58,551 bases of DNA from Flavobacteriales bacterium (lineage in GTDB: Bacteria; Bacteroidota; Bacteroidia; JANQJC01), in the NCBI GenBank assembly GCA_028281825.1, contig JANQJC010000101.1, positions 1 through 58,551 of the forward strand, read 5' to 3'. Made by a program: the position numbers and the translations under genes. Every line of letters begins with the position of its first letter. Within the stretch, counting starts at the first letter, position 1. The notes beneath the pieces were generated by a model that was not told the DNA's origin, ran no database searches, and worked only from the letters and a program-made list of their open reading frames with translations. Positions 1 through 58,551 of the stretch are shown here, in pieces.

Positions 1-8
1 TTATTCCT

Positions 9-16
9 TAAATTTG
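9..16 (+). promoter_or_regulatory. Bacteroidota -7 box (TAAATTTG) for the diheme cytochrome gene
   Basis: The octamer TAAATTTG matches the Bacteroidota -7 consensus TAnnTTTG exactly. It lies 28 nt before the ATG at 45, which predicts a short leader. The -33 TTG cannot be judged because the window begins here. Confidence 0.45.
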
Positions 17-44
17 TAGTGCTTAAGTGTTTTAGGGGATAAGA

Positions 45-1127
45 ATGAAATTGAGAATCACGACGGTGATGATGTTTTGCATCACTGCTATTATACTGCT
101 GACCGTAACTTGTGGAAAAATAACCCCACCCGTGAATGTGGATATTGCAGGTAAGGCTTTCGACAATCTATCTGAGTACAATTTTTTTGTTGGTGACATG
201 AAAAACCTCGAGCCTAATGACGGGGTTTTGCCTTATGATTTGAATTCTCCGCTTTTTACTGACTATGCCCATAAGCTGCGTTTTGTGTGGATGCCTGTGG
301 GTACTTCAGCACAATATGACGATGTGCAGAGTTTTGATTTACCAGTAGGGGCAGTGCTTATCAAAAACTTTTACTATCCACATGACTTTACTGATGAGAG
401 CAAGGGGCGCAGGATAATGGAAACCCGGCTTTTGGTGCACACAGAAAAGGGCTGGGATGCCCGCCCGTATATATGGAATGAGGAGCAAACTGAAGCCACG
501 CTTGAAGTAGCAGGTGGCAGGTTTGACATCACGTGGATACATTATGATGGCGAGGAGAATGGGACTAATTACGTTATCCCGAATAAGAACCAATGCAAGG
601 GTTGCCATGAATACAAGGGCATCTTGACCCCAATAGGCCCTAAAGCCAAACACCTTAATAAGGACTATCCATATGCTGATGGAGCGAAGAACCAATTAGC
701 CAAATGGGTAGAGATGGGTTACCTTGCCGGTTGCCCAACACCTGATGAAGCTCCTAAAGTGGCTGTTTGGGATGACCCAAGCACGGGTTCTTTGGAAGAT
801 AGGGCTAGGGCTTGGTTGGATATTAATTGCGCCCATTGCCATAATGATGGTGGGCCAGCTAATACAAGTGGCTTGTTGCTGAATACTGAAGTGACTGACC
901 GCACCGAGATGGGGTTATGCAAAACACCAGTGGCTGCTGGCAGGGGCTCAGGAAACCTGAAATACGATATATTGCCGGGCCATGCCGATAGTTCTATTAT
1001 TGTATACCGCATAGCTAGCCTTGACCCTGGAGTGATGATGCCTGAGTTGGGCAGAAAAATGGTACATGAAGAGGGGCTTGAATTAGTGAAGGAATGGATA
1101 GCATCGCTGGAAGGGGAATGTGAATAG
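45..1127 (+). CDS. SO2930-like diheme c-type cytochrome, exported
   Basis: This 360-aa exported protein looks like an SO2930-family diheme cytochrome c. It carries two heme-binding CxxCH motifs: C184-KG-C-H188, followed by acidic/lysine residues, and C262-AH-C-H266 in the context INCAHCHNDGG. The N-terminus is hydrophobic with a cysteine at residue 23 (VTCGK), so it may be a lipoprotein, although the lipobox is weak. The C-terminal part (GHADSSIIVYRI, then MMPELG) is typical of this family. It sits 49 nt upstream of a PQQ-type sugar dehydrogenase on the same strand. I infer that it could accept electrons from that enzyme in the periplasm or at the cell surface, but this pairing rests on adjacency alone. 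Confidence 0.8.
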   Translation: MKLRITTVMMFCITAIILLTVTCGKITPPVNVDIAGKAFDNLSEYNFFVGDMKNLEPNDGVLPYDLNSPLFTDYAHKLRFVWMPVGTSAQYDDVQSFDLPVGAVLIKNFYYPHDFTDESKGRRIMETRLLVHTEKGWDARPYIWNEEQTEATLEVAGGRFDITWIHYDGEENGTNYVIPNKNQCKGCHEYKGILTPIGPKAKHLNKDYPYADGAKNQLAKWVEMGYLAGCPTPDEAPKVAVWDDPSTGSLEDRARAWLDINCAHCHNDGGPANTSGLLLNTEVTDRTEMGLCKTPVAAGRGSGNLKYDILPGHADSSIIVYRIASLDPGVMMPELGRKMVHEEGLELVKEWIASLEGECE

Positions 1128-1176
1128 CGGTATAATCGCTCAATTTTCTTATTTTTAGCTATCCAAACCTCGACAA

Positions 1177-2829
1177 ATGAAAAATCTACTTTCCGCTTTC
1201 ATCCTCACTTTTATTGGTTTTGGAGCGTATGCCCAGCCAGAAATTAGTTTAACCCAATATGCCACAGGGTTTAGCAAGCCTATTGACATTAAAAACTGTG
1301 GTGACAATCGGCTGTTTATAGTTGAGCAGCGTGGTGAAATATACATTATCAAGAGAATTAATAATGTAGATAGCATCTTACCGACACCTTTTATTGATAT
1401 CTCTAACCTGGTGAACCAGACTGGTAATGAGCGTGGTTTATTGGGTTTGGCTTTTCACCCTGATTATAAGGACAATGGTTATTTCTATGTGAACTATACC
1501 CGCTCAAGCGATGGAGCAACACGTATTTCAAGGTTCAGCGTGAGCCAGGCAGACTCTAATTTGGCTGACGCTGGTAGTGAGTTGAACCTGATAACGGTTT
1601 CTCAGCCTTATACCAACCACAATGCTGGTGACTTAGCTTTTGGGCCTGATGGTTACTTGTATTTTGGTTTAGGCGATGGTGGTAGTGCAGATGACCCGCA
1701 GAACAGGTCGCAAAACGGTCAAACGCTATTAGGCAAGATGATAAGAATTGATGTGGATAATGGTAATCCATATAGTGTGCCTTCTGGTAATCCATTTGTA
1801 GGAAATGGAGCTGTTCTTGATGAGATTTGGGCGATTGGTGTGAGAAACCCCTGGAAGATAAGTTTTGACAGATGCACAGGCGATTTGTGGATAGGTGATG
1901 TTGGTCAGGATGATTGGGAAGAAATAGATTTTGAGCCTGCCGGAGACCCGGGTGGCCATAACTACGGCTGGCGCTGTTATGAAGCCAACCACACTTTTAA
2001 TACCAGTGGTTGTGGTCCGCAGGGTGATTATACTTTTCCAGTGGCGGAATATGCCAACCCAAGCATAGGCTGCTCAGTTACGGGTGGTTATGTGTATCGC
2101 GGTTGGAAGTATGGTAAGTTGTTTGGCCATTATTTGTTTGCCGACTATTGTAGTGGACGTATATGGTCTACAACGCCTGATGGGCAAGGTAGTTGGAATA
2201 CCCAAGAGATACTGAACTTTAATAACTTTGAATTGGCGAGTTTTGGTGAAGACCAGCACGGGGAGCTATACATGGCTGGGCAAGGCAATGGGAGGATATA
2301 TAAGTTAGAGGAAGATAGCTGCTATCCCGTGGCTTACATCAAGAACATGGATACTGTAATACCTTCTGGTAGCTCCGTTACTTTGGAGGCAATTTATGGC
2401 CCAGGCCTGACCTACCAATGGCAGTTGGACGGACAGGACATACAGGGTGCTACTGCACCTGATTATGCGGCTGGTACCGCAGGTGATTATACGGTAGTGG
2501 TTACTAATGCAAGCCAATGTGAGGCTACTTCAAACACAGTGAATGTGGATGTGAGTATTGGCTATGAGGAATTGGTGTTAGGTAGTGTGAATGTATATCC
2601 CAATCCTGCGGAGGATATTGTGAATGTGAGTTTTGAGAATGTGAGTAATACCGAAGTGAGACTTAGCCTGTACAATACTATGGGCCAAGTGGTGATTGCC
2701 AGCCAACAACAAGTGGGTAGTGGTAAAAATGTGCTACCAATTAATATTGCAGAATTGCCCCCTGGCTTCTATACATTAGATATTGAAGTGGGTAATGGTA
2801 GGCTTTCCAAGAAAGTGGTGGTGAGGTAG
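1177..2829 (+). CDS. PQQ-dependent sugar dehydrogenase (GSDH family) with Ig-like domain and T9SS sorting domain
   Basis: A 550-aa secreted protein with a signal peptide (about residues 1-19, ending AYAQ). Residues about 25-385 form a glucose/sorbosone dehydrogenase six-bladed propeller of the YliI/aldose sugar dehydrogenase type. Hallmarks are HNAGDLAFGPDGYLY, GLGDGG, GKMIRID and the WAIGVRNPWK segment. Such enzymes oxidise sugar hydroxyls with PQQ and calcium. A short Ig-like segment follows (about 390-455), then a T9SS type A sorting domain (about 470-550) opening with VYPNPAED and ending KKVVVR. The protein is therefore exported through the T9SS and probably surface-anchored. The upstream diheme cytochrome may be its electron partner. 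Substrate is unknown. Confidence 0.85.
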   Translation: MKNLLSAFILTFIGFGAYAQPEISLTQYATGFSKPIDIKNCGDNRLFIVEQRGEIYIIKRINNVDSILPTPFIDISNLVNQTGNERGLLGLAFHPDYKDNGYFYVNYTRSSDGATRISRFSVSQADSNLADAGSELNLITVSQPYTNHNAGDLAFGPDGYLYFGLGDGGSADDPQNRSQNGQTLLGKMIRIDVDNGNPYSVPSGNPFVGNGAVLDEIWAIGVRNPWKISFDRCTGDLWIGDVGQDDWEEIDFEPAGDPGGHNYGWRCYEANHTFNTSGCGPQGDYTFPVAEYANPSIGCSVTGGYVYRGWKYGKLFGHYLFADYCSGRIWSTTPDGQGSWNTQEILNFNNFELASFGEDQHGELYMAGQGNGRIYKLEEDSCYPVAYIKNMDTVIPSGSSVTLEAIYGPGLTYQWQLDGQDIQGATAPDYAAGTAGDYTVVVTNASQCEATSNTVNVDVSIGYEELVLGSVNVYPNPAEDIVNVSFENVSNTEVRLSLYNTMGQVVIASQQQVGSGKNVLPINIAELPPGFYTLDIEVGNGRLSKKVVVR

Positions 2830-2835
2830 GTGGCC

Positions 2836-2867
2836 CTTCTCCCAATCTCTCCCCTTTGGGGGAGAAG
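2836..2867. repeat. Inverted repeat / hairpin after the sugar dehydrogenase gene
   Basis: CTTCTCCC (2836-2843) pairs with GGGAGAAG (2860-2867), and a further C-rich/G-rich pairing lies inside. It begins 7 nt after the stop codon and is followed a few bases later by a short T-run, so it may act as a terminator. C-rich hairpins of this look are also common as dispersed intergenic repeats in Bacteroidota. Confidence 0.45.
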
Positions 2868-2973
2868 AGTTAGCTGAGTTTTTCGACAAGTTTTATAGGT
2901 AAAACAGGGATTGTAAATTCCTTATGTTTAATGTCTAAGGGTTGCACCCTTCGCAGCAAGAGATAGTGGAAAG

Positions 2974-3423
2974 ATGGATATATCGTTCAAATTATTCGAA
3001 GCCGAAGATAAAAGGGATGTTTTAGAAATGATGACTGCATTTAATGAGATGTACGGTTATGATTTTGACCTGACAAGTCGAGAAAAAAACCTACAAAGCT
3101 TTTCTTCGGATGAAATGCTGGGACGACTTTACTTAATCCAGCTTCACAACAAGAAGGTGGGTTACCTGGTGCTTACTTTTGGGTTTAGCTTTGAATACAA
3201 GGGCAGGGATGCATTTATTGATGAATTTTACATACAAAAAGCATATAGGAAGCAAGGGATTGGAAAGCTGACAATGGACTTTATTGAAACAGAAGCTAAA
3301 AGGCTTGGTGTTCATGCTTTGCATTTGGAAGTGGAATTTGATAATAAGAGAGCTAATCGTCTCTATTTAAACAAAGGGTATGAGACAAACAACCGAACAC
3401 TGCTTACTAAAAAAATGGAATAG
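2974..3423 (+). CDS. GNAT family N-acetyltransferase
   Basis: A 149-aa protein with the GNAT fold. Residues 75-110 contain the acetyl-CoA binding region: a beta-strand (DAFIDEFYI), then RKQGIGKLT, matching the R/Q-x-x-G-x-G/A loop. The last third has the usual LEVEFDNKRANRLYLNKGY pattern, in which the asparagine and tyrosine close the active site. It transfers an acetyl group from acetyl-CoA to an amine, but the substrate cannot be told from sequence. It stands alone in the forward direction, and its downstream gap is filled with repeats. Confidence 0.8.
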   Translation: MDISFKLFEAEDKRDVLEMMTAFNEMYGYDFDLTSREKNLQSFSSDEMLGRLYLIQLHNKKVGYLVLTFGFSFEYKGRDAFIDEFYIQKAYRKQGIGKLTMDFIETEAKRLGVHALHLEVEFDNKRANRLYLNKGYETNNRTLLTKKME

Positions 3424-3878
3424 TCATGACCGACTTTATAGAAGAATTGAGAGTTTTGGGAGGGAAGTAACTATTGTTTTGTACCACTTTTTGCTTGACC
3501 AAAAAGTAATCAAAAAGTCAAGGCTGTCTGAATTAGTCTTGAAACACAGACAACCCTCAACCACGGATGAAAAAAAAACCGTTGCATTCACACCAAACTG
3601 CTCTGGCACTTCTGCTTTTCATCCTCAATCCGCACCCAACTTGTCGTGTTTACTACGACTAATTCAGAATGCCAAATACTTCTTAAGAATTTTAGCTTAA
3701 GAAAGGTTAGGCGTATCAGTTTTGTGGTAAATGAAATTAAAAGAGAATAGTTTTAGTGTGAATAATGTAGCAACTAACTATTGGGATTTTAATTACGTGT
3801 AATGTTACAGAGAGCATAGAACAGTATATTGCACTAATGCACGACTACGTTGTTGGATAGGACTTGAAACTAGCACCT
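3424..3878. other. Repeat-rich 455-base gap without a convincing gene
   Basis: Between the GNAT gene and PorP/SprF. It holds a 14-codon frame (3426-3470) beginning MTDFIEELR, then a block of nested inverted repeats (3486-3703), then about 175 bases in which I see nothing. A 106-codon frame crossing the block appears only because the repeats lack stops; its composition is not protein-like. Confidence 0.6.
3486..3703. repeat. MITE-like or REP-like block of nested inverted repeats
   Basis: ACTTTTTG (3486-3493) pairs with CAAAAAGT (3500-3507), and a second CAAAAAGT lies at 3511-3518. CTTGAC (3494-3499) pairs with GTCAAG (3517-3522). TCTGAATTAGTC (3527-3538) is a perfect inverted copy of GACTAATTCAGA (3657-3668), bounding a 142-bp segment. 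Inside it, AAACACaGACAA pairs with TTGTCGTGTTT and GGATGAAAA pairs with TTTTCATCC, so the whole segment can fold into one long interrupted hairpin. A further pair, TTCTTAAG/CTTAAGAA, closes at 3680-3703. No transposase gene is present. Confidence 0.6.
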
Positions 3879-4841
3879 ATGAAGTTAAGACTTACCGTTC
3901 TGTTGATGATTGCCACTATAAGTGGTTGGGCACAAGACCCTGAGTTTAGCATGCCTAATACTTCGCCATTATATCTCAATCCGTCTATGGCAGGAATAGA
4001 GGTATGCCCAAGGGTGGCGATGAATTATAGAAACCAATGGCCCAAAATAGGGGACTCACACACTATGACGTTTTCATTTGACAAGTATTTTCGGGCTATG
4101 CGCGGTGGTATGGGAGTGCTTTATACCCGTGATATTGCTGGTAACGGCTCCTTTAGAACTCAAAATTTTCGCGTTATGTATGCGGCCCATATCAATTTAG
4201 GGGCTAAACACAGGTATTTGAGGCCATCTGTTTATGGAGGGTATGGAAACAAGAAAGTAAATATTGATGACCTTACGTTTGGTACCATGGTTGACCCAAG
4301 GTATGGCTATATATATGACTCAACTACTGTATTTCCTACCACTTCGGCAGGGTATCTGGATTTTGGGGCAGGGTTGCTTTATAATTCGAGGCGATTACTT
4401 TTTTCTATCGCTTTAGACCATATCAACCAGCCTGATGAAGGAATTTTTGGGGTGAGCAGGTTGCCCATGAAAATAAAAGGATATGTTCAATGTAATTTGG
4501 AGTTTAATGCTTTATGGTGCTTTAATCCTCAACTGTTTTATGCTCAGCAACAAGATTTTCAGCAAGTAGTACCAATGGTTGCTTTTAATTATGCCCAGAC
4601 ATTGAAATTTGGCGGAGGAACGCGTTTTAATCCTGGTAATTTTGATGCTGTAATTGGTATGGTCGGGTTGGGCCTAAAAGGTTTTACTATTCAATACTCG
4701 TACGATTATACAGTGAGTAAACTTGGCAACTCAGCAACAGGGGGTAGTCATGAGTTTGGTGTGAGATATACGTTTGGTTGTAAAGGGGAGGGTGAAGATG
4801 GCGAGAAGTATTTTGAAAGACCTGCTTTTGGAGGGTTTTAA
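3879..4841 (+). CDS. PorP/SprF family outer-membrane protein (type IX secretion associated)
   Basis: A 320-aa protein of the PorP/SprF family. The signs are the mature N-terminus (QDPEFSMPNTSPLYLNPSMAG), the early VAMNYRNQWP motif, alternating beta-strands and an ending on a GVRYTFGCK-like strand. PorP/SprF proteins are beta-barrel partners of the T9SS that help secrete or anchor particular surface proteins. I start it at the ATG at 3879, giving a clean signal peptide (MKLRLTVLLMIATISGWAQ); a TTG five codons earlier is less likely. No cognate adhesin lies beside it, so its cargo may be encoded elsewhere. Confidence 0.85.
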   Translation: MKLRLTVLLMIATISGWAQDPEFSMPNTSPLYLNPSMAGIEVCPRVAMNYRNQWPKIGDSHTMTFSFDKYFRAMRGGMGVLYTRDIAGNGSFRTQNFRVMYAAHINLGAKHRYLRPSVYGGYGNKKVNIDDLTFGTMVDPRYGYIYDSTTVFPTTSAGYLDFGAGLLYNSRRLLFSIALDHINQPDEGIFGVSRLPMKIKGYVQCNLEFNALWCFNPQLFYAQQQDFQQVVPMVAFNYAQTLKFGGGTRFNPGNFDAVIGMVGLGLKGFTIQYSYDYTVSKLGNSATGGSHEFGVRYTFGCKGEGEDGEKYFERPAFGGF

Positions 4842-4930
4842 TATTTTTTAAAGTGTTGATTTTCAGGATTTAACAAGGAAAATGATATAGTACAGTACTC
4901 GTTTTTTAAACACTATACAGTTGCAAAATA

Positions 4931-5021
4931 ACAGTGTTAAAATTGAGAAAAAAGGCCAAAAAACGCGTTCGTCGACACCCCCGAGGGACTCACGGAAAAT
5001 CTTGGTCGGCGAATAACACTG
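4931..5021. other. Structured intergenic element between convergent genes
   Basis: ACAGTGTTA (4931-4939) and TAACACTGT (5013-5021) form a perfect 9-bp outer stem. Inside, TTCGTCGAC (4968-4976) pairs with GTCGGCGAA (5004-5012) with one G-T wobble, directly abutting the outer stem on the 3' side. A small CCC/GGG hairpin lies at the tip. The core is much richer in G and C than its surroundings. T-runs follow on both strands (5025-5031 on the forward strand; the strand complementary to 4947-4963 on the other), so it may be a bidirectional terminator or a small structured RNA. Confidence 0.5.
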
Positions 5022-5030
5022 TATATTTTT

Positions 5031-6002
5031 TCAGTTCGTTTCTGGTATTCCGGTAGGTAGTGTAGCTTTTTCGTATTCGCCCAGTTTTTCTACGTCGATA
5101 GTGGCTTTGCCGTCATTGACGCCATCAAACATGTTGACAAATTTTGCTCCCCAAACTATTTCGTTGTATTTATAGGATGAACGAACGTGTATCAGCCTTG
5201 ATGAGGTGTCATCAAAGGCTTTGATGAGTATCATTACCTCAAGGTCTGATTCATTGAGGTCTTTTTCGGTCATATCAAAAAATGGACTTTCCTTATCAAC
5301 TGGGTGAACGATGGTCCAACTCATTGCAAACATGTTTATACGGTTGATTTCCAGCTCTAATGGGTAGAACTTTCTCATTCCGTTGTTACGTTTACTGTCC
5401 ACCATGCTGGCTATTACCTGTACTTCAACCTCAGTAAGTTGGTTTCTTCTTGCGTTTACTATTCTGAACATCAAACCGCGACCGCCTTTGTATGGGGCTA
5501 TCAAGGCTTTCTCGCTGAAGATGATTTTCTCCACTGGCCTTGAAAACCGCCCGTAGACTAGGCCTGTTACCAGTGCAAAGCCCAGCAATCCATTTAGTGA
5601 TTCAATTGCCGAAATTAAACCAGCCCAGGTACCAACAGGGCTTACCTTGCCGTAGCCCACTGTGGTAAAGGTTTGTGTGCTGAAGTAGAATACCTCAATG
5701 AATTTCTGGAAGTTCGTAGTGCCTTCAAGACCTACTAATTGGTCATAGCCTACCATCCAATACAAAGATGCATAGAAAAGATTTATCAGAAAAAAGGCGC
5801 CCGTTACCATCCCTAAAAACTGGAGCCATGACATACTAACGAAGGCGTGGTAGTAACTCAATTGGTCAAAAAAACCCAGTCCTCTTTTTCTTACATTGAA
5901 TGAGCCATCACGGTTAATAAGCCTATCGCCCTGCTGGGAGGCTTGCTCACCAAAGCCTGTGTTCTTTATCGAAGTAAAAAGTTTGTTGAATCTTGAAGCC
6001 AT
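5031..6002 (-). CDS. Inward-rectifier (KirBac-type) potassium channel
   Basis: A 323-aa membrane protein. Two transmembrane segments (about residues 57-82 and 126-150) flank a pore loop with the selectivity filter T114-V-G-Y-G118. The C-terminal half (about 160-315) is the cytoplasmic Kir domain, with recognisable strands such as LMFRIVNARRNQL and SWTIVHPVD. KirBac channels conduct potassium through the inner membrane and are gated by ligands or lipids at the cytoplasmic domain. The gene is monocistronic, divergent from the RetSat-like gene and convergent with PorP/SprF, with a structured element after its stop. Confidence 0.9.
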   Translation of the reverse strand: MASRFNKLFTSIKNTGFGEQASQQGDRLINRDGSFNVRKRGLGFFDQLSYYHAFVSMSWLQFLGMVTGAFFLINLFYASLYWMVGYDQLVGLEGTTNFQKFIEVFYFSTQTFTTVGYGKVSPVGTWAGLISAIESLNGLLGFALVTGLVYGRFSRPVEKIIFSEKALIAPYKGGRGLMFRIVNARRNQLTEVEVQVIASMVDSKRNNGMRKFYPLELEINRINMFAMSWTIVHPVDKESPFFDMTEKDLNESDLEVMILIKAFDDTSSRLIHVRSSYKYNEIVWGAKFVNMFDGVNDGKATIDVEKLGEYEKATLPTGIPETN

Positions 6003-6113
6003 GCAGCAAAATAAACAGATATTTTATTTTCTGGTCCATCCTATTGGCTTTTAATTTGATACATCCCCCTATTGTTCGTATTTTGTAGCCTTAATAACAA
6101 AACTTAATCAAAA

Positions 6114-7724
6114 ATGAAAGTTGGAAAATCATATAAACGCAATGATATTGATGAGCAGTATGATGCCATAGTGATAGGTTCTGGTATTGGTGGCTTGAGC
6201 ACGGCAGCATTGCTATCAAAAGAAGGCAAAAAAGTATTGGTGTTGGAGAAGCATTACGTAGCTGGTGGTTTTACCCATGTTTTTAAGCGCAATGATTATG
6301 AGTGGGATGTGGGCGTGCATTACATTGGTGAGGTAAACAAACCTCACGCAATACTCACCAGAATATTCAATGATATCAGTGATGGTGCCCTTAAGTGGGA
6401 GGATATGGGTGATGTATATGACCGTATTATTTTTGGTGATGACGAATATAAGTTTGTGAAAGGCCTGGGTGAGTTTTCCGATAAGCTAAAAGAATATTTT
6501 CCGGGTGAAGAAAATGCCATTGATGAGTATATAAGAATGGTGAAAGAAGCTACAAAGGCTACACGTAGTTTTTTCACTGAGAAAGCATTACCTCCAGTGG
6601 TTGCAAGCCTTACGGGTAGCTTTATGAAGGGTAAATTCTTGAAATACTCAGACAAAACTACCCTTGAAGTATTGCAAGGGCTTACCCAAAATGAAAAACT
6701 GATTGCCGTGTTGACTGGTCAGTATGGCGATTATGGATTACCACCAGCCCAAAGTAGTTTTGCAATGCACGCCATGGTGGTGAAGCATTATTTTAACGGC
6801 GGAGCCTACCCCGTAGGTGGTTCACAGATGATTGCCGAAACTATTTGGCCAGTAATTCAAAAAGGTGGCGGTGAAGTATACGTAAACGCTGGTGTTGAAG
6901 AGATAATAGTGAAAGGCGGCAAGGCCGTTGGCGTGCGAATGGAAGATGGAAACGAGATATTCGCTCCTATTGTGGTAAGTAACGCAGGTGTGGTGAACAC
7001 CTATGGTAGTTTACTAAACGAAGAGGTAGCTAAGAAATATGGTGTTCGTGAGAACCTGAAAAAAGTAACACCATCTGTGGCGCATGTTTGCCTTTACATT
7101 GGTTTGAAAGAAAGCGGTGAGAACCTCAAAACCGGAAAAGCCAACCTTTGGATATATCCGCACTACAATCATGATAAGGCAGTGAATGATTATCTAGCTG
7201 ACCCACAAAATAATCCTTTCCCTGTGGTTTACGTGTCATTTCCGTCAGCTAAAGACCCTGATTGGGATAATCGCTACCCTGGTAAATCAACCGTAGAAGC
7301 CATTAGTTTGGCGCCTTACGAATGGTTTGCTGAGTGGGAAGATACCCGCTGGAAGAAACGTGGTGAAGACTATGACAAATTGAAAGAAGAGTATTGCCAA
7401 AGGATGTTGGAGGTAATCTATAAATATGTACCACAACTGAAGGGTAAAATAGATTATTACGAGCTTTCTTCACCGTTATCTACTAAGAATTTTACTTCTT
7501 ATGAGAAGGGGGAGATTTATGGTCTAGATCATACTCCCGACCGTTTTCGTCAGAAATTCCTGCGTCCGCGAACACCAATCAAAAATCTTTATTTAACTGG
7601 CCAGGATGTGGTTACAGCTGGAGTTGGAGGTGCGTTATTTGGTGGTATTCTGGCGGCATCAGCCATTTTAAACAAGAATGTAATTGCTGATGTATTGAAA
7701 CGCACTGCCCCCGAGCATGCCTAA
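6114..7724 (+). CDS. RetSat / CrtI-like FAD-dependent oxidoreductase
   Basis: A 536-aa flavoprotein of the phytoene desaturase/carotenoid isomerase superfamily. Residues 18-50 are a dinucleotide-binding Rossmann fold with G22-S-G24-I-G26-G27 and the acidic end VLEK. The following VGVHYIGE segment is typical of the all-trans-retinol 13,14-reductase (RetSat) branch. The C-terminus carries LYLTGQDVVTAGVGGALFGG, the family's second FAD-binding motif. These enzymes saturate, desaturate or isomerise long conjugated polyenes at membranes. No other carotenoid genes are nearby, so the substrate is open. Convergent with the aspartate kinase gene. Confidence 0.8.
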   Translation: MKVGKSYKRNDIDEQYDAIVIGSGIGGLSTAALLSKEGKKVLVLEKHYVAGGFTHVFKRNDYEWDVGVHYIGEVNKPHAILTRIFNDISDGALKWEDMGDVYDRIIFGDDEYKFVKGLGEFSDKLKEYFPGEENAIDEYIRMVKEATKATRSFFTEKALPPVVASLTGSFMKGKFLKYSDKTTLEVLQGLTQNEKLIAVLTGQYGDYGLPPAQSSFAMHAMVVKHYFNGGAYPVGGSQMIAETIWPVIQKGGGEVYVNAGVEEIIVKGGKAVGVRMEDGNEIFAPIVVSNAGVVNTYGSLLNEEVAKKYGVRENLKKVTPSVAHVCLYIGLKESGENLKTGKANLWIYPHYNHDKAVNDYLADPQNNPFPVVYVSFPSAKDPDWDNRYPGKSTVEAISLAPYEWFAEWEDTRWKKRGEDYDKLKEEYCQRMLEVIYKYVPQLKGKIDYYELSSPLSTKNFTSYEKGEIYGLDHTPDRFRQKFLRPRTPIKNLYLTGQDVVTAGVGGALFGGILAASAILNKNVIADVLKRTAPEHA

Positions 7725-7759
7725 ACAATGATTGAAATCTTCTTCTTGGGGAGAAAGAC

Positions 7760-9034
7760 TTAGGATGGGGGCATATTTCTTACTACCATTTGAATAGTAT
7801 TGCGGCTTTTTAGCTCTAGTAATACTTCTTTGCCAACCAACACCCTATCAATGGTGCTATCATCAAAATGGCGGATAGTGATGAGTTCAAGTCCCTCATT
7901 TAGTAAAACCTTAAAGTCTTTTCTGAGGTCTTCAATCAATGTCGGTACTTTTAAGTGGTCATGGTCAACGGTTACAGAAAAGCTTACAGCAGAATTCTGC
8001 ATGATATTGATTTTTACCTGATGACTGGTAAACAGGTTAAAGATGTCCCTTAGGTTTTCCTCGATGATAAAGGAATAATCCTTTGGCATGATGGAAATCA
8101 ATATTTGGTTCATTCTGAAAATAAAAGAGGGAACGGGCAGGTGATAAGGCTCCTTATTGATGATAGTGCCAGGACTATCTGGGTCAACAAATGACTTTAC
8201 TTTTAGTGGGATACCTTTGTTCTGAAGCGGTTTAATGGTTTTTGGATGTATCACGCTGGTGCCAAAGTAGGTGAGTTCCACAGCATCGTGGTAATTCATT
8301 TGTGGGATAAGTATTGTATCATCAAACCATTTGGGGTCGGCATTCAATACGCCAGGTACGTCTTTCCAAATAGCTACTTCTTCCGCATTAAGGCAATAGG
8401 CAAATATGGCCGCTGTAAAATCGCTACCCTCACGGCCTAAGGTGGTGGTGAAATTTTCTGAAGTTACCCCTATAAAACCCTGAGTAATAGCAAGATTACT
8501 CTTTTCATAATAAGGCTTTAAATTTTTGGTGATAAGTCTTTCAGTTTCAGTCCAGTCTACTTTTGCATTGCGGTAGGTGTTATCAGTTTTTATATAGTCT
8601 CTCGCGTCTACCCATTGGTTGGCTATACCTTCTTGGTTCAGGTAAGCACTGATAATCTTGGTAGAGAGTATTTCACCAAAAGAAACAATTTGGTCATACT
8701 CAAAATCATAATCTTTAATGGGCTCATCTTCCAGCTTCCACTCTAGCTCCACAAATACATTATTGAGCTCGTCCAGTATATCATCAGGAGCATTATCAAA
8801 TAATTCTTTGGCTACATTAGTATGGAAGGCTTTTACTTCATCTAAAGCCTCTTGTGTATCGCCTTCTTTAAAGAAATATGCCCGGGCAACTTTTTCCAAT
8901 TTGTTGGTGGTTTTGTCCATCGCTGACACTACCACCAATAGCTGCTCCCCTTCATATCTTTTAAGGATACTAGCTACATTTCTTACTGCTTCGGCATTTT
9001 TAACAGATGCCCCACCAAACTTAAATATCTTCAT
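7760..9034 (-). CDS. lysC: Aspartate kinase (monofunctional)
   Basis: A 424-aa aspartokinase, which phosphorylates aspartate to start lysine (diaminopimelate), threonine and methionine synthesis. The N-terminal amino-acid-kinase domain begins with the K-F-G-G-x-S motif (residues 5-10). The central part has GFIGVT, TTLGREGSDFTAA (active site) and IWKDVPGVLNADP. After about residue 300 come ACT-type regulatory segments (KVNIMQNSAVSFSVTVD), so feedback control is expected. The start ATG gives an exact family N-terminus. A second gene of the diaminopimelate route, dapF, lies at 55 kb in the same window. Confidence 0.9.
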   Translation of the reverse strand: MKIFKFGGASVKNAEAVRNVASILKRYEGEQLLVVVSAMDKTTNKLEKVARAYFFKEGDTQEALDEVKAFHTNVAKELFDNAPDDILDELNNVFVELEWKLEDEPIKDYDFEYDQIVSFGEILSTKIISAYLNQEGIANQWVDARDYIKTDNTYRNAKVDWTETERLITKNLKPYYEKSNLAITQGFIGVTSENFTTTLGREGSDFTAAIFAYCLNAEEVAIWKDVPGVLNADPKWFDDTILIPQMNYHDAVELTYFGTSVIHPKTIKPLQNKGIPLKVKSFVDPDSPGTIINKEPYHLPVPSFIFRMNQILISIMPKDYSFIIEENLRDIFNLFTSHQVKINIMQNSAVSFSVTVDHDHLKVPTLIEDLRKDFKVLLNEGLELITIRHFDDSTIDRVLVGKEVLLELKSRNTIQMVVRNMPPS

Positions 9035-9075
9035 TTACTTAGTTTACAATTGGCAATTTACAGTAGGCAAAGCCT

Positions 9076-9201
9076 TCATTTCTTCACAGGAATGTTTCCA
9101 CGATATTTTTCGGGATATTGCATCATGTGTCCTATCATTCTGCCAATTTCTTCTTCAAAGGCCTTTTTATAAACAGTTAAATCTTTAAAACTTGTAGTCA
9201 T
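9076..9201 (-). pseudogene. Remnant of a four-helix-bundle protein (23S rRNA IVP / avd-like family) with a large internal deletion
   Basis: A 41-codon frame starting at the ATG at 9201. Its first part, SFKDLTVYKKAFE, is the N-terminal signature of free-standing four-helix-bundle proteins, and its second part, EIGRMIGHMMQYPEKY, is their C-terminal helix. Family members are about 115-125 aa, so roughly 70-80 residues appear to have been removed in frame, fusing helix 1 to helix 4. The identification comes from remembered family sequence and needs a search. It may be a dead gene or a short residual peptide. Flanking sequence holds TTTACAATTGGCAA-type repeats. Confidence 0.6.
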
Positions 9202-9223
9202 TTTCTCGATTTTTGTCAACTGC

Positions 9224-9694
9224 CTAATGAAATTTTTGTAATTGCTCAAACACCAGTTTTCCATTTAGCCATTCATCATCAAGATGGGCGTTATACTTCT
9301 TGTAGAAATTAATAGCTGGCTCATTCCAATTCAGCACTTGCCATTCCAAGCGTTTTACTTTAGCCTGTTTCGCAACCTTCACTACTTCCTCAAAAAGCTT
9401 TGCTCCAATTTTTTGTCCCCTCAAGCTCTCAGTCACAATGATATCCTCTAAAAAGAGGCATTTGCCTTTCCATGTGGAGTATTTCCAGTAGTATAGCGCT
9501 ATTCCAACAATTTTTTCATCTAGTTCAGCTACAAAAAGACCATAAATCGGGTTTTCACCAAAGCCATCTTCTTTCAGTTGTTCAACTGTAATAACTACTT
9601 CATTTGGCGCTTTTTCATATTCAGCCAATTCCTTAATAAGGGCCAAAACTCCTGGAATGTCCTCTTTCGTGCCTTTTCTGATAATGGTTTGCAT
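9224..9694 (-). CDS. GNAT N-acetyltransferase, SSAT / thialysine acetyltransferase-like
   Basis: A 156-aa GNAT protein. It resembles spermidine/spermine or thialysine acetyltransferases: RKGTKEDIPGVLALIKELAEYEK at the start, LFVAELD and GIALYYWKYSTW in the middle, then LFLEDIIVTESLRG and IGAKLFEE for acetyl-CoA binding, and WQVLNWNEPAINFYKKYNA near the end. It probably acetylates a polyamine or lysine analogue. The ATG at 9694 is chosen; an in-frame TTG three codons earlier is less likely. The downstream four-helix remnant lies only 22 nt from its stop. Confidence 0.85.
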   Translation of the reverse strand: MQTIIRKGTKEDIPGVLALIKELAEYEKAPNEVVITVEQLKEDGFGENPIYGLFVAELDEKIVGIALYYWKYSTWKGKCLFLEDIIVTESLRGQKIGAKLFEEVVKVAKQAKVKRLEWQVLNWNEPAINFYKKYNAHLDDEWLNGKLVFEQLQKFH

Positions 9695-9738
9695 GGTGGG
9701 CAAAGGTAGCAGATTTCAGAAGTTAGACTTAGTTGGTT

Positions 9739-9822
9739 GTTTACAATTTATAATGGGTAAAACCTTCAAACCGCTCTTAAATCCACAAAATTTGCCAACT
9801 GATAAGTGCCAACTGTAAACTT
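9739..9822. repeat. Degenerate copy of the repeat flanking the four-helix remnant
   Basis: GTTTACAATT followed by AAAACCTTCA (from 9739) matches the pattern GTTTACAATT ... CAAAGCCTTCA at 9050-9080, and the block ends with GCCAACTGTAAAC. The two copies surround the GNAT gene and the four-helix remnant. This could be a scar of the same mobile or repeated unit. The match is short. Confidence 0.3.
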
Positions 9823-9837
9823 CCCCTTAAAAATTCC

Positions 9838-9845
9838 GATATTTG
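9838..9845 (+). promoter_or_regulatory. Probable -7 box (GATATTTG, one mismatch) for fbp
   Basis: It matches TAnnTTTG at seven of eight positions and lies 19 nt before the fbp ATG at 9865. No clear -33 TTG was found at the usual distance. Confidence 0.3.
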
Positions 9846-9864
9846 TAGCCCTAAACACCAATAC

Positions 9865-10887
9865 ATGGATACTACGAGAAAAATTGTCTCACTGGGTGAG
9901 TTTATCATTGATCGCCAAAGTGATTTTAAATATGCGAAGGGTGAGTTAAGCCGCTTGTTAAGTGCTATAGGTTTGGCTGCACGTATTGTGAATAAAGAAA
10001 TCCGCAGGGCTGGATTAGCAGATATACTGGGTGATTATGGCTCAACCAATGTGCAAGGTGAACAAGTAAAGAAACTGGATATCTATGCCAATGAGCATTT
10101 CATAAAGGCTCTGAAAGACCGCGGTGAGGTATGTGCCATTGCTTCTGAGGAGAATGATAATCTGGTGGAGTTTCATGGTGAGTATTGCCGCGATGGTAAG
10201 TATGTTGTGGCTATGGATCCGCTTGATGGTTCAAGCAATATTGATGTTAATGTTTCTGTAGGTACCATCTTTTCCATTTACAGGAGGAAATCAGACAACC
10301 CTGCCAATCCTGATAACTTTATGCAACCAGGTTATGAGCAGGTAGCAGCAGGTTATGTTATCTACGGCTCATCCACCATGATGGTATACTCAACAGGTAA
10401 TGGGGTAAATGGCTTTACTTTAGATGAGTCTATAGGGGCGTTTTTCCTTTCTCATCCTGATATGCAAATGCCTAAGAATGGCAGGATTTATTCTATTAAT
10501 GAGGGTAATTACGTTCACTTTCCGCAAGGGGTGAAGGATTATATCAAGTGGTGCCAGGTGGAGGATAAAGAAACCAATCGCCCATTTACTTCAAGATATA
10601 TCGGTTCTGCGGTAGCTGATTTCCACAGGAATCTGATTAAGGGTGGCATTTTTATCTACCCTGCAACTGCACCAGCCCCCAGGGGTAAGCTAAGACTATT
10701 ATTCGAGTGTAATCCATTGGCATTTCTGGCTGAGCAAGCCGGTGGGCGCGCTACAGATGGTTTCAAGAGGATTTTAGGGATACAACCTACTGAGCTTCAC
10801 CAAAGAACCCCTCTTTTTATAGGTTCTGAAGATATGGTGAAAAAAGCAGAAGAATTTATGAACAAATATGCTGAAGTAGAGGCATAG
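9865..10887 (+). CDS. fbp: Fructose-1,6-bisphosphatase, class I
   Basis: A 340-aa enzyme that removes the 1-phosphate of fructose 1,6-bisphosphate in gluconeogenesis. The metal-binding motif D118-P-L-D121-G-S-S-N is present, preceded by ASEE (the metal-coordinating glutamate). Near the end, the segment with [14 protein letters not shown] is the C-terminal family signature. Length and start match class I enzymes. It is followed 46 nt downstream by mfd on the same strand, and the gap shows no terminator, so the two may be co-transcribed. Confidence 0.95.
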
Positions 10888-10933
10888 TTGGCAGTTGAGA
10901 GGGAGCTATTAACAGATAAATAAAGACGTAGTT

Positions 10934-13900
10934 TTGACCCTCTCTGATATTCTTTCCGCCTATCGTAATAGTGAAAAAGTCAAGCAAGTGGCTGGCAATA
11001 TGCAAACCCTTGCTGAAGGCCGTTTTTTCTTACGTCAAATGGTCGGGGCTTCACAATCTTTTGTGGCTTCTGCTATAACTGCGGAAACTCCCAATTTTCA
11101 CCTCTTTATACTTTCAGATAGGGAGGAAGCAGCATACCTGCTCAATGATTTAGAACAAATCATAGGCAAGGAGAAAGTACTCTTTTTCCCCATGTCGCAT
11201 CGTCGTCCTTATGAGGTAGAGGAAGTAGACAATAGCAACATCCAGCAGCGGGCAGAAACGCTCAACCGCATTAGCCAAAGTAAAAGAGCGAGGGCAGTTG
11301 TTACCTATCCTGAAGCCCTGTGTGAGAAGGTAGTTACTAAACGCCACTTGGCTAAGAACACGCTCAATTTACAAGTTGGTGAGAAGATTTCAATTGATTT
11401 CTTGAACGACTTGCTATTCGAATACGAGTTTGAGCGAACCGATTACGTTTATGAACCAGGCCAGTTTGCCATTCGCGGTGGCATAGTGGATATTTTCTCC
11501 TTTGCCAATGAAAATCCTTACAGGGTAGAGTTATTCGGAGATGAGGTAGAATCACTTCGCACATTCGGCCCAACTTCACAACTTTCCATAGCCAACCATA
11601 AAAAGATAACTATTGTCCCTAATGTTCAAGCGCATTTATTAAAAGAGAGCAGAGAATCATTTCTGGAGTTTTTACCTAAGAACACTGCTGTTTGGATTAA
11701 AGACTTGGAAATTACCCAACACAAATTGGATAAGGAAATGCAAGTGGCCGAAAAGGCTTATGAGCAGGTAAGTAAAGATTTGAATTTTTTAAAGCCTCAT
11801 GAGAAGTTTGTGAGTGGAGACTACCTAAAAGAGGTAATGGATAAGTTCACTATCGTTGAGTTTGGTCAGCGCAGTTACTTTACCAAGCCCGAAGAAGTTA
11901 TTTTCAATACAACCCCCCAGCCAGCTTTCAATAAAAACTTTGAACTGTTGGCGGCCAATTTAAGGGATAATACTAAGAACCAGATTCAAAACCTTATCGC
12001 TGCTGACAATCCAAAGCAGATAGAGCGGCTTTATGCCATTTTTGAGGACATCCACTTCAAGCAAGAAGAAAAGGATAAAATTGACTTTACTCCCCAAAAC
12101 TTCTCTGTCCATGAAGGTTTTGTAGACCACGATTTGAAAATTGCCCTGTATACTGACCACCAAATATTTGAACGTTATCATAGGTTTAAACTGCGCAGCA
12201 ATCATTATCAGCGCAAAGAAGCCCTTACCCTCAAAGAACTACACGGGCTTAATCCTGGAGATTATGTAACTCATATTGACCACGGTGTTGGCCGTTTTGC
12301 CGGATTGGAAAAAATTGAGGTAAATGGCAAGTTTCAAGAGGCTGTAAAACTCTTTTATAAAGACAACGATATCCTTTATGTGAGTATACATTCCCTGCAT
12401 CGCATAGCGAAATACTCAGGTGGTGAGGGGGTAGAACCCAAGATGAACAAGCTGGGGACTGCTACCTGGCAAAACCTAAAGAACAAGACCAAAGGCAAGG
12501 TTAAAGATATTGCTAAGGACCTGATAAAGCTTTACGCTAAGCGAAAAGCGCAACAAGGTTTTGAGTTTTCCCCAGATACTTACTTGCAAACCGAGTTGGA
12601 AGCTTCTTTTATTTATGAGGATACACCAGACCAGGAGAAGGCAACAGTGGCCTTTAAGAAAGACATGGAGTCATCATCTCCCATGGACAGGTTGGTATGT
12701 GGTGATGTAGGTTTTGGTAAAACAGAGGTTGCTATCCGTGCTGCCTTTAAGGCGGTGTGTGATAGTAAGCAGGTGGCGGTGTTGGTGCCAACTACCATTC
12801 TCGCATTACAGCACTATAAAACATTTAGTGAGCGCTTAAAAGATTTCCCTTGCAAGGTAGATTATGTGAACAGGTTCAAAACTACGGCTCAACAAAAGGA
12901 AACCCTAAAGCAACTCGCTGAGGGAAAAATAGATATATTGGTGGGCACCCATCGTTTGGTGAGTAAGGATGTCAAGTTCAAGGACCTTGGCTTACTCATA
13001 GTGGATGAAGAGCAGAAGTTTGGTGTAGCTGTTAAAGAAAAACTCAAACAGTTACGAGTGAATGTGGATACATTAACACTCACTGCGACACCCATACCAC
13101 GTACGTTGCAATTCTCAATGATGGGTGCGCGCGACTTATCTATCATTACCACTCCGCCTCCTAATAGGTATCCTGTAATCACTAAGGTGCATACTTTTAA
13201 TGAGGAAACCATTAGAGATGCGATAGCTTATGAGTTAGATAGGGGAGGTCAAGTTTTCTTTGTGCATAATCGAGTACAAAACATTGAAGAGGTGGCTGCT
13301 ATGGTAAAAAGGCTGGCACCCAATGCCAAAATAGCCATCGCTCATGGTAAAATGGATGGTAAAAAACTGGAAGATACCATGCTCGGCTTTATTGAGGGAG
13401 AGTTTGATATTCTGATTGCCACTTCCATCATTGAATCAGGACTGGATATTCCCAATGCCAATACTATTATCATCAACAATGCTCACTACTTTGGTCTGAG
13501 TGATTTGCACCAAATGCGCGGAAGGGTGGGGCGAACCAACAAAAAGGCATTTTGCTATTTGTTTGCACCACCAGTCACTCACATGACAGAGCAAGCACGT
13601 AGACGCCTGAAAGCGATAGAGCAATTCTCAGAATTGGGCAGTGGTTTCAATATTGCGATGCGTGACTTGGATATACGCGGAGCAGGTAACTTATTGGGTG
13701 CAGAGCAAAGCGGGTTTATCACAGACATTGGTTTTGAGATGTACCACAAGATATTGGACGAAGCCGTCCAAGAGCTAAGAGAAGAGTTGGCTGTTGGTTT
13801 GGCGAAAGGTGAACAGAAAGAACTGGAAGGCGGTGAAGAGTACAAAATGGTCATGGCAGAACACTTGCTATTTGTGCGTGATTGCCAGATAGATACCGAT

Positions 13901-14350
13901 ATGGAAATCCTGTTGCCTGATTATTACGTGAATACAGTCAGTGAGAGGTTGGCATTGTACAAGGAGCTTGACGAACTGAAGACAGAAGAGGAACTACAAA
14001 AATTTGAAGAGGGTTTGAAGGACCGTTTTGGTCCATTGCCCGACCAAGCACATGAACTCATGGATACCATTCGCTTGCGTTGGCTGGCGAAGGATATTGG
14101 TTTTGAGAGGTTGCTGCTAAAGAACAAAAAGATGATTGGCTATTTCGTTGCCAATCAAAATTCACCTTATTACCAATCAGAGGGTTTTGGTAAGGTGCTA
14201 AAATATGTACAGGTAAACCCTGCCAAGTGCAAACTAAAAGAGAGCAAAGGGAAGCTTACCCTAAGGTTTGAATTTGTTGATTCAGTGGAAGCTGCGATTG
14301 AAATGTTGGGACCTTTGGTGGAAGTGCAAGAAGCTTCAGCAAAAGCTTAA
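10934..14350 (+). CDS. mfd: Transcription-repair coupling factor Mfd
   Basis: A 1138-aa SF2 translocase that removes stalled RNA polymerase from lesions and recruits UvrA. Domains in order: the UvrB-homology region (about residues 1-340), the RNA-polymerase-interacting domain (GDYVTHIDHGVGRF, about 440-500), the RecG-like motor with Walker A G590-D-V-G-F-G-K596-T and the Walker B motif D691-E-E-Q, the TRG relay (MRDLDIRGAGNLLG) and a C-terminal autoinhibitory domain. The start is a TTG at 10934. The sequence from there matches family N-termini (DILSAYR), and the first ATG would remove about 22 residues, so TTG is preferred. Confidence 0.95.
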   Translation: MTLSDILSAYRNSEKVKQVAGNMQTLAEGRFFLRQMVGASQSFVASAITAETPNFHLFILSDREEAAYLLNDLEQIIGKEKVLFFPMSHRRPYEVEEVDNSNIQQRAETLNRISQSKRARAVVTYPEALCEKVVTKRHLAKNTLNLQVGEKISIDFLNDLLFEYEFERTDYVYEPGQFAIRGGIVDIFSFANENPYRVELFGDEVESLRTFGPTSQLSIANHKKITIVPNVQAHLLKESRESFLEFLPKNTAVWIKDLEITQHKLDKEMQVAEKAYEQVSKDLNFLKPHEKFVSGDYLKEVMDKFTIVEFGQRSYFTKPEEVIFNTTPQPAFNKNFELLAANLRDNTKNQIQNLIAADNPKQIERLYAIFEDIHFKQEEKDKIDFTPQNFSVHEGFVDHDLKIALYTDHQIFERYHRFKLRSNHYQRKEALTLKELHGLNPGDYVTHIDHGVGRFAGLEKIEVNGKFQEAVKLFYKDNDILYVSIHSLHRIAKYSGGEGVEPKMNKLGTATWQNLKNKTKGKVKDIAKDLIKLYAKRKAQQGFEFSPDTYLQTELEASFIYEDTPDQEKATVAFKKDMESSSPMDRLVCGDVGFGKTEVAIRAAFKAVCDSKQVAVLVPTTILALQHYKTFSERLKDFPCKVDYVNRFKTTAQQKETLKQLAEGKIDILVGTHRLVSKDVKFKDLGLLIVDEEQKFGVAVKEKLKQLRVNVDTLTLTATPIPRTLQFSMMGARDLSIITTPPPNRYPVITKVHTFNEETIRDAIAYELDRGGQVFFVHNRVQNIEEVAAMVKRLAPNAKIAIAHGKMDGKKLEDTMLGFIEGEFDILIATSIIESGLDIPNANTIIINNAHYFGLSDLHQMRGRVGRTNKKAFCYLFAPPVTHMTEQARRRLKAIEQFSELGSGFNIAMRDLDIRGAGNLLGAEQSGFITDIGFEMYHKILDEAVQELREELAVGLAKGEQKELEGGEEYKMVMAEHLLFVRDCQIDTDMEILLPDYYVNTVSERLALYKELDELKTEEELQKFEEGLKDRFGPLPDQAHELMDTIRLRWLAKDIGFERLLLKNKKMIGYFVANQNSPYYQSEGFGKVLKYVQVNPAKCKLKESKGKLTLRFEFVDSVEAAIEMLGPLVEVQEASAKA

Positions 14351-14380
14351 TGTTTTTAGCTATTTTAGGCCATTCCAAAG

Positions 14381-15490
14381 ATGAAAACCCTAAAATTATC
14401 AGCTTTTCTACTATTAATTACCTCCTTCACAGGGTGTATACCAGTGACAAGTTTCTTTTTGGGCTGGCCGGATGATAAAGATTTGAAACGTTTTCCAGGT
14501 CATGAGATAAAAGCCAGCAATGAGTGTTTTGAATTTTATAGACTGCCAGAAGGTGAATATGTAGACATAAAAGTCAACGACTGGACTACGGATATACCCT
14601 TATTCAAAACCATAGAAAAATTGGCTCAAGATAGAAACACAAGAAGTGTTTTAATCATCAGAAATGACACCATTCTTAAAGAATACTACTCAGAAGGCAT
14701 CTCCGAAACTGACTTAAACCCTTCCTACTCAATGGCTAAGTCATTCGCTTCTGCCCTTACAGGCATAGCTATTGAAGAAGGCCATATCAAAAGTGAAAAA
14801 GACCTGGTAGTAAAATATATCCCTGAGTTGGCCAAACATACTGAGTCAGAGCAACTCACCATTGAGCATTTGCTCAACCATACTTCAGGGATTAAATACG
14901 GTTTTGGAATGGATGCCCGTTTGTACTACGGAAACAACGTACTAAAGGAATTGAAAAAAGTGAAGTTTGAGGCAACACCTGGCACCAAACAGTACTATCT
15001 CAATATCAATATTCAGTTGTTGGGCATGGTGTTGCACAGGGCCACAGGTGTTTCACCTTCGCAGTATATGGAAGATAAGCTGTGGAAGCCCATCCAAATG
15101 TGTAATGATGCAGTATGGACAACCGATAAAAGGGAAGAAGAGAAAGCATTTTGTTGCATGGGAGCTACAGCCCTGGATTATGCCAAATTCGGTCGCCTGT
15201 TTCTTAATAAAGGCAAGTGGAATGGTAAACAGGTTATTAGTAAAGAGTGGTATGAGAAATCCATTGAGCGCGACACGACTGAGGGTAGCAGCTACAACTA
15301 CAATTACTGCTGGCATATCGGTTTAAACGAGTACGAAGATTATATGGCCATAGGTATGTATAAGCAACATATCTACATCAATCATCAGAAAAACCTGTTA
15401 ATCGTTGTCCTGAATGACAAAGAAAAACTGCTTGAGGCTGAGAGAGTTAACTGGTGGAACGTTTTCAGGCAAATAGCAGATCAGCTTTAA
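14381..15490 (+). CDS. Class C beta-lactamase-like serine hydrolase, lipoprotein
   Basis: A 369-aa lipoprotein (lipobox ending at C19, SFTGC). It has the S-x-x-K motif S117-M-A-K120 and the NHTSGI segment typical of the beta-lactamase/D-alanyl-D-alanine carboxypeptidase-like family. A Y-x-N motif (YLN) lies in the segment before GMVLHRATG. Such proteins include esterases, peptidases and true lactamases, so the substrate is not clear. It should sit on the periplasmic face of a membrane. It follows mfd by 30 nt and may be read from the same transcript. Confidence 0.8.
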   Translation: MKTLKLSAFLLLITSFTGCIPVTSFFLGWPDDKDLKRFPGHEIKASNECFEFYRLPEGEYVDIKVNDWTTDIPLFKTIEKLAQDRNTRSVLIIRNDTILKEYYSEGISETDLNPSYSMAKSFASALTGIAIEEGHIKSEKDLVVKYIPELAKHTESEQLTIEHLLNHTSGIKYGFGMDARLYYGNNVLKELKKVKFEATPGTKQYYLNINIQLLGMVLHRATGVSPSQYMEDKLWKPIQMCNDAVWTTDKREEEKAFCCMGATALDYAKFGRLFLNKGKWNGKQVISKEWYEKSIERDTTEGSSYNYNYCWHIGLNEYEDYMAIGMYKQHIYINHQKNLLIVVLNDKEKLLEAERVNWWNVFRQIADQL

Positions 15491-15502
15491 TCAGTAAACA
15501 CT

Positions 15503-17935
15503 TTATCTTATTTCAGCTTGCAACTTAGCCTTATAGGCATTGATTAGCCTATCCATGGTTTTATTGATTTCCTTGTCAGTCAAGGTTTTTTCTTCATCAA
15601 GTAATGTGAAACTTACTGCATATGACTTTTTTCCATCAGGTAGGTTTTTGCCCTCATATACATCAAACAGGTTAACCGCTTTCAAGAGTTTTCTCTCAGT
15701 TTGGTGCGCTAGTTGCTCAATCTCAGTATACTTAATGTTTTTATCTAGCAACAATGCCAAATCTCTCCTCACTTCTGGGAAAACGGGTATCTCTTTATAT
15801 TTGATTGGCTCACCTACCAACTTTAGGATATTCCCCCAATTCAAGTCGGCATAAAACACTTCTTGCTCAATATCCAGTTTCTTCAGTTGCTTTTTAGTAA
15901 TGCTACCCAGCTGAACTATTTCCTTTCCATTCTTATTAATTGAAAGCCCATATTGTAACTCCGTACTACCTTCCAATTCAGATGTTTTGGTATCATTCAG
16001 GCCTAAACGGTTTAGTATGGCATCTACAGCCCCTTTCAAAGTGAAGAAATCTACATTTTCTTCTTTTACTTTCCAGCTTTCAGCATGGCGTTGACCAGTC
16101 ACAAAAACAGCAAAGTGAGGAAATTCAAGATATTTATCTCTGCCTTCGCCCCCTTTCAGGTGGTAGGTATATCCAAACTCGTAAAGCTTTAAATTAGCCT
16201 GCTTTCGGTTGATATTGTGTGCAATGGCCTCCAAACCATTGAAAAGCAGGCTTTGTCTCAACACCCCTAAGTCACTACTCAACGGGTTAAGGATTTCAAC
16301 ACTTTCTTCCTGGTTTTCATAATAAGCCCCTTTAGTAAGGGAGTTGCTCATAATTTCAGCAAAACCATTGGCACTCAAGTGGTCAGAAACCAAGTTTCTT
16401 AAATTCTCTTTATCAGGTTTTTGTGAGTAGGAAATTGACGATGAAATCTTAGAGGTAAATTCCACATTATTGTAACCATATATGCGTAGGATTTCCTCAA
16501 TTATATCGGCTTCTCGTGTCACATCATGGCGATAAGCAGGCACCGATACTTTTAAACCATTACTGCCATCACTTAATATCTCAATTTCCAAGGCTGCCAA
16601 AATAGACTTGACCTTTTCAGCGGGGATGTTCTTCCCAATTAAGCGGTTGACAGCAGCATAACCAACCTCAATTTCATGAGCTGGTATTGACTTGGGATAA
16701 ATATCAATCACCTCAGATGAAATAGTGCCACCTGCTACTTCCTTAATCAAAAGTGCAGCTGCTTTCAAAGCAAACACCGTTTGGTCTGGGTCAATGCCGC
16801 GCTCAAAACGGAAACTGGCATCGGTATTCAGTGTATGTCTTTTAGCTGTTTTACGCACATGAACGGGGTCAAAGTAAGCGCTTTCAAGAAATACGGCAGT
16901 TGTTTGTTCAGTTACTCCCGAATGAATACCACCAAAAACACCTGCTATACACATTCCATCTTCTGCATTGCAAATCATCAGGTCGTTAGCATCCAGCTTG
17001 CGCTCTTCTTCATCTAGGGTGATAAAGGTGGTACCTTCATCCATTTTGCGAACAATTACTTTACCACCCTTGATTTGTGCGGTATCAAAAGCGTGTAAAG
17101 GTTGTCCTAATCCATGCAAAATGTAATTAGTGATGTCAACTACATTATTGATTGGTTTTTGGCCAATAGTTGTAAGGCTGTTTTTCAACCAATCAGGGCT
17201 TTCTTTCACGGTAACTCCGTTAATTGTAACACCCGCATATCTTGGGCAAGCTTCGCTATCCTGCACTTCAACTGGTATAACTAAATCAGTATTCTCAGTT
17301 TTGAATGCTGAAACATCTGGTTTTTTCAGCTCAACATTTTCATACCCTTTGCGATTGGTCTTCAGCGTAGCCAATAAATCACGAGCAACACCATAATGAC
17401 TCATGGCATCTGTTCTATTCGGAGTCAATCCAATCTCAAACGTATAATCGCTTCCGATTTTAAAATAGTCTTTTGCCAGCATACCCACCCTTGCGCCGTT
17501 TTCCAAAACCATAATTCCGTCATGGCTGGTTCCAAGCCCAATTTCATCTTCGGCGCATATCATCCCTTGAGATGCTTGTCCGCGTATCTTAGCTTTTTTG
17601 ATGGTAAAAGGTTCTCCTTCAGTAGGGTAAATGGTAGCGCCAACAGTAGCTACAACTACTTTTTGCCCCGTATCAACATTAGGTGCCCCACACACGATAT
17701 CCAATAATTCACCAGTTCCCACATCAACTTTTGTTATACTTAGGCGGTCAGCATCCGGGTGTTTTTCTTTTGTTTTCACTTCGCCTATCACCAGGCCCTC
17801 AAGTCCTCCCTTCACGCTTTGGTGTTCTTCCAGTCCTTCTACTTCAAGGCCAGTATCGGTTAAAAGCTCAGCCACTTCTGTTGCGGGTAGGTCAATATCC
17901 AGATACTCTTTAAGCCAGTTGTATGAAATCTTCAT
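15503..17935 (-). CDS. pheT: Phenylalanine--tRNA ligase beta subunit
   Basis: An 810-aa beta subunit of the alpha2-beta2 enzyme that charges tRNA-Phe. The start at 17935 gives the family N-terminus MKISYNWLKEYL; an upstream in-frame codon would add eight residues without support. An EMAPII-like tRNA-binding domain lies at about 45-155 (KHPDADRLSIT, CGAPN), then the B3/B4 editing domain (VVDITNYI near 270), the B5 domain, the catalytic-like core (FRFERGIDP about 380), and a C-terminal anticodon-binding ferredoxin fold (FPEVRRDLALLLD). The alpha subunit gene is not adjacent, a common arrangement in Bacteroidota. Confidence 0.95.
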   Translation of the reverse strand: MKISYNWLKEYLDIDLPATEVAELLTDTGLEVEGLEEHQSVKGGLEGLVIGEVKTKEKHPDADRLSITKVDVGTGELLDIVCGAPNVDTGQKVVVATVGATIYPTEGEPFTIKKAKIRGQASQGMICAEDEIGLGTSHDGIMVLENGARVGMLAKDYFKIGSDYTFEIGLTPNRTDAMSHYGVARDLLATLKTNRKGYENVELKKPDVSAFKTENTDLVIPVEVQDSEACPRYAGVTINGVTVKESPDWLKNSLTTIGQKPINNVVDITNYILHGLGQPLHAFDTAQIKGGKVIVRKMDEGTTFITLDEEERKLDANDLMICNAEDGMCIAGVFGGIHSGVTEQTTAVFLESAYFDPVHVRKTAKRHTLNTDASFRFERGIDPDQTVFALKAAALLIKEVAGGTISSEVIDIYPKSIPAHEIEVGYAAVNRLIGKNIPAEKVKSILAALEIEILSDGSNGLKVSVPAYRHDVTREADIIEEILRIYGYNNVEFTSKISSSISYSQKPDKENLRNLVSDHLSANGFAEIMSNSLTKGAYYENQEESVEILNPLSSDLGVLRQSLLFNGLEAIAHNINRKQANLKLYEFGYTYHLKGGEGRDKYLEFPHFAVFVTGQRHAESWKVKEENVDFFTLKGAVDAILNRLGLNDTKTSELEGSTELQYGLSINKNGKEIVQLGSITKKQLKKLDIEQEVFYADLNWGNILKLVGEPIKYKEIPVFPEVRRDLALLLDKNIKYTEIEQLAHQTERKLLKAVNLFDVYEGKNLPDGKKSYAVSFTLLDEEKTLTDKEINKTMDRLINAYKAKLQAEIR

Positions 17936-17956
17936 GTTGCAATGTGTATGAGTTGG

Positions 17957-17964
17957 CAAAAGTA
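17957..17964 (-). promoter_or_regulatory. -7 box (TACTTTTG) for pheT
   Basis: Read on the reverse strand this is TACTTTTG, an exact TAnnTTTG match 21 nt before the pheT ATG at 17935. It also supports that start over the upstream alternative. Confidence 0.5.
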
Positions 17965-18009
17965 AGGTTTAGGGTGGAATTTTTGAATTAATTCGTTCCT
18001 TAAAACCCT

Positions 18010-18017
18010 TACCTTTG
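18010..18017 (+). promoter_or_regulatory. -7 box (TACCTTTG) for the ALDH7-like gene
   Basis: Exact TAnnTTTG match 21 nt before the ATG at 18039, with a TTG 24 nt further upstream (17983-17985). Together with the pheT box it makes a compact divergent promoter region. Confidence 0.5.
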
Positions 18018-18038
18018 CAGTGACTAAATAACCAAACC

Positions 18039-19598
18039 ATGAGTACAACTATTTCAGCAGCAGCAGATATTAAGCAAATACTAGATGCCTTTGGTATTGC
18101 CGATGTAAGCAAAGCAGCCAGCACAGGTAGCCAGGAGTATGCATCAGGCGGCGATTTGATAACTTCTATCTCACCGGTTGATGGGCAGAGCATTGCCAGT
18201 GTGCAATCAGCTAGTGCCAATGAGTATGAACAAGTAATTGAAACAGCTCAAAAAGCTTTCAGGGAATGGAGATTAGTGCCTGCCCCCAAGCGAGGTGAAG
18301 TAGTAAGACAGGTAGGAGATGAGTTAAGAAAATATAAACAAGAGTTGGGAACCTTGGTTTCTTACGAGATGGGTAAAAGCTTGCAAGAAGGCTTGGGGGA
18401 AGTGCAGGAAATGATAGATATCTGCGACTTTGCAGTAGGGCTTTCCCGCCAGCTGCACGGCTTGACTATGCATTCTGAAAGACCCAACCACAGGATGTAT
18501 GAGCAATATCATCCACTTGGTGTAGTAGGGATTATCTCTGCCTTCAATTTCCCAGTTGCTGTGTGGTCTTGGAATAGTATGCTGGCTTGGGTTTGTGGTG
18601 ATGTATGTGTTTGGAAACCATCGGAAAAAGCACCTATTTCTGCGGTAGCTTGTCAACGCATCGCTCAGAAGGTTTTTGAAAGAAATAATGTTCCTGAGGG
18701 CGTTTCTTGCCTGATACACGGTAACTATACTGTTGGAGAAATGATAAGTCATGATAAGCGTGTACCTCTGGTTTCAGCTACGGGCTCCATTCGTATGGGT
18801 AAAAAAGTAGGTGAAGCTGTGGGAGCCAGGTTGGGTAAATCATTACTTGAGCTTGGTGGTAATAATGCCATTATCATTACTGAAAATGCAGACTTGGGTC
18901 AATGCTTGCCAGCCATAGTGTTTGGTGCTGTGGGTACTTGTGGTCAACGTTGTACATCAACTCGCAGATTGATTATCCATGAAAGCAGGTATGTAGAAGT
19001 GAAGGAAAAATTGGTAAAAGCGTATGGTCAATTGCGGATTGGTAATCCACTGGATGAGAATAATCATGTTGGGCCATTGATTGATAAAGATGCGGTAGGT
19101 ATGTATCAAAAAGCATTGGTTGAAGTAGTCAACTCAGGAGGTAAGTTGTTAGTTGAAGGCGGTGTACTGGAAGGTGAAGAATATTCGTCAGGATGCTATG
19201 TGAAACCAGCTATTGCCGAGGCCCAAAATGAATATGAAATCGTGCAACATGAAACCTTTGCTCCAATACTGTATTTGTTGAAGTATAATACTTTGGATGA
19301 GGCAATAGAATTGCAAAATGGAGTGGTACAAGGGCTTTCTTCAGCAATTATGACTACCGACCTGCGTGAAGCTGAAGCATTTCTTTCCCATCGCGGTTCT
19401 GACTGCGGAATTGCCAATGTGAATATTGGAACTTCGGGAGCGGAGATAGGTGGCGCCTTTGGCGGTGAGAAAGAAACGGGTGGTGGCCGAGAGTCTGGCT
19501 CTGACGCTTGGAAAATATATATGCGCAGGCAGACCAATACCATTAATTATGGCACTGAACTACCATTAGCACAAGGCATTAAATTTGATATATCATAG
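18039..19598 (+). CDS. ALDH7-family aldehyde dehydrogenase (L-aminoadipate semialdehyde dehydrogenase type)
   Basis: A 519-aa NAD-dependent aldehyde dehydrogenase. Catalytic residues are C305 in TCGQRCTST and E271 in LLELGGNN. The GQRCTSTRRL sequence and the NIGTSGAEIGGAFGGEK segment are typical of the antiquitin (ALDH7A1) branch, which oxidises alpha-aminoadipic semialdehyde to aminoadipate in lysine breakdown. The specific substrate is inferred from branch features. It ends one base before the TTG start of the following lipoprotein. Confidence 0.85.
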   Translation: MSTTISAAADIKQILDAFGIADVSKAASTGSQEYASGGDLITSISPVDGQSIASVQSASANEYEQVIETAQKAFREWRLVPAPKRGEVVRQVGDELRKYKQELGTLVSYEMGKSLQEGLGEVQEMIDICDFAVGLSRQLHGLTMHSERPNHRMYEQYHPLGVVGIISAFNFPVAVWSWNSMLAWVCGDVCVWKPSEKAPISAVACQRIAQKVFERNNVPEGVSCLIHGNYTVGEMISHDKRVPLVSATGSIRMGKKVGEAVGARLGKSLLELGGNNAIIITENADLGQCLPAIVFGAVGTCGQRCTSTRRLIIHESRYVEVKEKLVKAYGQLRIGNPLDENNHVGPLIDKDAVGMYQKALVEVVNSGGKLLVEGGVLEGEEYSSGCYVKPAIAEAQNEYEIVQHETFAPILYLLKYNTLDEAIELQNGVVQGLSSAIMTTDLREAEAFLSHRGSDCGIANVNIGTSGAEIGGAFGGEKETGGGRESGSDAWKIYMRRQTNTINYGTELPLAQGIKFDIS

Positions 19599-19599
19599 C

Positions 19600-20181
19600 T
19601 TGAAAAAGTACCTTACAGTGAAAAGACTATTTATACTCCTTTTCCCTCTGTTATTCTTTTCTTGCCAAGAGCAACAGCAGGAAGTTTTTGAAAAGCCCTA
19701 TTTTGATGTAAAAGGCTTTATTGAGGGTGAAATAGAAAGATTGCAAAAAGAGCAACCCACAATTGAAAAGGTGATTACTACTGACGGTGTAACGGAAAAA
19801 CAAGTAATTACTGATATCGATTGGGAAGATGAACTATCCTCATTTTTGGAGTTGGATATCAATAAACCTTCCTGGAGAAATTCCTACACAGCGGACACAT
19901 CAAAAACTGACAACACATTTAAGATTACCTACACAACAGAGTTAGAAGACCATCCCGTGTACATGCTTGAAGTCACACTGGATAGAAAAACAGGAGAATG
20001 CATTGGTATATGGGGAGGGCATAGCGCAGAAAATTTTGTTTATGAAAGCACACAAAGCTTAAACTATACTAAAGGTGAGGAATATTCAATAACGGGTATG
20101 CTGAGCTTTGAGTTCATATTCAATACCAGCTATCAGGTGTATGTAGGGTTTCTCGGTCAAGATAGTGGGCCTCAAGAGTAA
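19600..20181 (+). CDS. Small lipoprotein of unknown function
   Basis: A 193-aa protein not recognised as a named family. A hydrophobic leader ends in LLFFSCQEQQQ with the cysteine at residue 22, so it is a likely lipoprotein. The mature part is rich in beta-strand and charged residues (residues about 30-190) with no catalytic motif I know. No ATG precedes the leader. I use the TTG at 19600, one base after the ALDH stop; a GTG at 19618 (VKRLFILL) is the alternative. Its tight spacing suggests co-transcription with the dehydrogenase gene. Confidence 0.6.
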   Translation: MKKYLTVKRLFILLFPLLFFSCQEQQQEVFEKPYFDVKGFIEGEIERLQKEQPTIEKVITTDGVTEKQVITDIDWEDELSSFLELDINKPSWRNSYTADTSKTDNTFKITYTTELEDHPVYMLEVTLDRKTGECIGIWGGHSAENFVYESTQSLNYTKGEEYSITGMLSFEFIFNTSYQVYVGFLGQDSGPQE

Positions 20182-20310
20182 TTTAACGAAGCAATCCTGC
20201 CTTAAAACCCTCAAAACCAGCTTTTGATATAAAAACGACAAGCTATTTATGTTTATTTTTATACTTTAATTCCCTGATTACCCAACCCAGAACAGTAATA
20301 TAAACTGACA

Positions 20311-22386
20311 ATGAATAGAGTTTTACTTTTATTGCCTTCACTCATTTTTATTAGCGCGCTGTCTTTTGCACAGTGCACTACAAGTGATGGCACAGATTGC
20401 TATTGCCCTGATAGTGTTTCTACTGATTGTGAGCTTTTACCTGATTTAACGCTATCATGGGATGCTCTGGAAAATTGGGCAAGTGGACCAAGTGAGTATT
20501 CTCAAACTGGCAATGGAGCCAACAATGGACGTTTAAGAGTTTCGGGTTCAACACCAAATATAGGTTGGGGAGCTTTTGAAGTATGGAGTACAGATTATTA
20601 CGTATGTGGAACAGATACTTTTTATTCTTCTAGTGCACCCACTGAAACTTGTGTAGACCCTAATACCAGTATGACGCATGATACCAAACAACTATTGAAG
20701 CAAAGGGTATATCATAAAGATGGGAGTGCTATGACTTATACTGACAGGTGGGCCGGCGCCATGACTTATCACCCAACACACAATCACTATCACGTGGATG
20801 ATTGGGTGGCTTTTACGCTTAGAACACCAACGCCTAACCCAAACCCACTTACATGGCCTATCATCGGCGACGGTGCTAAGATTGGCTTCTGCCTCATGGA
20901 TTATGGCAGGTGTGGTTCTTCCACTTACAGCGGGCATTGCCGTGATGACCAATCTGTATATGGTCAGGGAACTATCCTGGGTGATAATGACTTCGCCAAC
21001 TACGGACACGGAGGTATGAACTATAGCTGTTCGCCAGTAGTACAAGGTATTTCTGTGGGTTGGACAGATGTTTATGGAGAACACCTGGATGGAATGTGGA
21101 TTGATATCCCGCCTGGTACATGCAACGGCGACTATTGGATTGTAGGTCAGGTTGACCCAAATAACGTGTTCCTTGAAATGGATGAAACCAACAACTGGAC
21201 GGCTATCCCATATACAGTAACTGAACAAGTACCAAACAGCACTGAGCCCGCAACTATTGTTGCTGACGGTTCAACCATGCAATGCGAAGGTGCTGAAGTT
21301 GTATTGACAGCGAACTCTGGCAACGGTTATGTTTGGTCAACTGGTGATACAACTCAATCAATTACGGTAACGGAAACTGGTGACTACAGTGTAAACGTTG
21401 TCTCAACTTGTGGAATAGCATCTTCAGACCCATTTAATGTAGCCTTCAGCCATATTGATGCCCCAAATGCTGAAAACGATACCGTATGGGCTACTTCAGG
21501 TTCAGCTAACCTTACTGCAACAGGTTCAGATTTACATTGGTTTGATACTATTGTTGGCGGTACTGAGATAGGCACGGGTACAACGTATACTACCCCTGTA
21601 CTAACAACAACTACTACTTACTACGTTGAAGAAAGAGTCGCTTACAATGGCATGCAATATAATACTGGTAAGCCTGATAATACAGGTGGTGGTGGTTACT
21701 TTAACGGCAGCCAAAACCTTGTATTTGATGCCATGAGTGATTTTGTACTGAAGTCAGTAAAAGTATATGCTGATGGTGCTGGCGATAGAGAGGTAGTGTT
21801 GAGAAATAGCCAGGGAGATTTATTGGAAACTGAAACCGTTAGTGTTCCAGATGGCGAAAGTAGGATTACACTTGACTGGGATATACCTACGGATACTGAT
21901 TACGAGCTTCACCTTGAAAGCCAGTTAAAAGACTTGTACAGGAATAACGATGGTGTTAATTTTCCTTACGATGTGGCAGGTGTAGCTTCAGTTAAATCAT
22001 CATCTGCTGGTGACCAGTATTACTATTTTTATTACGATTGGGAAATCGCTACTCCTGACTATACTTGTGAAAGTGAGCGCACTCCAGTGGATGCAGTCAT
22101 AAATCCCGATGTATCAGTGAGTATGCATGAAGTAGTTAAAAATTTCACAATATTCCCGAACCCATCACAGGGGGTCGTTAATCTGTCTTTTGAAACAGAA
22201 AGAACATCAAGCTTGAATGTGAAAATTGTTGACCCTTTAAGCAAAGTTATTTTTACAGATACTCAGACTAGCTTTAAGGGAAAATACAATAAAGAGCTTG
22301 ACTTAAGTGGGTTCGCTAAAGGTGTTTACCATGTTGATATCACTTTAGATGACCTCCCACTATACAAAACTGTGGTAATTCAGTAG
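20311..22386 (+). CDS. Lysyl oxidase-like secreted copper protein with T9SS sorting domain
   Basis: A 691-aa protein with a signal peptide (ending SFAQ). Residues about 45-305 match the lysyl oxidase family: the copper-binding segment H154-PT-H157-N-H159-Y-H161, K190 (in AKIGFCL) and Y255 (in DVYGEHLDG). By alignment with animal enzymes K190 and Y255 fall where the lysine and tyrosine join to form the lysine tyrosylquinone cofactor. The end of the domain, WIDIPPGTCNGDYW then EMDETNN, also matches. A spaced Ig-like region and a further beta-domain follow (about 310-600), then a T9SS type A tail (IFPNPSQG to the end). It probably acts outside the cell on amines, perhaps on protein lysines. Substrate unknown. 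Confidence 0.8.
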   Translation: MNRVLLLLPSLIFISALSFAQCTTSDGTDCYCPDSVSTDCELLPDLTLSWDALENWASGPSEYSQTGNGANNGRLRVSGSTPNIGWGAFEVWSTDYYVCGTDTFYSSSAPTETCVDPNTSMTHDTKQLLKQRVYHKDGSAMTYTDRWAGAMTYHPTHNHYHVDDWVAFTLRTPTPNPNPLTWPIIGDGAKIGFCLMDYGRCGSSTYSGHCRDDQSVYGQGTILGDNDFANYGHGGMNYSCSPVVQGISVGWTDVYGEHLDGMWIDIPPGTCNGDYWIVGQVDPNNVFLEMDETNNWTAIPYTVTEQVPNSTEPATIVADGSTMQCEGAEVVLTANSGNGYVWSTGDTTQSITVTETGDYSVNVVSTCGIASSDPFNVAFSHIDAPNAENDTVWATSGSANLTATGSDLHWFDTIVGGTEIGTGTTYTTPVLTTTTTYYVEERVAYNGMQYNTGKPDNTGGGGYFNGSQNLVFDAMSDFVLKSVKVYADGAGDREVVLRNSQGDLLETETVSVPDGESRITLDWDIPTDTDYELHLESQLKDLYRNNDGVNFPYDVAGVASVKSSSAGDQYYYFYYDWEIATPDYTCESERTPVDAVINPDVSVSMHEVVKNFTIFPNPSQGVVNLSFETERTSSLNVKIVDPLSKVIFTDTQTSFKGKYNKELDLSGFAKGVYHVDITLDDLPLYKTVVIQ

Positions 22387-22406
22387 ATAAAAACATTGTT
22401 TATCTT

Positions 22407-22447
22407 TTTTGCCGGGGCTACTGATTTCTATCATTGTTTCGGCAAAA
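22407..22447. repeat. Inverted repeat in the gap before the propeller gene
   Basis: TTTTGCCG (22407-22414) pairs with CGGCAAAA (22440-22447) across 25 bases. It begins 21 nt after the lysyl oxidase-like stop, so it could end that transcript or form part of the next gene's 5' leader. Confidence 0.35.
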
Positions 22448-22468
22448 TTATTTTAGGAGCTTGGTATA

Positions 22469-23719
22469 GTGTATAAGTTTTTTGCTAGCATTTCATTATT
22501 ATCTATCTCAGTGCTGAGTTTCTCCCAGCAATGGACCATATATAACCAAGTTAATTCCCAACTCCCTCAGAACTCGGTGAGAGCATTAACCGTGGATGAT
22601 GCCAACAACAAATGGATAGGTACTGATAATGGCCTGGCTGTATTTGATGGCTCAATTTGGACTGTCTATAACGAGTCAAATTCAGGATTGCCCTCAAACA
22701 TTGTTAGGTGTATAGCAATAGACAGTCAAAACAATAAATGGATAGGCACCACCAATGGCCTCGCAAAATTTGATGGCATCAACTGGACAGTATACCAGCC
22801 AAGCAACTCCGATATACCAGATAACTTAATAAAGACGATTGATTTTGACTCACAGGGCGATGTTTGGGTAGGTACAACTACTGGTATCGGTAGGTTTGAC
22901 GGTGTAAATTGGTATGTATACTCATCTAATGACTCGTCTTATAATTCTCAAATACTTACCTCTGAAAACATCCCCGCAATAGATATCAGCAATGAAGATG
23001 TTGTTGCAGTAGGTACAATCAATGGTGGGCTTATTTATTTGACAGATACCTCCTACACGCTTTTTGATAGCTGGACAACAGGACTGCCTGATAATACTAT
23101 TCTATGTATAAGTCATGATAGTGACGGAAATAGATGGATGGGTACCCCAGGTGCGGGTATTTTAGTGCACTACAGTAATCATACCAGCAACATATGGTCC
23201 CAATTCAATATGTGGAACTCTTTTAATCCTTCCAACAGTATCAATACTATATTGATAGATAATGAAGACAGGATGATTGCAGGCAGCCAGGATGCTGGAG
23301 TCATTTTCTATTTAGGCGGAGCAAACTGGACTAGCCTTGATTCGGTGAACAGCAATCTGCCAGACAATTTTATCTACTCGCTGGCTTTGGATAACGAAGG
23401 GGTATTATGGGTGGGGACTTATCAGAATGGTTTGGTTACACTTGATTATAGCAATTGGGTTGGAATTGAAACCAATACCCCCCCGAAGCAATCCAATGTA
23501 TACCCTAATCCATCAAATGGCATTTTTTGGGTTGACTGGGAAGGTGGAGAAGCGTTAATTTCTGTTTATGATATGTTCGGAAAGGAAGTATATCAAAAAC
23601 AACATTTTTTTTCCAAGAAAGGAGCTTTTGATTTGTCTCACTTGGCCAATGGAATGTATTTGATACAGATAGATGTTAATGGTCAAAGGGCTAGCAACAG
23701 AATAATAATATCCAAGTAA
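22469..23719 (+). CDS. Two-component-regulator-type beta-propeller protein with T9SS sorting domain
   Basis: A 416-aa secreted protein. After a signal peptide (ending SFSQ) it has repeated propeller motifs with the pattern NKWIGT-x-GLA-x-FDG-x-x-WTVY, at about residues 45, 88, 130 and further weaker copies up to about 335. Such ligand-binding blades are best known in hybrid two-component sensors, but here no histidine kinase follows. A T9SS type A tail (about 345-416, YPNPSNG to RIIISK) sends it outside the cell. The start is a GTG at 22469 with TAGGAG about 8 nt upstream. Its function is not known. Confidence 0.75.
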   Translation: MYKFFASISLLSISVLSFSQQWTIYNQVNSQLPQNSVRALTVDDANNKWIGTDNGLAVFDGSIWTVYNESNSGLPSNIVRCIAIDSQNNKWIGTTNGLAKFDGINWTVYQPSNSDIPDNLIKTIDFDSQGDVWVGTTTGIGRFDGVNWYVYSSNDSSYNSQILTSENIPAIDISNEDVVAVGTINGGLIYLTDTSYTLFDSWTTGLPDNTILCISHDSDGNRWMGTPGAGILVHYSNHTSNIWSQFNMWNSFNPSNSINTILIDNEDRMIAGSQDAGVIFYLGGANWTSLDSVNSNLPDNFIYSLALDNEGVLWVGTYQNGLVTLDYSNWVGIETNTPPKQSNVYPNPSNGIFWVDWEGGEALISVYDMFGKEVYQKQHFFSKKGAFDLSHLANGMYLIQIDVNGQRASNRIIISK

Positions 23720-24078
23720 TGTCACAAAAAGAACTCATAACAAAATGGGTGGATACCTTTAATCAAGGTGATGCAAGTTTATTGGCAGAGTTTTATGCGG
23801 ATGATGCAATTAATCATCAAGTAGCCAATGAGCCAATAAGAGGAAAGCAAGCCATTCGAGCAATGTTTGAACAAGAGTTTTCCCAGGCCGAAATGGTCTG
23901 TATAGTGGAGAATGTGTTTGAGGATAAAGATTGGGTTATATTAGAATGGAAGAACCCACTTGGTTTGAGAGGGTGTGGATTTTTTCAAATAGTCAACGGA
24001 AAGATAAAATTTCAAAGAGGTTATTGGGACAAGCTCTCTTTTTTACGAATGCATAAACTGCCTATCCCAACTAACTAA
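23719..24078 (+). CDS. SnoaL / NTF2-like small protein
   Basis: A 119-aa cytoplasmic protein of the SnoaL-like (NTF2 fold) group: WVDTFNQGDASLLAEFYADDAINHQ at the start is typical. Members include polyketide cyclases and isomerases, but most are uncharacterised. It begins on the A shared with the TAA stop of the propeller gene (TAATG overlap), suggesting translational coupling. Its 3' end overlaps that of convergent pdhB by four bases. What links it to a secreted propeller protein is not clear. Confidence 0.75.
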   Translation: MSQKELITKWVDTFNQGDASLLAEFYADDAINHQVANEPIRGKQAIRAMFEQEFSQAEMVCIVENVFEDKDWVILEWKNPLGLRGCGFFQIVNGKIKFQRGYWDKLSFLRMHKLPIPTN

Positions 24079-25052
24079 ATATACATTACTTCTTTCACTA
24101 CCTTGATTACCTTTTCAGCGTTAGGCAAAAATTCTTTAACAAGAGTTGGGGCATAGGAAAGAGGAGTATCAGCAGTGGTTATTCTTCTCACCGGAGCATC
24201 CAGGTAATCAAAGGCGTCTTGCTGTATCTTGTAAGTCACCTCTGAAGCAATTGAAGCTAAAGGCCACGCTTCTTCGAGTATCACAAGCCTATTGGTTTTC
24301 TTAACTGATTCAATGATAGTATTGTAATCTATTGGTCTTACGGTTCTCAGGTCAATTACTTCAGCTTCGATGCCTTCTTTAGCCAATTCATCAGCTGCTT
24401 GCATGGCTACCTTTATTATTTTACCAAAACTGGCAATCGTCACATGCCCTCCTCGCCTTTTTATATCAGCTACACCAATGGGTATCAGGTATTCACCTTC
24501 GGGCACTTCACCCTTGTCTCCATACATTTGTTCACTTTCCATGAAAATTACAGGGTCATTATCACGAATAGCAGATTTCAAAAGGCCTTTAGCATCATAC
24601 GGATTAGATGGGCAAACCACTTTCAAGCCTGGACAATTGGCATACCAGCTTTCAAAAGCTTGAGAATGTTGAGCTCCAAGTTGCCCTGCCGAAGCGGAAG
24701 GCCCACGGAAAACGATAGGAATATTAAATTGCCCCCCACTCATAGAGTACATTTTTGCCGCACTATTAATCACTTGGTCAATAGCAACGAGTGAAAAGTT
24801 AAAAGTCATGAACTCAATCACAGGACGAAGGCCATTCATCGCAGCACCTACACCAATACCTGTAAAACCTAATTCTGAAATAGGAGTGTCAACAACACGC
24901 TTTTCTCCAAACTCTTTAAGTATTCCCTGGCTTACTTTGTAAGCACCATCATATTCAGCAACTTCTTCACCCATTAAGAAAACGTTCTCGTCACGTTTCA
25001 TTTCCTCAGTAAGGGCTTCTCTTAGTGCTTCTCTAAATTGTAATTCGCGCAT
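24075..25052 (-). CDS. pdhB: Pyruvate dehydrogenase E1 component, beta subunit
   Basis: A 325-aa E1-beta subunit which, with E1-alpha, decarboxylates pyruvate using thiamine diphosphate. It begins MRELQFREALREAL and has the LMGEEVAEYDGAY segment with the cofactor-activating glutamate. RVVDTPISE and EFMTFNFSL follow, then the C-terminal transketolase domain (VIDLRTVRPID, VILEEAW). Length fits the family. The E1-alpha gene is not next to it, so subunit genes are split. Promoter on the reverse strand at 25074-25081. Confidence 0.95.
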   Translation of the reverse strand: MRELQFREALREALTEEMKRDENVFLMGEEVAEYDGAYKVSQGILKEFGEKRVVDTPISELGFTGIGVGAAMNGLRPVIEFMTFNFSLVAIDQVINSAAKMYSMSGGQFNIPIVFRGPSASAGQLGAQHSQAFESWYANCPGLKVVCPSNPYDAKGLLKSAIRDNDPVIFMESEQMYGDKGEVPEGEYLIPIGVADIKRRGGHVTIASFGKIIKVAMQAADELAKEGIEAEVIDLRTVRPIDYNTIIESVKKTNRLVILEEAWPLASIASEVTYKIQQDAFDYLDAPVRRITTADTPLSYAPTLVKEFLPNAEKVIKVVKEVMYI

Positions 25053-25073
25053 GGTTTTGTCTTGGGTTCAAGG

Positions 25074-25081
25074 CAAAAGTA
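25074..25081 (-). promoter_or_regulatory. -7 box (TACTTTTG) for pdhB
   Basis: Exact TAnnTTTG match on the reverse strand, 21 nt upstream of the pdhB ATG at 25052. The same octamer and spacing occur at pheT. Confidence 0.5.
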
Positions 25082-25129
25082 GGAATTTGTTAGTCAAATA
25101 ACGACGAGTTGATTTCTGAAAGTGTTTCT

Positions 25130-25249
25130 TATCTTTGCTAAAAGGCTAAACCCGCGCTTACAAAAGAAAGACTTTTAAAATCGCTTAAAGACTTGCCAGA
25201 TAGTAGAAGGTTGTTGTCTAATAACCCAGGATTTAAGAAAAAAGACTAG
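25130..25249 (+). other. Promoter-like box followed by an open frame with no start codon
   Basis: TATCTTTG (25130-25137) is an exact -7 match on the forward strand. Four bases later an open frame runs from 25142 to the TAG at 25249, reading KAKPALTKERLLKSL then KDLPDSRRLL. It reads like coding sequence but has no ATG, GTG or TTG at its head. It may be the decayed tail of a small gene. I do not recognise the family. Confidence 0.3.
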
Positions 25250-25255
25250 TAAAAT

Positions 25256-25762
25256 TTACAAAACCCTTCCAGCTTTATAGAAGTATTTCTTGTAGTAGTC
25301 TTCTGCAAGGTCACTTATAATTACACCTGCGCGTGTAGTAGCATGGGCAAACTTCCCATCACCAAGGTAGACACCTATATGTGAAATTTGCCCCTTCCTG
25401 ATTTTGAAGAAAAGCAAGTCACCTTCCTTCAGGTGTTTTCTCTTGATGGGCTTTACGGTTTTGTAAATATCGCGGGAGCCGCCAGCCAATTCTCTATTGT
25501 AAACAGCTGTATATATCTTATTACTAAAGCCAGAGCAATCAATACCATCAGCGCTTCTTCCACCGTATTTATATGGAGTGCCAAGCCAGTCATGCACCTC
25601 GCTGTAAAGCTTGTAATTGGCACAAGAATCAACACTTAACCCATACTGTGAAAAGAAATCAACCATCACCAGTGAATCATTGGCAGGTGTTGCTTCCTCC
25701 AGGCTTTGAGCCTGAATAGCAGATGAAAGTATTACCGATATGACTATGAGTGCTATTCTCAT
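25256..25762 (-). CDS. NlpC/P60 family cell-wall peptidase
   Basis: A 168-aa exported C40 peptidase (signal peptide ending IQAQ). C76 in GIDCSGF is the nucleophile and H128 in ISHIGVYLGDG the base, with H140 in FAHAT as the third residue. NlpC/P60 enzymes cut gamma-D-glutamyl-diaminopimelate links in peptidoglycan stems. The ATG at 25762 overlaps the stop of the preceding 96-aa gene as ATGA, so the two are translationally coupled. It is the last gene of the leftward surE-lpxB operon. Confidence 0.9.
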   Translation of the reverse strand: MRIALIVISVILSSAIQAQSLEEATPANDSLVMVDFFSQYGLSVDSCANYKLYSEVHDWLGTPYKYGGRSADGIDCSGFSNKIYTAVYNRELAGGSRDIYKTVKPIKRKHLKEGDLLFFKIRKGQISHIGVYLGDGKFAHATTRAGVIISDLAEDYYKKYFYKAGRVL

Positions 25763-26049
25763 TGACCAAGACAAGTGTAGTTATCGTTTTCGAGCGTCTT
25801 CTTGTTATCACTTCCGCTAGCTTCTCGTTCTTCGTTATTAGATGTACAAGCATATCCTTGGCTCTCAAGAAATACTTTCCAGGCCTCAATGGAATAATTG
25901 CCAAGTACAAAATCTCCATCACAACCAGCTACGGTTACACCTAGTTTTTTAAAGGTTCCGTTCTTAAGGGTAGAGTCATAGCATTTTTTGTAGCTTGAGA
26001 TAGCTATGATTAAGCCTAACGCAGCTAGTATAGTGAGTAATGTTTTCAT
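25759..26049 (-). CDS. Small N-terminally anchored protein of unknown function in the lpxB operon
   Basis: A 96-aa protein with one hydrophobic segment (residues 4-20) that may be a signal anchor. The remainder is polar with four cysteines (residues 23, 43, 73 and 93: KKCYD, AGCDGD, YACTS and YTCLG), which could pair in the periplasm. No family recognised. It lies 31 nt after lpxB and its stop overlaps the NlpC/P60 start, so it is co-expressed with envelope genes. Confidence 0.65.
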   Translation of the reverse strand: MKTLLTILAALGLIIAISSYKKCYDSTLKNGTFKKLGVTVAGCDGDFVLGNYSIEAWKVFLESQGYACTSNNEEREASGSDNKKTLENDNYTCLGQ

Positions 26050-26080
26050 GGTGAGTGCTTTACTCGGATTTATGTAAAGA

Positions 26081-27187
26081 TTAACTTCCTACGACAAAAC
26101 TGTGAATAAGTTTTGCAGCATTTTCTGAAGCTCCTTTTCCACCTAGTTTCTCTTTTAAAACGTGGTAATCTTGTTTCAATTGTGTGCCTTCTTCAGATAA
26201 TAGTCTATCTAAATGGGCTTTCACATTCTCTGGATTGAAATCACCTTGAATTAATTCTTTTACAACTTCCTTTTCCACTATCAGGTTTACCAGAGATATG
26301 TAATCCACCTTTACCAATCGCCTGGCGATGTGATAAGAAATGCTATTGCCTTTGTAGCACACCACCTCTGGAACCCCAAACAGTGCTGTTTCTAATGTAG
26401 CTGTTCCAGAGGTAACCAAAGCAGCTTTAGCGAGACTTAAAAGGTCATAAGTTCGGTTTTGTATCACTTTCACTTTTTCAATGGTAATTGAATGGTAGAA
26501 TTCCTCGGGAATAGAAGGAGCACCAGCAATTACCATTTGATAGTCGGTAAAGCTAGAAGCGGCTTCTACCATTACTGGCAACATGGTTTTGATTTCCTGC
26601 TTTCTGCTACCCGGCAACAGTGCGATAATAGGTTTGTCATTTAAACTGTATTTCTCTTTCAGCTCAGTTTCGTTTGTTTGATGTGCTTCTATCGCATCAA
26701 TAAGTGGATGGCCTACAAAATCTACTTCAAAATGGTGCTTTTGGTAAAAGGGTTTTTCGAAAGGTAATATCACCAGCACCTTGTCAATCGAGGCTTTAAT
26801 TTTCTCTACACGGCTTTCTTTCCAGGCCCATACCTGTGGTGATATGTAGTAAACGGTTTTAATGCCCAGCTTTTTTACAAAAGGCGCTATGCGAAGGTTG
26901 AAGCCGGGGTAATCAACAAAAATCACGACATCAGGCTGATACTCCATAATGTCTTGCTTACAAAAGTTGATGTTATTGAGGATGGTTCGTAAATTGGCTA
27001 ATACTTCTACAAAACCCATAAAAGCCAAATCGCGATAGTGACGGACCAAAGTTGCCCCAGCAGCCTCAATCAAATCACCACCCCAGGCACGAAATTGAGC
27101 ATTGCCATCCGACTTTTGGATTTCTTTAATGAGATTGGAGCCATGTAAGTCTCCTGATGCTTCGCCTGAAATAAGATAGTATTTCAT
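26081..27187 (-). CDS. lpxB: Lipid-A-disaccharide synthase
   Basis: A 368-aa GT19 glycosyltransferase that joins UDP-2,3-diacylglucosamine and lipid X to make the lipid A disaccharide at the inner face of the cytoplasmic membrane. Family landmarks are SGEASGDLHGSNLI at residues 7-20, FVDYPGFNLRIA, YYISPQVWAWKESR and LLPGSRKQEI, and the donor-binding segment TSGTATLETALFG. The start codon shares its last base with the stop of the preceding membrane-protein gene (TGATG overlap), giving a coupled operon. Confidence 0.95.
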   Translation of the reverse strand: MKYYLISGEASGDLHGSNLIKEIQKSDGNAQFRAWGGDLIEAAGATLVRHYRDLAFMGFVEVLANLRTILNNINFCKQDIMEYQPDVVIFVDYPGFNLRIAPFVKKLGIKTVYYISPQVWAWKESRVEKIKASIDKVLVILPFEKPFYQKHHFEVDFVGHPLIDAIEAHQTNETELKEKYSLNDKPIIALLPGSRKQEIKTMLPVMVEAASSFTDYQMVIAGAPSIPEEFYHSITIEKVKVIQNRTYDLLSLAKAALVTSGTATLETALFGVPEVVCYKGNSISYHIARRLVKVDYISLVNLIVEKEVVKELIQGDFNPENVKAHLDRLLSEEGTQLKQDYHVLKEKLGGKGASENAAKLIHSFVVGS

Positions 27188-27489
27188 CAGCCTATTTTAC
27201 CACCCGTTTCGATATACTTTAGAATCCCAATTACCAAGGCATAAATAAATGTAGAAAGCAGGATGCCTCTGGCGGCTAAATCATTATTAAATCTTTTGAG
27301 GATTACGAGAAATACCAGCAAATTCCCAATCAAACTCAAAGCCACCATTTTAGATGCAAGTCCAGGTCTGGCTGCCAATTCACTCAAGGGTATGGCATTG
27401 AGGGTGCCAAAATAAATCACCCAAAAAGTGATTTGAGGCACAACAAGGCCAATAACGACCCCTATAAGCATAGCGTTTTTCCTAAACAT
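27187..27489 (-). CDS. Small membrane protein between surE and lpxB
   Basis: A 100-aa protein with three predicted membrane segments (about residues 7-27, 46-64 and 73-91). No named family recognised. It overlaps surE by eight bases and lpxB by one, so it is co-translated with both. Position suggests an envelope role. Confidence 0.75.
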   Translation of the reverse strand: MFRKNAMLIGVVIGLVVPQITFWVIYFGTLNAIPLSELAARPGLASKMVALSLIGNLLVFLVILKRFNNDLAARGILLSTFIYALVIGILKYIETGGKIG

Positions 27490-28258
27490 TAAACTTCCAT
27501 TTGTTTAAGTGTGAAATAGCATGATGTGCCGTAAAATCAAATTGAACTGGCACAACTGACACGTAGCCATTAGCCAGTGCCCATTCATCCGTATCTTCTC
27601 CATTATCAAAGTTTTCAAACTTGCCTGTCAACCAATAATACTTTCTCCTATTGGGGTCCATTCGTTCATCAAATTCTTCTTGCCATTTAGCAATTGCTTG
27701 TCTGCACACTTTAATGCCCTTTATTTCTCCTTTTTTTAAATAAGGGATATTCACATTCAGAAGAGTGTCATCAGGCAATCCATGCTTTAAAACCATTTCC
27801 GAAATCTCTTTCACATATTTTTTTGAAGGGCCAAAATCGGCATCCATTGAATAATGGCCTAGCGAAAAGCCTATGGATGGAATGCCCTCAATACCACCCT
27901 CCATAGCCGCTGACATAGTACCAGAGTATATCACATTAATGGAGGAATTTGAACCATGGTTAATTCCAGAAACCAACAGGTCAGGCTTTCTGTGAAGTAT
28001 TTTGTCAATAGCCAACTTTACACAATCTACAGGAGTTCCTGAGGATTGGTAGCCTAATACTTCGCCATGATATTCAACCTTATCCAGTCTAAGTGGATGA
28101 TTAATGGTGATAGCATGTCCCATGCCTGATTGAGGACTGTCAGGTGCAACAACAACAACTTCCCCTATTTCTTTCATCACTTCTACCAATGCTTGTATGC
28201 CTGGTGCTGTTATTCCGTCGTCGTTGGTGACTAAAATTGTTGGCCTTTTTGATGTCAT
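27482..28258 (-). CDS. surE: 5'/3'-nucleotidase SurE
   Basis: A 258-aa SurE phosphatase acting on nucleoside monophosphates. The metal site is seen in LVTNDDGITAPG (D13, D14), and further family segments are VVAPDSPQSG, HPLRLDKV and SGINHGSNSS. Start set at the ATG at 28258: an in-frame TTG at 28282 overlaps the promoter box, so it cannot be the real start. First gene of a five-gene leftward operon (surE, membrane protein, lpxB, 96-aa protein, NlpC/P60). Confidence 0.95.
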   Translation of the reverse strand: MTSKRPTILVTNDDGITAPGIQALVEVMKEIGEVVVVAPDSPQSGMGHAITINHPLRLDKVEYHGEVLGYQSSGTPVDCVKLAIDKILHRKPDLLVSGINHGSNSSINVIYSGTMSAAMEGGIEGIPSIGFSLGHYSMDADFGPSKKYVKEISEMVLKHGLPDDTLLNVNIPYLKKGEIKGIKVCRQAIAKWQEEFDERMDPNRRKYYWLTGKFENFDNGEDTDEWALANGYVSVVPVQFDFTAHHAISHLNKWKFNV

Positions 28259-28279
28259 AGCTTTATCTAACGTTGGTTG

Positions 28280-28287
28280 CAAAACTA
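28280..28287 (-). promoter_or_regulatory. -7 box (TAGTTTTG) for the surE-lpxB operon
   Basis: Exact TAnnTTTG match on the reverse strand, 21 nt before the surE ATG at 28258. Confidence 0.5.
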
Positions 28288-28337
28288 TTATTTTAGAATT
28301 TAGTTTTAGGCGCTAAGTATTAAGAATTCGTTTACTT

Positions 28338-28373
28338 TAAAAAAGGGCGCCCCATCCTCTGGGGATAGGGCGC
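28338..28373 (-). terminator. Intrinsic terminator after hsp20
   Basis: On the reverse strand, GAGCGCCC with TATCC pairs with GGATG and GGGCGCCC (one mismatch, one wobble), followed by TTTTTT. It lies 44 nt after the hsp20 stop. Confidence 0.75.
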
Positions 28374-28416
28374 TCACTAATTCAACCTATGAAAAACTAC
28401 TCTACTACTTGCTTTT

Positions 28417-28854
28417 TTATGAAACCTGGATTTGCTTAGTGGCTTTTTCTACTTCCGTTTCCTTTTTTGGAAGCTCCAGTTTCAAAATGCCATTCTCATA
28501 CTTGGCATTAATGCTTTCCGTATCCACATTCTCAGGCAATGTGAACGACCTTTTGAAGGAGCCATAGTTAAACTCCTTTCTTGTGAAGGTCTTTTCAGTT
28601 TGCTTGCTTTCAGTCTTGTGTTCGCCTGAAATAGTCATTATATCATCTTCAACTTCTATTTTGATATCTTCTTTGGTAAAGCCCGGTGCTGATAGTTCAA
28701 TATTGAACTTGTCCTTATCCTCCCATATATTAGTAGATGGTAAGGATGTAGCTGAACCGCCTTTTTGCTGGCTTTCATTCCAGAAATCCCTGAAGAATTC
28801 GTCAAAGATGGTTGGATGATTGTAACCTGGTCTTTTAAACTTTACTAGTGTCAT
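28417..28854 (-). CDS. Hsp20 / alpha-crystallin small heat-shock protein
   Basis: A 145-aa small heat-shock chaperone that holds unfolding proteins. The alpha-crystallin domain spans about residues 40-130: NIWEDKDKFNIELSAPGFTKEDIKIEVED and the conserved GSFKRSFTLPENVD, NAKYENGILKLELPK. A very good Shine-Dalgarno, AGGAGG, lies at 28863-28868, 8 nt before the ATG. This is unusual in this window and suggests strong translation. Monocistronic, with a strong terminator. Confidence 0.95.
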   Translation of the reverse strand: MTLVKFKRPGYNHPTIFDEFFRDFWNESQQKGGSATSLPSTNIWEDKDKFNIELSAPGFTKEDIKIEVEDDIMTISGEHKTESKQTEKTFTRKEFNYGSFKRSFTLPENVDTESINAKYENGILKLELPKKETEVEKATKQIQVS

Positions 28855-28862
28855 TTTTTGAT

Positions 28863-28868
28863 CCTCCT
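28863..28868 (-). promoter_or_regulatory. Perfect Shine-Dalgarno (AGGAGG) of hsp20
   Basis: AGGAGG on the reverse strand with an 8-nt spacer to the ATG. Most starts in this window have A-rich leaders with no such motif. Confidence 0.7.
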
Positions 28869-28962
28869 ATAATTTGATTAATGATTTTAAACTTTCTGCT
28901 TAATCACATTTCAATTTGCGTACCATTAGAAAATTGGACTTGTTTTCAAGACATTTTGTCGT

Positions 28963-29011
28963 ATCAAAAGAATTTTGAATGCCAAAAAGGCATAATCGAC
29001 TGCTTTTTGAT
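28963..29011. repeat. Cluster of inverted repeats between hsp20 and the zinc peptidase gene
   Basis: TCAAAA/TTTTGA (28964-28978) and TGCC/GGCA around 28980-28992, plus ATCAAAAG (28963) against CTTTTTGAT (29003-29011). They lie in a 296-base divergent gap and could be operators for hsp20. They do not match CIRCE. Confidence 0.3.
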
Positions 29012-29085
29012 ATTGGAAGAATGTCACGAAACCTGAATTTTTGTTAAAACCTTACTTAAAGAACAAAAGGCACGTAAATTGATTA

Positions 29086-29093
29086 TATGTTTG
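29086..29093 (+). promoter_or_regulatory. -7 box (TATGTTTG) for the zinc peptidase gene
   Basis: Exact TAnnTTTG match 57 nt before the ATG at 29151. No TTG at the expected -33 distance. Confidence 0.35.
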
Positions 29094-29150
29094 TGTAATA
29101 ATTTGAGAAGAAAAACATTAATTAGTCAAACAATTTAATTTTAAGCAACT

Positions 29151-29828
29151 ATGATAATTATTTTGATAGTATTCGCGATTGCAGGTTGGGCGGTGAGCGC
29201 GAGATTGAAGAGTGTATTTAAGAAATACTCTCAAGTGCCTATGAGTACGGGAATGACAGGAAAAGAAGTAGCCGAGAAAATGCTACGTGATAACGGTATC
29301 CATGATGTAAAGGTAATTTCTACCAATGGACACCTTACCGACCATTACAACCCAAAAGACAAAACCATTAACCTAAGTGAGCAAGTATACCACACTAATA
29401 GCGTAGCTGCAGCAGCTGTGGCCGCTCACGAAACGGGTCACGCAGTGCAACATGCAACGGCTTATGCCTGGTTAGAGATGCGTTCAGCATTAGTACCTGC
29501 GGTGAATTTCAGTTCAAGAGTTTTAGGTTACGTTTACTTGGCCATGTTGATTTTGGCCTTCACGGCTAGCTTGATAGAGCCAATGCTCTTAACCATCATA
29601 GTGTTGCAAGGTATTATCACTCTATTTAGTTTGATTACACTGCCAGTAGAGATTGATGCAAGTAACCGCGCTATCCAGTGGCTGGACAATGCAAGAATTA
29701 CCCAAGGTGAGGAGAAGAAAGGTGCTGTAACAGCTTTACGTTGGGCAGGTAGCACTTATGTGGTAGCAGCGTTATCATCATTGACCATGTTGCTTTACTA
29801 TATTTTGGCCTTCATGGGAAGAGACTAA
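29151..29828 (+). CDS. YugP-type membrane zinc metallopeptidase
   Basis: A 225-aa integral membrane protein of the DUF2232/YugP-like peptidase family. The zinc motif H93-E-T-G-H97 sits in VAAHETGHAVQH. An N-terminal membrane segment (residues 1-18) and three C-terminal ones (about 122-142, 146-163 and 198-221) flank it. The conserved NRAIQWLDNARI segment provides the third ligand region. Substrate unknown. The gene is followed by a tandem pair of hairpins, the second a strong terminator. Confidence 0.85.
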   Translation: MIIILIVFAIAGWAVSARLKSVFKKYSQVPMSTGMTGKEVAEKMLRDNGIHDVKVISTNGHLTDHYNPKDKTINLSEQVYHTNSVAAAAVAAHETGHAVQHATAYAWLEMRSALVPAVNFSSRVLGYVYLAMLILAFTASLIEPMLLTIIVLQGIITLFSLITLPVEIDASNRAIQWLDNARITQGEEKKGAVTALRWAGSTYVVAALSSLTMLLYYILAFMGRD

Positions 29829-29841
29829 TTGCAAATTAGTC
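29823..29841. repeat. Inverted repeat overlapping the peptidase stop codon
   Basis: GACTAATT and AATTAGTC pair perfectly across three bases (29823-29830 with 29834-29841). The stop codon lies inside the left arm. It precedes the main terminator by 7 nt. Confidence 0.5.
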
Positions 29842-29848
29842 ATATAAT

Positions 29849-29880
29849 GAAAAAGCCCCGCCGATTGGCGGGGCTTTTTC
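29849..29880. terminator. Bidirectional intrinsic terminator
   Basis: Perfect 14-bp stem (GAAAAAGCCCCGCC / GGCGGGGCTTTTTC) with a GATT loop. T-runs close both ends, so it can terminate the zinc peptidase gene and the convergent oxidase gene. Confidence 0.9.
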
Positions 29881-29881
29881 A

Positions 29882-31297
29882 TTAAAAAATCTTTTCAGGA
29901 TTCAATATTCCATTGGGGTCAAATACCTTTTTGATGCCACGCATCAGGTTCAGGTTGACGTCGCTCATTGCTAAGTGCATATAAGGCCTTTTGGCTATCC
30001 CAATGCCATGCTCACCTGAGAGGGTTCCACCTAGCTCAACCACTTTCTCAAAGATTTTGGCTATGCCCTCATTCACTTCTTTGTGCCAATAATCATCTGG
30101 CAGTTGCTCTTTCATCACATTAATATGCAAATTGCCATCGCCAGCATGGCCATAACACACAGAGTTGAAAGTATATTCCCTACCTATATCCTTAATCGCG
30201 GTTATCAATGCAGGCAGATTAGCACGTGGAACAACTACGTCTTCAGCTTTAGTTAAGGAGTATGCATTTACTGCGGGTGATACATTCCTGCGCACTTTCC
30301 ACAATTCGGCTTTTTGTTGGGCGGTGTCAGCAAATGATATTTCACCTGTATCAAAACCTTCTAGTGTTGCCATTATTTTTTCTGCATCACGCATCAATAC
30401 TTCATCATCATTGCCATCCAGTTCTATAAGCAGGTGAGCATTAATGCCATCAGGTAAGTCAATTGAAACAGGGTCGCTCAAAGTCTCATCCAGGTATTTC
30501 ATGGTGCGCTCAATGGCTTCCCTTTCCATGAATTCCATACCTGAAGGAGTAACTCCCGCCATATAAACGGCTGTAATAGCCCTGCATGCTTCTTCTGAAG
30601 TGGTAAAAGGTACCAACAGCGTTACATCCTTTTGAGGATAGGAACGCAATTTGAAAACAATCTTGGTGATAATACCCAAAGTGCCTTCGCTACCTATCAT
30701 CAGTTGTGTGAGATTATATCCCGTAGAATTTTTTAGTACGTTGGCAGCCGTCCAGATAATATCTCCGCTTGGTAGCACTACTTCCATATTAATCACATAA
30801 TCACGGGTTACACCATACTTCACAGCTTTAGGGCCCCCAGCGTTTTCACCAAGGTTGCCACCCAAAAAACAGGTTCCACGGCTACTCGGGTCAGGCGGAT
30901 AGAAAAGTCCTTTCTCTTTCACAGTTTCCTGAAATACTTGTGTGATAACTCCCGGCTCAACAGTGGCTTGCAAATTCTGCTCATCAATATAAAGGATTCT
31001 GTTCAGCCTTTCAGTGGAGATTACTACACCCCTTTTTAGAGGTAGGGCTCCACCACTCAGGCCTGTTCCACCGCCCCTTGGTACAACTGGTATAATATGT
31101 TCATTGCATATCTTCATTATATCTGCAATCTCTTGGGCATTGCCTGCTTTGATTACAACTTCCGGCGGAAAATGATGGTCCTCCGTTTCGTCATGGGCTG
31201 CATTGTCAAGACTTTCTTTGTCGGTCAGCACAAATTCTTCCCCAACTATTTGCTTGAATTGGTTGATATGGTTTTCAGTAACCTGAGTGTAATTCAT
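29882..31297 (-). CDS. GlcD-type FAD-linked oxidase (D-lactate/glycolate dehydrogenase family)
   Basis: A 471-aa flavoenzyme. The VAO-type FAD-binding domain (about residues 40-215) has VPRGGGTGLSGG and DPSSRGTCFLGGNLGENAGG. The C-terminal oxidase domain ends in GHAGDGNLHIN and EHGIGIAKR, where the histidines act on the 2-hydroxyacid. It oxidises a D-2-hydroxyacid such as D-lactate or glycolate. No iron-sulfur or GlcE partner is adjacent. Which acid it uses cannot be told. Confidence 0.9.
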   Translation of the reverse strand: MNYTQVTENHINQFKQIVGEEFVLTDKESLDNAAHDETEDHHFPPEVVIKAGNAQEIADIMKICNEHIIPVVPRGGGTGLSGGALPLKRGVVISTERLNRILYIDEQNLQATVEPGVITQVFQETVKEKGLFYPPDPSSRGTCFLGGNLGENAGGPKAVKYGVTRDYVINMEVVLPSGDIIWTAANVLKNSTGYNLTQLMIGSEGTLGIITKIVFKLRSYPQKDVTLLVPFTTSEEACRAITAVYMAGVTPSGMEFMEREAIERTMKYLDETLSDPVSIDLPDGINAHLLIELDGNDDEVLMRDAEKIMATLEGFDTGEISFADTAQQKAELWKVRRNVSPAVNAYSLTKAEDVVVPRANLPALITAIKDIGREYTFNSVCYGHAGDGNLHINVMKEQLPDDYWHKEVNEGIAKIFEKVVELGGTLSGEHGIGIAKRPYMHLAMSDVNLNLMRGIKKVFDPNGILNPEKIF

Positions 31298-31316
31298 AAA
31301 CAGAGCACTTATTTCT

Positions 31317-31324
31317 TACTTTTG
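31317..31324 (+). promoter_or_regulatory. -7 box (TACTTTTG) for the DPP4 gene
   Basis: Exact TAnnTTTG match 23 nt before the ATG at 31348. It is the same octamer as at pheT and pdhB. Confidence 0.45.
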
Positions 31325-31347
31325 GCAATCTGAGCAAAATTAACTGA

Positions 31348-33540
31348 ATGAAAATGAAGAAAAAGCTTTTTGCAGTTAAATTATTCATACTGTTTGCTGT
31401 TCCTATGGTTTTTGCCCAACAGGGTAAAAAGAACATCACCCTTGAAGAGCTCTGGTTAGAGTACAAATTCATGCCTGAGTTTGTTGAAGGTGGCAAGTCC
31501 ATGAAAGATGGTGAGCACTATACAGTAGTAGAGGATAATGGGATTAGAAAGTATGCTTACGCTACTGGAAAAAAAATTGCTGACGTAGTCAAACCCGAGG
31601 ATATTCAACTAAAGGGGGATACTAACCCTGTTGAAATTGCAAGCTACAATTTTAGCCCTGATGAAGGTAAAGTGGTGATAGGGACTGAGAAGGAGAAAAT
31701 ATACCGTCGCTCTAGCAAGGCAATATTCTATGTGCTCGACCTCAAGAGTAAGGATTTTCAACTTTTGACCGATAAAGGAAAAGTGAGTCATGCTTTATTA
31801 TCCCCCAAAGAGAATAAAGTGGCCTATGTGTGGGAGAATAACCTATACCTGAAAGATTTAAGCTCTGGAGAAGAAAAAGCCATTACAACGGATGGTGAAT
31901 GGAATCTCATTATCAACGCCATGTGCGATTGGGTTTATGAGGAAGAGTTTGAGTTTACTAAGGCCTTTGAGTGGTCTCCTGATGGCAGATACATAGCTTA
32001 CTATCATTTTGATGAGAGTGAAGTGAGGGAATTTTCAATGGATATCTTTGGTGGCAGACTTTATCCTAAGCAGTATCAATTTAAATACCCTAAGGCTGGA
32101 GAGAGAAATTCTGATGTTGAGATTTATATCTATAGCCTCGAAAGTGGTAAATCAGTGAAGGTGGACGTAGGAAAAGAGAAAGACCAATATATCCCACGTA
32201 TCAAGTGGATGGCGGATGCAGGTAAGTTATGTGTGTTTAGAATGAACAGGTTGCAAAATAGCTTAGAGCTTTTGGAGGCAGATGCCAAAACTGGAGAAAC
32301 GGTTACTTTCTTTATTGAAAGAAGTGAAACTTATATTGAAATACACGACAACCTTCGGTTTCTTGAAGATGGTAAGCACTTTATTTGGACAAGCGAGATG
32401 GATGGCTATAACCACATATATAAATACAACCTGAATGGGAGACCAGGCAAGCAAATAACGGAAGGTAAATGGGATGTAACCAAACTACATGGAATAGATG
32501 AGGAGAATAATCTCATCTATTACCAATCTGCTGAGCAAGGGCCACAGTTCAGGGCTGAATACGTAATCAACTTAAAAGGCAAGGACAAAAAGAAGTTGAT
32601 TGAAAGCACTGGCTATAACGATGCAGAGTATAGCGATGGTTTTAAGTATTTCATCAATACCTCTAATAATGCTAATTCACCAGGAGAGATTGTACTCTAT
32701 GATTCGCAAGGTAAGCGCATTCGCACTCTGGTGGACAACAAAAAGTTGAAGGACATAATGAAGGAGTACGACCTGAGTGACAAGGAGTTTTTTAGCCTCT
32801 CTACTACAACAGGCGTGCAACTGAATGCCTGGATGATAAAACCACCAGATTTTGACGAGAGTAAACAATATCCTGTATTTGTTACCATTTACGGTGGACC
32901 AGGAAGCAATACCGTTTCCGATGAGTTTGGTAGTTTTAATTACTTCTGGCACCAAATGCTGGCTCAGAATGGTTATATAGTGATGTCAGTGGACAATCGG
33001 GGTACTGGGTCACGTGGCAGGGAGTTCAAGAATTGCACCTACCAACAACTGGGTAAATATGAAACTATAGACCAAATTGAAGCAGCTAAATATTTGGGCA
33101 CCTTGCCATATATTGATACTGAGCGGATTGGAATACAAGGTTGGAGTTATGGGGGGTATTTGTCCTCACTGTGTATCACCAAAGGGGCTGAATATTTCAA
33201 AGCAGCAATTGCAGTAGCACCTGTAACCAATTGGAGGTTTTACGATAGCATTTATACTGAGCGATATATGCGCACACCTCAAAAAAATGCTGATGGATAT
33301 GATGACAATTCACCAATTAACCATGTGGATAAGCTAAAGGGCAAATATCTTTTAGTACACGGTACAGCTGATGATAATGTCCATTTTCAGAATACCACAG
33401 AAATGATAAACGCATTAGTGAGGGCTAACAAGCAGTTTGATTTGTTTGTGTATCCTGATAAAAACCACGGTATTTATGGCGGTACTACGCGCTACCATTT
33501 ATACACCAAAATGACCAACTTTATACTTGAAAACTTGTAA
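31348..33540 (+). CDS. Dipeptidyl-peptidase IV (S9B family)
   Basis: A 730-aa exported prolyl dipeptidyl-peptidase (signal peptide ending VFAQ). The N-terminal eight-bladed propeller (about residues 60-480) carries the WVYEEEF segment, whose glutamates hold the substrate amino group. The C-terminal hydrolase domain has the triad S600 (GWSYGG), D675 (GTADDNVHF) and H707 (KNHGI). It removes X-Pro or X-Ala dipeptides from peptides in the periplasm. The next gene, a POT transporter 43 nt away, can import such dipeptides. Confidence 0.95.
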   Translation: MKMKKKLFAVKLFILFAVPMVFAQQGKKNITLEELWLEYKFMPEFVEGGKSMKDGEHYTVVEDNGIRKYAYATGKKIADVVKPEDIQLKGDTNPVEIASYNFSPDEGKVVIGTEKEKIYRRSSKAIFYVLDLKSKDFQLLTDKGKVSHALLSPKENKVAYVWENNLYLKDLSSGEEKAITTDGEWNLIINAMCDWVYEEEFEFTKAFEWSPDGRYIAYYHFDESEVREFSMDIFGGRLYPKQYQFKYPKAGERNSDVEIYIYSLESGKSVKVDVGKEKDQYIPRIKWMADAGKLCVFRMNRLQNSLELLEADAKTGETVTFFIERSETYIEIHDNLRFLEDGKHFIWTSEMDGYNHIYKYNLNGRPGKQITEGKWDVTKLHGIDEENNLIYYQSAEQGPQFRAEYVINLKGKDKKKLIESTGYNDAEYSDGFKYFINTSNNANSPGEIVLYDSQGKRIRTLVDNKKLKDIMKEYDLSDKEFFSLSTTTGVQLNAWMIKPPDFDESKQYPVFVTIYGGPGSNTVSDEFGSFNYFWHQMLAQNGYIVMSVDNRGTGSRGREFKNCTYQQLGKYETIDQIEAAKYLGTLPYIDTERIGIQGWSYGGYLSSLCITKGAEYFKAAIAVAPVTNWRFYDSIYTERYMRTPQKNADGYDDNSPINHVDKLKGKYLLVHGTADDNVHFQNTTEMINALVRANKQFDLFVYPDKNHGIYGGTTRYHLYTKMTNFILENL

Positions 33541-33583
33541 TAGCATTTTTTACTATTTTCGGACTTTCTAATCCACCTCATAT

Positions 33584-35176
33584 ATGACAAATAACTCTAC
33601 AAACAGAACAGAACTATTCGGGCATCCATCGGGCTTGTTTATCTTATTTTTCACTGAAATGTGGGAGCGTTTTAGCTACTATGGTATGCGAGCTCTTCTT
33701 GTGCTGTTTCTTGTTACGGATATGGCCGAAGGTGGATGGGGATGGCCGCGTGAAGAAGCACTCAAGCTATATGCTACATATACTGGATTAGTGTATGTAT
33801 CACCAATTTTTGGTGGTATCCTGGCCGATAAGGTGTTAGGCTTTAGGAAGGCAGTGCTGTTAGGGGCTTTCTTAATGACTTGTGGACATGCTTCAATGGC
33901 TTTTGAAACGGAGTTCTTCTTTTATGCAGGCCTGGGACTGCTTATACTTGGTAATGGTGCATTTAAGCCAAATATTTCGTCTATAGTTGGTAAGCTCTAC
34001 CCTCAGAATAGTGAAAAGAAAGACTCTGCTTATACTATCTTTTATATGGGTATTAATGCAGGTGCATTTTTGGGCATACTGCTATGTGGGTATATAGGTG
34101 AGAAAGTAGGGTGGAGTTACGGTTTCGGTTTAGCTGGTATATTCATGTTCTTGGGGATGTTGCAGTTTTATTTCGGTCAAAGTGTTTTCGGAAAAATCGG
34201 TTTAAGCCCAAAAGACTCCAATATGGATCAGCTTAAAGAGAATGTACTTGAAGACCATCCTCCATCAAATGTTGAGAGAGATAATATTCCAGACCCTGAA
34301 GATGTAGAGGACGATACACCAGCCCATGTGGAAAGGGACAGGTTAATAGTGATAGGTATTCTGTCATTCTTCACTATTTTCTTTTGGATGGCATTTGAAC
34401 AGGCTGGTGGGTCTATGACCATATTTGCAAAGGACTACACGGATAGAATGCTTGAAGGTAGTGCAGCTATGACTTTTAAATGGGCAAATACGCTCCTAAC
34501 CATAGCTCCGCTAGGTATTGTAACATGGGTATTGGCAAGGTTGTTTATACAGACTTATAAACGCATACCCATTTCCAATATATTCCTAGGTTCTAGTTTC
34601 GTTATTATTTGGGGTGCCGCTTTATGGATGTTAAATGCAGAGTTTAGCGCAGAGGCTAGTGAAGTGCCAGCCTCATGGTATGGTATCCTTAACTCGTTCT
34701 TTATTATTTCGCTTGCACCTCTCTTTTCAAGAATATGGGAATCAAAAATAAACCCACCTGCTTCAGTTAAGTTTGGCCTTGGTTTAATTCTACTAGGCCT
34801 TGGCTTTGGAGTTTTGGCTTATGGAGGTATAGCCATACCAAAAGGAGCTCAAACGGCATCAGTGAGCATGGTATGGTTGATACTTGCATACTTACTTCAT
34901 ACAATGGGCGAGTTGTGCTTATCTCCTGTAGGACTTTCCTATGTGAGTAAATTAGCGCCAGCTCGTTTGGTGGGGCTAATGTTTGGGGTTTGGTTTGCAG
35001 CCACCGCAGTTGCCAACTACCTGGCAGGTTGGACAGGTAGCTATATTGACCATATTGCAGAAACATATTCTCTTTCTGTGTTTTTCTTAATATATACGGC
35101 GGTGCCAATTGGAGCAGGGCTTGTAGTAATACTGCTCACGCCCATATTGAAGAAAATGATGCACGGCATCCACTAA
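33584..35176 (+). CDS. Proton-dependent oligopeptide transporter (POT/PTR family, MFS)
   Basis: A 530-aa, 12-14 helix transporter for di- and tripeptides. The E1xxE2R motif, E25-M-W-E28-R29 (then FSYYG), couples proton and peptide movement, and the second signature lies in FYMGINAGAFLGILLCGYIGE. An acidic extended loop lies at about residues 208-250. The adjacent upstream DPP4 supplies dipeptides. The next gene begins 4 nt after the stop, so the three probably share a transcript. Confidence 0.95.
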   Translation: MTNNSTNRTELFGHPSGLFILFFTEMWERFSYYGMRALLVLFLVTDMAEGGWGWPREEALKLYATYTGLVYVSPIFGGILADKVLGFRKAVLLGAFLMTCGHASMAFETEFFFYAGLGLLILGNGAFKPNISSIVGKLYPQNSEKKDSAYTIFYMGINAGAFLGILLCGYIGEKVGWSYGFGLAGIFMFLGMLQFYFGQSVFGKIGLSPKDSNMDQLKENVLEDHPPSNVERDNIPDPEDVEDDTPAHVERDRLIVIGILSFFTIFFWMAFEQAGGSMTIFAKDYTDRMLEGSAAMTFKWANTLLTIAPLGIVTWVLARLFIQTYKRIPISNIFLGSSFVIIWGAALWMLNAEFSAEASEVPASWYGILNSFFIISLAPLFSRIWESKINPPASVKFGLGLILLGLGFGVLAYGGIAIPKGAQTASVSMVWLILAYLLHTMGELCLSPVGLSYVSKLAPARLVGLMFGVWFAATAVANYLAGWTGSYIDHIAETYSLSVFFLIYTAVPIGAGLVVILLTPILKKMMHGIH

Positions 35177-35180
35177 AAAG

Positions 35181-35714
35181 ATGAGAAAACTACTACCTTT
35201 ATTCATTCTGGTTTTTCCGCTAGGCTTGGTGGCACAGGAACCAGAGTGGATAAGCTTTGGGGAGGCAATTCAACGCAACGGCAAAGAGCCCAAGAAGTTT
35301 TTTATTGATGTGTATACCGATTGGTGTGGATGGTGTAAGAAAATGGACGCGGCCACTTTCCAACATCCTCAAATTGCTAAATACCTGAGTGAGAATTTCT
35401 ATACAGTAAAGCTGAATGCCGAAATGACAGACGTAATTGTATTCAATGGTGATACGATGGCCTTAGTGCAAAGTATTGGGCGAAGAGGAACCCATGAATT
35501 AGCTCTCAGGTTGATGAATGGAAAAGCATCGTATCCAACGATAGTCTATTTGGATGAGCAATTGGGTATGATAATGCCAGACCCGGGATATAAATCCCCT
35601 GAGCAACTTGAGCCAGTCCTAAAGTACTTGGCCTCAGATATTTACAAAGAAAAAACCTGGGAAGAATTTATGGCAGGCTTTGAGAGCGAATTAAAAAGTG
35701 AAACCCCAAAGTAG
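35181..35714 (+). CDS. Secreted thioredoxin-like protein
   Basis: A 177-aa exported protein with a thioredoxin fold (signal peptide ending LVAQ). The active site is C49-G-W-C52 in DWCGWCKKMD, and YPTIVYLDEQ gives the cis-proline. It has the two active-site cysteines of DUF255/DsbD-like thioredoxins and probably reduces or oxidises periplasmic disulfides. It lies 4 nt after the peptide transporter gene. Confidence 0.85.
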   Translation: MRKLLPLFILVFPLGLVAQEPEWISFGEAIQRNGKEPKKFFIDVYTDWCGWCKKMDAATFQHPQIAKYLSENFYTVKLNAEMTDVIVFNGDTMALVQSIGRRGTHELALRLMNGKASYPTIVYLDEQLGMIMPDPGYKSPEQLEPVLKYLASDIYKEKTWEEFMAGFESELKSETPK

Positions 35715-35736
35715 GTTTTGACGTTAAGATGGTCTC

Positions 35737-35766
35737 TTGCACAGTTCAATAAAGTGTATAATTTTG
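35737..35766 (+). promoter_or_regulatory. Complete Bacteroidota promoter (TTG-N19-TAATTTTG) for the SiaC-like gene
   Basis: TTG at 35737-35739 and TAATTTTG at 35759-35766 are separated by 19 bases, fitting the -33/-7 pair. The predicted transcription start lies around 35771-35774, at the left edge of an 18-bp inverted repeat. Confidence 0.55.
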
Positions 35767-35770
35767 CCTT

Positions 35771-35788
35771 AAACCATTAGAATGGTTT
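35771..35788. repeat. Inverted repeat at the predicted start of the SiaC-like transcript
   Basis: AAACCATT and AATGGTTT pair perfectly around AG. It sits just after the -7 box and before the gene, as an operator or a 5' hairpin would. Confidence 0.5.
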
Positions 35789-35819
35789 CAGGGACTAACT
35801 AAAATTGAAGGACAGCAGC

Positions 35820-36197
35820 GTGAACCAAACTCTGATAATAGAAGGAACAAAAGATACCCCAAGAGTTATCTTGAATGCCTCGGAGGATACCTTTGAGATA
35901 TCTGGAAGATCATTTCCACTTAACGCTAAAGGTTTTTATGCTCCTGTTCTTGAGTGGCTTGACAAATACAGTGAAAACCCAAACAAGAAAACAGAGTTTG
36001 CCTTTAAGTTGGAGTATTTTAATACACCTTCATCAAAATCTATCACCGATATCCTTAAAATCTTGAAGATAATGAAGGATAATGGTCATGAAGTTACCGT
36101 GTGGTGGCACTATGAGGAAGATGATGTGGATATTCTTGATTTAGGCCACGTTTTCTCTCGTACTATTGGTATTCCTTTTGAGTTTAAGGAGTATTAA
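35820..36197 (+). CDS. SiaC-like regulatory phosphoprotein (DUF1987)
   Basis: A 125-aa protein of the DUF1987 family, described in Pseudomonas as SiaC, which controls a diguanylate cyclase after phosphorylation by the kinase SiaB. Matches are IEGTKDTPRV, EISGRSFPLNA and EYFNTPSSKS, the last with the region that carries the phosphorylated threonine in known members, then VTVWWHYEEDD. I use the GTG at 35820 because it gives the family N-terminus; a TTG at 35805 is also possible. No siaA, siaB or siaD gene is nearby, so its partners here are unknown. Confidence 0.8.
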   Translation: MNQTLIIEGTKDTPRVILNASEDTFEISGRSFPLNAKGFYAPVLEWLDKYSENPNKKTEFAFKLEYFNTPSSKSITDILKILKIMKDNGHEVTVWWHYEEDDVDILDLGHVFSRTIGIPFEFKEY

Positions 36198-36201
36198 TTT
36201 G

Positions 36202-36909
36202 CTACCCCTCCTTTTCCTCTTTGTATAGTTTCGGATTAAAGAACAAGCCTAGCTGTAGGTAGTATTTATTAAACCCGTTAACGGCCTGGTTCATTACCCC
36301 TATCTGAGCTGAGGTGCTTCCTGAAAACTGATAACCCAAGGCACCATATAGCCTGTTTCTATCAAATACTCCATTCCTCTTTATATTGAGAAATACTTCA
36401 TCATACAAGCCAATAAAAAAAGTGCCTGACTCTATATTGGGTTTGTTTAGAGCTATACTAGCCATAATACGATAGCGCGCTCTATGGGTAAGGTCAGGAT
36501 TAATGTCTACCCACCTTTGTTCAAGTCTATACCTGTGTTCAAAAAAGATGCGCCATAAGTTATTTTTGGTAATGAACTGTTGCCAAATCCTGTGCTCGGC
36601 AGATAGCCTTGAAATGCTGTCTTTATCAAAGGGGTGGGAACTAATGTATGCATAACCAGTTGTTAACATATTACTGTTGTTGAAATGATAGTTGAATCCA
36701 CTCCTGATTAAAAGCTGCTCAATATTTGGTTCAACAGTATGATGACGCCACTGTATTTCGCTATGGATACTCCATTTGTCAGATAGCTTATTAACTCCAA
36801 AGTACATCATCCAATTACCAAAATCGTCTGTTCTTGTTTGACCAATAGAAGATATACTGATTAGAGCAGACCATAAGAATACAAACCAAAACTTGATTAA
36901 AACTTTCAT
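36202..36909 (-). CDS. DUF2490 outer-membrane-like protein
   Basis: A 235-aa exported protein (signal peptide ending SSIGQ). DDFGNWMMYFGVNKLSDKW at the mature N-terminus and the amphipathic strands with aromatic ends (FEHRYRLEQRW) match DUF2490, a family of predicted beta-barrels of unknown function. Start at the ATG at 36909 (MKVLIKF); an upstream ATG adds 12 residues that spoil the signal peptide. It lies 4 nt from the convergent SiaC-like stop. Confidence 0.8.
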   Translation of the reverse strand: MKVLIKFWFVFLWSALISISSIGQTRTDDFGNWMMYFGVNKLSDKWSIHSEIQWRHHTVEPNIEQLLIRSGFNYHFNNSNMLTTGYAYISSHPFDKDSISRLSAEHRIWQQFITKNNLWRIFFEHRYRLEQRWVDINPDLTHRARYRIMASIALNKPNIESGTFFIGLYDEVFLNIKRNGVFDRNRLYGALGYQFSGSTSAQIGVMNQAVNGFNKYYLQLGLFFNPKLYKEEKEG

Positions 36910-37004
36910 CTTATTTTGTTTAGACGAATTAGTACAATAACCCATACTCCCCCTGTAAGTAGAAGGGTATGAGTAAGAATTATATTGAAGGTTTACCTGA
37001 TAAT

Positions 37005-37200
37005 TTAGAAAAGAATGGTTAAATTGTAAATAGTCTCTGGCGTCGAGTTATCCTTCATATCAACTTCAAGGTTTATAACGTGTCTAGTAGCTAGGTTAAA
37101 CAAAATACCCACCATACATAGTAGGTATTTTATTCAGATTGTTCACCCGTTCTTTTACATTGTATTCTGCCATTTTCTTAAAGTTTTTGATGTCTTTAGA
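37005..37200 (-). pseudogene. Decayed C-terminus of a beta-carbonic anhydrase, downstream of SulP
   Basis: Two open frames on the reverse strand read as pieces of one protein. The first (37096 to about 37200) contains MAEYNVKERVNNLNKIPT, which looks like the beta-carbonic anhydrase helix with the N-V-x-E-x-V-x-N-L pattern. The second, in another frame (37005-37110), contains FNLATRHVINLEVDMK and ends IYNL, like the enzyme's last strand and helix. A deletion and a frameshift lie between about 37095 and 37120, and the catalytic N-terminal part is missing. Bicarbonate-type SulP genes in this phylum often sit beside such an enzyme. Identified by eye only. Confidence 0.55.
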
Positions 37201-37201
37201 A

Positions 37202-38818
37202 TCAAGGGTTAGCTGATTCAGGCTTCTTAACCGCAATACTACTATTTGTGCTTGCTATTTCTTTCTTCATCCCCCTTCTCTTGCCAGGAAAGTTGAGTAG
37301 CTTCAGGGATATTTCTCTTTCCTCGGCAGTAGTTTTGAAATCTTCAATTACTTCCAGGGCATCATAATCGATGGTCTTAGTATTAGTGGCATCAATTGTT
37401 ACAATAGCACCATCAGGGATTTTATCAAAAGCTACTTGCAGGTGAGCTTTGTTTAAGAAAGATACATGCTCACTTAACTTGATGTAAACTAGGTGGTTTC
37501 CATTCTCGTCATCCTTTTCCTGGCTGATGAAATAAGGAATTTTGTAATTAGTCCAAAGAATAAAGAATATACCAACTACCAAGCCTATTCCAATACCAAT
37601 CAAGAGGTCAGTTAGTAGGATAGCAGTAATTGTAACTACAAACGGAATTAACTGTTCATAACCCAGTTTGGCCATCTGTTTAAACAGCGAAGGCTTCGCC
37701 AACTTGTAACCCACAAAAATCAGCACTGCTGCCAATGCAGCCAGTGGTATCATATTAAGGAAATTGGCAAAAAAGGCAACCGAAGCAAGCAACAAGATGC
37801 CATGATAAACAGCTGACATTTTTGATTTAGCACCAGCACTTAAGTTGGCAGTACTGCGAACAATAACTGCAGTCATTGGCAAACCTCCTACTAGCCCACT
37901 TATCATGTTGCCAACACCTTGCGCTTTAAGTTCAGCATTTTGAGGAGTGGTCCTCTTATGTGGGTCCATTTTATCCACTGCCTCGATACTCAGTAAGGTT
38001 TCAAGGCTGGCTACAATAGCTATTGTTACCGCCGTTAGATATACGTTCCAATTGGTAAACTGAGTAAAATCAGGAAGGATTAATACACTTTGCCAGGCTT
38101 CCATACTTCCCAACTCAGGTAGGTTTACCAAGTGCTCAGCTCGCACTTGCAAAGGGCTTCCAGTCAACTGAAAAGCAATATTTATGCCCATCCCCAAAGC
38201 TACAGCAAAGAGGGCTCCAGGTATTTTTGTCAGGAATTTATTACTCTTAATTAATGAAGTTTCCCATAAAGCTAATACACCTAGGCAAGCAGTACCTATA
38301 ATGGCAGCGCCAATAGTTATATGGCTTAAAGCAAATTGTATGTGCGAAAAGGTATTATGCCCATCTTGTTGTAAGAACTCCATTTCACCAAAAGCGTCTG
38401 TATCCACACCTAATAAGTGGGGAAACTGTTTTAAGATGAGTATAAGACCTATGGCTGCCAACATACCTTTAATAACTGCTGACGGAAAATAAAGACCTAT
38501 AATACCGGCTCTGGCAATACCAAGCAAAAGCTGTAAGAAGCCTGCTATTACTACTGAAAGTAAAAAGGCTTCATAGCCAAGGTTATTGATGGCAGCCAGC
38601 ACAATTACAGTAAGTCCTGCTGCTGGTCCAGAAACACTGAGATGTGATTTACTAAGAAGTCCTACTACAATGCCACCTACAATTCCAGTTATCAACCCCG
38701 AAAAAAGTGGCGCACCTGATGCTAATGCAATACCCAGGCAAAGTGGTAATGCGACCAAAAAGACAACAATACTCGCTAAGAGGTCGTTACTATTTATGAA
38801 TGATGCTTTATCTTTCAT
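37202..38818 (-). CDS. SulP family inorganic anion transporter with STAS domain
   Basis: A 538-aa membrane transporter with 10-14 helices. SulP signatures are ASIVVFLVALPLCLGIALASG at the start, SVSGPAAGLTVIV and the ETLLSIEAVDKMD segment near residue 280. A STAS domain follows about residue 430 (HVSFLNKAHL, GAIVTIDAT). Family members carry sulfate, bicarbonate or other anions. The carbonic anhydrase remnant downstream hints at bicarbonate. Promoter box on the reverse strand at 38845-38852. Confidence 0.9.
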   Translation of the reverse strand: MKDKASFINSNDLLASIVVFLVALPLCLGIALASGAPLFSGLITGIVGGIVVGLLSKSHLSVSGPAAGLTVIVLAAINNLGYEAFLLSVVIAGFLQLLLGIARAGIIGLYFPSAVIKGMLAAIGLILILKQFPHLLGVDTDAFGEMEFLQQDGHNTFSHIQFALSHITIGAAIIGTACLGVLALWETSLIKSNKFLTKIPGALFAVALGMGINIAFQLTGSPLQVRAEHLVNLPELGSMEAWQSVLILPDFTQFTNWNVYLTAVTIAIVASLETLLSIEAVDKMDPHKRTTPQNAELKAQGVGNMISGLVGGLPMTAVIVRSTANLSAGAKSKMSAVYHGILLLASVAFFANFLNMIPLAALAAVLIFVGYKLAKPSLFKQMAKLGYEQLIPFVVTITAILLTDLLIGIGIGLVVGIFFILWTNYKIPYFISQEKDDENGNHLVYIKLSEHVSFLNKAHLQVAFDKIPDGAIVTIDATNTKTIDYDALEVIEDFKTTAEEREISLKLLNFPGKRRGMKKEIASTNSSIAVKKPESANP

Positions 38819-38844
38819 TTTGATGTTTATTGAGCAAGACTTTT

Positions 38845-38852
38845 CAAATCTA
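38845..38852 (-). promoter_or_regulatory. -7 box (TAGATTTG) for the SulP gene
   Basis: Exact TAnnTTTG match on the reverse strand, 26 nt before the ATG at 38818. Confidence 0.45.
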
Positions 38853-38970
38853 TTTGCACAGTCCTGACTAATTGAATGAGAAAAATGTGTGAAATCTTAC
38901 AAACCGTTTTGGCTTGTTTAAGATAGTGTATTCAGCCGTTTTACTTATGTTCAGCCGGTCTTGATGAGAA

Positions 38971-39351
38971 TTATACCTCAGGAGGTGGTGTACTGACCTC
39001 AAAGGGTCCATGGTATAACTTGTGTGCTCCTTCTAAGAGTTCGGTTTTATCATAGGTCGAAGCAAGATATTTCCAAGGCTCAAATATTTCTTTAGATTTT
39101 TCATCTTCTTCCTCTTCAGCACTTGGAGTGGGTGCCTGTTGTTCTTCTTCATCGCTAAGAGGTAGTTCTTTCCCCATACTATTAGTATCATCCAAGGTGT
39201 TACATGAAATGTTATCTTGTTGATAATTAGAAGTGTTGTCGCTAGCAGCAAGAGAAAATAAGGGAATGGCGATACCCAAATGAAATACTAACACACTTAG
39301 GATAATTCCATATGCTCCAATGAATCTATTTTCTAGCAGTTTTATCAACAT
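38971..39351 (-). CDS. Small acidic membrane-anchored protein, unknown function
   Basis: A 126-aa protein with a single hydrophobic segment at residues 13-36 and a highly acidic, proline-containing tail (about 60-90, many E and D). No family recognised. It stands alone between SulP and the YdeI-like gene. Codon use is like its neighbours, so it is a plausible real gene. Confidence 0.55.
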   Translation of the reverse strand: MLIKLLENRFIGAYGIILSVLVFHLGIAIPLFSLAASDNTSNYQQDNISCNTLDDTNSMGKELPLSDEEEQQAPTPSAEEEEDEKSKEIFEPWKYLASTYDKTELLEGAHKLYHGPFEVSTPPPEV

Positions 39352-39444
39352 GGTGCAAAAATAGTAATTTCAAGGGTTTTAATATATTTTGCACGTTAAC
39401 GGTTGTTAATACTACTTATTCCCTTAATCAGAAATTAAACTGTG

Positions 39445-40041
39445 ATGGACGGAGAGCCTACATTTTTTGCAACACCTAAAGACTTCAGGAAGTGGTTAGA
39501 AAACAACCATGAAAATCAAAAAGAACTATGGGTGGGATATTACAAGGTTAACTCAGGAAAGCTAAGCATTACGTGGCCACAATCGGTTGATGAAGCCTTG
39601 TGTTTTGGGTGGATTGATGGCTTGCGTCGGTCTATTGATGATGTGAGTTACAAGATTAGGTTTACACCGCGCAGACCCAAAAGCTTTTGGAGTAAAGTAA
39701 ATCTCAATCGGGTTAAAGAATTAAAGAAGTTAGGATTGATGCAGCCTTCTGGACTTGCAGCTTATGCAAAGAGGAATGAAAAGAAATCACGGATATATGC
39801 ATTTGAACAAAAGAATGCAAAATTAAAGCCAGAATGGGAGAAGAAATTCAAAGAGGACAAGAAAGCCTGGGAGTTTTTTCAGGCACAAGCACCTTCTTAC
39901 AAAAAAGCCGCAATTTGGTGGGTGGTGAGTGCTAAACAAGAAGCTACTCAATTGCGAAGGCTGGATGCACTTATCTCAGACTCAGGTAATGAAATGAAGA
40001 TTAAACAAATGCGTCCTGCACGAGATAAGGGTGGTAAATAA
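39445..40041 (+). CDS. YdeI/OmpD-associated family protein
   Basis: A 198-aa cytoplasmic protein: FFATPKDFRKWLENNH at the start, ELWVGYYK, SVDEALCFGWIDGL and FTPRRPKSFWSKVN in the first half match the YdeI/OmpD-associated group. The C-terminal half is charged with conserved KKAAIWWVVSAKQEATQLRRL. The molecular function is not established. The ATG at 39445 is preferred over the GTG one codon before it. Followed by a shared terminator. Confidence 0.85.
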   Translation: MDGEPTFFATPKDFRKWLENNHENQKELWVGYYKVNSGKLSITWPQSVDEALCFGWIDGLRRSIDDVSYKIRFTPRRPKSFWSKVNLNRVKELKKLGLMQPSGLAAYAKRNEKKSRIYAFEQKNAKLKPEWEKKFKEDKKAWEFFQAQAPSYKKAAIWWVVSAKQEATQLRRLDALISDSGNEMKIKQMRPARDKGGK

Positions 40042-40042
40042 A

Positions 40043-40068
40043 AAAAGCCTCTAAACATAGAGGCTTTT
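40043..40068. terminator. Bidirectional terminator between the YdeI-like gene and tRNA-His
   Basis: AAAAGCCTCTA and TAGAGGCTTTT pair perfectly across AACA. It overlaps the end of the YdeI stop region and lies just beyond the 3' end of tRNA-His, so it can stop both transcripts. Confidence 0.85.
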
Positions 40069-40071
40069 AAG

Positions 40072-40146
40072 GGTGAGTGATGGGACTCGAACCCACGACC
40101 CTCAGAATCACAATCTGATGTTCTAACCAGCTGAACTACACCCACC
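40072..40146 (-). tRNA. tRNA-His (anticodon GTG)
   Basis: Read on the reverse strand, the acceptor stem pairs GTGGGTG with CACTCAC, with an extra 5' G (position -1 at 40146) facing discriminator base C73. These are the tRNA-His identity signs. The anticodon GTG is complementary to 40109-40111 in the loop ATTGTGATT, and GGTTCGAGTCC is the T loop. CCA is not encoded. A 74-codon frame over it is a shadow. Confidence 0.97.
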
Positions 40147-40159
40147 GTTTTGAGGAGTG

Positions 40160-40188
40160 CAAATATAGACAATTTTAAAATTCGACAA
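40160..40188 (-). promoter_or_regulatory. tRNA-His promoter (TTG-N18-TATATTTG)
   Basis: On the reverse strand, TTG at 40188-40186 and TATATTTG at 40167-40160, 18 bases apart. It ends 13 nt before the tRNA. Confidence 0.55.
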
Positions 40189-40223
40189 CACTATAATCTT
40201 TCAATTGTTAGTTGTTTAATTCC

Positions 40224-40231
40224 TAACTTTG
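40224..40231 (+). promoter_or_regulatory. -7 box (TAACTTTG) for copA, very close to the start codon
   Basis: Exact TAnnTTTG match ending only 7 nt before the copA ATG at 40239, with TTG at 40205-40207 (16-base spacing). Transcription would begin at or next to the ATG, implying a leaderless mRNA. Confidence 0.45.
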
Positions 40232-40238
40232 AGGTGGT

Positions 40239-42389
40239 ATGTCGGCTGTTCAGAATAAAGTTATCCTTAATGTAGAGGGCATGACCTGTGCCAATTGCGC
40301 TAGGGGTATTAGCAATGCTTTACAGGGAATGAAGCTTGAAGGCGTAAATGTTGATTTTGCCTCAGGTGAGGTAGCCTATGAAGACAGCTATGAAATTGCC
40401 CGTGAAGTAGTAGTAGGTAAGATAGAAAAGCTTGGTTATCAGGTAGTTGATAAAGATGCTCAATCTGAAAAGCATAAGCACGGGCCGTCAAGTATTGAAA
40501 AGAGATTTATTGTATCCGCTATTTTTACTATTCCACTCTTTTTTGGGCATGTATTGGTTAGTGTTGGACTCCTTTCCCATGAGTCGTTTATTGTAAACCC
40601 ATGGGTTCAATTAGTATTGTGCGTTCCCGTATTCCTGTTGGGGATGGTCTATTTTGGCAGAAGTGCACTTAATTCACTAAAAAGTGGAGTGCCCAATATG
40701 GACGTGCTTATAACCATTGGTTCGTCAGCGGCCTTTGTGTATAGTGTTGCAGGACTATTTTTATACTCGGGCAATGAGGTGCACAATTACCTTTTTTTCG
40801 AAACGGCAGCTACAATTATTACATTGGTCCTTCTAGGTAATGTATTAGAGCATCGTTCAGTACAACAAACGACAACTGCTCTTAAGGACCTTATGAAAAT
40901 GAAAGAAGGGACTACCAAAAAAGTTGTTGAAGAACACGGGCATGAGCATATTATAGACATTACCATCAAAAGTGTAAAAGAGGGCGATATCTTGCAGGTG
41001 AATCAGGGAGACAAAGTGCCTGTTGATGGTAAAATTACAAAGGGTAATGTATCAGTAGATGAATCAATGCTTACTGGTGAAAGTTTGGCTATTGACAAAG
41101 GTATTGGTGAGAGAGTGGTGGGGGGTACCATTCTGGTGAATGGAAATATGCGTATGGTCGCAGAAAAGGTGGGAGCGGAAACAGTTCTTTCTCAGATTAT
41201 ACAAATGGTGAGGCAAGCGCAACATGAAAAGCCTGCTATTCAGAAGTTGGGCGACCAAGTGAGTAGTGTTTTTGTTCCCGTAGTTCTTGGAATATCAGCA
41301 TTAACCATGCTCTTGAGTTATTTTGCTTTTGGTGTGAGTTTACAAAGCTCATTGATGAACAGTATTGCCGTGTTGGTAATTTCATGCCCCTGTGCAATGG
41401 GGTTAGCAACACCAACGGCTGTAATGGTAGGTATTGGAAGAGCCGCCAAAAACGGTATATTGATAAAAGGGGGCAATACCTTAGAAGAACTAGCCAAAGT
41501 GGATAAAGTAGTGTTCGACAAAACCGGAACTCTGACAACCGGTGAATTTAAAATAAGCAAGATTGCGACTTTGAATGGTGTAAGTAAAAAAGAAATTACA
41601 GATATACTTTACAATGCAGAGCAGCATTCATCACATCCAATAGCTAAATCAATAGTTAATGAGTTGAAGGGTAGGGCAGGTGAAATGGAATTGGAAGTGA
41701 GGGAGGAAAAAGGCATGGGGTTATATGTGACAACGAAGGCTGGGGATGAGTATACTATTGGTTCGCACAAGGTAGTTGAAAGTGAGATAAAGGAAGCACA
41801 CAATCTTTACATTTTGAGGAATAAGAAACTAGTTGGATATATTGACTTAGACGATGAAATTAAACCATACGCCAGGGAGACAATTAAACTATTAAATGCC
41901 CAAGGCAGGGAAACAATATTACTAAGTGGTGATAAGCAGGAGAGGTGTCAAGAGTTAGCTTCAAAACTGGGCGTAAAAACCGTTTACAGTGAGCAATCTC
42001 CAGAACAGAAACTGAAGATTATTAGTGATTTGAGTGAACGAGGAAAGGTGGCTATGGTGGGTGACGGTATTAATGATGCGCCCGCTCTTGCTAAAGCCAC
42101 GGTGGGTATTTCTATGGGAGATGCTACCCAAGTGGCAATTGCTTCTGCTGGAGTTGTGCTGTTGAGCAAAGGGGGTTTGAAACAGTTGTATGAAGCTTTC
42201 TTGGTGAGTAAGCATACTTTAAAAACCATTAAACAGAATTTATTCTGGGCTTTCTTCTATAATGTAATTGCTATACCAATAGCGGCAGTCGGCCTTTTGA
42301 GCCCAATGATAGCGGCTCTTTCAATGGCTTTTTCTGATGTAATTGTGATTGGCAACTCTATAAGGTTAAAGGTGAAAAGTCTCAAATAG
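40239..42389 (+). CDS. copA: Copper-exporting P-type ATPase
   Basis: A 716-aa P1B-type ATPase. An N-terminal heavy-metal domain has C17-A-N-C20 in GMTCANCA. The membrane ion-binding motif is C383-P-C385, and the phosphorylated aspartate is D427 in DKTGTLT. The actuator TGES and nucleotide-site SSHPIAKS and GDGINDAPAL motifs are all present. CPC with a single MxCxxC domain fits Cu(I) export from the cytoplasm. The next gene begins 5 nt after its stop. Promoter box unusually near the start. Confidence 0.95.
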   Translation: MSAVQNKVILNVEGMTCANCARGISNALQGMKLEGVNVDFASGEVAYEDSYEIAREVVVGKIEKLGYQVVDKDAQSEKHKHGPSSIEKRFIVSAIFTIPLFFGHVLVSVGLLSHESFIVNPWVQLVLCVPVFLLGMVYFGRSALNSLKSGVPNMDVLITIGSSAAFVYSVAGLFLYSGNEVHNYLFFETAATIITLVLLGNVLEHRSVQQTTTALKDLMKMKEGTTKKVVEEHGHEHIIDITIKSVKEGDILQVNQGDKVPVDGKITKGNVSVDESMLTGESLAIDKGIGERVVGGTILVNGNMRMVAEKVGAETVLSQIIQMVRQAQHEKPAIQKLGDQVSSVFVPVVLGISALTMLLSYFAFGVSLQSSLMNSIAVLVISCPCAMGLATPTAVMVGIGRAAKNGILIKGGNTLEELAKVDKVVFDKTGTLTTGEFKISKIATLNGVSKKEITDILYNAEQHSSHPIAKSIVNELKGRAGEMELEVREEKGMGLYVTTKAGDEYTIGSHKVVESEIKEAHNLYILRNKKLVGYIDLDDEIKPYARETIKLLNAQGRETILLSGDKQERCQELASKLGVKTVYSEQSPEQKLKIISDLSERGKVAMVGDGINDAPALAKATVGISMGDATQVAIASAGVVLLSKGGLKQLYEAFLVSKHTLKTIKQNLFWAFFYNVIAIPIAAVGLLSPMIAALSMAFSDVIVIGNSIRLKVKSLK

Positions 42390-42394
42390 CATTA

Positions 42395-43579
42395 ATGATA
42401 AAAATCCAGCTTAAGCCCCTACACTTTTACTTAGTCTTTGCCAGCTTATATTTAGGTTTTGTATTGTGGCAACCTGATTCTGGTTATGACAAATACTTTT
42501 GGATGGATTGGGCCAGAGATATTGCTTTGAACGGCCTGGGTGCGATATACCATAATCCTGAGGTAAATTACCACCCATTTATACTATATCTTCTTAAAAT
42601 CTACAATTGTATAAGTGCTTCAGACATTCCCGAGGAAGCCATTAATGCTTTCAAATCAATTGTCATAATTTTTGATTTTGCTACTCTGGCTTTGATAGTT
42701 TGGTTGTTGAATAAATGGAAGAAAAGCCTATTGTGGGTGCTCGTTTTTCTATTAAACCCAGCGTTTTGGTACAATACAATTGTATGGGGACAAACAGATG
42801 TAATCCACACTTTTTTTGTGTTTGCAGCATTCGTATCAATATTGAACAGGCAATCAATACTGAGTATACTGCTCTTTTTACTTGCACTTAATACCAAGAT
42901 GCAGGCCATTATTTTTTTACCACTTTTTGTTCTTATAGCATATAGGGAGGGCAAAAGGGTCAACTGGTTAAAAGTATTTGCAAGTGTGGCTTTGTTGCAA
43001 TTTTTAATATTATGGCCATTTATCTTTTCAGGTAACTTAGTTATATCACTTAAAGCTATCGCTGGTGCTTCAGTGGACCAATATCCAGTGCTTTCAAGAA
43101 ATGCTTACAATATTTGGTATCTGCTCTTTCATGACCCATTCAATATGCCTGATAATGCTTATAAATACTTAGGTATTGGTTTTTTCGTTGTTCTGTATGG
43201 TGTTATTGCATGGCAGTTTTTGAAGAAGTATAAAAGCGAAATCGCGATGCGGAAAAAGTATGAGATAATAACCATTTCGGCAGCTTTGGTTACGTTGGTA
43301 TTCTTCTATATCAATACCCAAATGCATGAAAGATATGTGCATTCAGCTGTATTGTTCTTGGGTATATTTAGTATTCTTAAGAATAAATGGTGGTTATACG
43401 TACTTGTCTCCGTTGCTTATTTAATTAACCTCGAGAATGTAATGCATTTTGCTAAACATGTTATTACGGCTATGCCTGATAACTACAGCATAAATCCTAT
43501 TTTAATTTCAATACTATTTTTGTGTTCGATAGTGGCTTGTTTTTTCCAACTCTTTCGATTGACCACCAATAGCAAATAA
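42395..43579 (+). CDS. GT-C fold membrane glycosyltransferase
   Basis: A 394-aa polytopic protein resembling GT-C mannosyl-/glycosyltransferases (GT87-like). Signs are the acidic loop after the first helix (WMDWARDIA), the WGQTDVIHTFFVF segment, and NTQMHERYVHSA, whose HERY pattern is typical of the family. Such enzymes use polyprenyl-phosphate sugars outside the cytoplasmic membrane. It abuts the flippase gene with no spacer. Confidence 0.7.
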   Translation: MIKIQLKPLHFYLVFASLYLGFVLWQPDSGYDKYFWMDWARDIALNGLGAIYHNPEVNYHPFILYLLKIYNCISASDIPEEAINAFKSIVIIFDFATLALIVWLLNKWKKSLLWVLVFLLNPAFWYNTIVWGQTDVIHTFFVFAAFVSILNRQSILSILLFLLALNTKMQAIIFLPLFVLIAYREGKRVNWLKVFASVALLQFLILWPFIFSGNLVISLKAIAGASVDQYPVLSRNAYNIWYLLFHDPFNMPDNAYKYLGIGFFVVLYGVIAWQFLKKYKSEIAMRKKYEIITISAALVTLVFFYINTQMHERYVHSAVLFLGIFSILKNKWWLYVLVSVAYLINLENVMHFAKHVITAMPDNYSINPILISILFLCSIVACFFQLFRLTTNSK

Positions 43580-44893
43580 GTGCGGGATTTCCTCAATAAA
43601 TACCTCAATAATTTTTCAGCATTGCAGATATTTCAACTGCTGCGCTTTGGAATGCTTTTCCTCACCGGGATGCTTCTGTTAAGAGGTGGGTTGGAAACAA
43701 CAGAACTTGGAAAGTATGAGAACTTGCTCTTTTTTGGGAGTCTATTAAGTTTTTTTTGGATTTCGGGGTTCGTGAGGTCGATACTCTCCTTGCACAAGGA
43801 CTTTGAGAGAAATGATACCAGGCTCTTTTTCAACACGGCTATGGCTATGTTGGTTTGCAGTCTTATGGCTGCATTTATTTTTCTTGGTATAGTGAACATT
43901 GGTTCTGAGTATGAGATGCTTAAAAAGTTTGCTCTTGAGTTTGGGGTATACATTGCCTTGATAGGACCTTCATTTTTGATTGAGTATATCTATTTGCTTC
44001 GTAACAAAAGCCGATTGATAATTGGCTATGGGGTATTCATATTTCTTCTTCAACTGGCACTAGTTACGATACCTGTTTTTTTAGGGTATGGTTTAGAGTA
44101 TTCCATTCATGGGTTACTATTAGTAAGTATAGTTAGATTAGTTTGGCTCATCACAATTTTGGGCCCGATAAGTGAATGGAAAGTAAACAGCAAAGTCTTA
44201 AGTAGAGTAATCACTCTGGCCTGGCCGCTTATGTTGAGCACGCTCATGAGTGGATCTGCTGAGTACATCGATGGAATATTGGTTACGTGGTTTTTTGATG
44301 AAGCCACTTTCGCGGTGTTTAGATATGGCGCTAAGGAGTTTCCCTTATTTCTATTGGTAGCTAATGCCTTTAGTAATACTATGGTTCCTGAGATAGCCAA
44401 GGCTGGGCAAAACCTTTCTCAAGTGCTGGATAAGATAAAACGCAATTCGGCCATTATGATGCATATTTTCTTTCCCCTTTCAATATTGCTGATGGTAGCC
44501 AGTCCTTTTTTATACCCTGTATTTTTCAAACTTGAGTTTTCTGAGAGTGCTGTGGTATTCAATACTTATTTGCTGTTACTAATTGGCAGGGTTGCTTTTC
44601 CACAGACCATTCTTATTGGTAAACAAAAGATGTGGGGAGTTTTTAATGCTGCTGTTTTAGAAATATTGCTGAATCTAATATTGAGCTTACTTTTAGTAAG
44701 ATATATAGGTCTTATGGGTTTGGCTCTTGCTACTGTGCTTTCTAGTAATTTAGAGAAGTTTTATTTGAGCTATAGGGTTTGGAAGGAATATCGCATTAAA
44801 CCACAAAAATACCTTGACCTAAAATGGTACTTTATCTACGCAATCCTTCTTTCTATTATCTTTTGTACCTTTACAGCTTTTCGGCAACCTTGA
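43580..44893 (+). CDS. Oligosaccharide flippase (Wzx/MOP-type)
   Basis: A 437-aa membrane protein with about 12-14 helices of the polysaccharide-transporter group. Typical are SALQIFQLLRFGMLFLTG in helix 1, ILVTWFFDEATFAVFRYGAKEFPLF in the middle, and VPEIAKAGQN. It likely flips lipid-linked glycans across the inner membrane. The start is a GTG directly after the stop of the GT-C gene, so the two are one translational unit. Its substrate is not known. Confidence 0.75.
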   Translation: MRDFLNKYLNNFSALQIFQLLRFGMLFLTGMLLLRGGLETTELGKYENLLFFGSLLSFFWISGFVRSILSLHKDFERNDTRLFFNTAMAMLVCSLMAAFIFLGIVNIGSEYEMLKKFALEFGVYIALIGPSFLIEYIYLLRNKSRLIIGYGVFIFLLQLALVTIPVFLGYGLEYSIHGLLLVSIVRLVWLITILGPISEWKVNSKVLSRVITLAWPLMLSTLMSGSAEYIDGILVTWFFDEATFAVFRYGAKEFPLFLLVANAFSNTMVPEIAKAGQNLSQVLDKIKRNSAIMMHIFFPLSILLMVASPFLYPVFFKLEFSESAVVFNTYLLLLIGRVAFPQTILIGKQKMWGVFNAAVLEILLNLILSLLLVRYIGLMGLALATVLSSNLEKFYLSYRVWKEYRIKPQKYLDLKWYFIYAILLSIIFCTFTAFRQP

Positions 44894-44920
44894 ATTAATG
44901 TTAAATTTAACATATTTTTG
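44890..44920 (+). promoter_or_regulatory. Promoter with palindromic operator (TTG-N20-TATTTTTG)
   Basis: TTG at 44890-44892 and TATTTTTG at 44913-44920 are 20 bases apart. Between them ATGTTAAATTTAACAT (44898-44913) is a perfect 16-bp palindrome that reaches into the -7 box, an ideal place for a dimeric repressor. Confidence 0.55.
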
Positions 44921-44928
44921 CATTAATT

Positions 44929-44958
44929 AACACTAACGAAAATTGTAACACTAACGAA
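44929..44958 (+). repeat. Two direct repeats AACACTAACGAA in the 5' leader
   Basis: Identical 12-mers at 44929-44940 and 44947-44958, 18 nt apart, in the predicted leader of the Asp-box cargo gene. Confidence 0.6.
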
Positions 44959-44977
44959 CACAAACAAAAAACACGTA

Positions 44978-46822
44978 ATGAAAAGATTATTACTACCTAT
45001 TGGTTTGTTTTTGATTTCATTTGCCGTAATGGGTCAAAACCAAGTCTTAAGGAATGCTTCGGTGAAGATTCCAGTTCCTACGAAGCCTGGTGACAGACAA
45101 ATGGCTGGAACACAAAGTGACATTATATTAACACCTCCTGCTGCAGCTGCCGCAAATCCATTGGAGAGAATTATTGGTGGTTCAACTTATGACCTTCAGT
45201 CGAACTCTTCAGTAGGTGGCCGTATTGAAAATGTTGACGGCAAAATTATTGCAGTTTGGACATTTAGTTCAGATGGCGGTACAGGCTTGACCTTTTTAGA
45301 TAGAGGTACAGGATATGCCTATTTTGATGGCAGCGCATGGGATGATAACCCAGGGCAGAGAGTTGAGTCGAAAAGGATTGGATGGCCTTCAATTGTCACT
45401 CTGGCAAATGGTAAAGAAGTTATTGTAAGCCATAATACAGATGCTCAAATTGAAGACCTCCAGATTACTTCAAGGCCAACAATCGGTTCTGGCAGTTGGA
45501 CCGAAGATGTAACCAACTTACAGAGTCCTGCTACTGGCGGCAGTTGGTGGCCAAGAGCAGTTGCTGGTGGTACTGATGGCAACTCTATCCACTTAATTTC
45601 ATTAACTTACCCCGTGGCCAACGGTGGTGCTGCTTACCTTGGCATGGATGGAGCCATACTATATTCTCGCTCTACTGATGGTGGTTCTACATGGGATATT
45701 AGCCATACACAATTGGCGGGTATGGACTCAACTGGCTACCTTGGCTTTAGTGCTGACGATTACGATTGGGCAAACTCGGTAGGTGACACTATTGCATTTG
45801 TTGTTGGTGGTATGTTCCAGGATTTATTCTTGATGAAGTCTACAGATAATGGTGATACCTGGACTAAAACCATGGTACACCAATTTCAGGTTCCAAAGTT
45901 TGATGAAACTCAAGACCTTATTACAGATACAGTAGTAACCAATGATGGTACCGTTTCCGTAATTCTAGACCAAAATGGAATGGCTCACGTTTTTGCGGGG
46001 GGCTGCCCTATTATGAATGATGACACCACTGATGGTCAATTCAGCTTTTTTGGAAACCAAAGTGTGATATACTATTGGAATGAGAACTACGGTAGCAATG
46101 GGCCTGACTCAATTGCTGCTATGGTAGATAGGGATGGTGATATGTTTGCTGGCCTTGCAGATTTGGCTCTTGCATCTAATGGATATACTATTAGCCTGGC
46201 TTCACAACCAAGTGCAGCCATTGATGAGAATGGTGTTATCTATTTGGCTTATAGTGGTGTATGCGAAGACTTGACAGATGGTAATCACCATTACAGGCAT
46301 ATTTACCTTACAAAATCAGAAGACGGTGGTACTAACTGGACTCCTGCTGTTGACTTGAACTATCTTCCAGATGATGAGTTTACAGAAAATGTGTTTGCCA
46401 GCTTAGCGCATAACGTGGATGACCACTTACACATTGTGTATCAGCGTGACTTTGAAGCTGGAATGGCTGTAAGGCCTGAACCAGGTGACCATGGAGTTAC
46501 AAGCAATGAGATAGTTTATGTGAAGGTACCTACTAAATTGAATGTAGGTATGGCTGAAGAAGCTATTATTCACAGGGACTTTAGTATTTATCCAAACCCA
46601 ACCAACGAAAGCGTTACTATGAACTTTATCATGGATAGGGCTGAAGTAGTTGTGGTTGATATCCATGATATGATGGGTAAACTAGTAGAAACTTTCTCAA
46701 ACAAGTCTGCTGCTGGTGCTAACCAACTTGCTTTAGATGTAAGTCACCTTAGTAGTGGTGTTTATTTTATAAATGCAACTGTTGGTGAACAAAGAATAAG
46801 CAAGAAATTGATTGTTGAATAA
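44978..46822 (+). CDS. Asp-box (BNR/sialidase-like) secreted protein with T9SS sorting domain
   Basis: A 614-aa secreted protein (signal peptide ending AVMGQ). Asp-boxes of the form S-x-D-x-G-x-x-W occur three times: SRSTDGGSTWD (about residue 230), KSTDNGDTWTK (about 290) and KSEDGGTNWTP (about 450), indicating a sialidase-type propeller. The catalytic arginine triad of sialidases was not identified, so enzymatic activity is uncertain. A T9SS type A tail opens with IYPNPTNE near residue 533 and ends KKLIVE. Strong promoter and terminator enclose it. Confidence 0.75.
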   Translation: MKRLLLPIGLFLISFAVMGQNQVLRNASVKIPVPTKPGDRQMAGTQSDIILTPPAAAAANPLERIIGGSTYDLQSNSSVGGRIENVDGKIIAVWTFSSDGGTGLTFLDRGTGYAYFDGSAWDDNPGQRVESKRIGWPSIVTLANGKEVIVSHNTDAQIEDLQITSRPTIGSGSWTEDVTNLQSPATGGSWWPRAVAGGTDGNSIHLISLTYPVANGGAAYLGMDGAILYSRSTDGGSTWDISHTQLAGMDSTGYLGFSADDYDWANSVGDTIAFVVGGMFQDLFLMKSTDNGDTWTKTMVHQFQVPKFDETQDLITDTVVTNDGTVSVILDQNGMAHVFAGGCPIMNDDTTDGQFSFFGNQSVIYYWNENYGSNGPDSIAAMVDRDGDMFAGLADLALASNGYTISLASQPSAAIDENGVIYLAYSGVCEDLTDGNHHYRHIYLTKSEDGGTNWTPAVDLNYLPDDEFTENVFASLAHNVDDHLHIVYQRDFEAGMAVRPEPGDHGVTSNEIVYVKVPTKLNVGMAEEAIIHRDFSIYPNPTNESVTMNFIMDRAEVVVVDIHDMMGKLVETFSNKSAAGANQLALDVSHLSSGVYFINATVGEQRISKKLIVE

Positions 46823-46841
46823 TCGGTAACAGGCTTCTTGA

Positions 46842-46877
46842 AACAAAAAAGCCACTCAATTGAGTGGCTTTTTTGTT
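46842..46877. terminator. Long perfect palindromic terminator
   Basis: An 18-bp perfect stem: AACAAAAAAGCCACTCAA (46842-46859) and its complement (46860-46877). The T-run and A-run arms make it work in both directions. It ends the Asp-box gene. Confidence 0.9.
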
Positions 46878-46906
46878 ATATTTTTTTCGGCAATACAGTC
46901 TCTTAA

Positions 46907-47023
46907 CTTAATGGGAATATGCCAACTTATAAAGTAAGCGAAACTGGGCTTTTATCGGGTAGATACCTTATTCGGCTGGGCAATGAATCATCAAGCAATA
47001 CTAAAAAGCTGATAATCAGATAA
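46907..47023 (+). pseudogene. Orphan T9SS C-terminal sorting-domain remnant
   Basis: An open frame just after the terminator, from a TAA at 46904-46906 to a TAA at 47021-47023, contains SETGLLSGRYLIRLGNES and ends TKKLIIR. This is the typical last strand pair of a T9SS type A sorting domain (the G-x-Y-x-x-R-L pattern and a basic KKL end). No signal peptide or catalytic part precedes it. It overlaps the bshB1 stop on the other strand by 8 nt. It is probably the surviving tail of a lost secreted protein. Confidence 0.6.
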
Positions 47024-47732
47024 GATCAAACAGATTATTTGCGCCAATGTAACGTGAAGCAGTAAAACCTTCACCATATTCAACACCAATGATACGCCCC
47101 AGGTCTGAAGCCCTTTCAAGCACGTTTCTAAAAAACTGGGGTGAGGAAATAACGGTTTCAGGTTCTTTTGACTTGGGGTTATAAAACTGTGATTTAAAGG
47201 TTTTTATGGCTTCAATTTTTGTTTCCATAAAATCTGTTACGTCAATCACAATATCAGGCTCAACCGGCAAAAACTGGATGTAATGATAAACAGCTTTTGG
47301 CCTCCATAGCTTTTGGCCTTTACCATCTTGTTTGGTGCTAATCTTAAGCAAGCCTGCCAAAAAGCATGCTTCCGCAATTAGTCGCCCAGCCCTGCCGTGG
47401 TCAGGATGTCTATCATATAGGGCATTGCACAATACAATGTCAGGCTGGTATTGCCTTATTTTTTTGATGAGTTCTAGCTGGTGTTTTTTGTCGTTTGTGA
47501 AGAAACCGTCGGCAAAACCCAGATTATCTCTTAGCTTCACGCCTAATATTTTGCTTGATTCACTCGCTTCTTTGTCCCTTATCTTTGCAGTGCCTCTCGT
47601 GCCCAATTCACCACGTGTAAGATCAAGGATACCTACTTTCTTCTTAAGAAAAATATGTTTGGCTATTGTTGCTCCACATCCAAGCTCAACATCATCAGGA
47701 TGAGCTCCGATAGCCAGTATATCTAGCTTCAT
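47016..47732 (-). CDS. bshB1: Bacillithiol biosynthesis deacetylase BshB1
   Basis: A 238-aa LmbE/PIG-L-type zinc deacetylase. The motif G9-A-H11-P-D13-D14-V-E holds zinc, HPDHGRAGRLI supplies the third ligand, and LTRGELGTRGT is characteristic. It removes the acetyl group from N-acetylglucosaminyl-malate to give glucosaminyl-malate in bacillithiol synthesis. bshA and bshC are not in the window. It lies 4 nt after the glutathione peroxidase-like gene, so the two thiol-related genes may be co-transcribed. Confidence 0.9.
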   Translation of the reverse strand: MKLDILAIGAHPDDVELGCGATIAKHIFLKKKVGILDLTRGELGTRGTAKIRDKEASESSKILGVKLRDNLGFADGFFTNDKKHQLELIKKIRQYQPDIVLCNALYDRHPDHGRAGRLIAEACFLAGLLKISTKQDGKGQKLWRPKAVYHYIQFLPVEPDIVIDVTDFMETKIEAIKTFKSQFYNPKSKEPETVISSPQFFRNVLERASDLGRIIGVEYGEGFTASRYIGANNLFDLI

Positions 47733-47736
47733 TTGA

Positions 47737-48288
47737 TTAGTTTTCGGTTATCCAATTCACTATATCTTCATCAATAGGCAAAGTTTGTGGGTGCACATTT
47801 CTTACCCATTTACCGTTTTCATCTATTAGAAACTTTTGGAAGTTCCATAGCATTTCAGCATCGCTCACCCCATTCAACTCCTTCTTGGTAAGCCATTGGT
47901 ATAAAGGATGTTGATCATCACCCTTCACCGATATTTTGCTGAACATTTGAAAAGTTACACCATAGTTCTTGGTGCAAAATGCCTTTATTTCATCATCGCT
48001 TCCAGGTTCTTGCCCCCCAAAGTTATTGGCAGGAAAACCGATAACTGTAAATTTATCACCGCCAAACTCTTTGTAAAGTTCTTCAAGGTTCTCATATTGG
48101 GGTGTTAGTCCGCATTCACTTGCGGTGTTAACCACCATCACTTTTTTACCTTTGAGTTGAGATAGGTCAAATTCTTGCCCGTCGATGGTAGTCATTTTAA
48201 AATCGTGTAGTGTCTTCATCTCTTGTCCATTTGTTGCAGTTGAAATTTGTATGAAAGCGAATAGCAAACCAAGGTATATTGTTTTCAT
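47737..48288 (-). CDS. Exported glutathione peroxidase-like protein (Cys type)
   Basis: A 183-aa peroxidase with a signal peptide (to about residue 21). C59 in NTASECGLTPQYE is the peroxidatic cysteine rather than selenocysteine. The FPANNFGGQEPGS segment has N where many enzymes have Q, and WNFQKFLIDENG completes the family. It reduces hydroperoxides, probably with thioredoxin-like partners in the periplasm. The neighbouring bshB1 suggests a shared thiol/oxidant theme. Confidence 0.9.
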   Translation of the reverse strand: MKTIYLGLLFAFIQISTATNGQEMKTLHDFKMTTIDGQEFDLSQLKGKKVMVVNTASECGLTPQYENLEELYKEFGGDKFTVIGFPANNFGGQEPGSDDEIKAFCTKNYGVTFQMFSKISVKGDDQHPLYQWLTKKELNGVSDAEMLWNFQKFLIDENGKWVRNVHPQTLPIDEDIVNWITEN

Positions 48289-48320
48289 AGTAGTAGTTTA
48301 AAGTTAGTGGCTAATGATTT

Positions 48321-50450
48321 CTAATCTTCAGGAAATCCATCCTCCGTCCATATGAAGTAACGAGTATTGATGTTGAAATAAGCGGTTTTCCCCTTTTTTT
48401 CTAATCTTATCACATCACCTTCCATTACCTCTCCAGCGTTATCGTACTCGCAACGCAACACAAACTTATTTTCTTTATTAATGTATCCATATTTACCTTC
48501 TTGGGTTACTTTTGCAAGCCCTTCCTTAAAATCACTCGCAGTATCAAATACGCTAGGGGTATTTGTAACCCCTTTAGTATCAATATAGCCAAATTTGTCA
48601 CCACGTTTTACTCGGGCCAAACCTTCAGAAAACGGGTAAGCATCTTCAAATTGGAAAGGAATTACTTTATTATTCTGTTTATCTATATATCCCCATTTTC
48701 CGTTCTTTTTAGCGGCTGCAAGTCCATCAGAGAAATACTTCAAATCTTCATAAGCAGCCGGAATTGCTATTGTACCAGTCTCGTCTATAAACCCTTTTTT
48801 ACCTTTTTTGAGGATAAGAGCTAGCCCGTTTTTAAATCCTGTATTAAAATCAGGGCGTTCTACGCAATCGTATTCAAGCTCAATTGCAACTTTTCCATTC
48901 TCATCCAAAAAACCGCATTTATTGTTTTTCATTACGCGGCGCATGCCTTCAGATAAATCACCTACATCATCATACTCACAAGGAAGTATAATTTCTCCTT
49001 TAATATTTATTAAGCAATAGCGGTCATCTTTTTCAACAATTGAGAGGTTGTTTTTAAAGTCAGTACCATCGTCATAAATAAAATCTATTGCTACTTCACC
49101 TTTGGTGTTTATATAACCTGTCTTTTCATCTTTAACCACTCTGGCCATGCCATTCGAAAACTTATTCGCATCAAAGTATTGAAGCGGAACAGCTTCATGG
49201 CCGTACATATCTACATACCCATAACGCCCATTTTTAAACACACTCGCCATGCCATCTGAAAATTCGAATACGGCTTCATACTTAATAGGTATTACAATTT
49301 TACCATAGGCATTTACCATTCCGTATAGGTCCTCTTTTCCAACAATAGCAAAACCGTTTTTGAATTCTTCAGCATCGTCATAAACGATAGGTATAATGGC
49401 CTCTCCTTTTTTATTGATAAAACCAGCTTTTTCGTCCCTTCCAACAGCCGCCAAGCCTTTTATAAACGGTTCACACCAATCATAAATAGTAGGTATTACT
49501 TTTCTCCCTGTGCCATCAATGTAGCCCCAAAGCCCCCTCTCACTTATAGGATAGAAATTGCTTTTTGATAAGGCAAGGTCCTTAAAAAGTTCATCCTTGT
49601 ATGGATAGTCTGGGTATTCTAGTTTGAATTCAGCAATTGATTCGGTGCTAAAGTCGGTAGTAAACAACTCATACATTTTGGCCCAAGCCTCGGGTACGTT
49701 AGGATTTTTTGGAAACTTCTTGATAAAACTATGATACTCGTCAATGGTTTGATGAGGGGTTGAAAGAATATAAATAGATGCGTGGGCATCGGGTATATAA
49801 GGGCTTTCAGGATACTTATCAATAAAGCGAATAAAGTCTTTTATTGAATTATTGGCAGTAAGGGTTTTGTACAGAGTCTTTTCATAAAGATTTTTGGCTT
49901 TGCCATACTCATTAGCATCAGGATAATTATACATGAAATTCTTGTAAGCTTCGTAAGTCCCAATAGCATCAGCCCGGTCAAACGCCCTTTTGTTTCTCAG
50001 TTCAATTGCATATTCCAACTGTGGGGCATTAGGGAAGGTTTCAATAAACCAATTGCACGTATCAACTGTACTTGCAAATTGGATATAACTATAAGCTAGT
50101 TGATGTATTCTATCCAATTCTATTTCATAGGTTTCTTCTTTCAACCCTATTTTCAAAAGCTTTTTTCTTTCGCGTTCTTTTGTTTTACCAAAGGCTTCCT
50201 CGCTTCTCATCAGGTAGTGTTGCGCTGAGTCAAGGTTATGGAAGGGGGACCTTTGCTGTGCGAACATTACATTTAGTCCATAATAAGCCCCTGCTGGACG
50301 CTTTTTTACAGACTTTTGAAACAAGTCTCTGGCGATACCATAATTATACTCATCCAGTTGTTCAAATGCCTTTTCAAGTGAACCAGCATAAGTTTGAGCG
50401 CTGAGAAGCACTATCAAAATCAATAGAATATTTCTGCAAAAAAAAATCAT
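48321..50450 (-). CDS. WG-repeat protein, exported
   Basis: A 709-aa protein with a signal peptide (to about residue 22). The first 290 residues are helical and look like tetratricopeptide-type or tol-pal-like repeats (DYPYKDELFKD). From about residue 300 come roughly 12 WG (KWG) repeats, each about 30-35 aa with the pattern G-Y-I-D/N-x-x-G-x-x-V-I-P. These repeats are found in surface or periplasmic proteins of unknown function. Its start overlaps the S46 peptidase stop by one base (TGATG). Confidence 0.8.
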   Translation of the reverse strand: MIFFCRNILLILIVLLSAQTYAGSLEKAFEQLDEYNYGIARDLFQKSVKKRPAGAYYGLNVMFAQQRSPFHNLDSAQHYLMRSEEAFGKTKERERKKLLKIGLKEETYEIELDRIHQLAYSYIQFASTVDTCNWFIETFPNAPQLEYAIELRNKRAFDRADAIGTYEAYKNFMYNYPDANEYGKAKNLYEKTLYKTLTANNSIKDFIRFIDKYPESPYIPDAHASIYILSTPHQTIDEYHSFIKKFPKNPNVPEAWAKMYELFTTDFSTESIAEFKLEYPDYPYKDELFKDLALSKSNFYPISERGLWGYIDGTGRKVIPTIYDWCEPFIKGLAAVGRDEKAGFINKKGEAIIPIVYDDAEEFKNGFAIVGKEDLYGMVNAYGKIVIPIKYEAVFEFSDGMASVFKNGRYGYVDMYGHEAVPLQYFDANKFSNGMARVVKDEKTGYINTKGEVAIDFIYDDGTDFKNNLSIVEKDDRYCLINIKGEIILPCEYDDVGDLSEGMRRVMKNNKCGFLDENGKVAIELEYDCVERPDFNTGFKNGLALILKKGKKGFIDETGTIAIPAAYEDLKYFSDGLAAAKKNGKWGYIDKQNNKVIPFQFEDAYPFSEGLARVKRGDKFGYIDTKGVTNTPSVFDTASDFKEGLAKVTQEGKYGYINKENKFVLRCEYDNAGEVMEGDVIRLEKKGKTAYFNINTRYFIWTEDGFPED

Positions 50451-52612
50451 CAGTTAACCAGGGTCATCTCATTTATAAGGTGAGAAGCTCCCGCAAATTT
50501 ATCAATGATAAATAAAGTATATCTAATGTCAACGGAAATATTACGAACTTGGGTTGGGTCATACATGATATCACTCATGGTGCCTTCCCAGTTGCGGTCA
50601 AAGTTGGTACCCACCAATTGCCCTTCTCCATTGATGATTGGGCTACCAGAATTACCACCAGTAGTATGGTTCGAGGCAATAAAGCAAACAGGCATTTTAT
50701 TTTCATACCCATACCTGCCATAATCCTTAGTTTTGTATAGTTGTATCAGTTTTTCTGGAATATCAAACTCTTCGTCACCTGGTTTGTATTTATCCATCAT
50801 GCCTTCTAAGTGGGTAAAGGGTTGGTATTCAGTAGAGTCATTTGGGAAGTATCCTTCCACTTTCCCATAACTTAGGCGCAAGGTAGAGTTTGCGTCAGGA
50901 TAGAATATTCTGGTGTCTTGCATTTCTCTCAACCCCTGAATGTATGTACGCATCATTACATCCAACTTGTCATATGCTTCTCTATTTTCAGGTTTTATCT
51001 TTTCCTGATAAGTAGTGAAGATGGCATTGAAAAGGGCATAACCTGGGTCTTTTAAGAGCTTTTTTACTGATGACTTTTTGTATGAACTTAAGAATTTATC
51101 CATTCGCCCTTTGTCAGTGAAGATGGATTTGGAAAGCACATGATTAGCATATTTTTGATAATCACCTTTGTACTTTTTCATGATTGTGTTGTAAATGTCC
51201 GGCTGCAAACTCTCATCCGTTTCATTAAAGTATATCTCAATAAGTGCAGGAAACATTTTTTTCTCTAGCTCTGGGTAATAGTTCTGAAAACGCTTCTCAG
51301 CATGTTCCTGTAATGACTTGACTTTGGATGCAACTTCTTCATTGGTAGCATATTCTGATTGACTAGTCCTTTCCAATGACTGAAATCTATAAGCATACAG
51401 AATAAGGTCTATACCAAATGCTGCTTCATTAATAAGTGCAAGCGCTTTTTCATATTTTTCTTGTTCAGTGTATATAGCTTCAAACCGCGGAAGTAAATTG
51501 CCATACTTAGCTTTTCGCTCTACTGTTCCATTGGCCCATTGCTGAAATTGTTCTTCCTGTGCTTGCTTTTTTGCAATTGCATCTAATTTTTTAAGTCCGC
51601 GATTTTCACCTTTCCACTTTTTATAATAGTTACTAATACTGGCATACTTTCCCGCATATTTTAACCATACCTCTCTGCTTTTGTTCATCTCTTCCTTCAT
51701 TAGTTTTAGCTTTTGTTCGCGAATTTTAATACCAATAGGGTTTACGACATTTAGTGTTCGTTCAACTGCAAATGAGGTAAGATATTCTTCGGTTCTACCA
51801 GGAAAACCAAATATCATTGTAAAATCATTCTCTTTTACACCACTTAAGGAGATTGGAAAATGGTGTTTTGGTTTGTAGGGTACATTAGATGGGGAATAAT
51901 CTGCCGGCTCATTGTTTATATTGGCGTAAATCCTGAAAAGTGAAAAATCTCCCGTATGGCGAGGCCACATCCAGTTGTCTGTATCGCCGCCAAACTTGCC
52001 TATAGAAGATGGTGGAGCCCCTACAAGTCTCACATCCCTGTAGGTTTCTGTCACGAACATATAAAACTCCGAGCCATAGTAAAATGCTTTTACAGTTGCC
52101 CTATATTGGTTGCCTTCTTCCGCCGTTTTTTCTATATCTCTTGAGTTGACAGTTATTATTGATTCTCGCTGGCTTTCGCTCATTTCATCAGTTACACCTT
52201 CCAGTACTTGTTCGGTTACATCCTCCATTCTCACTAAGAAAGTGGCTGTAAGGCCAGAGTTTGGCAACTCTTCATTTCTATCCATAGCCCAGAAACCATC
52301 TTTTAAGTAGTCTTTCTCTACTGTGCTATGGTTTTGAATAGAACTATACCCACAATGGTGATTGGTAAGCAATAAGCCTCCAGCTGAAATCAATTCACCC
52401 GTGCAGCCACCACCAAAACGCACTACGGCATCCTTTAGGCTTGCATTATTTACGCTGTATATATCTTCAGCACTCAGCTTTAGGCCTTTAGACTGCATGT
52501 CAGCTTCATTGTATTTCTTTAGCAACAATGGAAGCCACATGCCTTCGTCAGCATGGGCGCTCAAGCTGGCTAATACGAATAATAAAAGAAATTTGATAAA
52601 TAAGTTTTTCAT
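50450..52612 (-). CDS. S46 dipeptidyl-peptidase, DPP11-type (Asp/Glu-specific)
   Basis: A 720-aa exported serine peptidase (signal peptide to about residue 21). H85 in LLTNHHCG, D222 in RHTGDFSLFRIY and S655 in TGGNSGSPI form the catalytic set. Residue 673 is arginine in TNFDRNWEG. In this family arginine at that position marks DPP11, which cuts after Asp or Glu, while glycine marks DPP7. The residue numbers equal those of the Porphyromonas enzyme as I remember it. It generates dipeptides in the periplasm. A WG-repeat gene follows with one-base overlap. Confidence 0.9.
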   Translation of the reverse strand: MKNLFIKFLLLFVLASLSAHADEGMWLPLLLKKYNEADMQSKGLKLSAEDIYSVNNASLKDAVVRFGGGCTGELISAGGLLLTNHHCGYSSIQNHSTVEKDYLKDGFWAMDRNEELPNSGLTATFLVRMEDVTEQVLEGVTDEMSESQRESIITVNSRDIEKTAEEGNQYRATVKAFYYGSEFYMFVTETYRDVRLVGAPPSSIGKFGGDTDNWMWPRHTGDFSLFRIYANINNEPADYSPSNVPYKPKHHFPISLSGVKENDFTMIFGFPGRTEEYLTSFAVERTLNVVNPIGIKIREQKLKLMKEEMNKSREVWLKYAGKYASISNYYKKWKGENRGLKKLDAIAKKQAQEEQFQQWANGTVERKAKYGNLLPRFEAIYTEQEKYEKALALINEAAFGIDLILYAYRFQSLERTSQSEYATNEEVASKVKSLQEHAEKRFQNYYPELEKKMFPALIEIYFNETDESLQPDIYNTIMKKYKGDYQKYANHVLSKSIFTDKGRMDKFLSSYKKSSVKKLLKDPGYALFNAIFTTYQEKIKPENREAYDKLDVMMRTYIQGLREMQDTRIFYPDANSTLRLSYGKVEGYFPNDSTEYQPFTHLEGMMDKYKPGDEEFDIPEKLIQLYKTKDYGRYGYENKMPVCFIASNHTTGGNSGSPIINGEGQLVGTNFDRNWEGTMSDIMYDPTQVRNISVDIRYTLFIIDKFAGASHLINEMTLVN

Positions 52613-52666
52613 GCCTATCAGGTTAAATGAAGGGCTAAAATATTAAAAGCAAATCAATCATTTTTA

Positions 52667-53311
52667 TCAGAATGGTGTAGGCTTTACATCCCTTACTATT
52701 TCCATCATCTCGTTGATTATCATAGCGGTTGCTCCCCAAACTACATGCCCTTGCACATCAAAGTAAGGAGCTCTTATCTTGTAGCCATTACCTACTGGTA
52801 TGTTACCTTCTTTAAGTGAACTTGATTGGAAAAAATGTTTGAAAGGTACTTCTAATATGCTTTCAACCTCTTGGGCATCTGGCACCAGTTTGGGCTTTTC
52901 ATCCAGGTAACCCATAACCGGTAAAACCAAAAAGTTACTTGGTGGGATGTAGAGTTCACTTAATACACCAATTATGTTCACTTTTTCTGGAACAATATTT
53001 ACTTCTTCATGTGCCTCGCGTAATGCGGTGGTAATAAGGTCATCATCTCCGTCTTCCTTTTTTCCTCCTGGAAAACTTACTTGTCCACTATGCACCCCTT
53101 TGTATGAAGGACGCTTCATTAATACGGTATGAATCTCATCATTTTCAAGATAGAGCGATATAAGCACACTACCCAAACGCGCCTTTCTTCTGTCTATTTC
53201 TTCCATCAACCTCGCCCTCCTGAAAGTAGAAGCCATTTTCATTTGCGCTTCATCCCCAGGTAAGGGTTGGTCTAGTCTTTCTTTAAGGCTATCTACAAAC
53301 TCGTTAAACAT
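52667..53311 (-). CDS. NudL-like CoA pyrophosphatase (Nudix hydrolase)
   Basis: A 214-aa Nudix enzyme. Upstream of the Nudix box is VLMKRPSYKGVHSGQVSFPGG, the UPF0035/NudL signature. The Nudix residues are G82-G83, E86 and R98-E99 with E102-E103 (ALREAHEEVNI), spaced as in NudL. It splits CoA and related nucleotides to 4'-phosphopantetheine and ADP. It lies 27 nt after mltG in the same direction. Confidence 0.9.
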   Translation of the reverse strand: MFNEFVDSLKERLDQPLPGDEAQMKMASTFRRARLMEEIDRRKARLGSVLISLYLENDEIHTVLMKRPSYKGVHSGQVSFPGGKKEDGDDDLITTALREAHEEVNIVPEKVNIIGVLSELYIPPSNFLVLPVMGYLDEKPKLVPDAQEVESILEVPFKHFFQSSSLKEGNIPVGNGYKIRAPYFDVQGHVVWGATAMIINEMMEIVRDVKPTPF

Positions 53312-53338
53312 CTACACAAAGGTAAGATAGAAAGCCTG

Positions 53339-54403
53339 TTATCTGTATATGTTACGTTTATTTAGTTCTCGTTGAAAACGTCTGGCGTTTACCAAATGCT
53401 GCGAGTAACTTTTCGCGAAAACATGAGTTCCACTCATGTCTGAATTGGCGCAGAAATAAAGGTAATCGTGTTTTTGGTAGTTAAGTGTATTATCAATAGT
53501 CTTAATATCAGGTAAGCATATTGGGCCAGGAGGAAGTCCCTTAAACTTATAAGTATTGTATGGTGAGTTCACCTCCTTATGCTTGTTTAGCACCCTTTTA
53601 ATTGTAAAGTCACCAATGGCAAATATCAAGGTGGGGTCAGCCTGAAGCAACATGCCTTTGTTCAACCTATTGATATATACGCCAGCTACTGTTGGTTGCT
53701 CACTTCTAACGTTGGTTTCTTTTTCTACTATTGAGGCAAGGACAGTAATTTCAACAGGAGATAATTGTGCCGCCTTAGCTTTAACCTTCCTTTCGTCAGT
53801 CCAAAAACGCTCACGCTCCTTACCCATTCTTTCTAAGAACCCCCTTGCATCTGTATTCCAATAAAACTCATAGGTGTTGGGTAAGAACAGGGCCATAGCG
53901 TTTTCTGCATTAAGGCCGTAATCATGCATAAAGCTATTACTGTTGAGTAGCTTTAGTAACTCCAATGAATCAGCTTCTAATTGATTACCCACCTGAGAAG
54001 CAAGATCCTCTTTGGTTCTTATCTTGTTGAGGACAATGTTTAGCGGGGTTTGTAAGCCTGCGCGTAACATATCCAGCAACTCTTTGTTGCCCATTTTACC
54101 CTCAATTTTGTAGCGGCCAGGCTTTATATTGTGCTTATAGTCTCGTAATTCAGCGAACCACTCAAAGGTAACTTGGTCAATAATAATATCACGGTCGTAA
54201 AGCGCTTGCTTCACATGGTCAAAAGAAGAGCCAGTTCTAATATAGATGTAAGGATTTTCTCCTTCACCGATATGCACATTATTCTTGTAAGTAAGTCTAT
54301 AGAATTGCCAAACGGATACACCACCAATACCGAGTACAATAATCAAAAATGAGATGATTACCTTTCTTAAAAAGGTGGACTTTTTGGTCTTTTTCTTCCC
54401 CAC
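53339..54403 (-). CDS. mltG: Endolytic transglycosylase MltG
   Basis: A 354-aa membrane-anchored transglycosylase. One N-terminal membrane helix (about residues 13-35), a LysM-like region, and the YceG catalytic core with E227 in ASIVEKETNV aligning with the catalytic glutamate. GVYINRLNKGMLLQADPT follows. It cuts nascent glycan strands in the periplasm and so sets their length. The GNAT gene lies 7 nt upstream and the NudL-like gene 27 nt downstream. Confidence 0.95.
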   Translation of the reverse strand: MGKKKTKKSTFLRKVIISFLIIVLGIGGVSVWQFYRLTYKNNVHIGEGENPYIYIRTGSSFDHVKQALYDRDIIIDQVTFEWFAELRDYKHNIKPGRYKIEGKMGNKELLDMLRAGLQTPLNIVLNKIRTKEDLASQVGNQLEADSLELLKLLNSNSFMHDYGLNAENAMALFLPNTYEFYWNTDARGFLERMGKERERFWTDERKVKAKAAQLSPVEITVLASIVEKETNVRSEQPTVAGVYINRLNKGMLLQADPTLIFAIGDFTIKRVLNKHKEVNSPYNTYKFKGLPPGPICLPDIKTIDNTLNYQKHDYLYFCANSDMSGTHVFAKSYSQHLVNARRFQRELNKRNIYR

Positions 54404-54410
54404 AGTTTTC

Positions 54411-54944
54411 TTAACTCTTATTTATCAATTGATAAAACTTCACATTAGCCCATTTATTATTGAGCTTTACCCAATCTTTAATAGTCCCACATTCATTAAA
54501 GCCATTTTTTTCGAATAACTTAATACTTTCTTTGTTAGTTTCGGTAATCACGCAGTGTAGCTGGTGAATGTGAAGAGCTGAAAAGGTATAGTTGACAGTT
54601 AGTTTTAAAGCTTCAGATGCATATCCCTTACCTCGGTTTTCTTTGTTTGAGACCAAAATTCCGATACCAGCCCTTAGGTTTTGTGGGTCAAAATCAAAAA
54701 GGTCAATACAACCAACAGGAATACCTTCCAATGTATCAATCATCAAGCGAAGTTGCTTGGTAGTGTAGATGTCAAAATGAGAATTCTCAACATATTCTCT
54801 GATTACCTTGCGCGAAAAAGGGGAAGAAGTGCCACTCACATGCCAAACAGCACTATCATTCTCCCAGATGTAAAGAATGTCTTCATCCTCTGGTTCCAAT
54901 GCACGGAGCTTTACTTTTTTACCTGTCAAAAGGTTTTCCTGCAT
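54411..54944 (-). CDS. RimJ/RimL-type GNAT acetyltransferase
   Basis: A 177-aa N-acetyltransferase. Typical segments are LRALEPEDEDILYIWEND, GCIDLFDFDP, GIGILVSNKENRGKGYASEALKL (acetyl-CoA loop) and NKESIKLFEKNGF. RimJ/RimL-like members acetylate protein N-termini or small amines. It lies 4 nt after dapF and 7 nt before mltG, a tight run with envelope genes. Confidence 0.85.
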   Translation of the reverse strand: MQENLLTGKKVKLRALEPEDEDILYIWENDSAVWHVSGTSSPFSRKVIREYVENSHFDIYTTKQLRLMIDTLEGIPVGCIDLFDFDPQNLRAGIGILVSNKENRGKGYASEALKLTVNYTFSALHIHQLHCVITETNKESIKLFEKNGFNECGTIKDWVKLNNKWANVKFYQLINKS

Positions 54945-54948
54945 GGTT

Positions 54949-55743
54949 TTATATTTTTATTTCGCCCTTAAAAACAAAAGTGGCGGGGCCTTCCAGCCAA
55001 ATATCATTAAAGCCACCTGAGTCATTCCTATTGAAACGTACCTGTAATTTACCACCTTTTGTTTGTATTTTGCAAATATTATTGCCATTCAACATGCCCT
55101 TTTCGGCGGCTGCCAGGGCTGCGGCTGTTACACCTGTGCCGCATGAAAGTGTTTCATCTTCTACACCACGTTCATAAGTGCGCACATGCAAAAAACCGTC
55201 TTTCATTTCCAGGAAATTAACGTTTATTCCCTCTTTGGTAAATGGGTCACTATTCCTCACTTTGTAGCCTTCATTGTACACATCAACATTGGCTATGTCA
55301 CTCAAAAACCTGAGATAGTGAGGTGAGCCTGTGTCTATCACCAAGTCATTTTCAAAGGTGTTTACCTCATTCACATCTATCATTTTAAGGCTCACAGTAT
55401 AACTTTTGCCTTTATCCTCTAATAACTTGGCATCATGATCGCCATCAATAGCTAAAAAATGGCATTTGTCTTTAAAAATGTCTTTACTGTAAGCATAAGC
55501 TGCGAGGCATCTTCCACCATTACCACACATGCTACTTTCATTGCCATCGGCATTGAAGTATACCATCTTGAAGTTATAGCCTGGCTCATTTTCCAGAAGC
55601 ATTAAACCGTCGGCTCCTATGCCAAATTTTCGGTCACACAGGTGCTCGACTGTATTTTTGTCAGGTTTGAAGTCATTCTCCCTATTATCAACAATGATGA
55701 AATCATTTCCCGTACCTTGATATTTTTCGAATTGCATTAACAT
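54949..55743 (-). CDS. dapF: Diaminopimelate epimerase
   Basis: A 264-aa isomerase that converts LL- to meso-diaminopimelate for peptidoglycan and lysine. The two active-site cysteines are C73 in SSMCGNGGRC and C201 in LSCGTGVTAAA. N-terminal FEKYQGTGNDF is exact for the family. A second ATG two codons later (55737) is the likelier true start, since members normally begin there. First gene of a leftward operon dapF, GNAT, mltG, NudL-like. Confidence 0.95.
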   Translation of the reverse strand: MLMQFEKYQGTGNDFIIVDNRENDFKPDKNTVEHLCDRKFGIGADGLMLLENEPGYNFKMVYFNADGNESSMCGNGGRCLAAYAYSKDIFKDKCHFLAIDGDHDAKLLEDKGKSYTVSLKMIDVNEVNTFENDLVIDTGSPHYLRFLSDIANVDVYNEGYKVRNSDPFTKEGINVNFLEMKDGFLHVRTYERGVEDETLSCGTGVTAAALAAAEKGMLNGNNICKIQTKGGKLQVRFNRNDSGGFNDIWLEGPATFVFKGEIKI

Positions 55744-55784
55744 TTTTTAAGAGTCGTGGGACAACATTAACGAGGCTTCAGAGT

Positions 55785-55792
55785 TAAATTTG
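55785..55792 (+). promoter_or_regulatory. -7 box (TAAATTTG) for degP
   Basis: Exact TAnnTTTG match 63 nt before the ATG at 55856. The predicted leader is about 55 nt. Confidence 0.4.
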
Positions 55793-55855
55793 TGCTTGTA
55801 AGGCACAGTTTTTGTATAACCACTTATAAGTTTAACCATTTAAAAGAAAGAGAAC

Positions 55856-57319
55856 ATGAAAAAGTTATTGGGATTATTTTTAGCCGCATTTCTCGGTGGT
55901 TTTGCTTCTGTTACTGTTTATGACCACTACAAAGATACGCAAGACCGTGGAAATTATGTGAATCTAGCTGGTGACCAAAATTTGAATCAACCAGAGAATG
56001 TCCATTATACCAATTATAATGCCTTAGCTCCAGAGTCACGAGTTGACTTTACAGTTGCAGCAGAAGCTTCTACACATGCAGTTGTACACGTGAAAACTAC
56101 TTACATGGGCAACCAAAATAATTATTATGATCCTTTCAGAGATTTCTTTGGATATGGTCGCCCTTACAAGCAGCAACCACAAAAGGCTAGTGGCTCTGGT
56201 GTGATTATCAGTGATGATGGGTATATAGTAACCAATAATCATGTTGTGAGTGATGCCTCTGAAATTGAGGTTGTACTTAATGATAAGAGAACCTATAAGG
56301 CCGAAGTGGTAGGTACAGACCCAACAACTGATTTGGCGCTTCTTAAAGTAAATGAAAGAGATTTACCGTATGTGCCTTTTGGTAACTCAGATGATATAAA
56401 GGTAGGTGAATGGGTGCTTGCTGTTGGTAATCCTTTTAATTTGAATTCCACCGTAACTGCTGGTATTGTGAGTGCAAAGGGTAGGAATATTAATATTCTT
56501 CGAGAAGAGTTTGCTATTGAATCTTTCATACAAACTGATGCTGCTGTAAATCCAGGGAATAGTGGTGGCGCATTGGTAAATACTGAAGGTGCTTTGATAG
56601 GTATCAACACTGCTATTGCGTCAACAACTGGCTCTTATGCAGGATATTCTTTTGCTGTTCCCGTGAATATGGTGCGGAAAGTGGTGGATGATTTGGTAGA
56701 GTTTGGAGCTGTTCAGAGAGCATTTATCGGCGTAAGTATTCGTGATATAGACGCTACATTGGCTGATGCTGCTGGTATTGAAGTGCAGGATGGTGTATAT
56801 GTAATGGGACTGAGTGATGGCGGTGCTGCCGCGGATGCCGGAATAGAAGCCGGTGATATAATTACCAGGGTGGGCAGTAGCACAACACGTAATGTGCCAG
56901 AGTTGCAAGAAATAGTTGCCCGCTATCGCCCTGGTGATGAAGTAGACGTAACTGTACTAAGAAGTGGTAAACAAAAGGTAGTTCCAGTTGTTTTAAGAAA
57001 TAAGAACGGCACTATTCAAAAAATAGCTAAGGCAGCAGAGAATAGGACCCTTGCTACCCTTGGTGCAGAATTTGGCCCGGTTTCTGATAGTGAAATGAGG
57101 AAACTAAGAATAGATGGAGGAGTGAAGGTGAGCAAACTGCAAGGTGGAAAATTGAGGAGTGCTGGAATTAAAGAAGGATTCATTATCACTAAAGTGGATA
57201 AAAGAAAAGTAAATACCGCCGAAGATGTTGTGCAAGCGTTGGAAAGCAAAAATGGCGGCGTACTTATAGAGGGTGTATACCCTAATGGTTATCGGAGTTA
57301 CTACGGCTTCGGTCTGTAG
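55856..57319 (+). CDS. DegP/HtrA-type periplasmic serine protease
   Basis: A 487-aa trypsin-like protease. A hydrophobic N-terminus (residues 1-20) exports it. The triad is H129 (TNNHVV), D159 (TTDLALL) and S236 (GNSGGAL). Two PDZ domains follow (about 285-375 and 405-485). Such proteases remove or refold damaged envelope proteins. The gene is monocistronic with its own promoter and terminator. Confidence 0.95.
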   Translation: MKKLLGLFLAAFLGGFASVTVYDHYKDTQDRGNYVNLAGDQNLNQPENVHYTNYNALAPESRVDFTVAAEASTHAVVHVKTTYMGNQNNYYDPFRDFFGYGRPYKQQPQKASGSGVIISDDGYIVTNNHVVSDASEIEVVLNDKRTYKAEVVGTDPTTDLALLKVNERDLPYVPFGNSDDIKVGEWVLAVGNPFNLNSTVTAGIVSAKGRNINILREEFAIESFIQTDAAVNPGNSGGALVNTEGALIGINTAIASTTGSYAGYSFAVPVNMVRKVVDDLVEFGAVQRAFIGVSIRDIDATLADAAGIEVQDGVYVMGLSDGGAAADAGIEAGDIITRVGSSTTRNVPELQEIVARYRPGDEVDVTVLRSGKQKVVPVVLRNKNGTIQKIAKAAENRTLATLGAEFGPVSDSEMRKLRIDGGVKVSKLQGGKLRSAGIKEGFIITKVDKRKVNTAEDVVQALESKNGGVLIEGVYPNGYRSYYGFGL

Positions 57320-57342
57320 GCTCCGGTTTTGGTGGTTGGTTT

Positions 57343-57373
57343 GGGGGCCCCTGTGGTGGGGGCTCCCTTTTTG
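57343..57373 (+). terminator. Intrinsic terminator after degP
   Basis: GGGGGCCCC pairs with GGGGCTCCC (one G-T pair) around a short loop, followed by TTTTTG. It begins 24 nt after the degP stop. Confidence 0.85.
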
Positions 57374-57469
57374 TTTTAAAGCAAATTAGGCGGTGAAACC
57401 TCATTGACATAACCATAGACAATCAATTTTGGGTGTTGTTGGTCTAAAAATGGTGTGAAAATGGGTTTT

Positions 57470-57516
57470 GTCCATGTTTAGTCCATACTCTCTAACCTTT
57501 ATTTAACATAGTCCAT
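57470..57516. repeat. Three GTCCAT direct repeats upstream of the last gene
   Basis: GTCCAT at 57470-57475, 57481-57486 and 57511-57516. The first two are 11 bp apart, about one helical turn. They precede the -7 box at 57530-57537. Confidence 0.35.
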
Positions 57517-57529
57517 ATGAAGTTTGGCC

Positions 57530-57537
57530 TAGTTTTG
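57530..57537 (+). promoter_or_regulatory. -7 box (TAGTTTTG) for the last gene
   Basis: Exact TAnnTTTG match 22 nt before the ATG at 57560. Confidence 0.45.
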
Positions 57538-57559
57538 TATTCCTACAAAAACAAAGGTC

Positions 57560-58551
57560 ATGAATAACTTAAAAAGGCTACTTTTTTCATTCACTTGTCT
57601 ATGCTTTTCAAGCTTGGTGTTTTCACAAACTTCTGGTGTATTAATTAATAGTACAACGGGTATTCCAGATGCTTCTGCAATGCTAGAAGTGCGCTCTACT
57701 AATCAGGGATTTTTACCTCCTAGGCTCACACAAACCCAAAGAAACGGAATAACACTACCTGCAACTGGGTTAATAATTTACCAGACTGATAATACTTTAG
57801 GGTATTACTATAATTCAGGAACACCAGCTGCTCCACAATGGGAGAGGTTGGTTGACGGCACAGTGGATATTGTAACTGGGACCGGAGTTGCTAATCAAGT
57901 GACTTATTGGACAGGAACCAATACTATATCTGGTAATGCTGGACTGACTTTTGATGGTACAGACTTTACTCTTTCGACAGGAGGTAATATGATTATGCCT
58001 TCAAATACAAGTGAGATACAATTTAATGGAGGCACGGGACCACATGGACTAAGTTTTGTAAATGGTGAAGCAGCTTTATACTACCGCACATTTTCGAATT
58101 ATCTACTAATAGAAGACGCATCAGCTAATGCCATTTTTTCAGCGGACATTGATGACTTACAAGTAGGTATTGGGATAGACGAGCCAGAAGATAAGTTGCA
58201 TGTAGTGGGGTCCATACGGATGGTGGATGGCAACCAAAGTGTTGGTTATCTGCCAGTTTCGGATGCTAATGGGACTATGACATGGACAGACCCTACTACG
58301 ATTGCGACGGCAGGTGATGGAGACTGGATCGCTGTGGGAGGCGATATAGAGCGCACATCTGGAAATGTGTATATCGGTGATGTAAACTCTACTAATAATG
58401 AGCTTTATCTTAGTGACGATCTAATAGACTGGGACAATACAGCATACAGTAAAGATATGGATGCGGTATCAAAAATGGATGAAATAGAATTTGATGCGGG
58501 TAATGTGAATGACCCTTCTGTTTACTTTGACGGAAATGCCAGTACTGGTTT
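57560..58551 (+). CDS. Large secreted/surface protein, 5' part only (runs off the window)
   Basis: An open frame with ATG at 57560 and a signal peptide (ending SSLVFSQTSG), still open at 58551 after 330 codons. The first part has SAMLEVRSTNQGFLPPRLTQTQR then ATGLIIYQTDN, a segment common to the start of Bacteroidota surface and tail-fibre-like proteins. The rest is repetitive beta-rich, glycine- and threonine-rich sequence (for example LHVVGSIRMVDGN). The end, anchor and function are out of view. Confidence 0.75.
   Translation, partial: MNNLKRLLFSFTCLCFSSLVFSQTSGVLINSTTGIPDASAMLEVRSTNQGFLPPRLTQTQRNGITLPATGLIIYQTDNTLGYYYNSGTPAAPQWERLVDGTVDIVTGTGVANQVTYWTGTNTISGNAGLTFDGTDFTLSTGGNMIMPSNTSEIQFNGGTGPHGLSFVNGEAALYYRTFSNYLLIEDASANAIFSADIDDLQVGIGIDEPEDKLHVVGSIRMVDGNQSVGYLPVSDANGTMTWTDPTTIATAGDGDWIAVGGDIERTSGNVYIGDVNSTNNELYLSDDLIDWDNTAYSKDMDAVSKMDEIEFDAGNVNDPSVYFDGNASTG

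Follow-up and report, generated by a model that had tools for sequence, protein, structure and literature searches.

A lysyl oxidase-family protein with a type IX secretion tail and a recurrent propeller neighbour in Bacteroidia

Introduction

Lysyl oxidases (LOX) in Bacteroidetes were reported in 2015 by Grau-Bove et al. (PMC4448552), whose survey found only three prokaryotic LOX that depart from a simple architecture and, among bacteria, no conservation of the first histidine. HTU-LOX from the archaeon Haloterrigena turkmenica, the one prokaryotic LOX studied, accepts lysine peptides and many amines as substrates (PMC6452851) and has been called cryptic. For the animal enzymes (LOX, LOXL1-4; PF01186), known for cross-linking collagen, the only LOX crystal structure is the LOXL2 entry 5ZE3, in which the histidines lie on a loop and a short strand, the lysine lies on a strand and the tyrosine is C-terminal in another strand (PMC9659206).

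Here we describe a LOX-family protein encoded in a 58,551-nucleotide stretch of DNA from a Flavobacteriales bacterium, referred to as the window throughout. It shares family and phylum with prokaryotic LOX of the 2015 survey and differs from what was described there in having a type IX secretion system (T9SS) tail, an Ig_7 domain, a conserved first histidine and an exported partner. Going by its description, HTU-LOX resembles it as a prokaryotic LOX that has the residues for copper and for the quinone, but it is archaeal and not a T9SS cargo. Animal LOX share with the protein the HxHxH motif, including the extra first histidine, the lysine of the FCL motif, the tyrosine of the D-x-Y-G motif and the fold. 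In contrast, identity in the fold alignment is only about 17%, the cysteine pattern differs, the lysine and tyrosine are 65 residues apart here and 36 apart in LOXL2 (K653/Y689), and the SRCR domains or propeptide are missing, with the Ig_7 domain and T9SS tail present instead. As in other T9SS cargo (TIGR04183/PF18962), there is a sorting domain scoring above curated cut-offs; a putative signal peptide can be read by eye, and what sets the protein apart is that the passenger is a LOX. We found no publication on a T9SS-borne LOX in the open-access literature, to which the search was confined. What is already known is thus the LOX family in Bacteroidetes, and what is new here is a T9SS-tailed propeller as a recurrent LOX neighbour.

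Results and Discussion

The features of the LOX gene and its product are given below. Conservation counts refer to the 101 Bacteroidia loci compared, which represent about 87 distinct loci, as some are present twice, from two collections.

20311..22386, + strand: T9SS-tailed LOX-domain protein, 691 aa, ATG start (open reading frame with Pfam LOX, Ig_7 and Por_Secre_tail matches)
20311..20370, + strand: putative signal peptide, residues 1-20, a hydrophobic stretch ending SFA-QC
20371..21228, + strand: LOX catalytic domain, residues 21-306 (AF2 model, Foldseek match to LOXL2 5ze3, 25-member alignment)
20770..20793, + strand: copper motif H154-P-T-H157-N-H159-Y-H161, all four histidines intact in 92 of 101 loci
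20878..20880, + strand: K190, presumed lysine of the lysine tyrosylquinone (LTQ), in 101 of 101 loci, aligned with the FCL-motif lysine of LOXL2
21073..21075, + strand: Y255, presumed LTQ tyrosine, in 101 of 101 loci, aligned with the LOXL2 tyrosine
21463..21636, + strand: Ig_7 (CHU_C-associated) domain, residues 385-442 (PF19081, E 4.9e-9)
22150..22377, + strand: T9SS C-terminal sorting domain, residues 614-689 (PF18962 Por_Secre_tail, E 1.7e-11)

A Pfam search of the 691-aa protein retrieved the lysyl oxidase family PF01186 with an E-value of 1.4e-11 and 44.9 bits against a cut-off of 20.4. Because this match spans residues 236-299 only, leaving the first half of the LOX domain Pfam-silent, that half was checked by other means. 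A profile of 54 relatives was aligned with hhalign to a canonical bacterial LOX chosen as reference (L003; Pfam LOX E 9e-33), and the HxHxH, K and Y columns came out in register. The AF2 model of residues 20-307 has a pLDDT of 93.6 and a pTM of 0.90, and a Foldseek search of the PDB with this model gave two matches below E 0.001, both of them chains of human LOXL2 in 5ze3 (chains B and A, E 2.2e-7 and 3.5e-7, probability 1.00, with a TM-score that is low at 0.40). Together, the profile alignment and the predicted fold indicate that the Pfam-silent first half is real LOX. The LOX identity first proposed from the sequence is thus borne out by the Pfam score, the LOXL2 fold match and the alignment to a canonical bacterial LOX, and all six residues named in that sequence-only reading (H154, H157, H159, H161, K190 and Y255) are present at those positions.

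Structure prediction and comparison with an animal LOX, which had been suggested as a check, gave LOXL2 as the only significant PDB match of the model. DSSP assignment on the model places H157 in a loop and H159 and H161 at a short strand (140-143 in model numbering), with K190 ending strand 165-171 and Y255 closing strand 232-236 (model numbering for both strands). In the model, this predicted placement of the catalytic residues relative to the strands agrees with the published LOXL2 description. An overlay with K190 and Y255 far from the copper histidines had been put forward as evidence against the enzyme, and this criterion turns out to be invalid: in 5ZE3 itself the equivalent residues, Lys653 and Tyr689, are 16.6 Å apart because the crystal is of a zinc-bound precursor (PMC9659206), and a large distance in an overlay therefore refutes nothing.

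Export is suggested at both ends of the protein. Cleavage of the signal peptide would be expected before Q21-C22, and the C-terminal region also matches the T9SS type A domain TIGR04183 (28.5 bits, cut-off 23). The genome of the window encodes a T9SS, with SprA scoring 2128.7 bits in a profile search, and has at least 150 T9SS tails and this one LOX copy only. The combination of a tail above curated cut-offs and SprA in the genome supports the T9SS routing proposed earlier.

A T9SS-borne LOX is not an oddity of one genome. A search with the LOX domain in a sample of 395 genomes from the class found matches at E <= 0.001 in 69; discounting four weak ones, with E of roughly 1e-4 to 7e-4, about 65 of the 395 have homologues. 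In a differently drawn sample of the phylum, the Pfam model detected LOX in 4 of 395 genomes, so the frequency of LOX depends on sampling. A scan of GTDB contigs returned 330 relatives, of which the best 80 were kept; nearly all of these are metagenome-assembled, and they are titled Flavobacteriales, Crocinitomicaceae, Sphingobacteriales, Chitinophagales and unclassified Bacteroidia, with species names that are unreliable for such assemblies. In the 43 full-length relatives, the LOX domain is found in all 43, Ig_7 in 41 and the T9SS tail in 37. A second, diverged subfamily consists of 13 sequences of about 610 aa that are 35-44% identical, and all 13 have all catalytic residues. Viral contigs were also searched for LOX, with zero matches. 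The genome of the window is the sole member of its order and family among the genomes searched and therefore stands for a deep-branching, poorly sampled lineage.

Directly downstream of the LOX gene lies a second gene for a T9SS-tailed protein, overlooked in the sequence-only reading.

22469..23719, + strand: seven-bladed Reg_prop beta-propeller partner (PF07494, E 8.6e-23)
23498-23710, + strand: T9SS tail of the partner (PF18962, E 4.8e-14)

The AF2 model of the partner (pLDDT 90.3) has as its closest folds the BT4663/BT3049 sensor propellers and PorZ (4a2l, 3v9f, 5m11), and it also matches Vgb propellers. Unlike the BT4663-type sensors and PorZ, the partner is a single propeller with a T9SS tail and no kinase, and at 74.4 bits it misses the PorZ equivalog cut-off of 260. 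By neighbour clustering, a propeller of the partner's family occurs near LOX in 67 of the 101 loci, some of which are present twice; in 55 it immediately follows LOX on the same strand (+1), and in nine it takes position -1. Among the best 80 of the 330 GTDB loci, which are non-redundant, it is a LOX neighbour in 56 and lies directly downstream in 46; it is absent from the other 24, some of which are on short contigs, and is also absent beside LOX of the second subfamily. The gaps between the two genes are mostly -4 to +12 nt (82 nt in the window), and the frequent 4-nt overlap suggests that LOX and propeller are translationally coupled. We considered the propeller as a substrate to be cross-linked and found this unsupported, as it has about 3% lysine and no strongly conserved lysine (the best column has 29 K of 50), which makes an adaptor or binding protein more likely than a substrate.

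From these features, the following mechanism can be proposed. The signal peptide would carry the protein across the inner membrane, and the T9SS tail, given SprA in the genome, would direct passage over the outer membrane followed by anchoring or release. By homology, copper held by H157, H159 and H161 would, with O2, convert Y255 and K190 to lysine tyrosylquinone, and the quinone would deaminate primary amines, most likely those of lysine residues in proteins of the surface or matrix, yielding allysine, NH3 and H2O2. The T9SS-tailed propeller would most likely bind or present the substrate or hold the enzyme at the surface. We consider it likely that the LOX protein is an exported, active copper amine oxidase. 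Its purpose is the least certain part of this mechanism, and we propose protein-lysine modification or cross-linking only tentatively. The large size of the clade, its defined export route and its conserved partner nevertheless offer a handle on the native function of prokaryotic LOX, since one can search for the ligand of the partner and for allysine in surface proteins; if a bacterial surface matrix were cross-linked, it would form a bacterial parallel to LOX chemistry of the animal extracellular matrix.

Two further genes lie upstream of LOX in the window.

18039..19598, + strand: L-piperidine-6-carboxylate (allysine) dehydrogenase (NF050084, 832.5 bits, cut-off 730)
19600..20181, + strand: small putative lipoprotein with an LLFFS-C lipobox and no family, listed from 19585

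The exported amine oxidase could instead feed on amines, stripping nitrogen from free amines, polyamines or lysyl peptides outside the cell. The resulting aldehydes would then enter the cell for oxidation, perhaps by the neighbouring dehydrogenase, which would use up free allysine. Cadaverine, taurine and histamine are among the substrates of HTU-LOX, for which a part in nitrogen supply has been proposed (PMC6452851). The dehydrogenase gene is upstream of LOX not only in the window but also in three other genomes, at 1.3-1.4 kb in L049/L125 and L054 and at about 7.7 kb in L040, and the tree puts L125, L054 and the window on different branches. Yet the gene is near-universal, being present in 340 of 395 class genomes, and its adjacency is rare, with a dehydrogenase near LOX in one of the best 80 of the 330 GTDB loci. 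We therefore rejected it as a pathway link, and the association is a weak lead. A scavenger of small amines would, moreover, need no co-encoded exported propeller. Overall, we regard amine feeding as unlikely, though it is the strongest of the rival readings.

As for the other upstream gene, homologues of the lipoprotein lie two genes upstream of LOX in four of the best 80 of the 330 GTDB loci (L074, L113, L117 and L121).

Among the 101 loci, nine (seven distinct) have lost the histidine motif, which reads HGSY, RGSY, RGTY, DNTH or --GH, while all nine retain K190 and Y255.

L122, 9001-11070: LOX homologue lacking the copper histidines
L047, L110/L046, L116, L119, L130 and L132: further LOX homologues lacking the copper histidines

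In a quick tree, the loss of the copper histidines requires at least two changes. Each of the nine lies beside a gene for a 4Fe-4S/TPR membrane protein and beside genes of cytochrome type, a DUF5777 barrel accompanies most of them, and none of the nine has the propeller next to it; the 4Fe-4S/cytochrome context is also common to a few members with intact histidines. In five loci, an apparent NapH three genes before LOX proved to be a clustering artefact, as the genes encode TPR proteins. Possibly, the copper-less group has turned the LOX fold to a new use connected with electron transfer.

Since the copper-less homologues keep both K and Y, conservation of these residues alone does not show quinone formation, and we ruled it out as proof of activity; the two residues may be structural. 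A further reading is a non-catalytic use of the LOX fold as an adhesion or metal-binding surface module with a metal bound by the histidines and no quinone. The persistence of K and Y in two lineages without copper histidines is consistent with it, as are weak matches of 18 of 25 LOX domains to the CARDB adhesion domain and the presence of CARDB 3idu in the fold list of the LOX-domain model (E 0.045). However, the protein encoded in the window has the copper motif intact together with K and Y, as do 92 of the 101 loci and all members of the diverged subfamily, and we find a non-catalytic role improbable. More speculative than the amine oxidase itself, and in our view rather doubtful as a whole, is a combined scenario in which, in many uncultured Bacteroidia, LOX and its propeller adaptor, both exported by the T9SS, covalently cross-link the cell's own surface or matrix proteins, and a sister lineage that dropped copper uses a ferredoxin/cytochrome module.

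In nine relatives, a gene for a redoxin/TlpA-like protein lies immediately upstream of LOX (for example L125:7642-8874, L074:7641-8807 and L054:7375-8577), and its product might handle H2O2 or the disulfides or copper of LOX. Defence or offence by means of H2O2 and aldehydes, through oxidation of amine antibiotics or of competitors' surface lysines, could draw on this neighbour and on the oxidation of polymyxin and aminoglycosides by HTU-LOX (PMC6452851), but the context is of no defence type, the redoxin gene is absent from the window and from most loci, and substrate promiscuity alone is uninformative on purpose, all of which makes this use very improbable.

Elsewhere in the window, a copper-translocating P-type ATPase (40239-42389; TIGR01511, 532.5 bits, cut-off 397) is encoded 18 kb from LOX and is a possible copper supply for it. 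The window also encodes two further T9SS-tailed proteins (1177-2829 and 44978-46822), one of which is a PQQ-type glucose/sorbosone dehydrogenase and the other of which has no assigned function.
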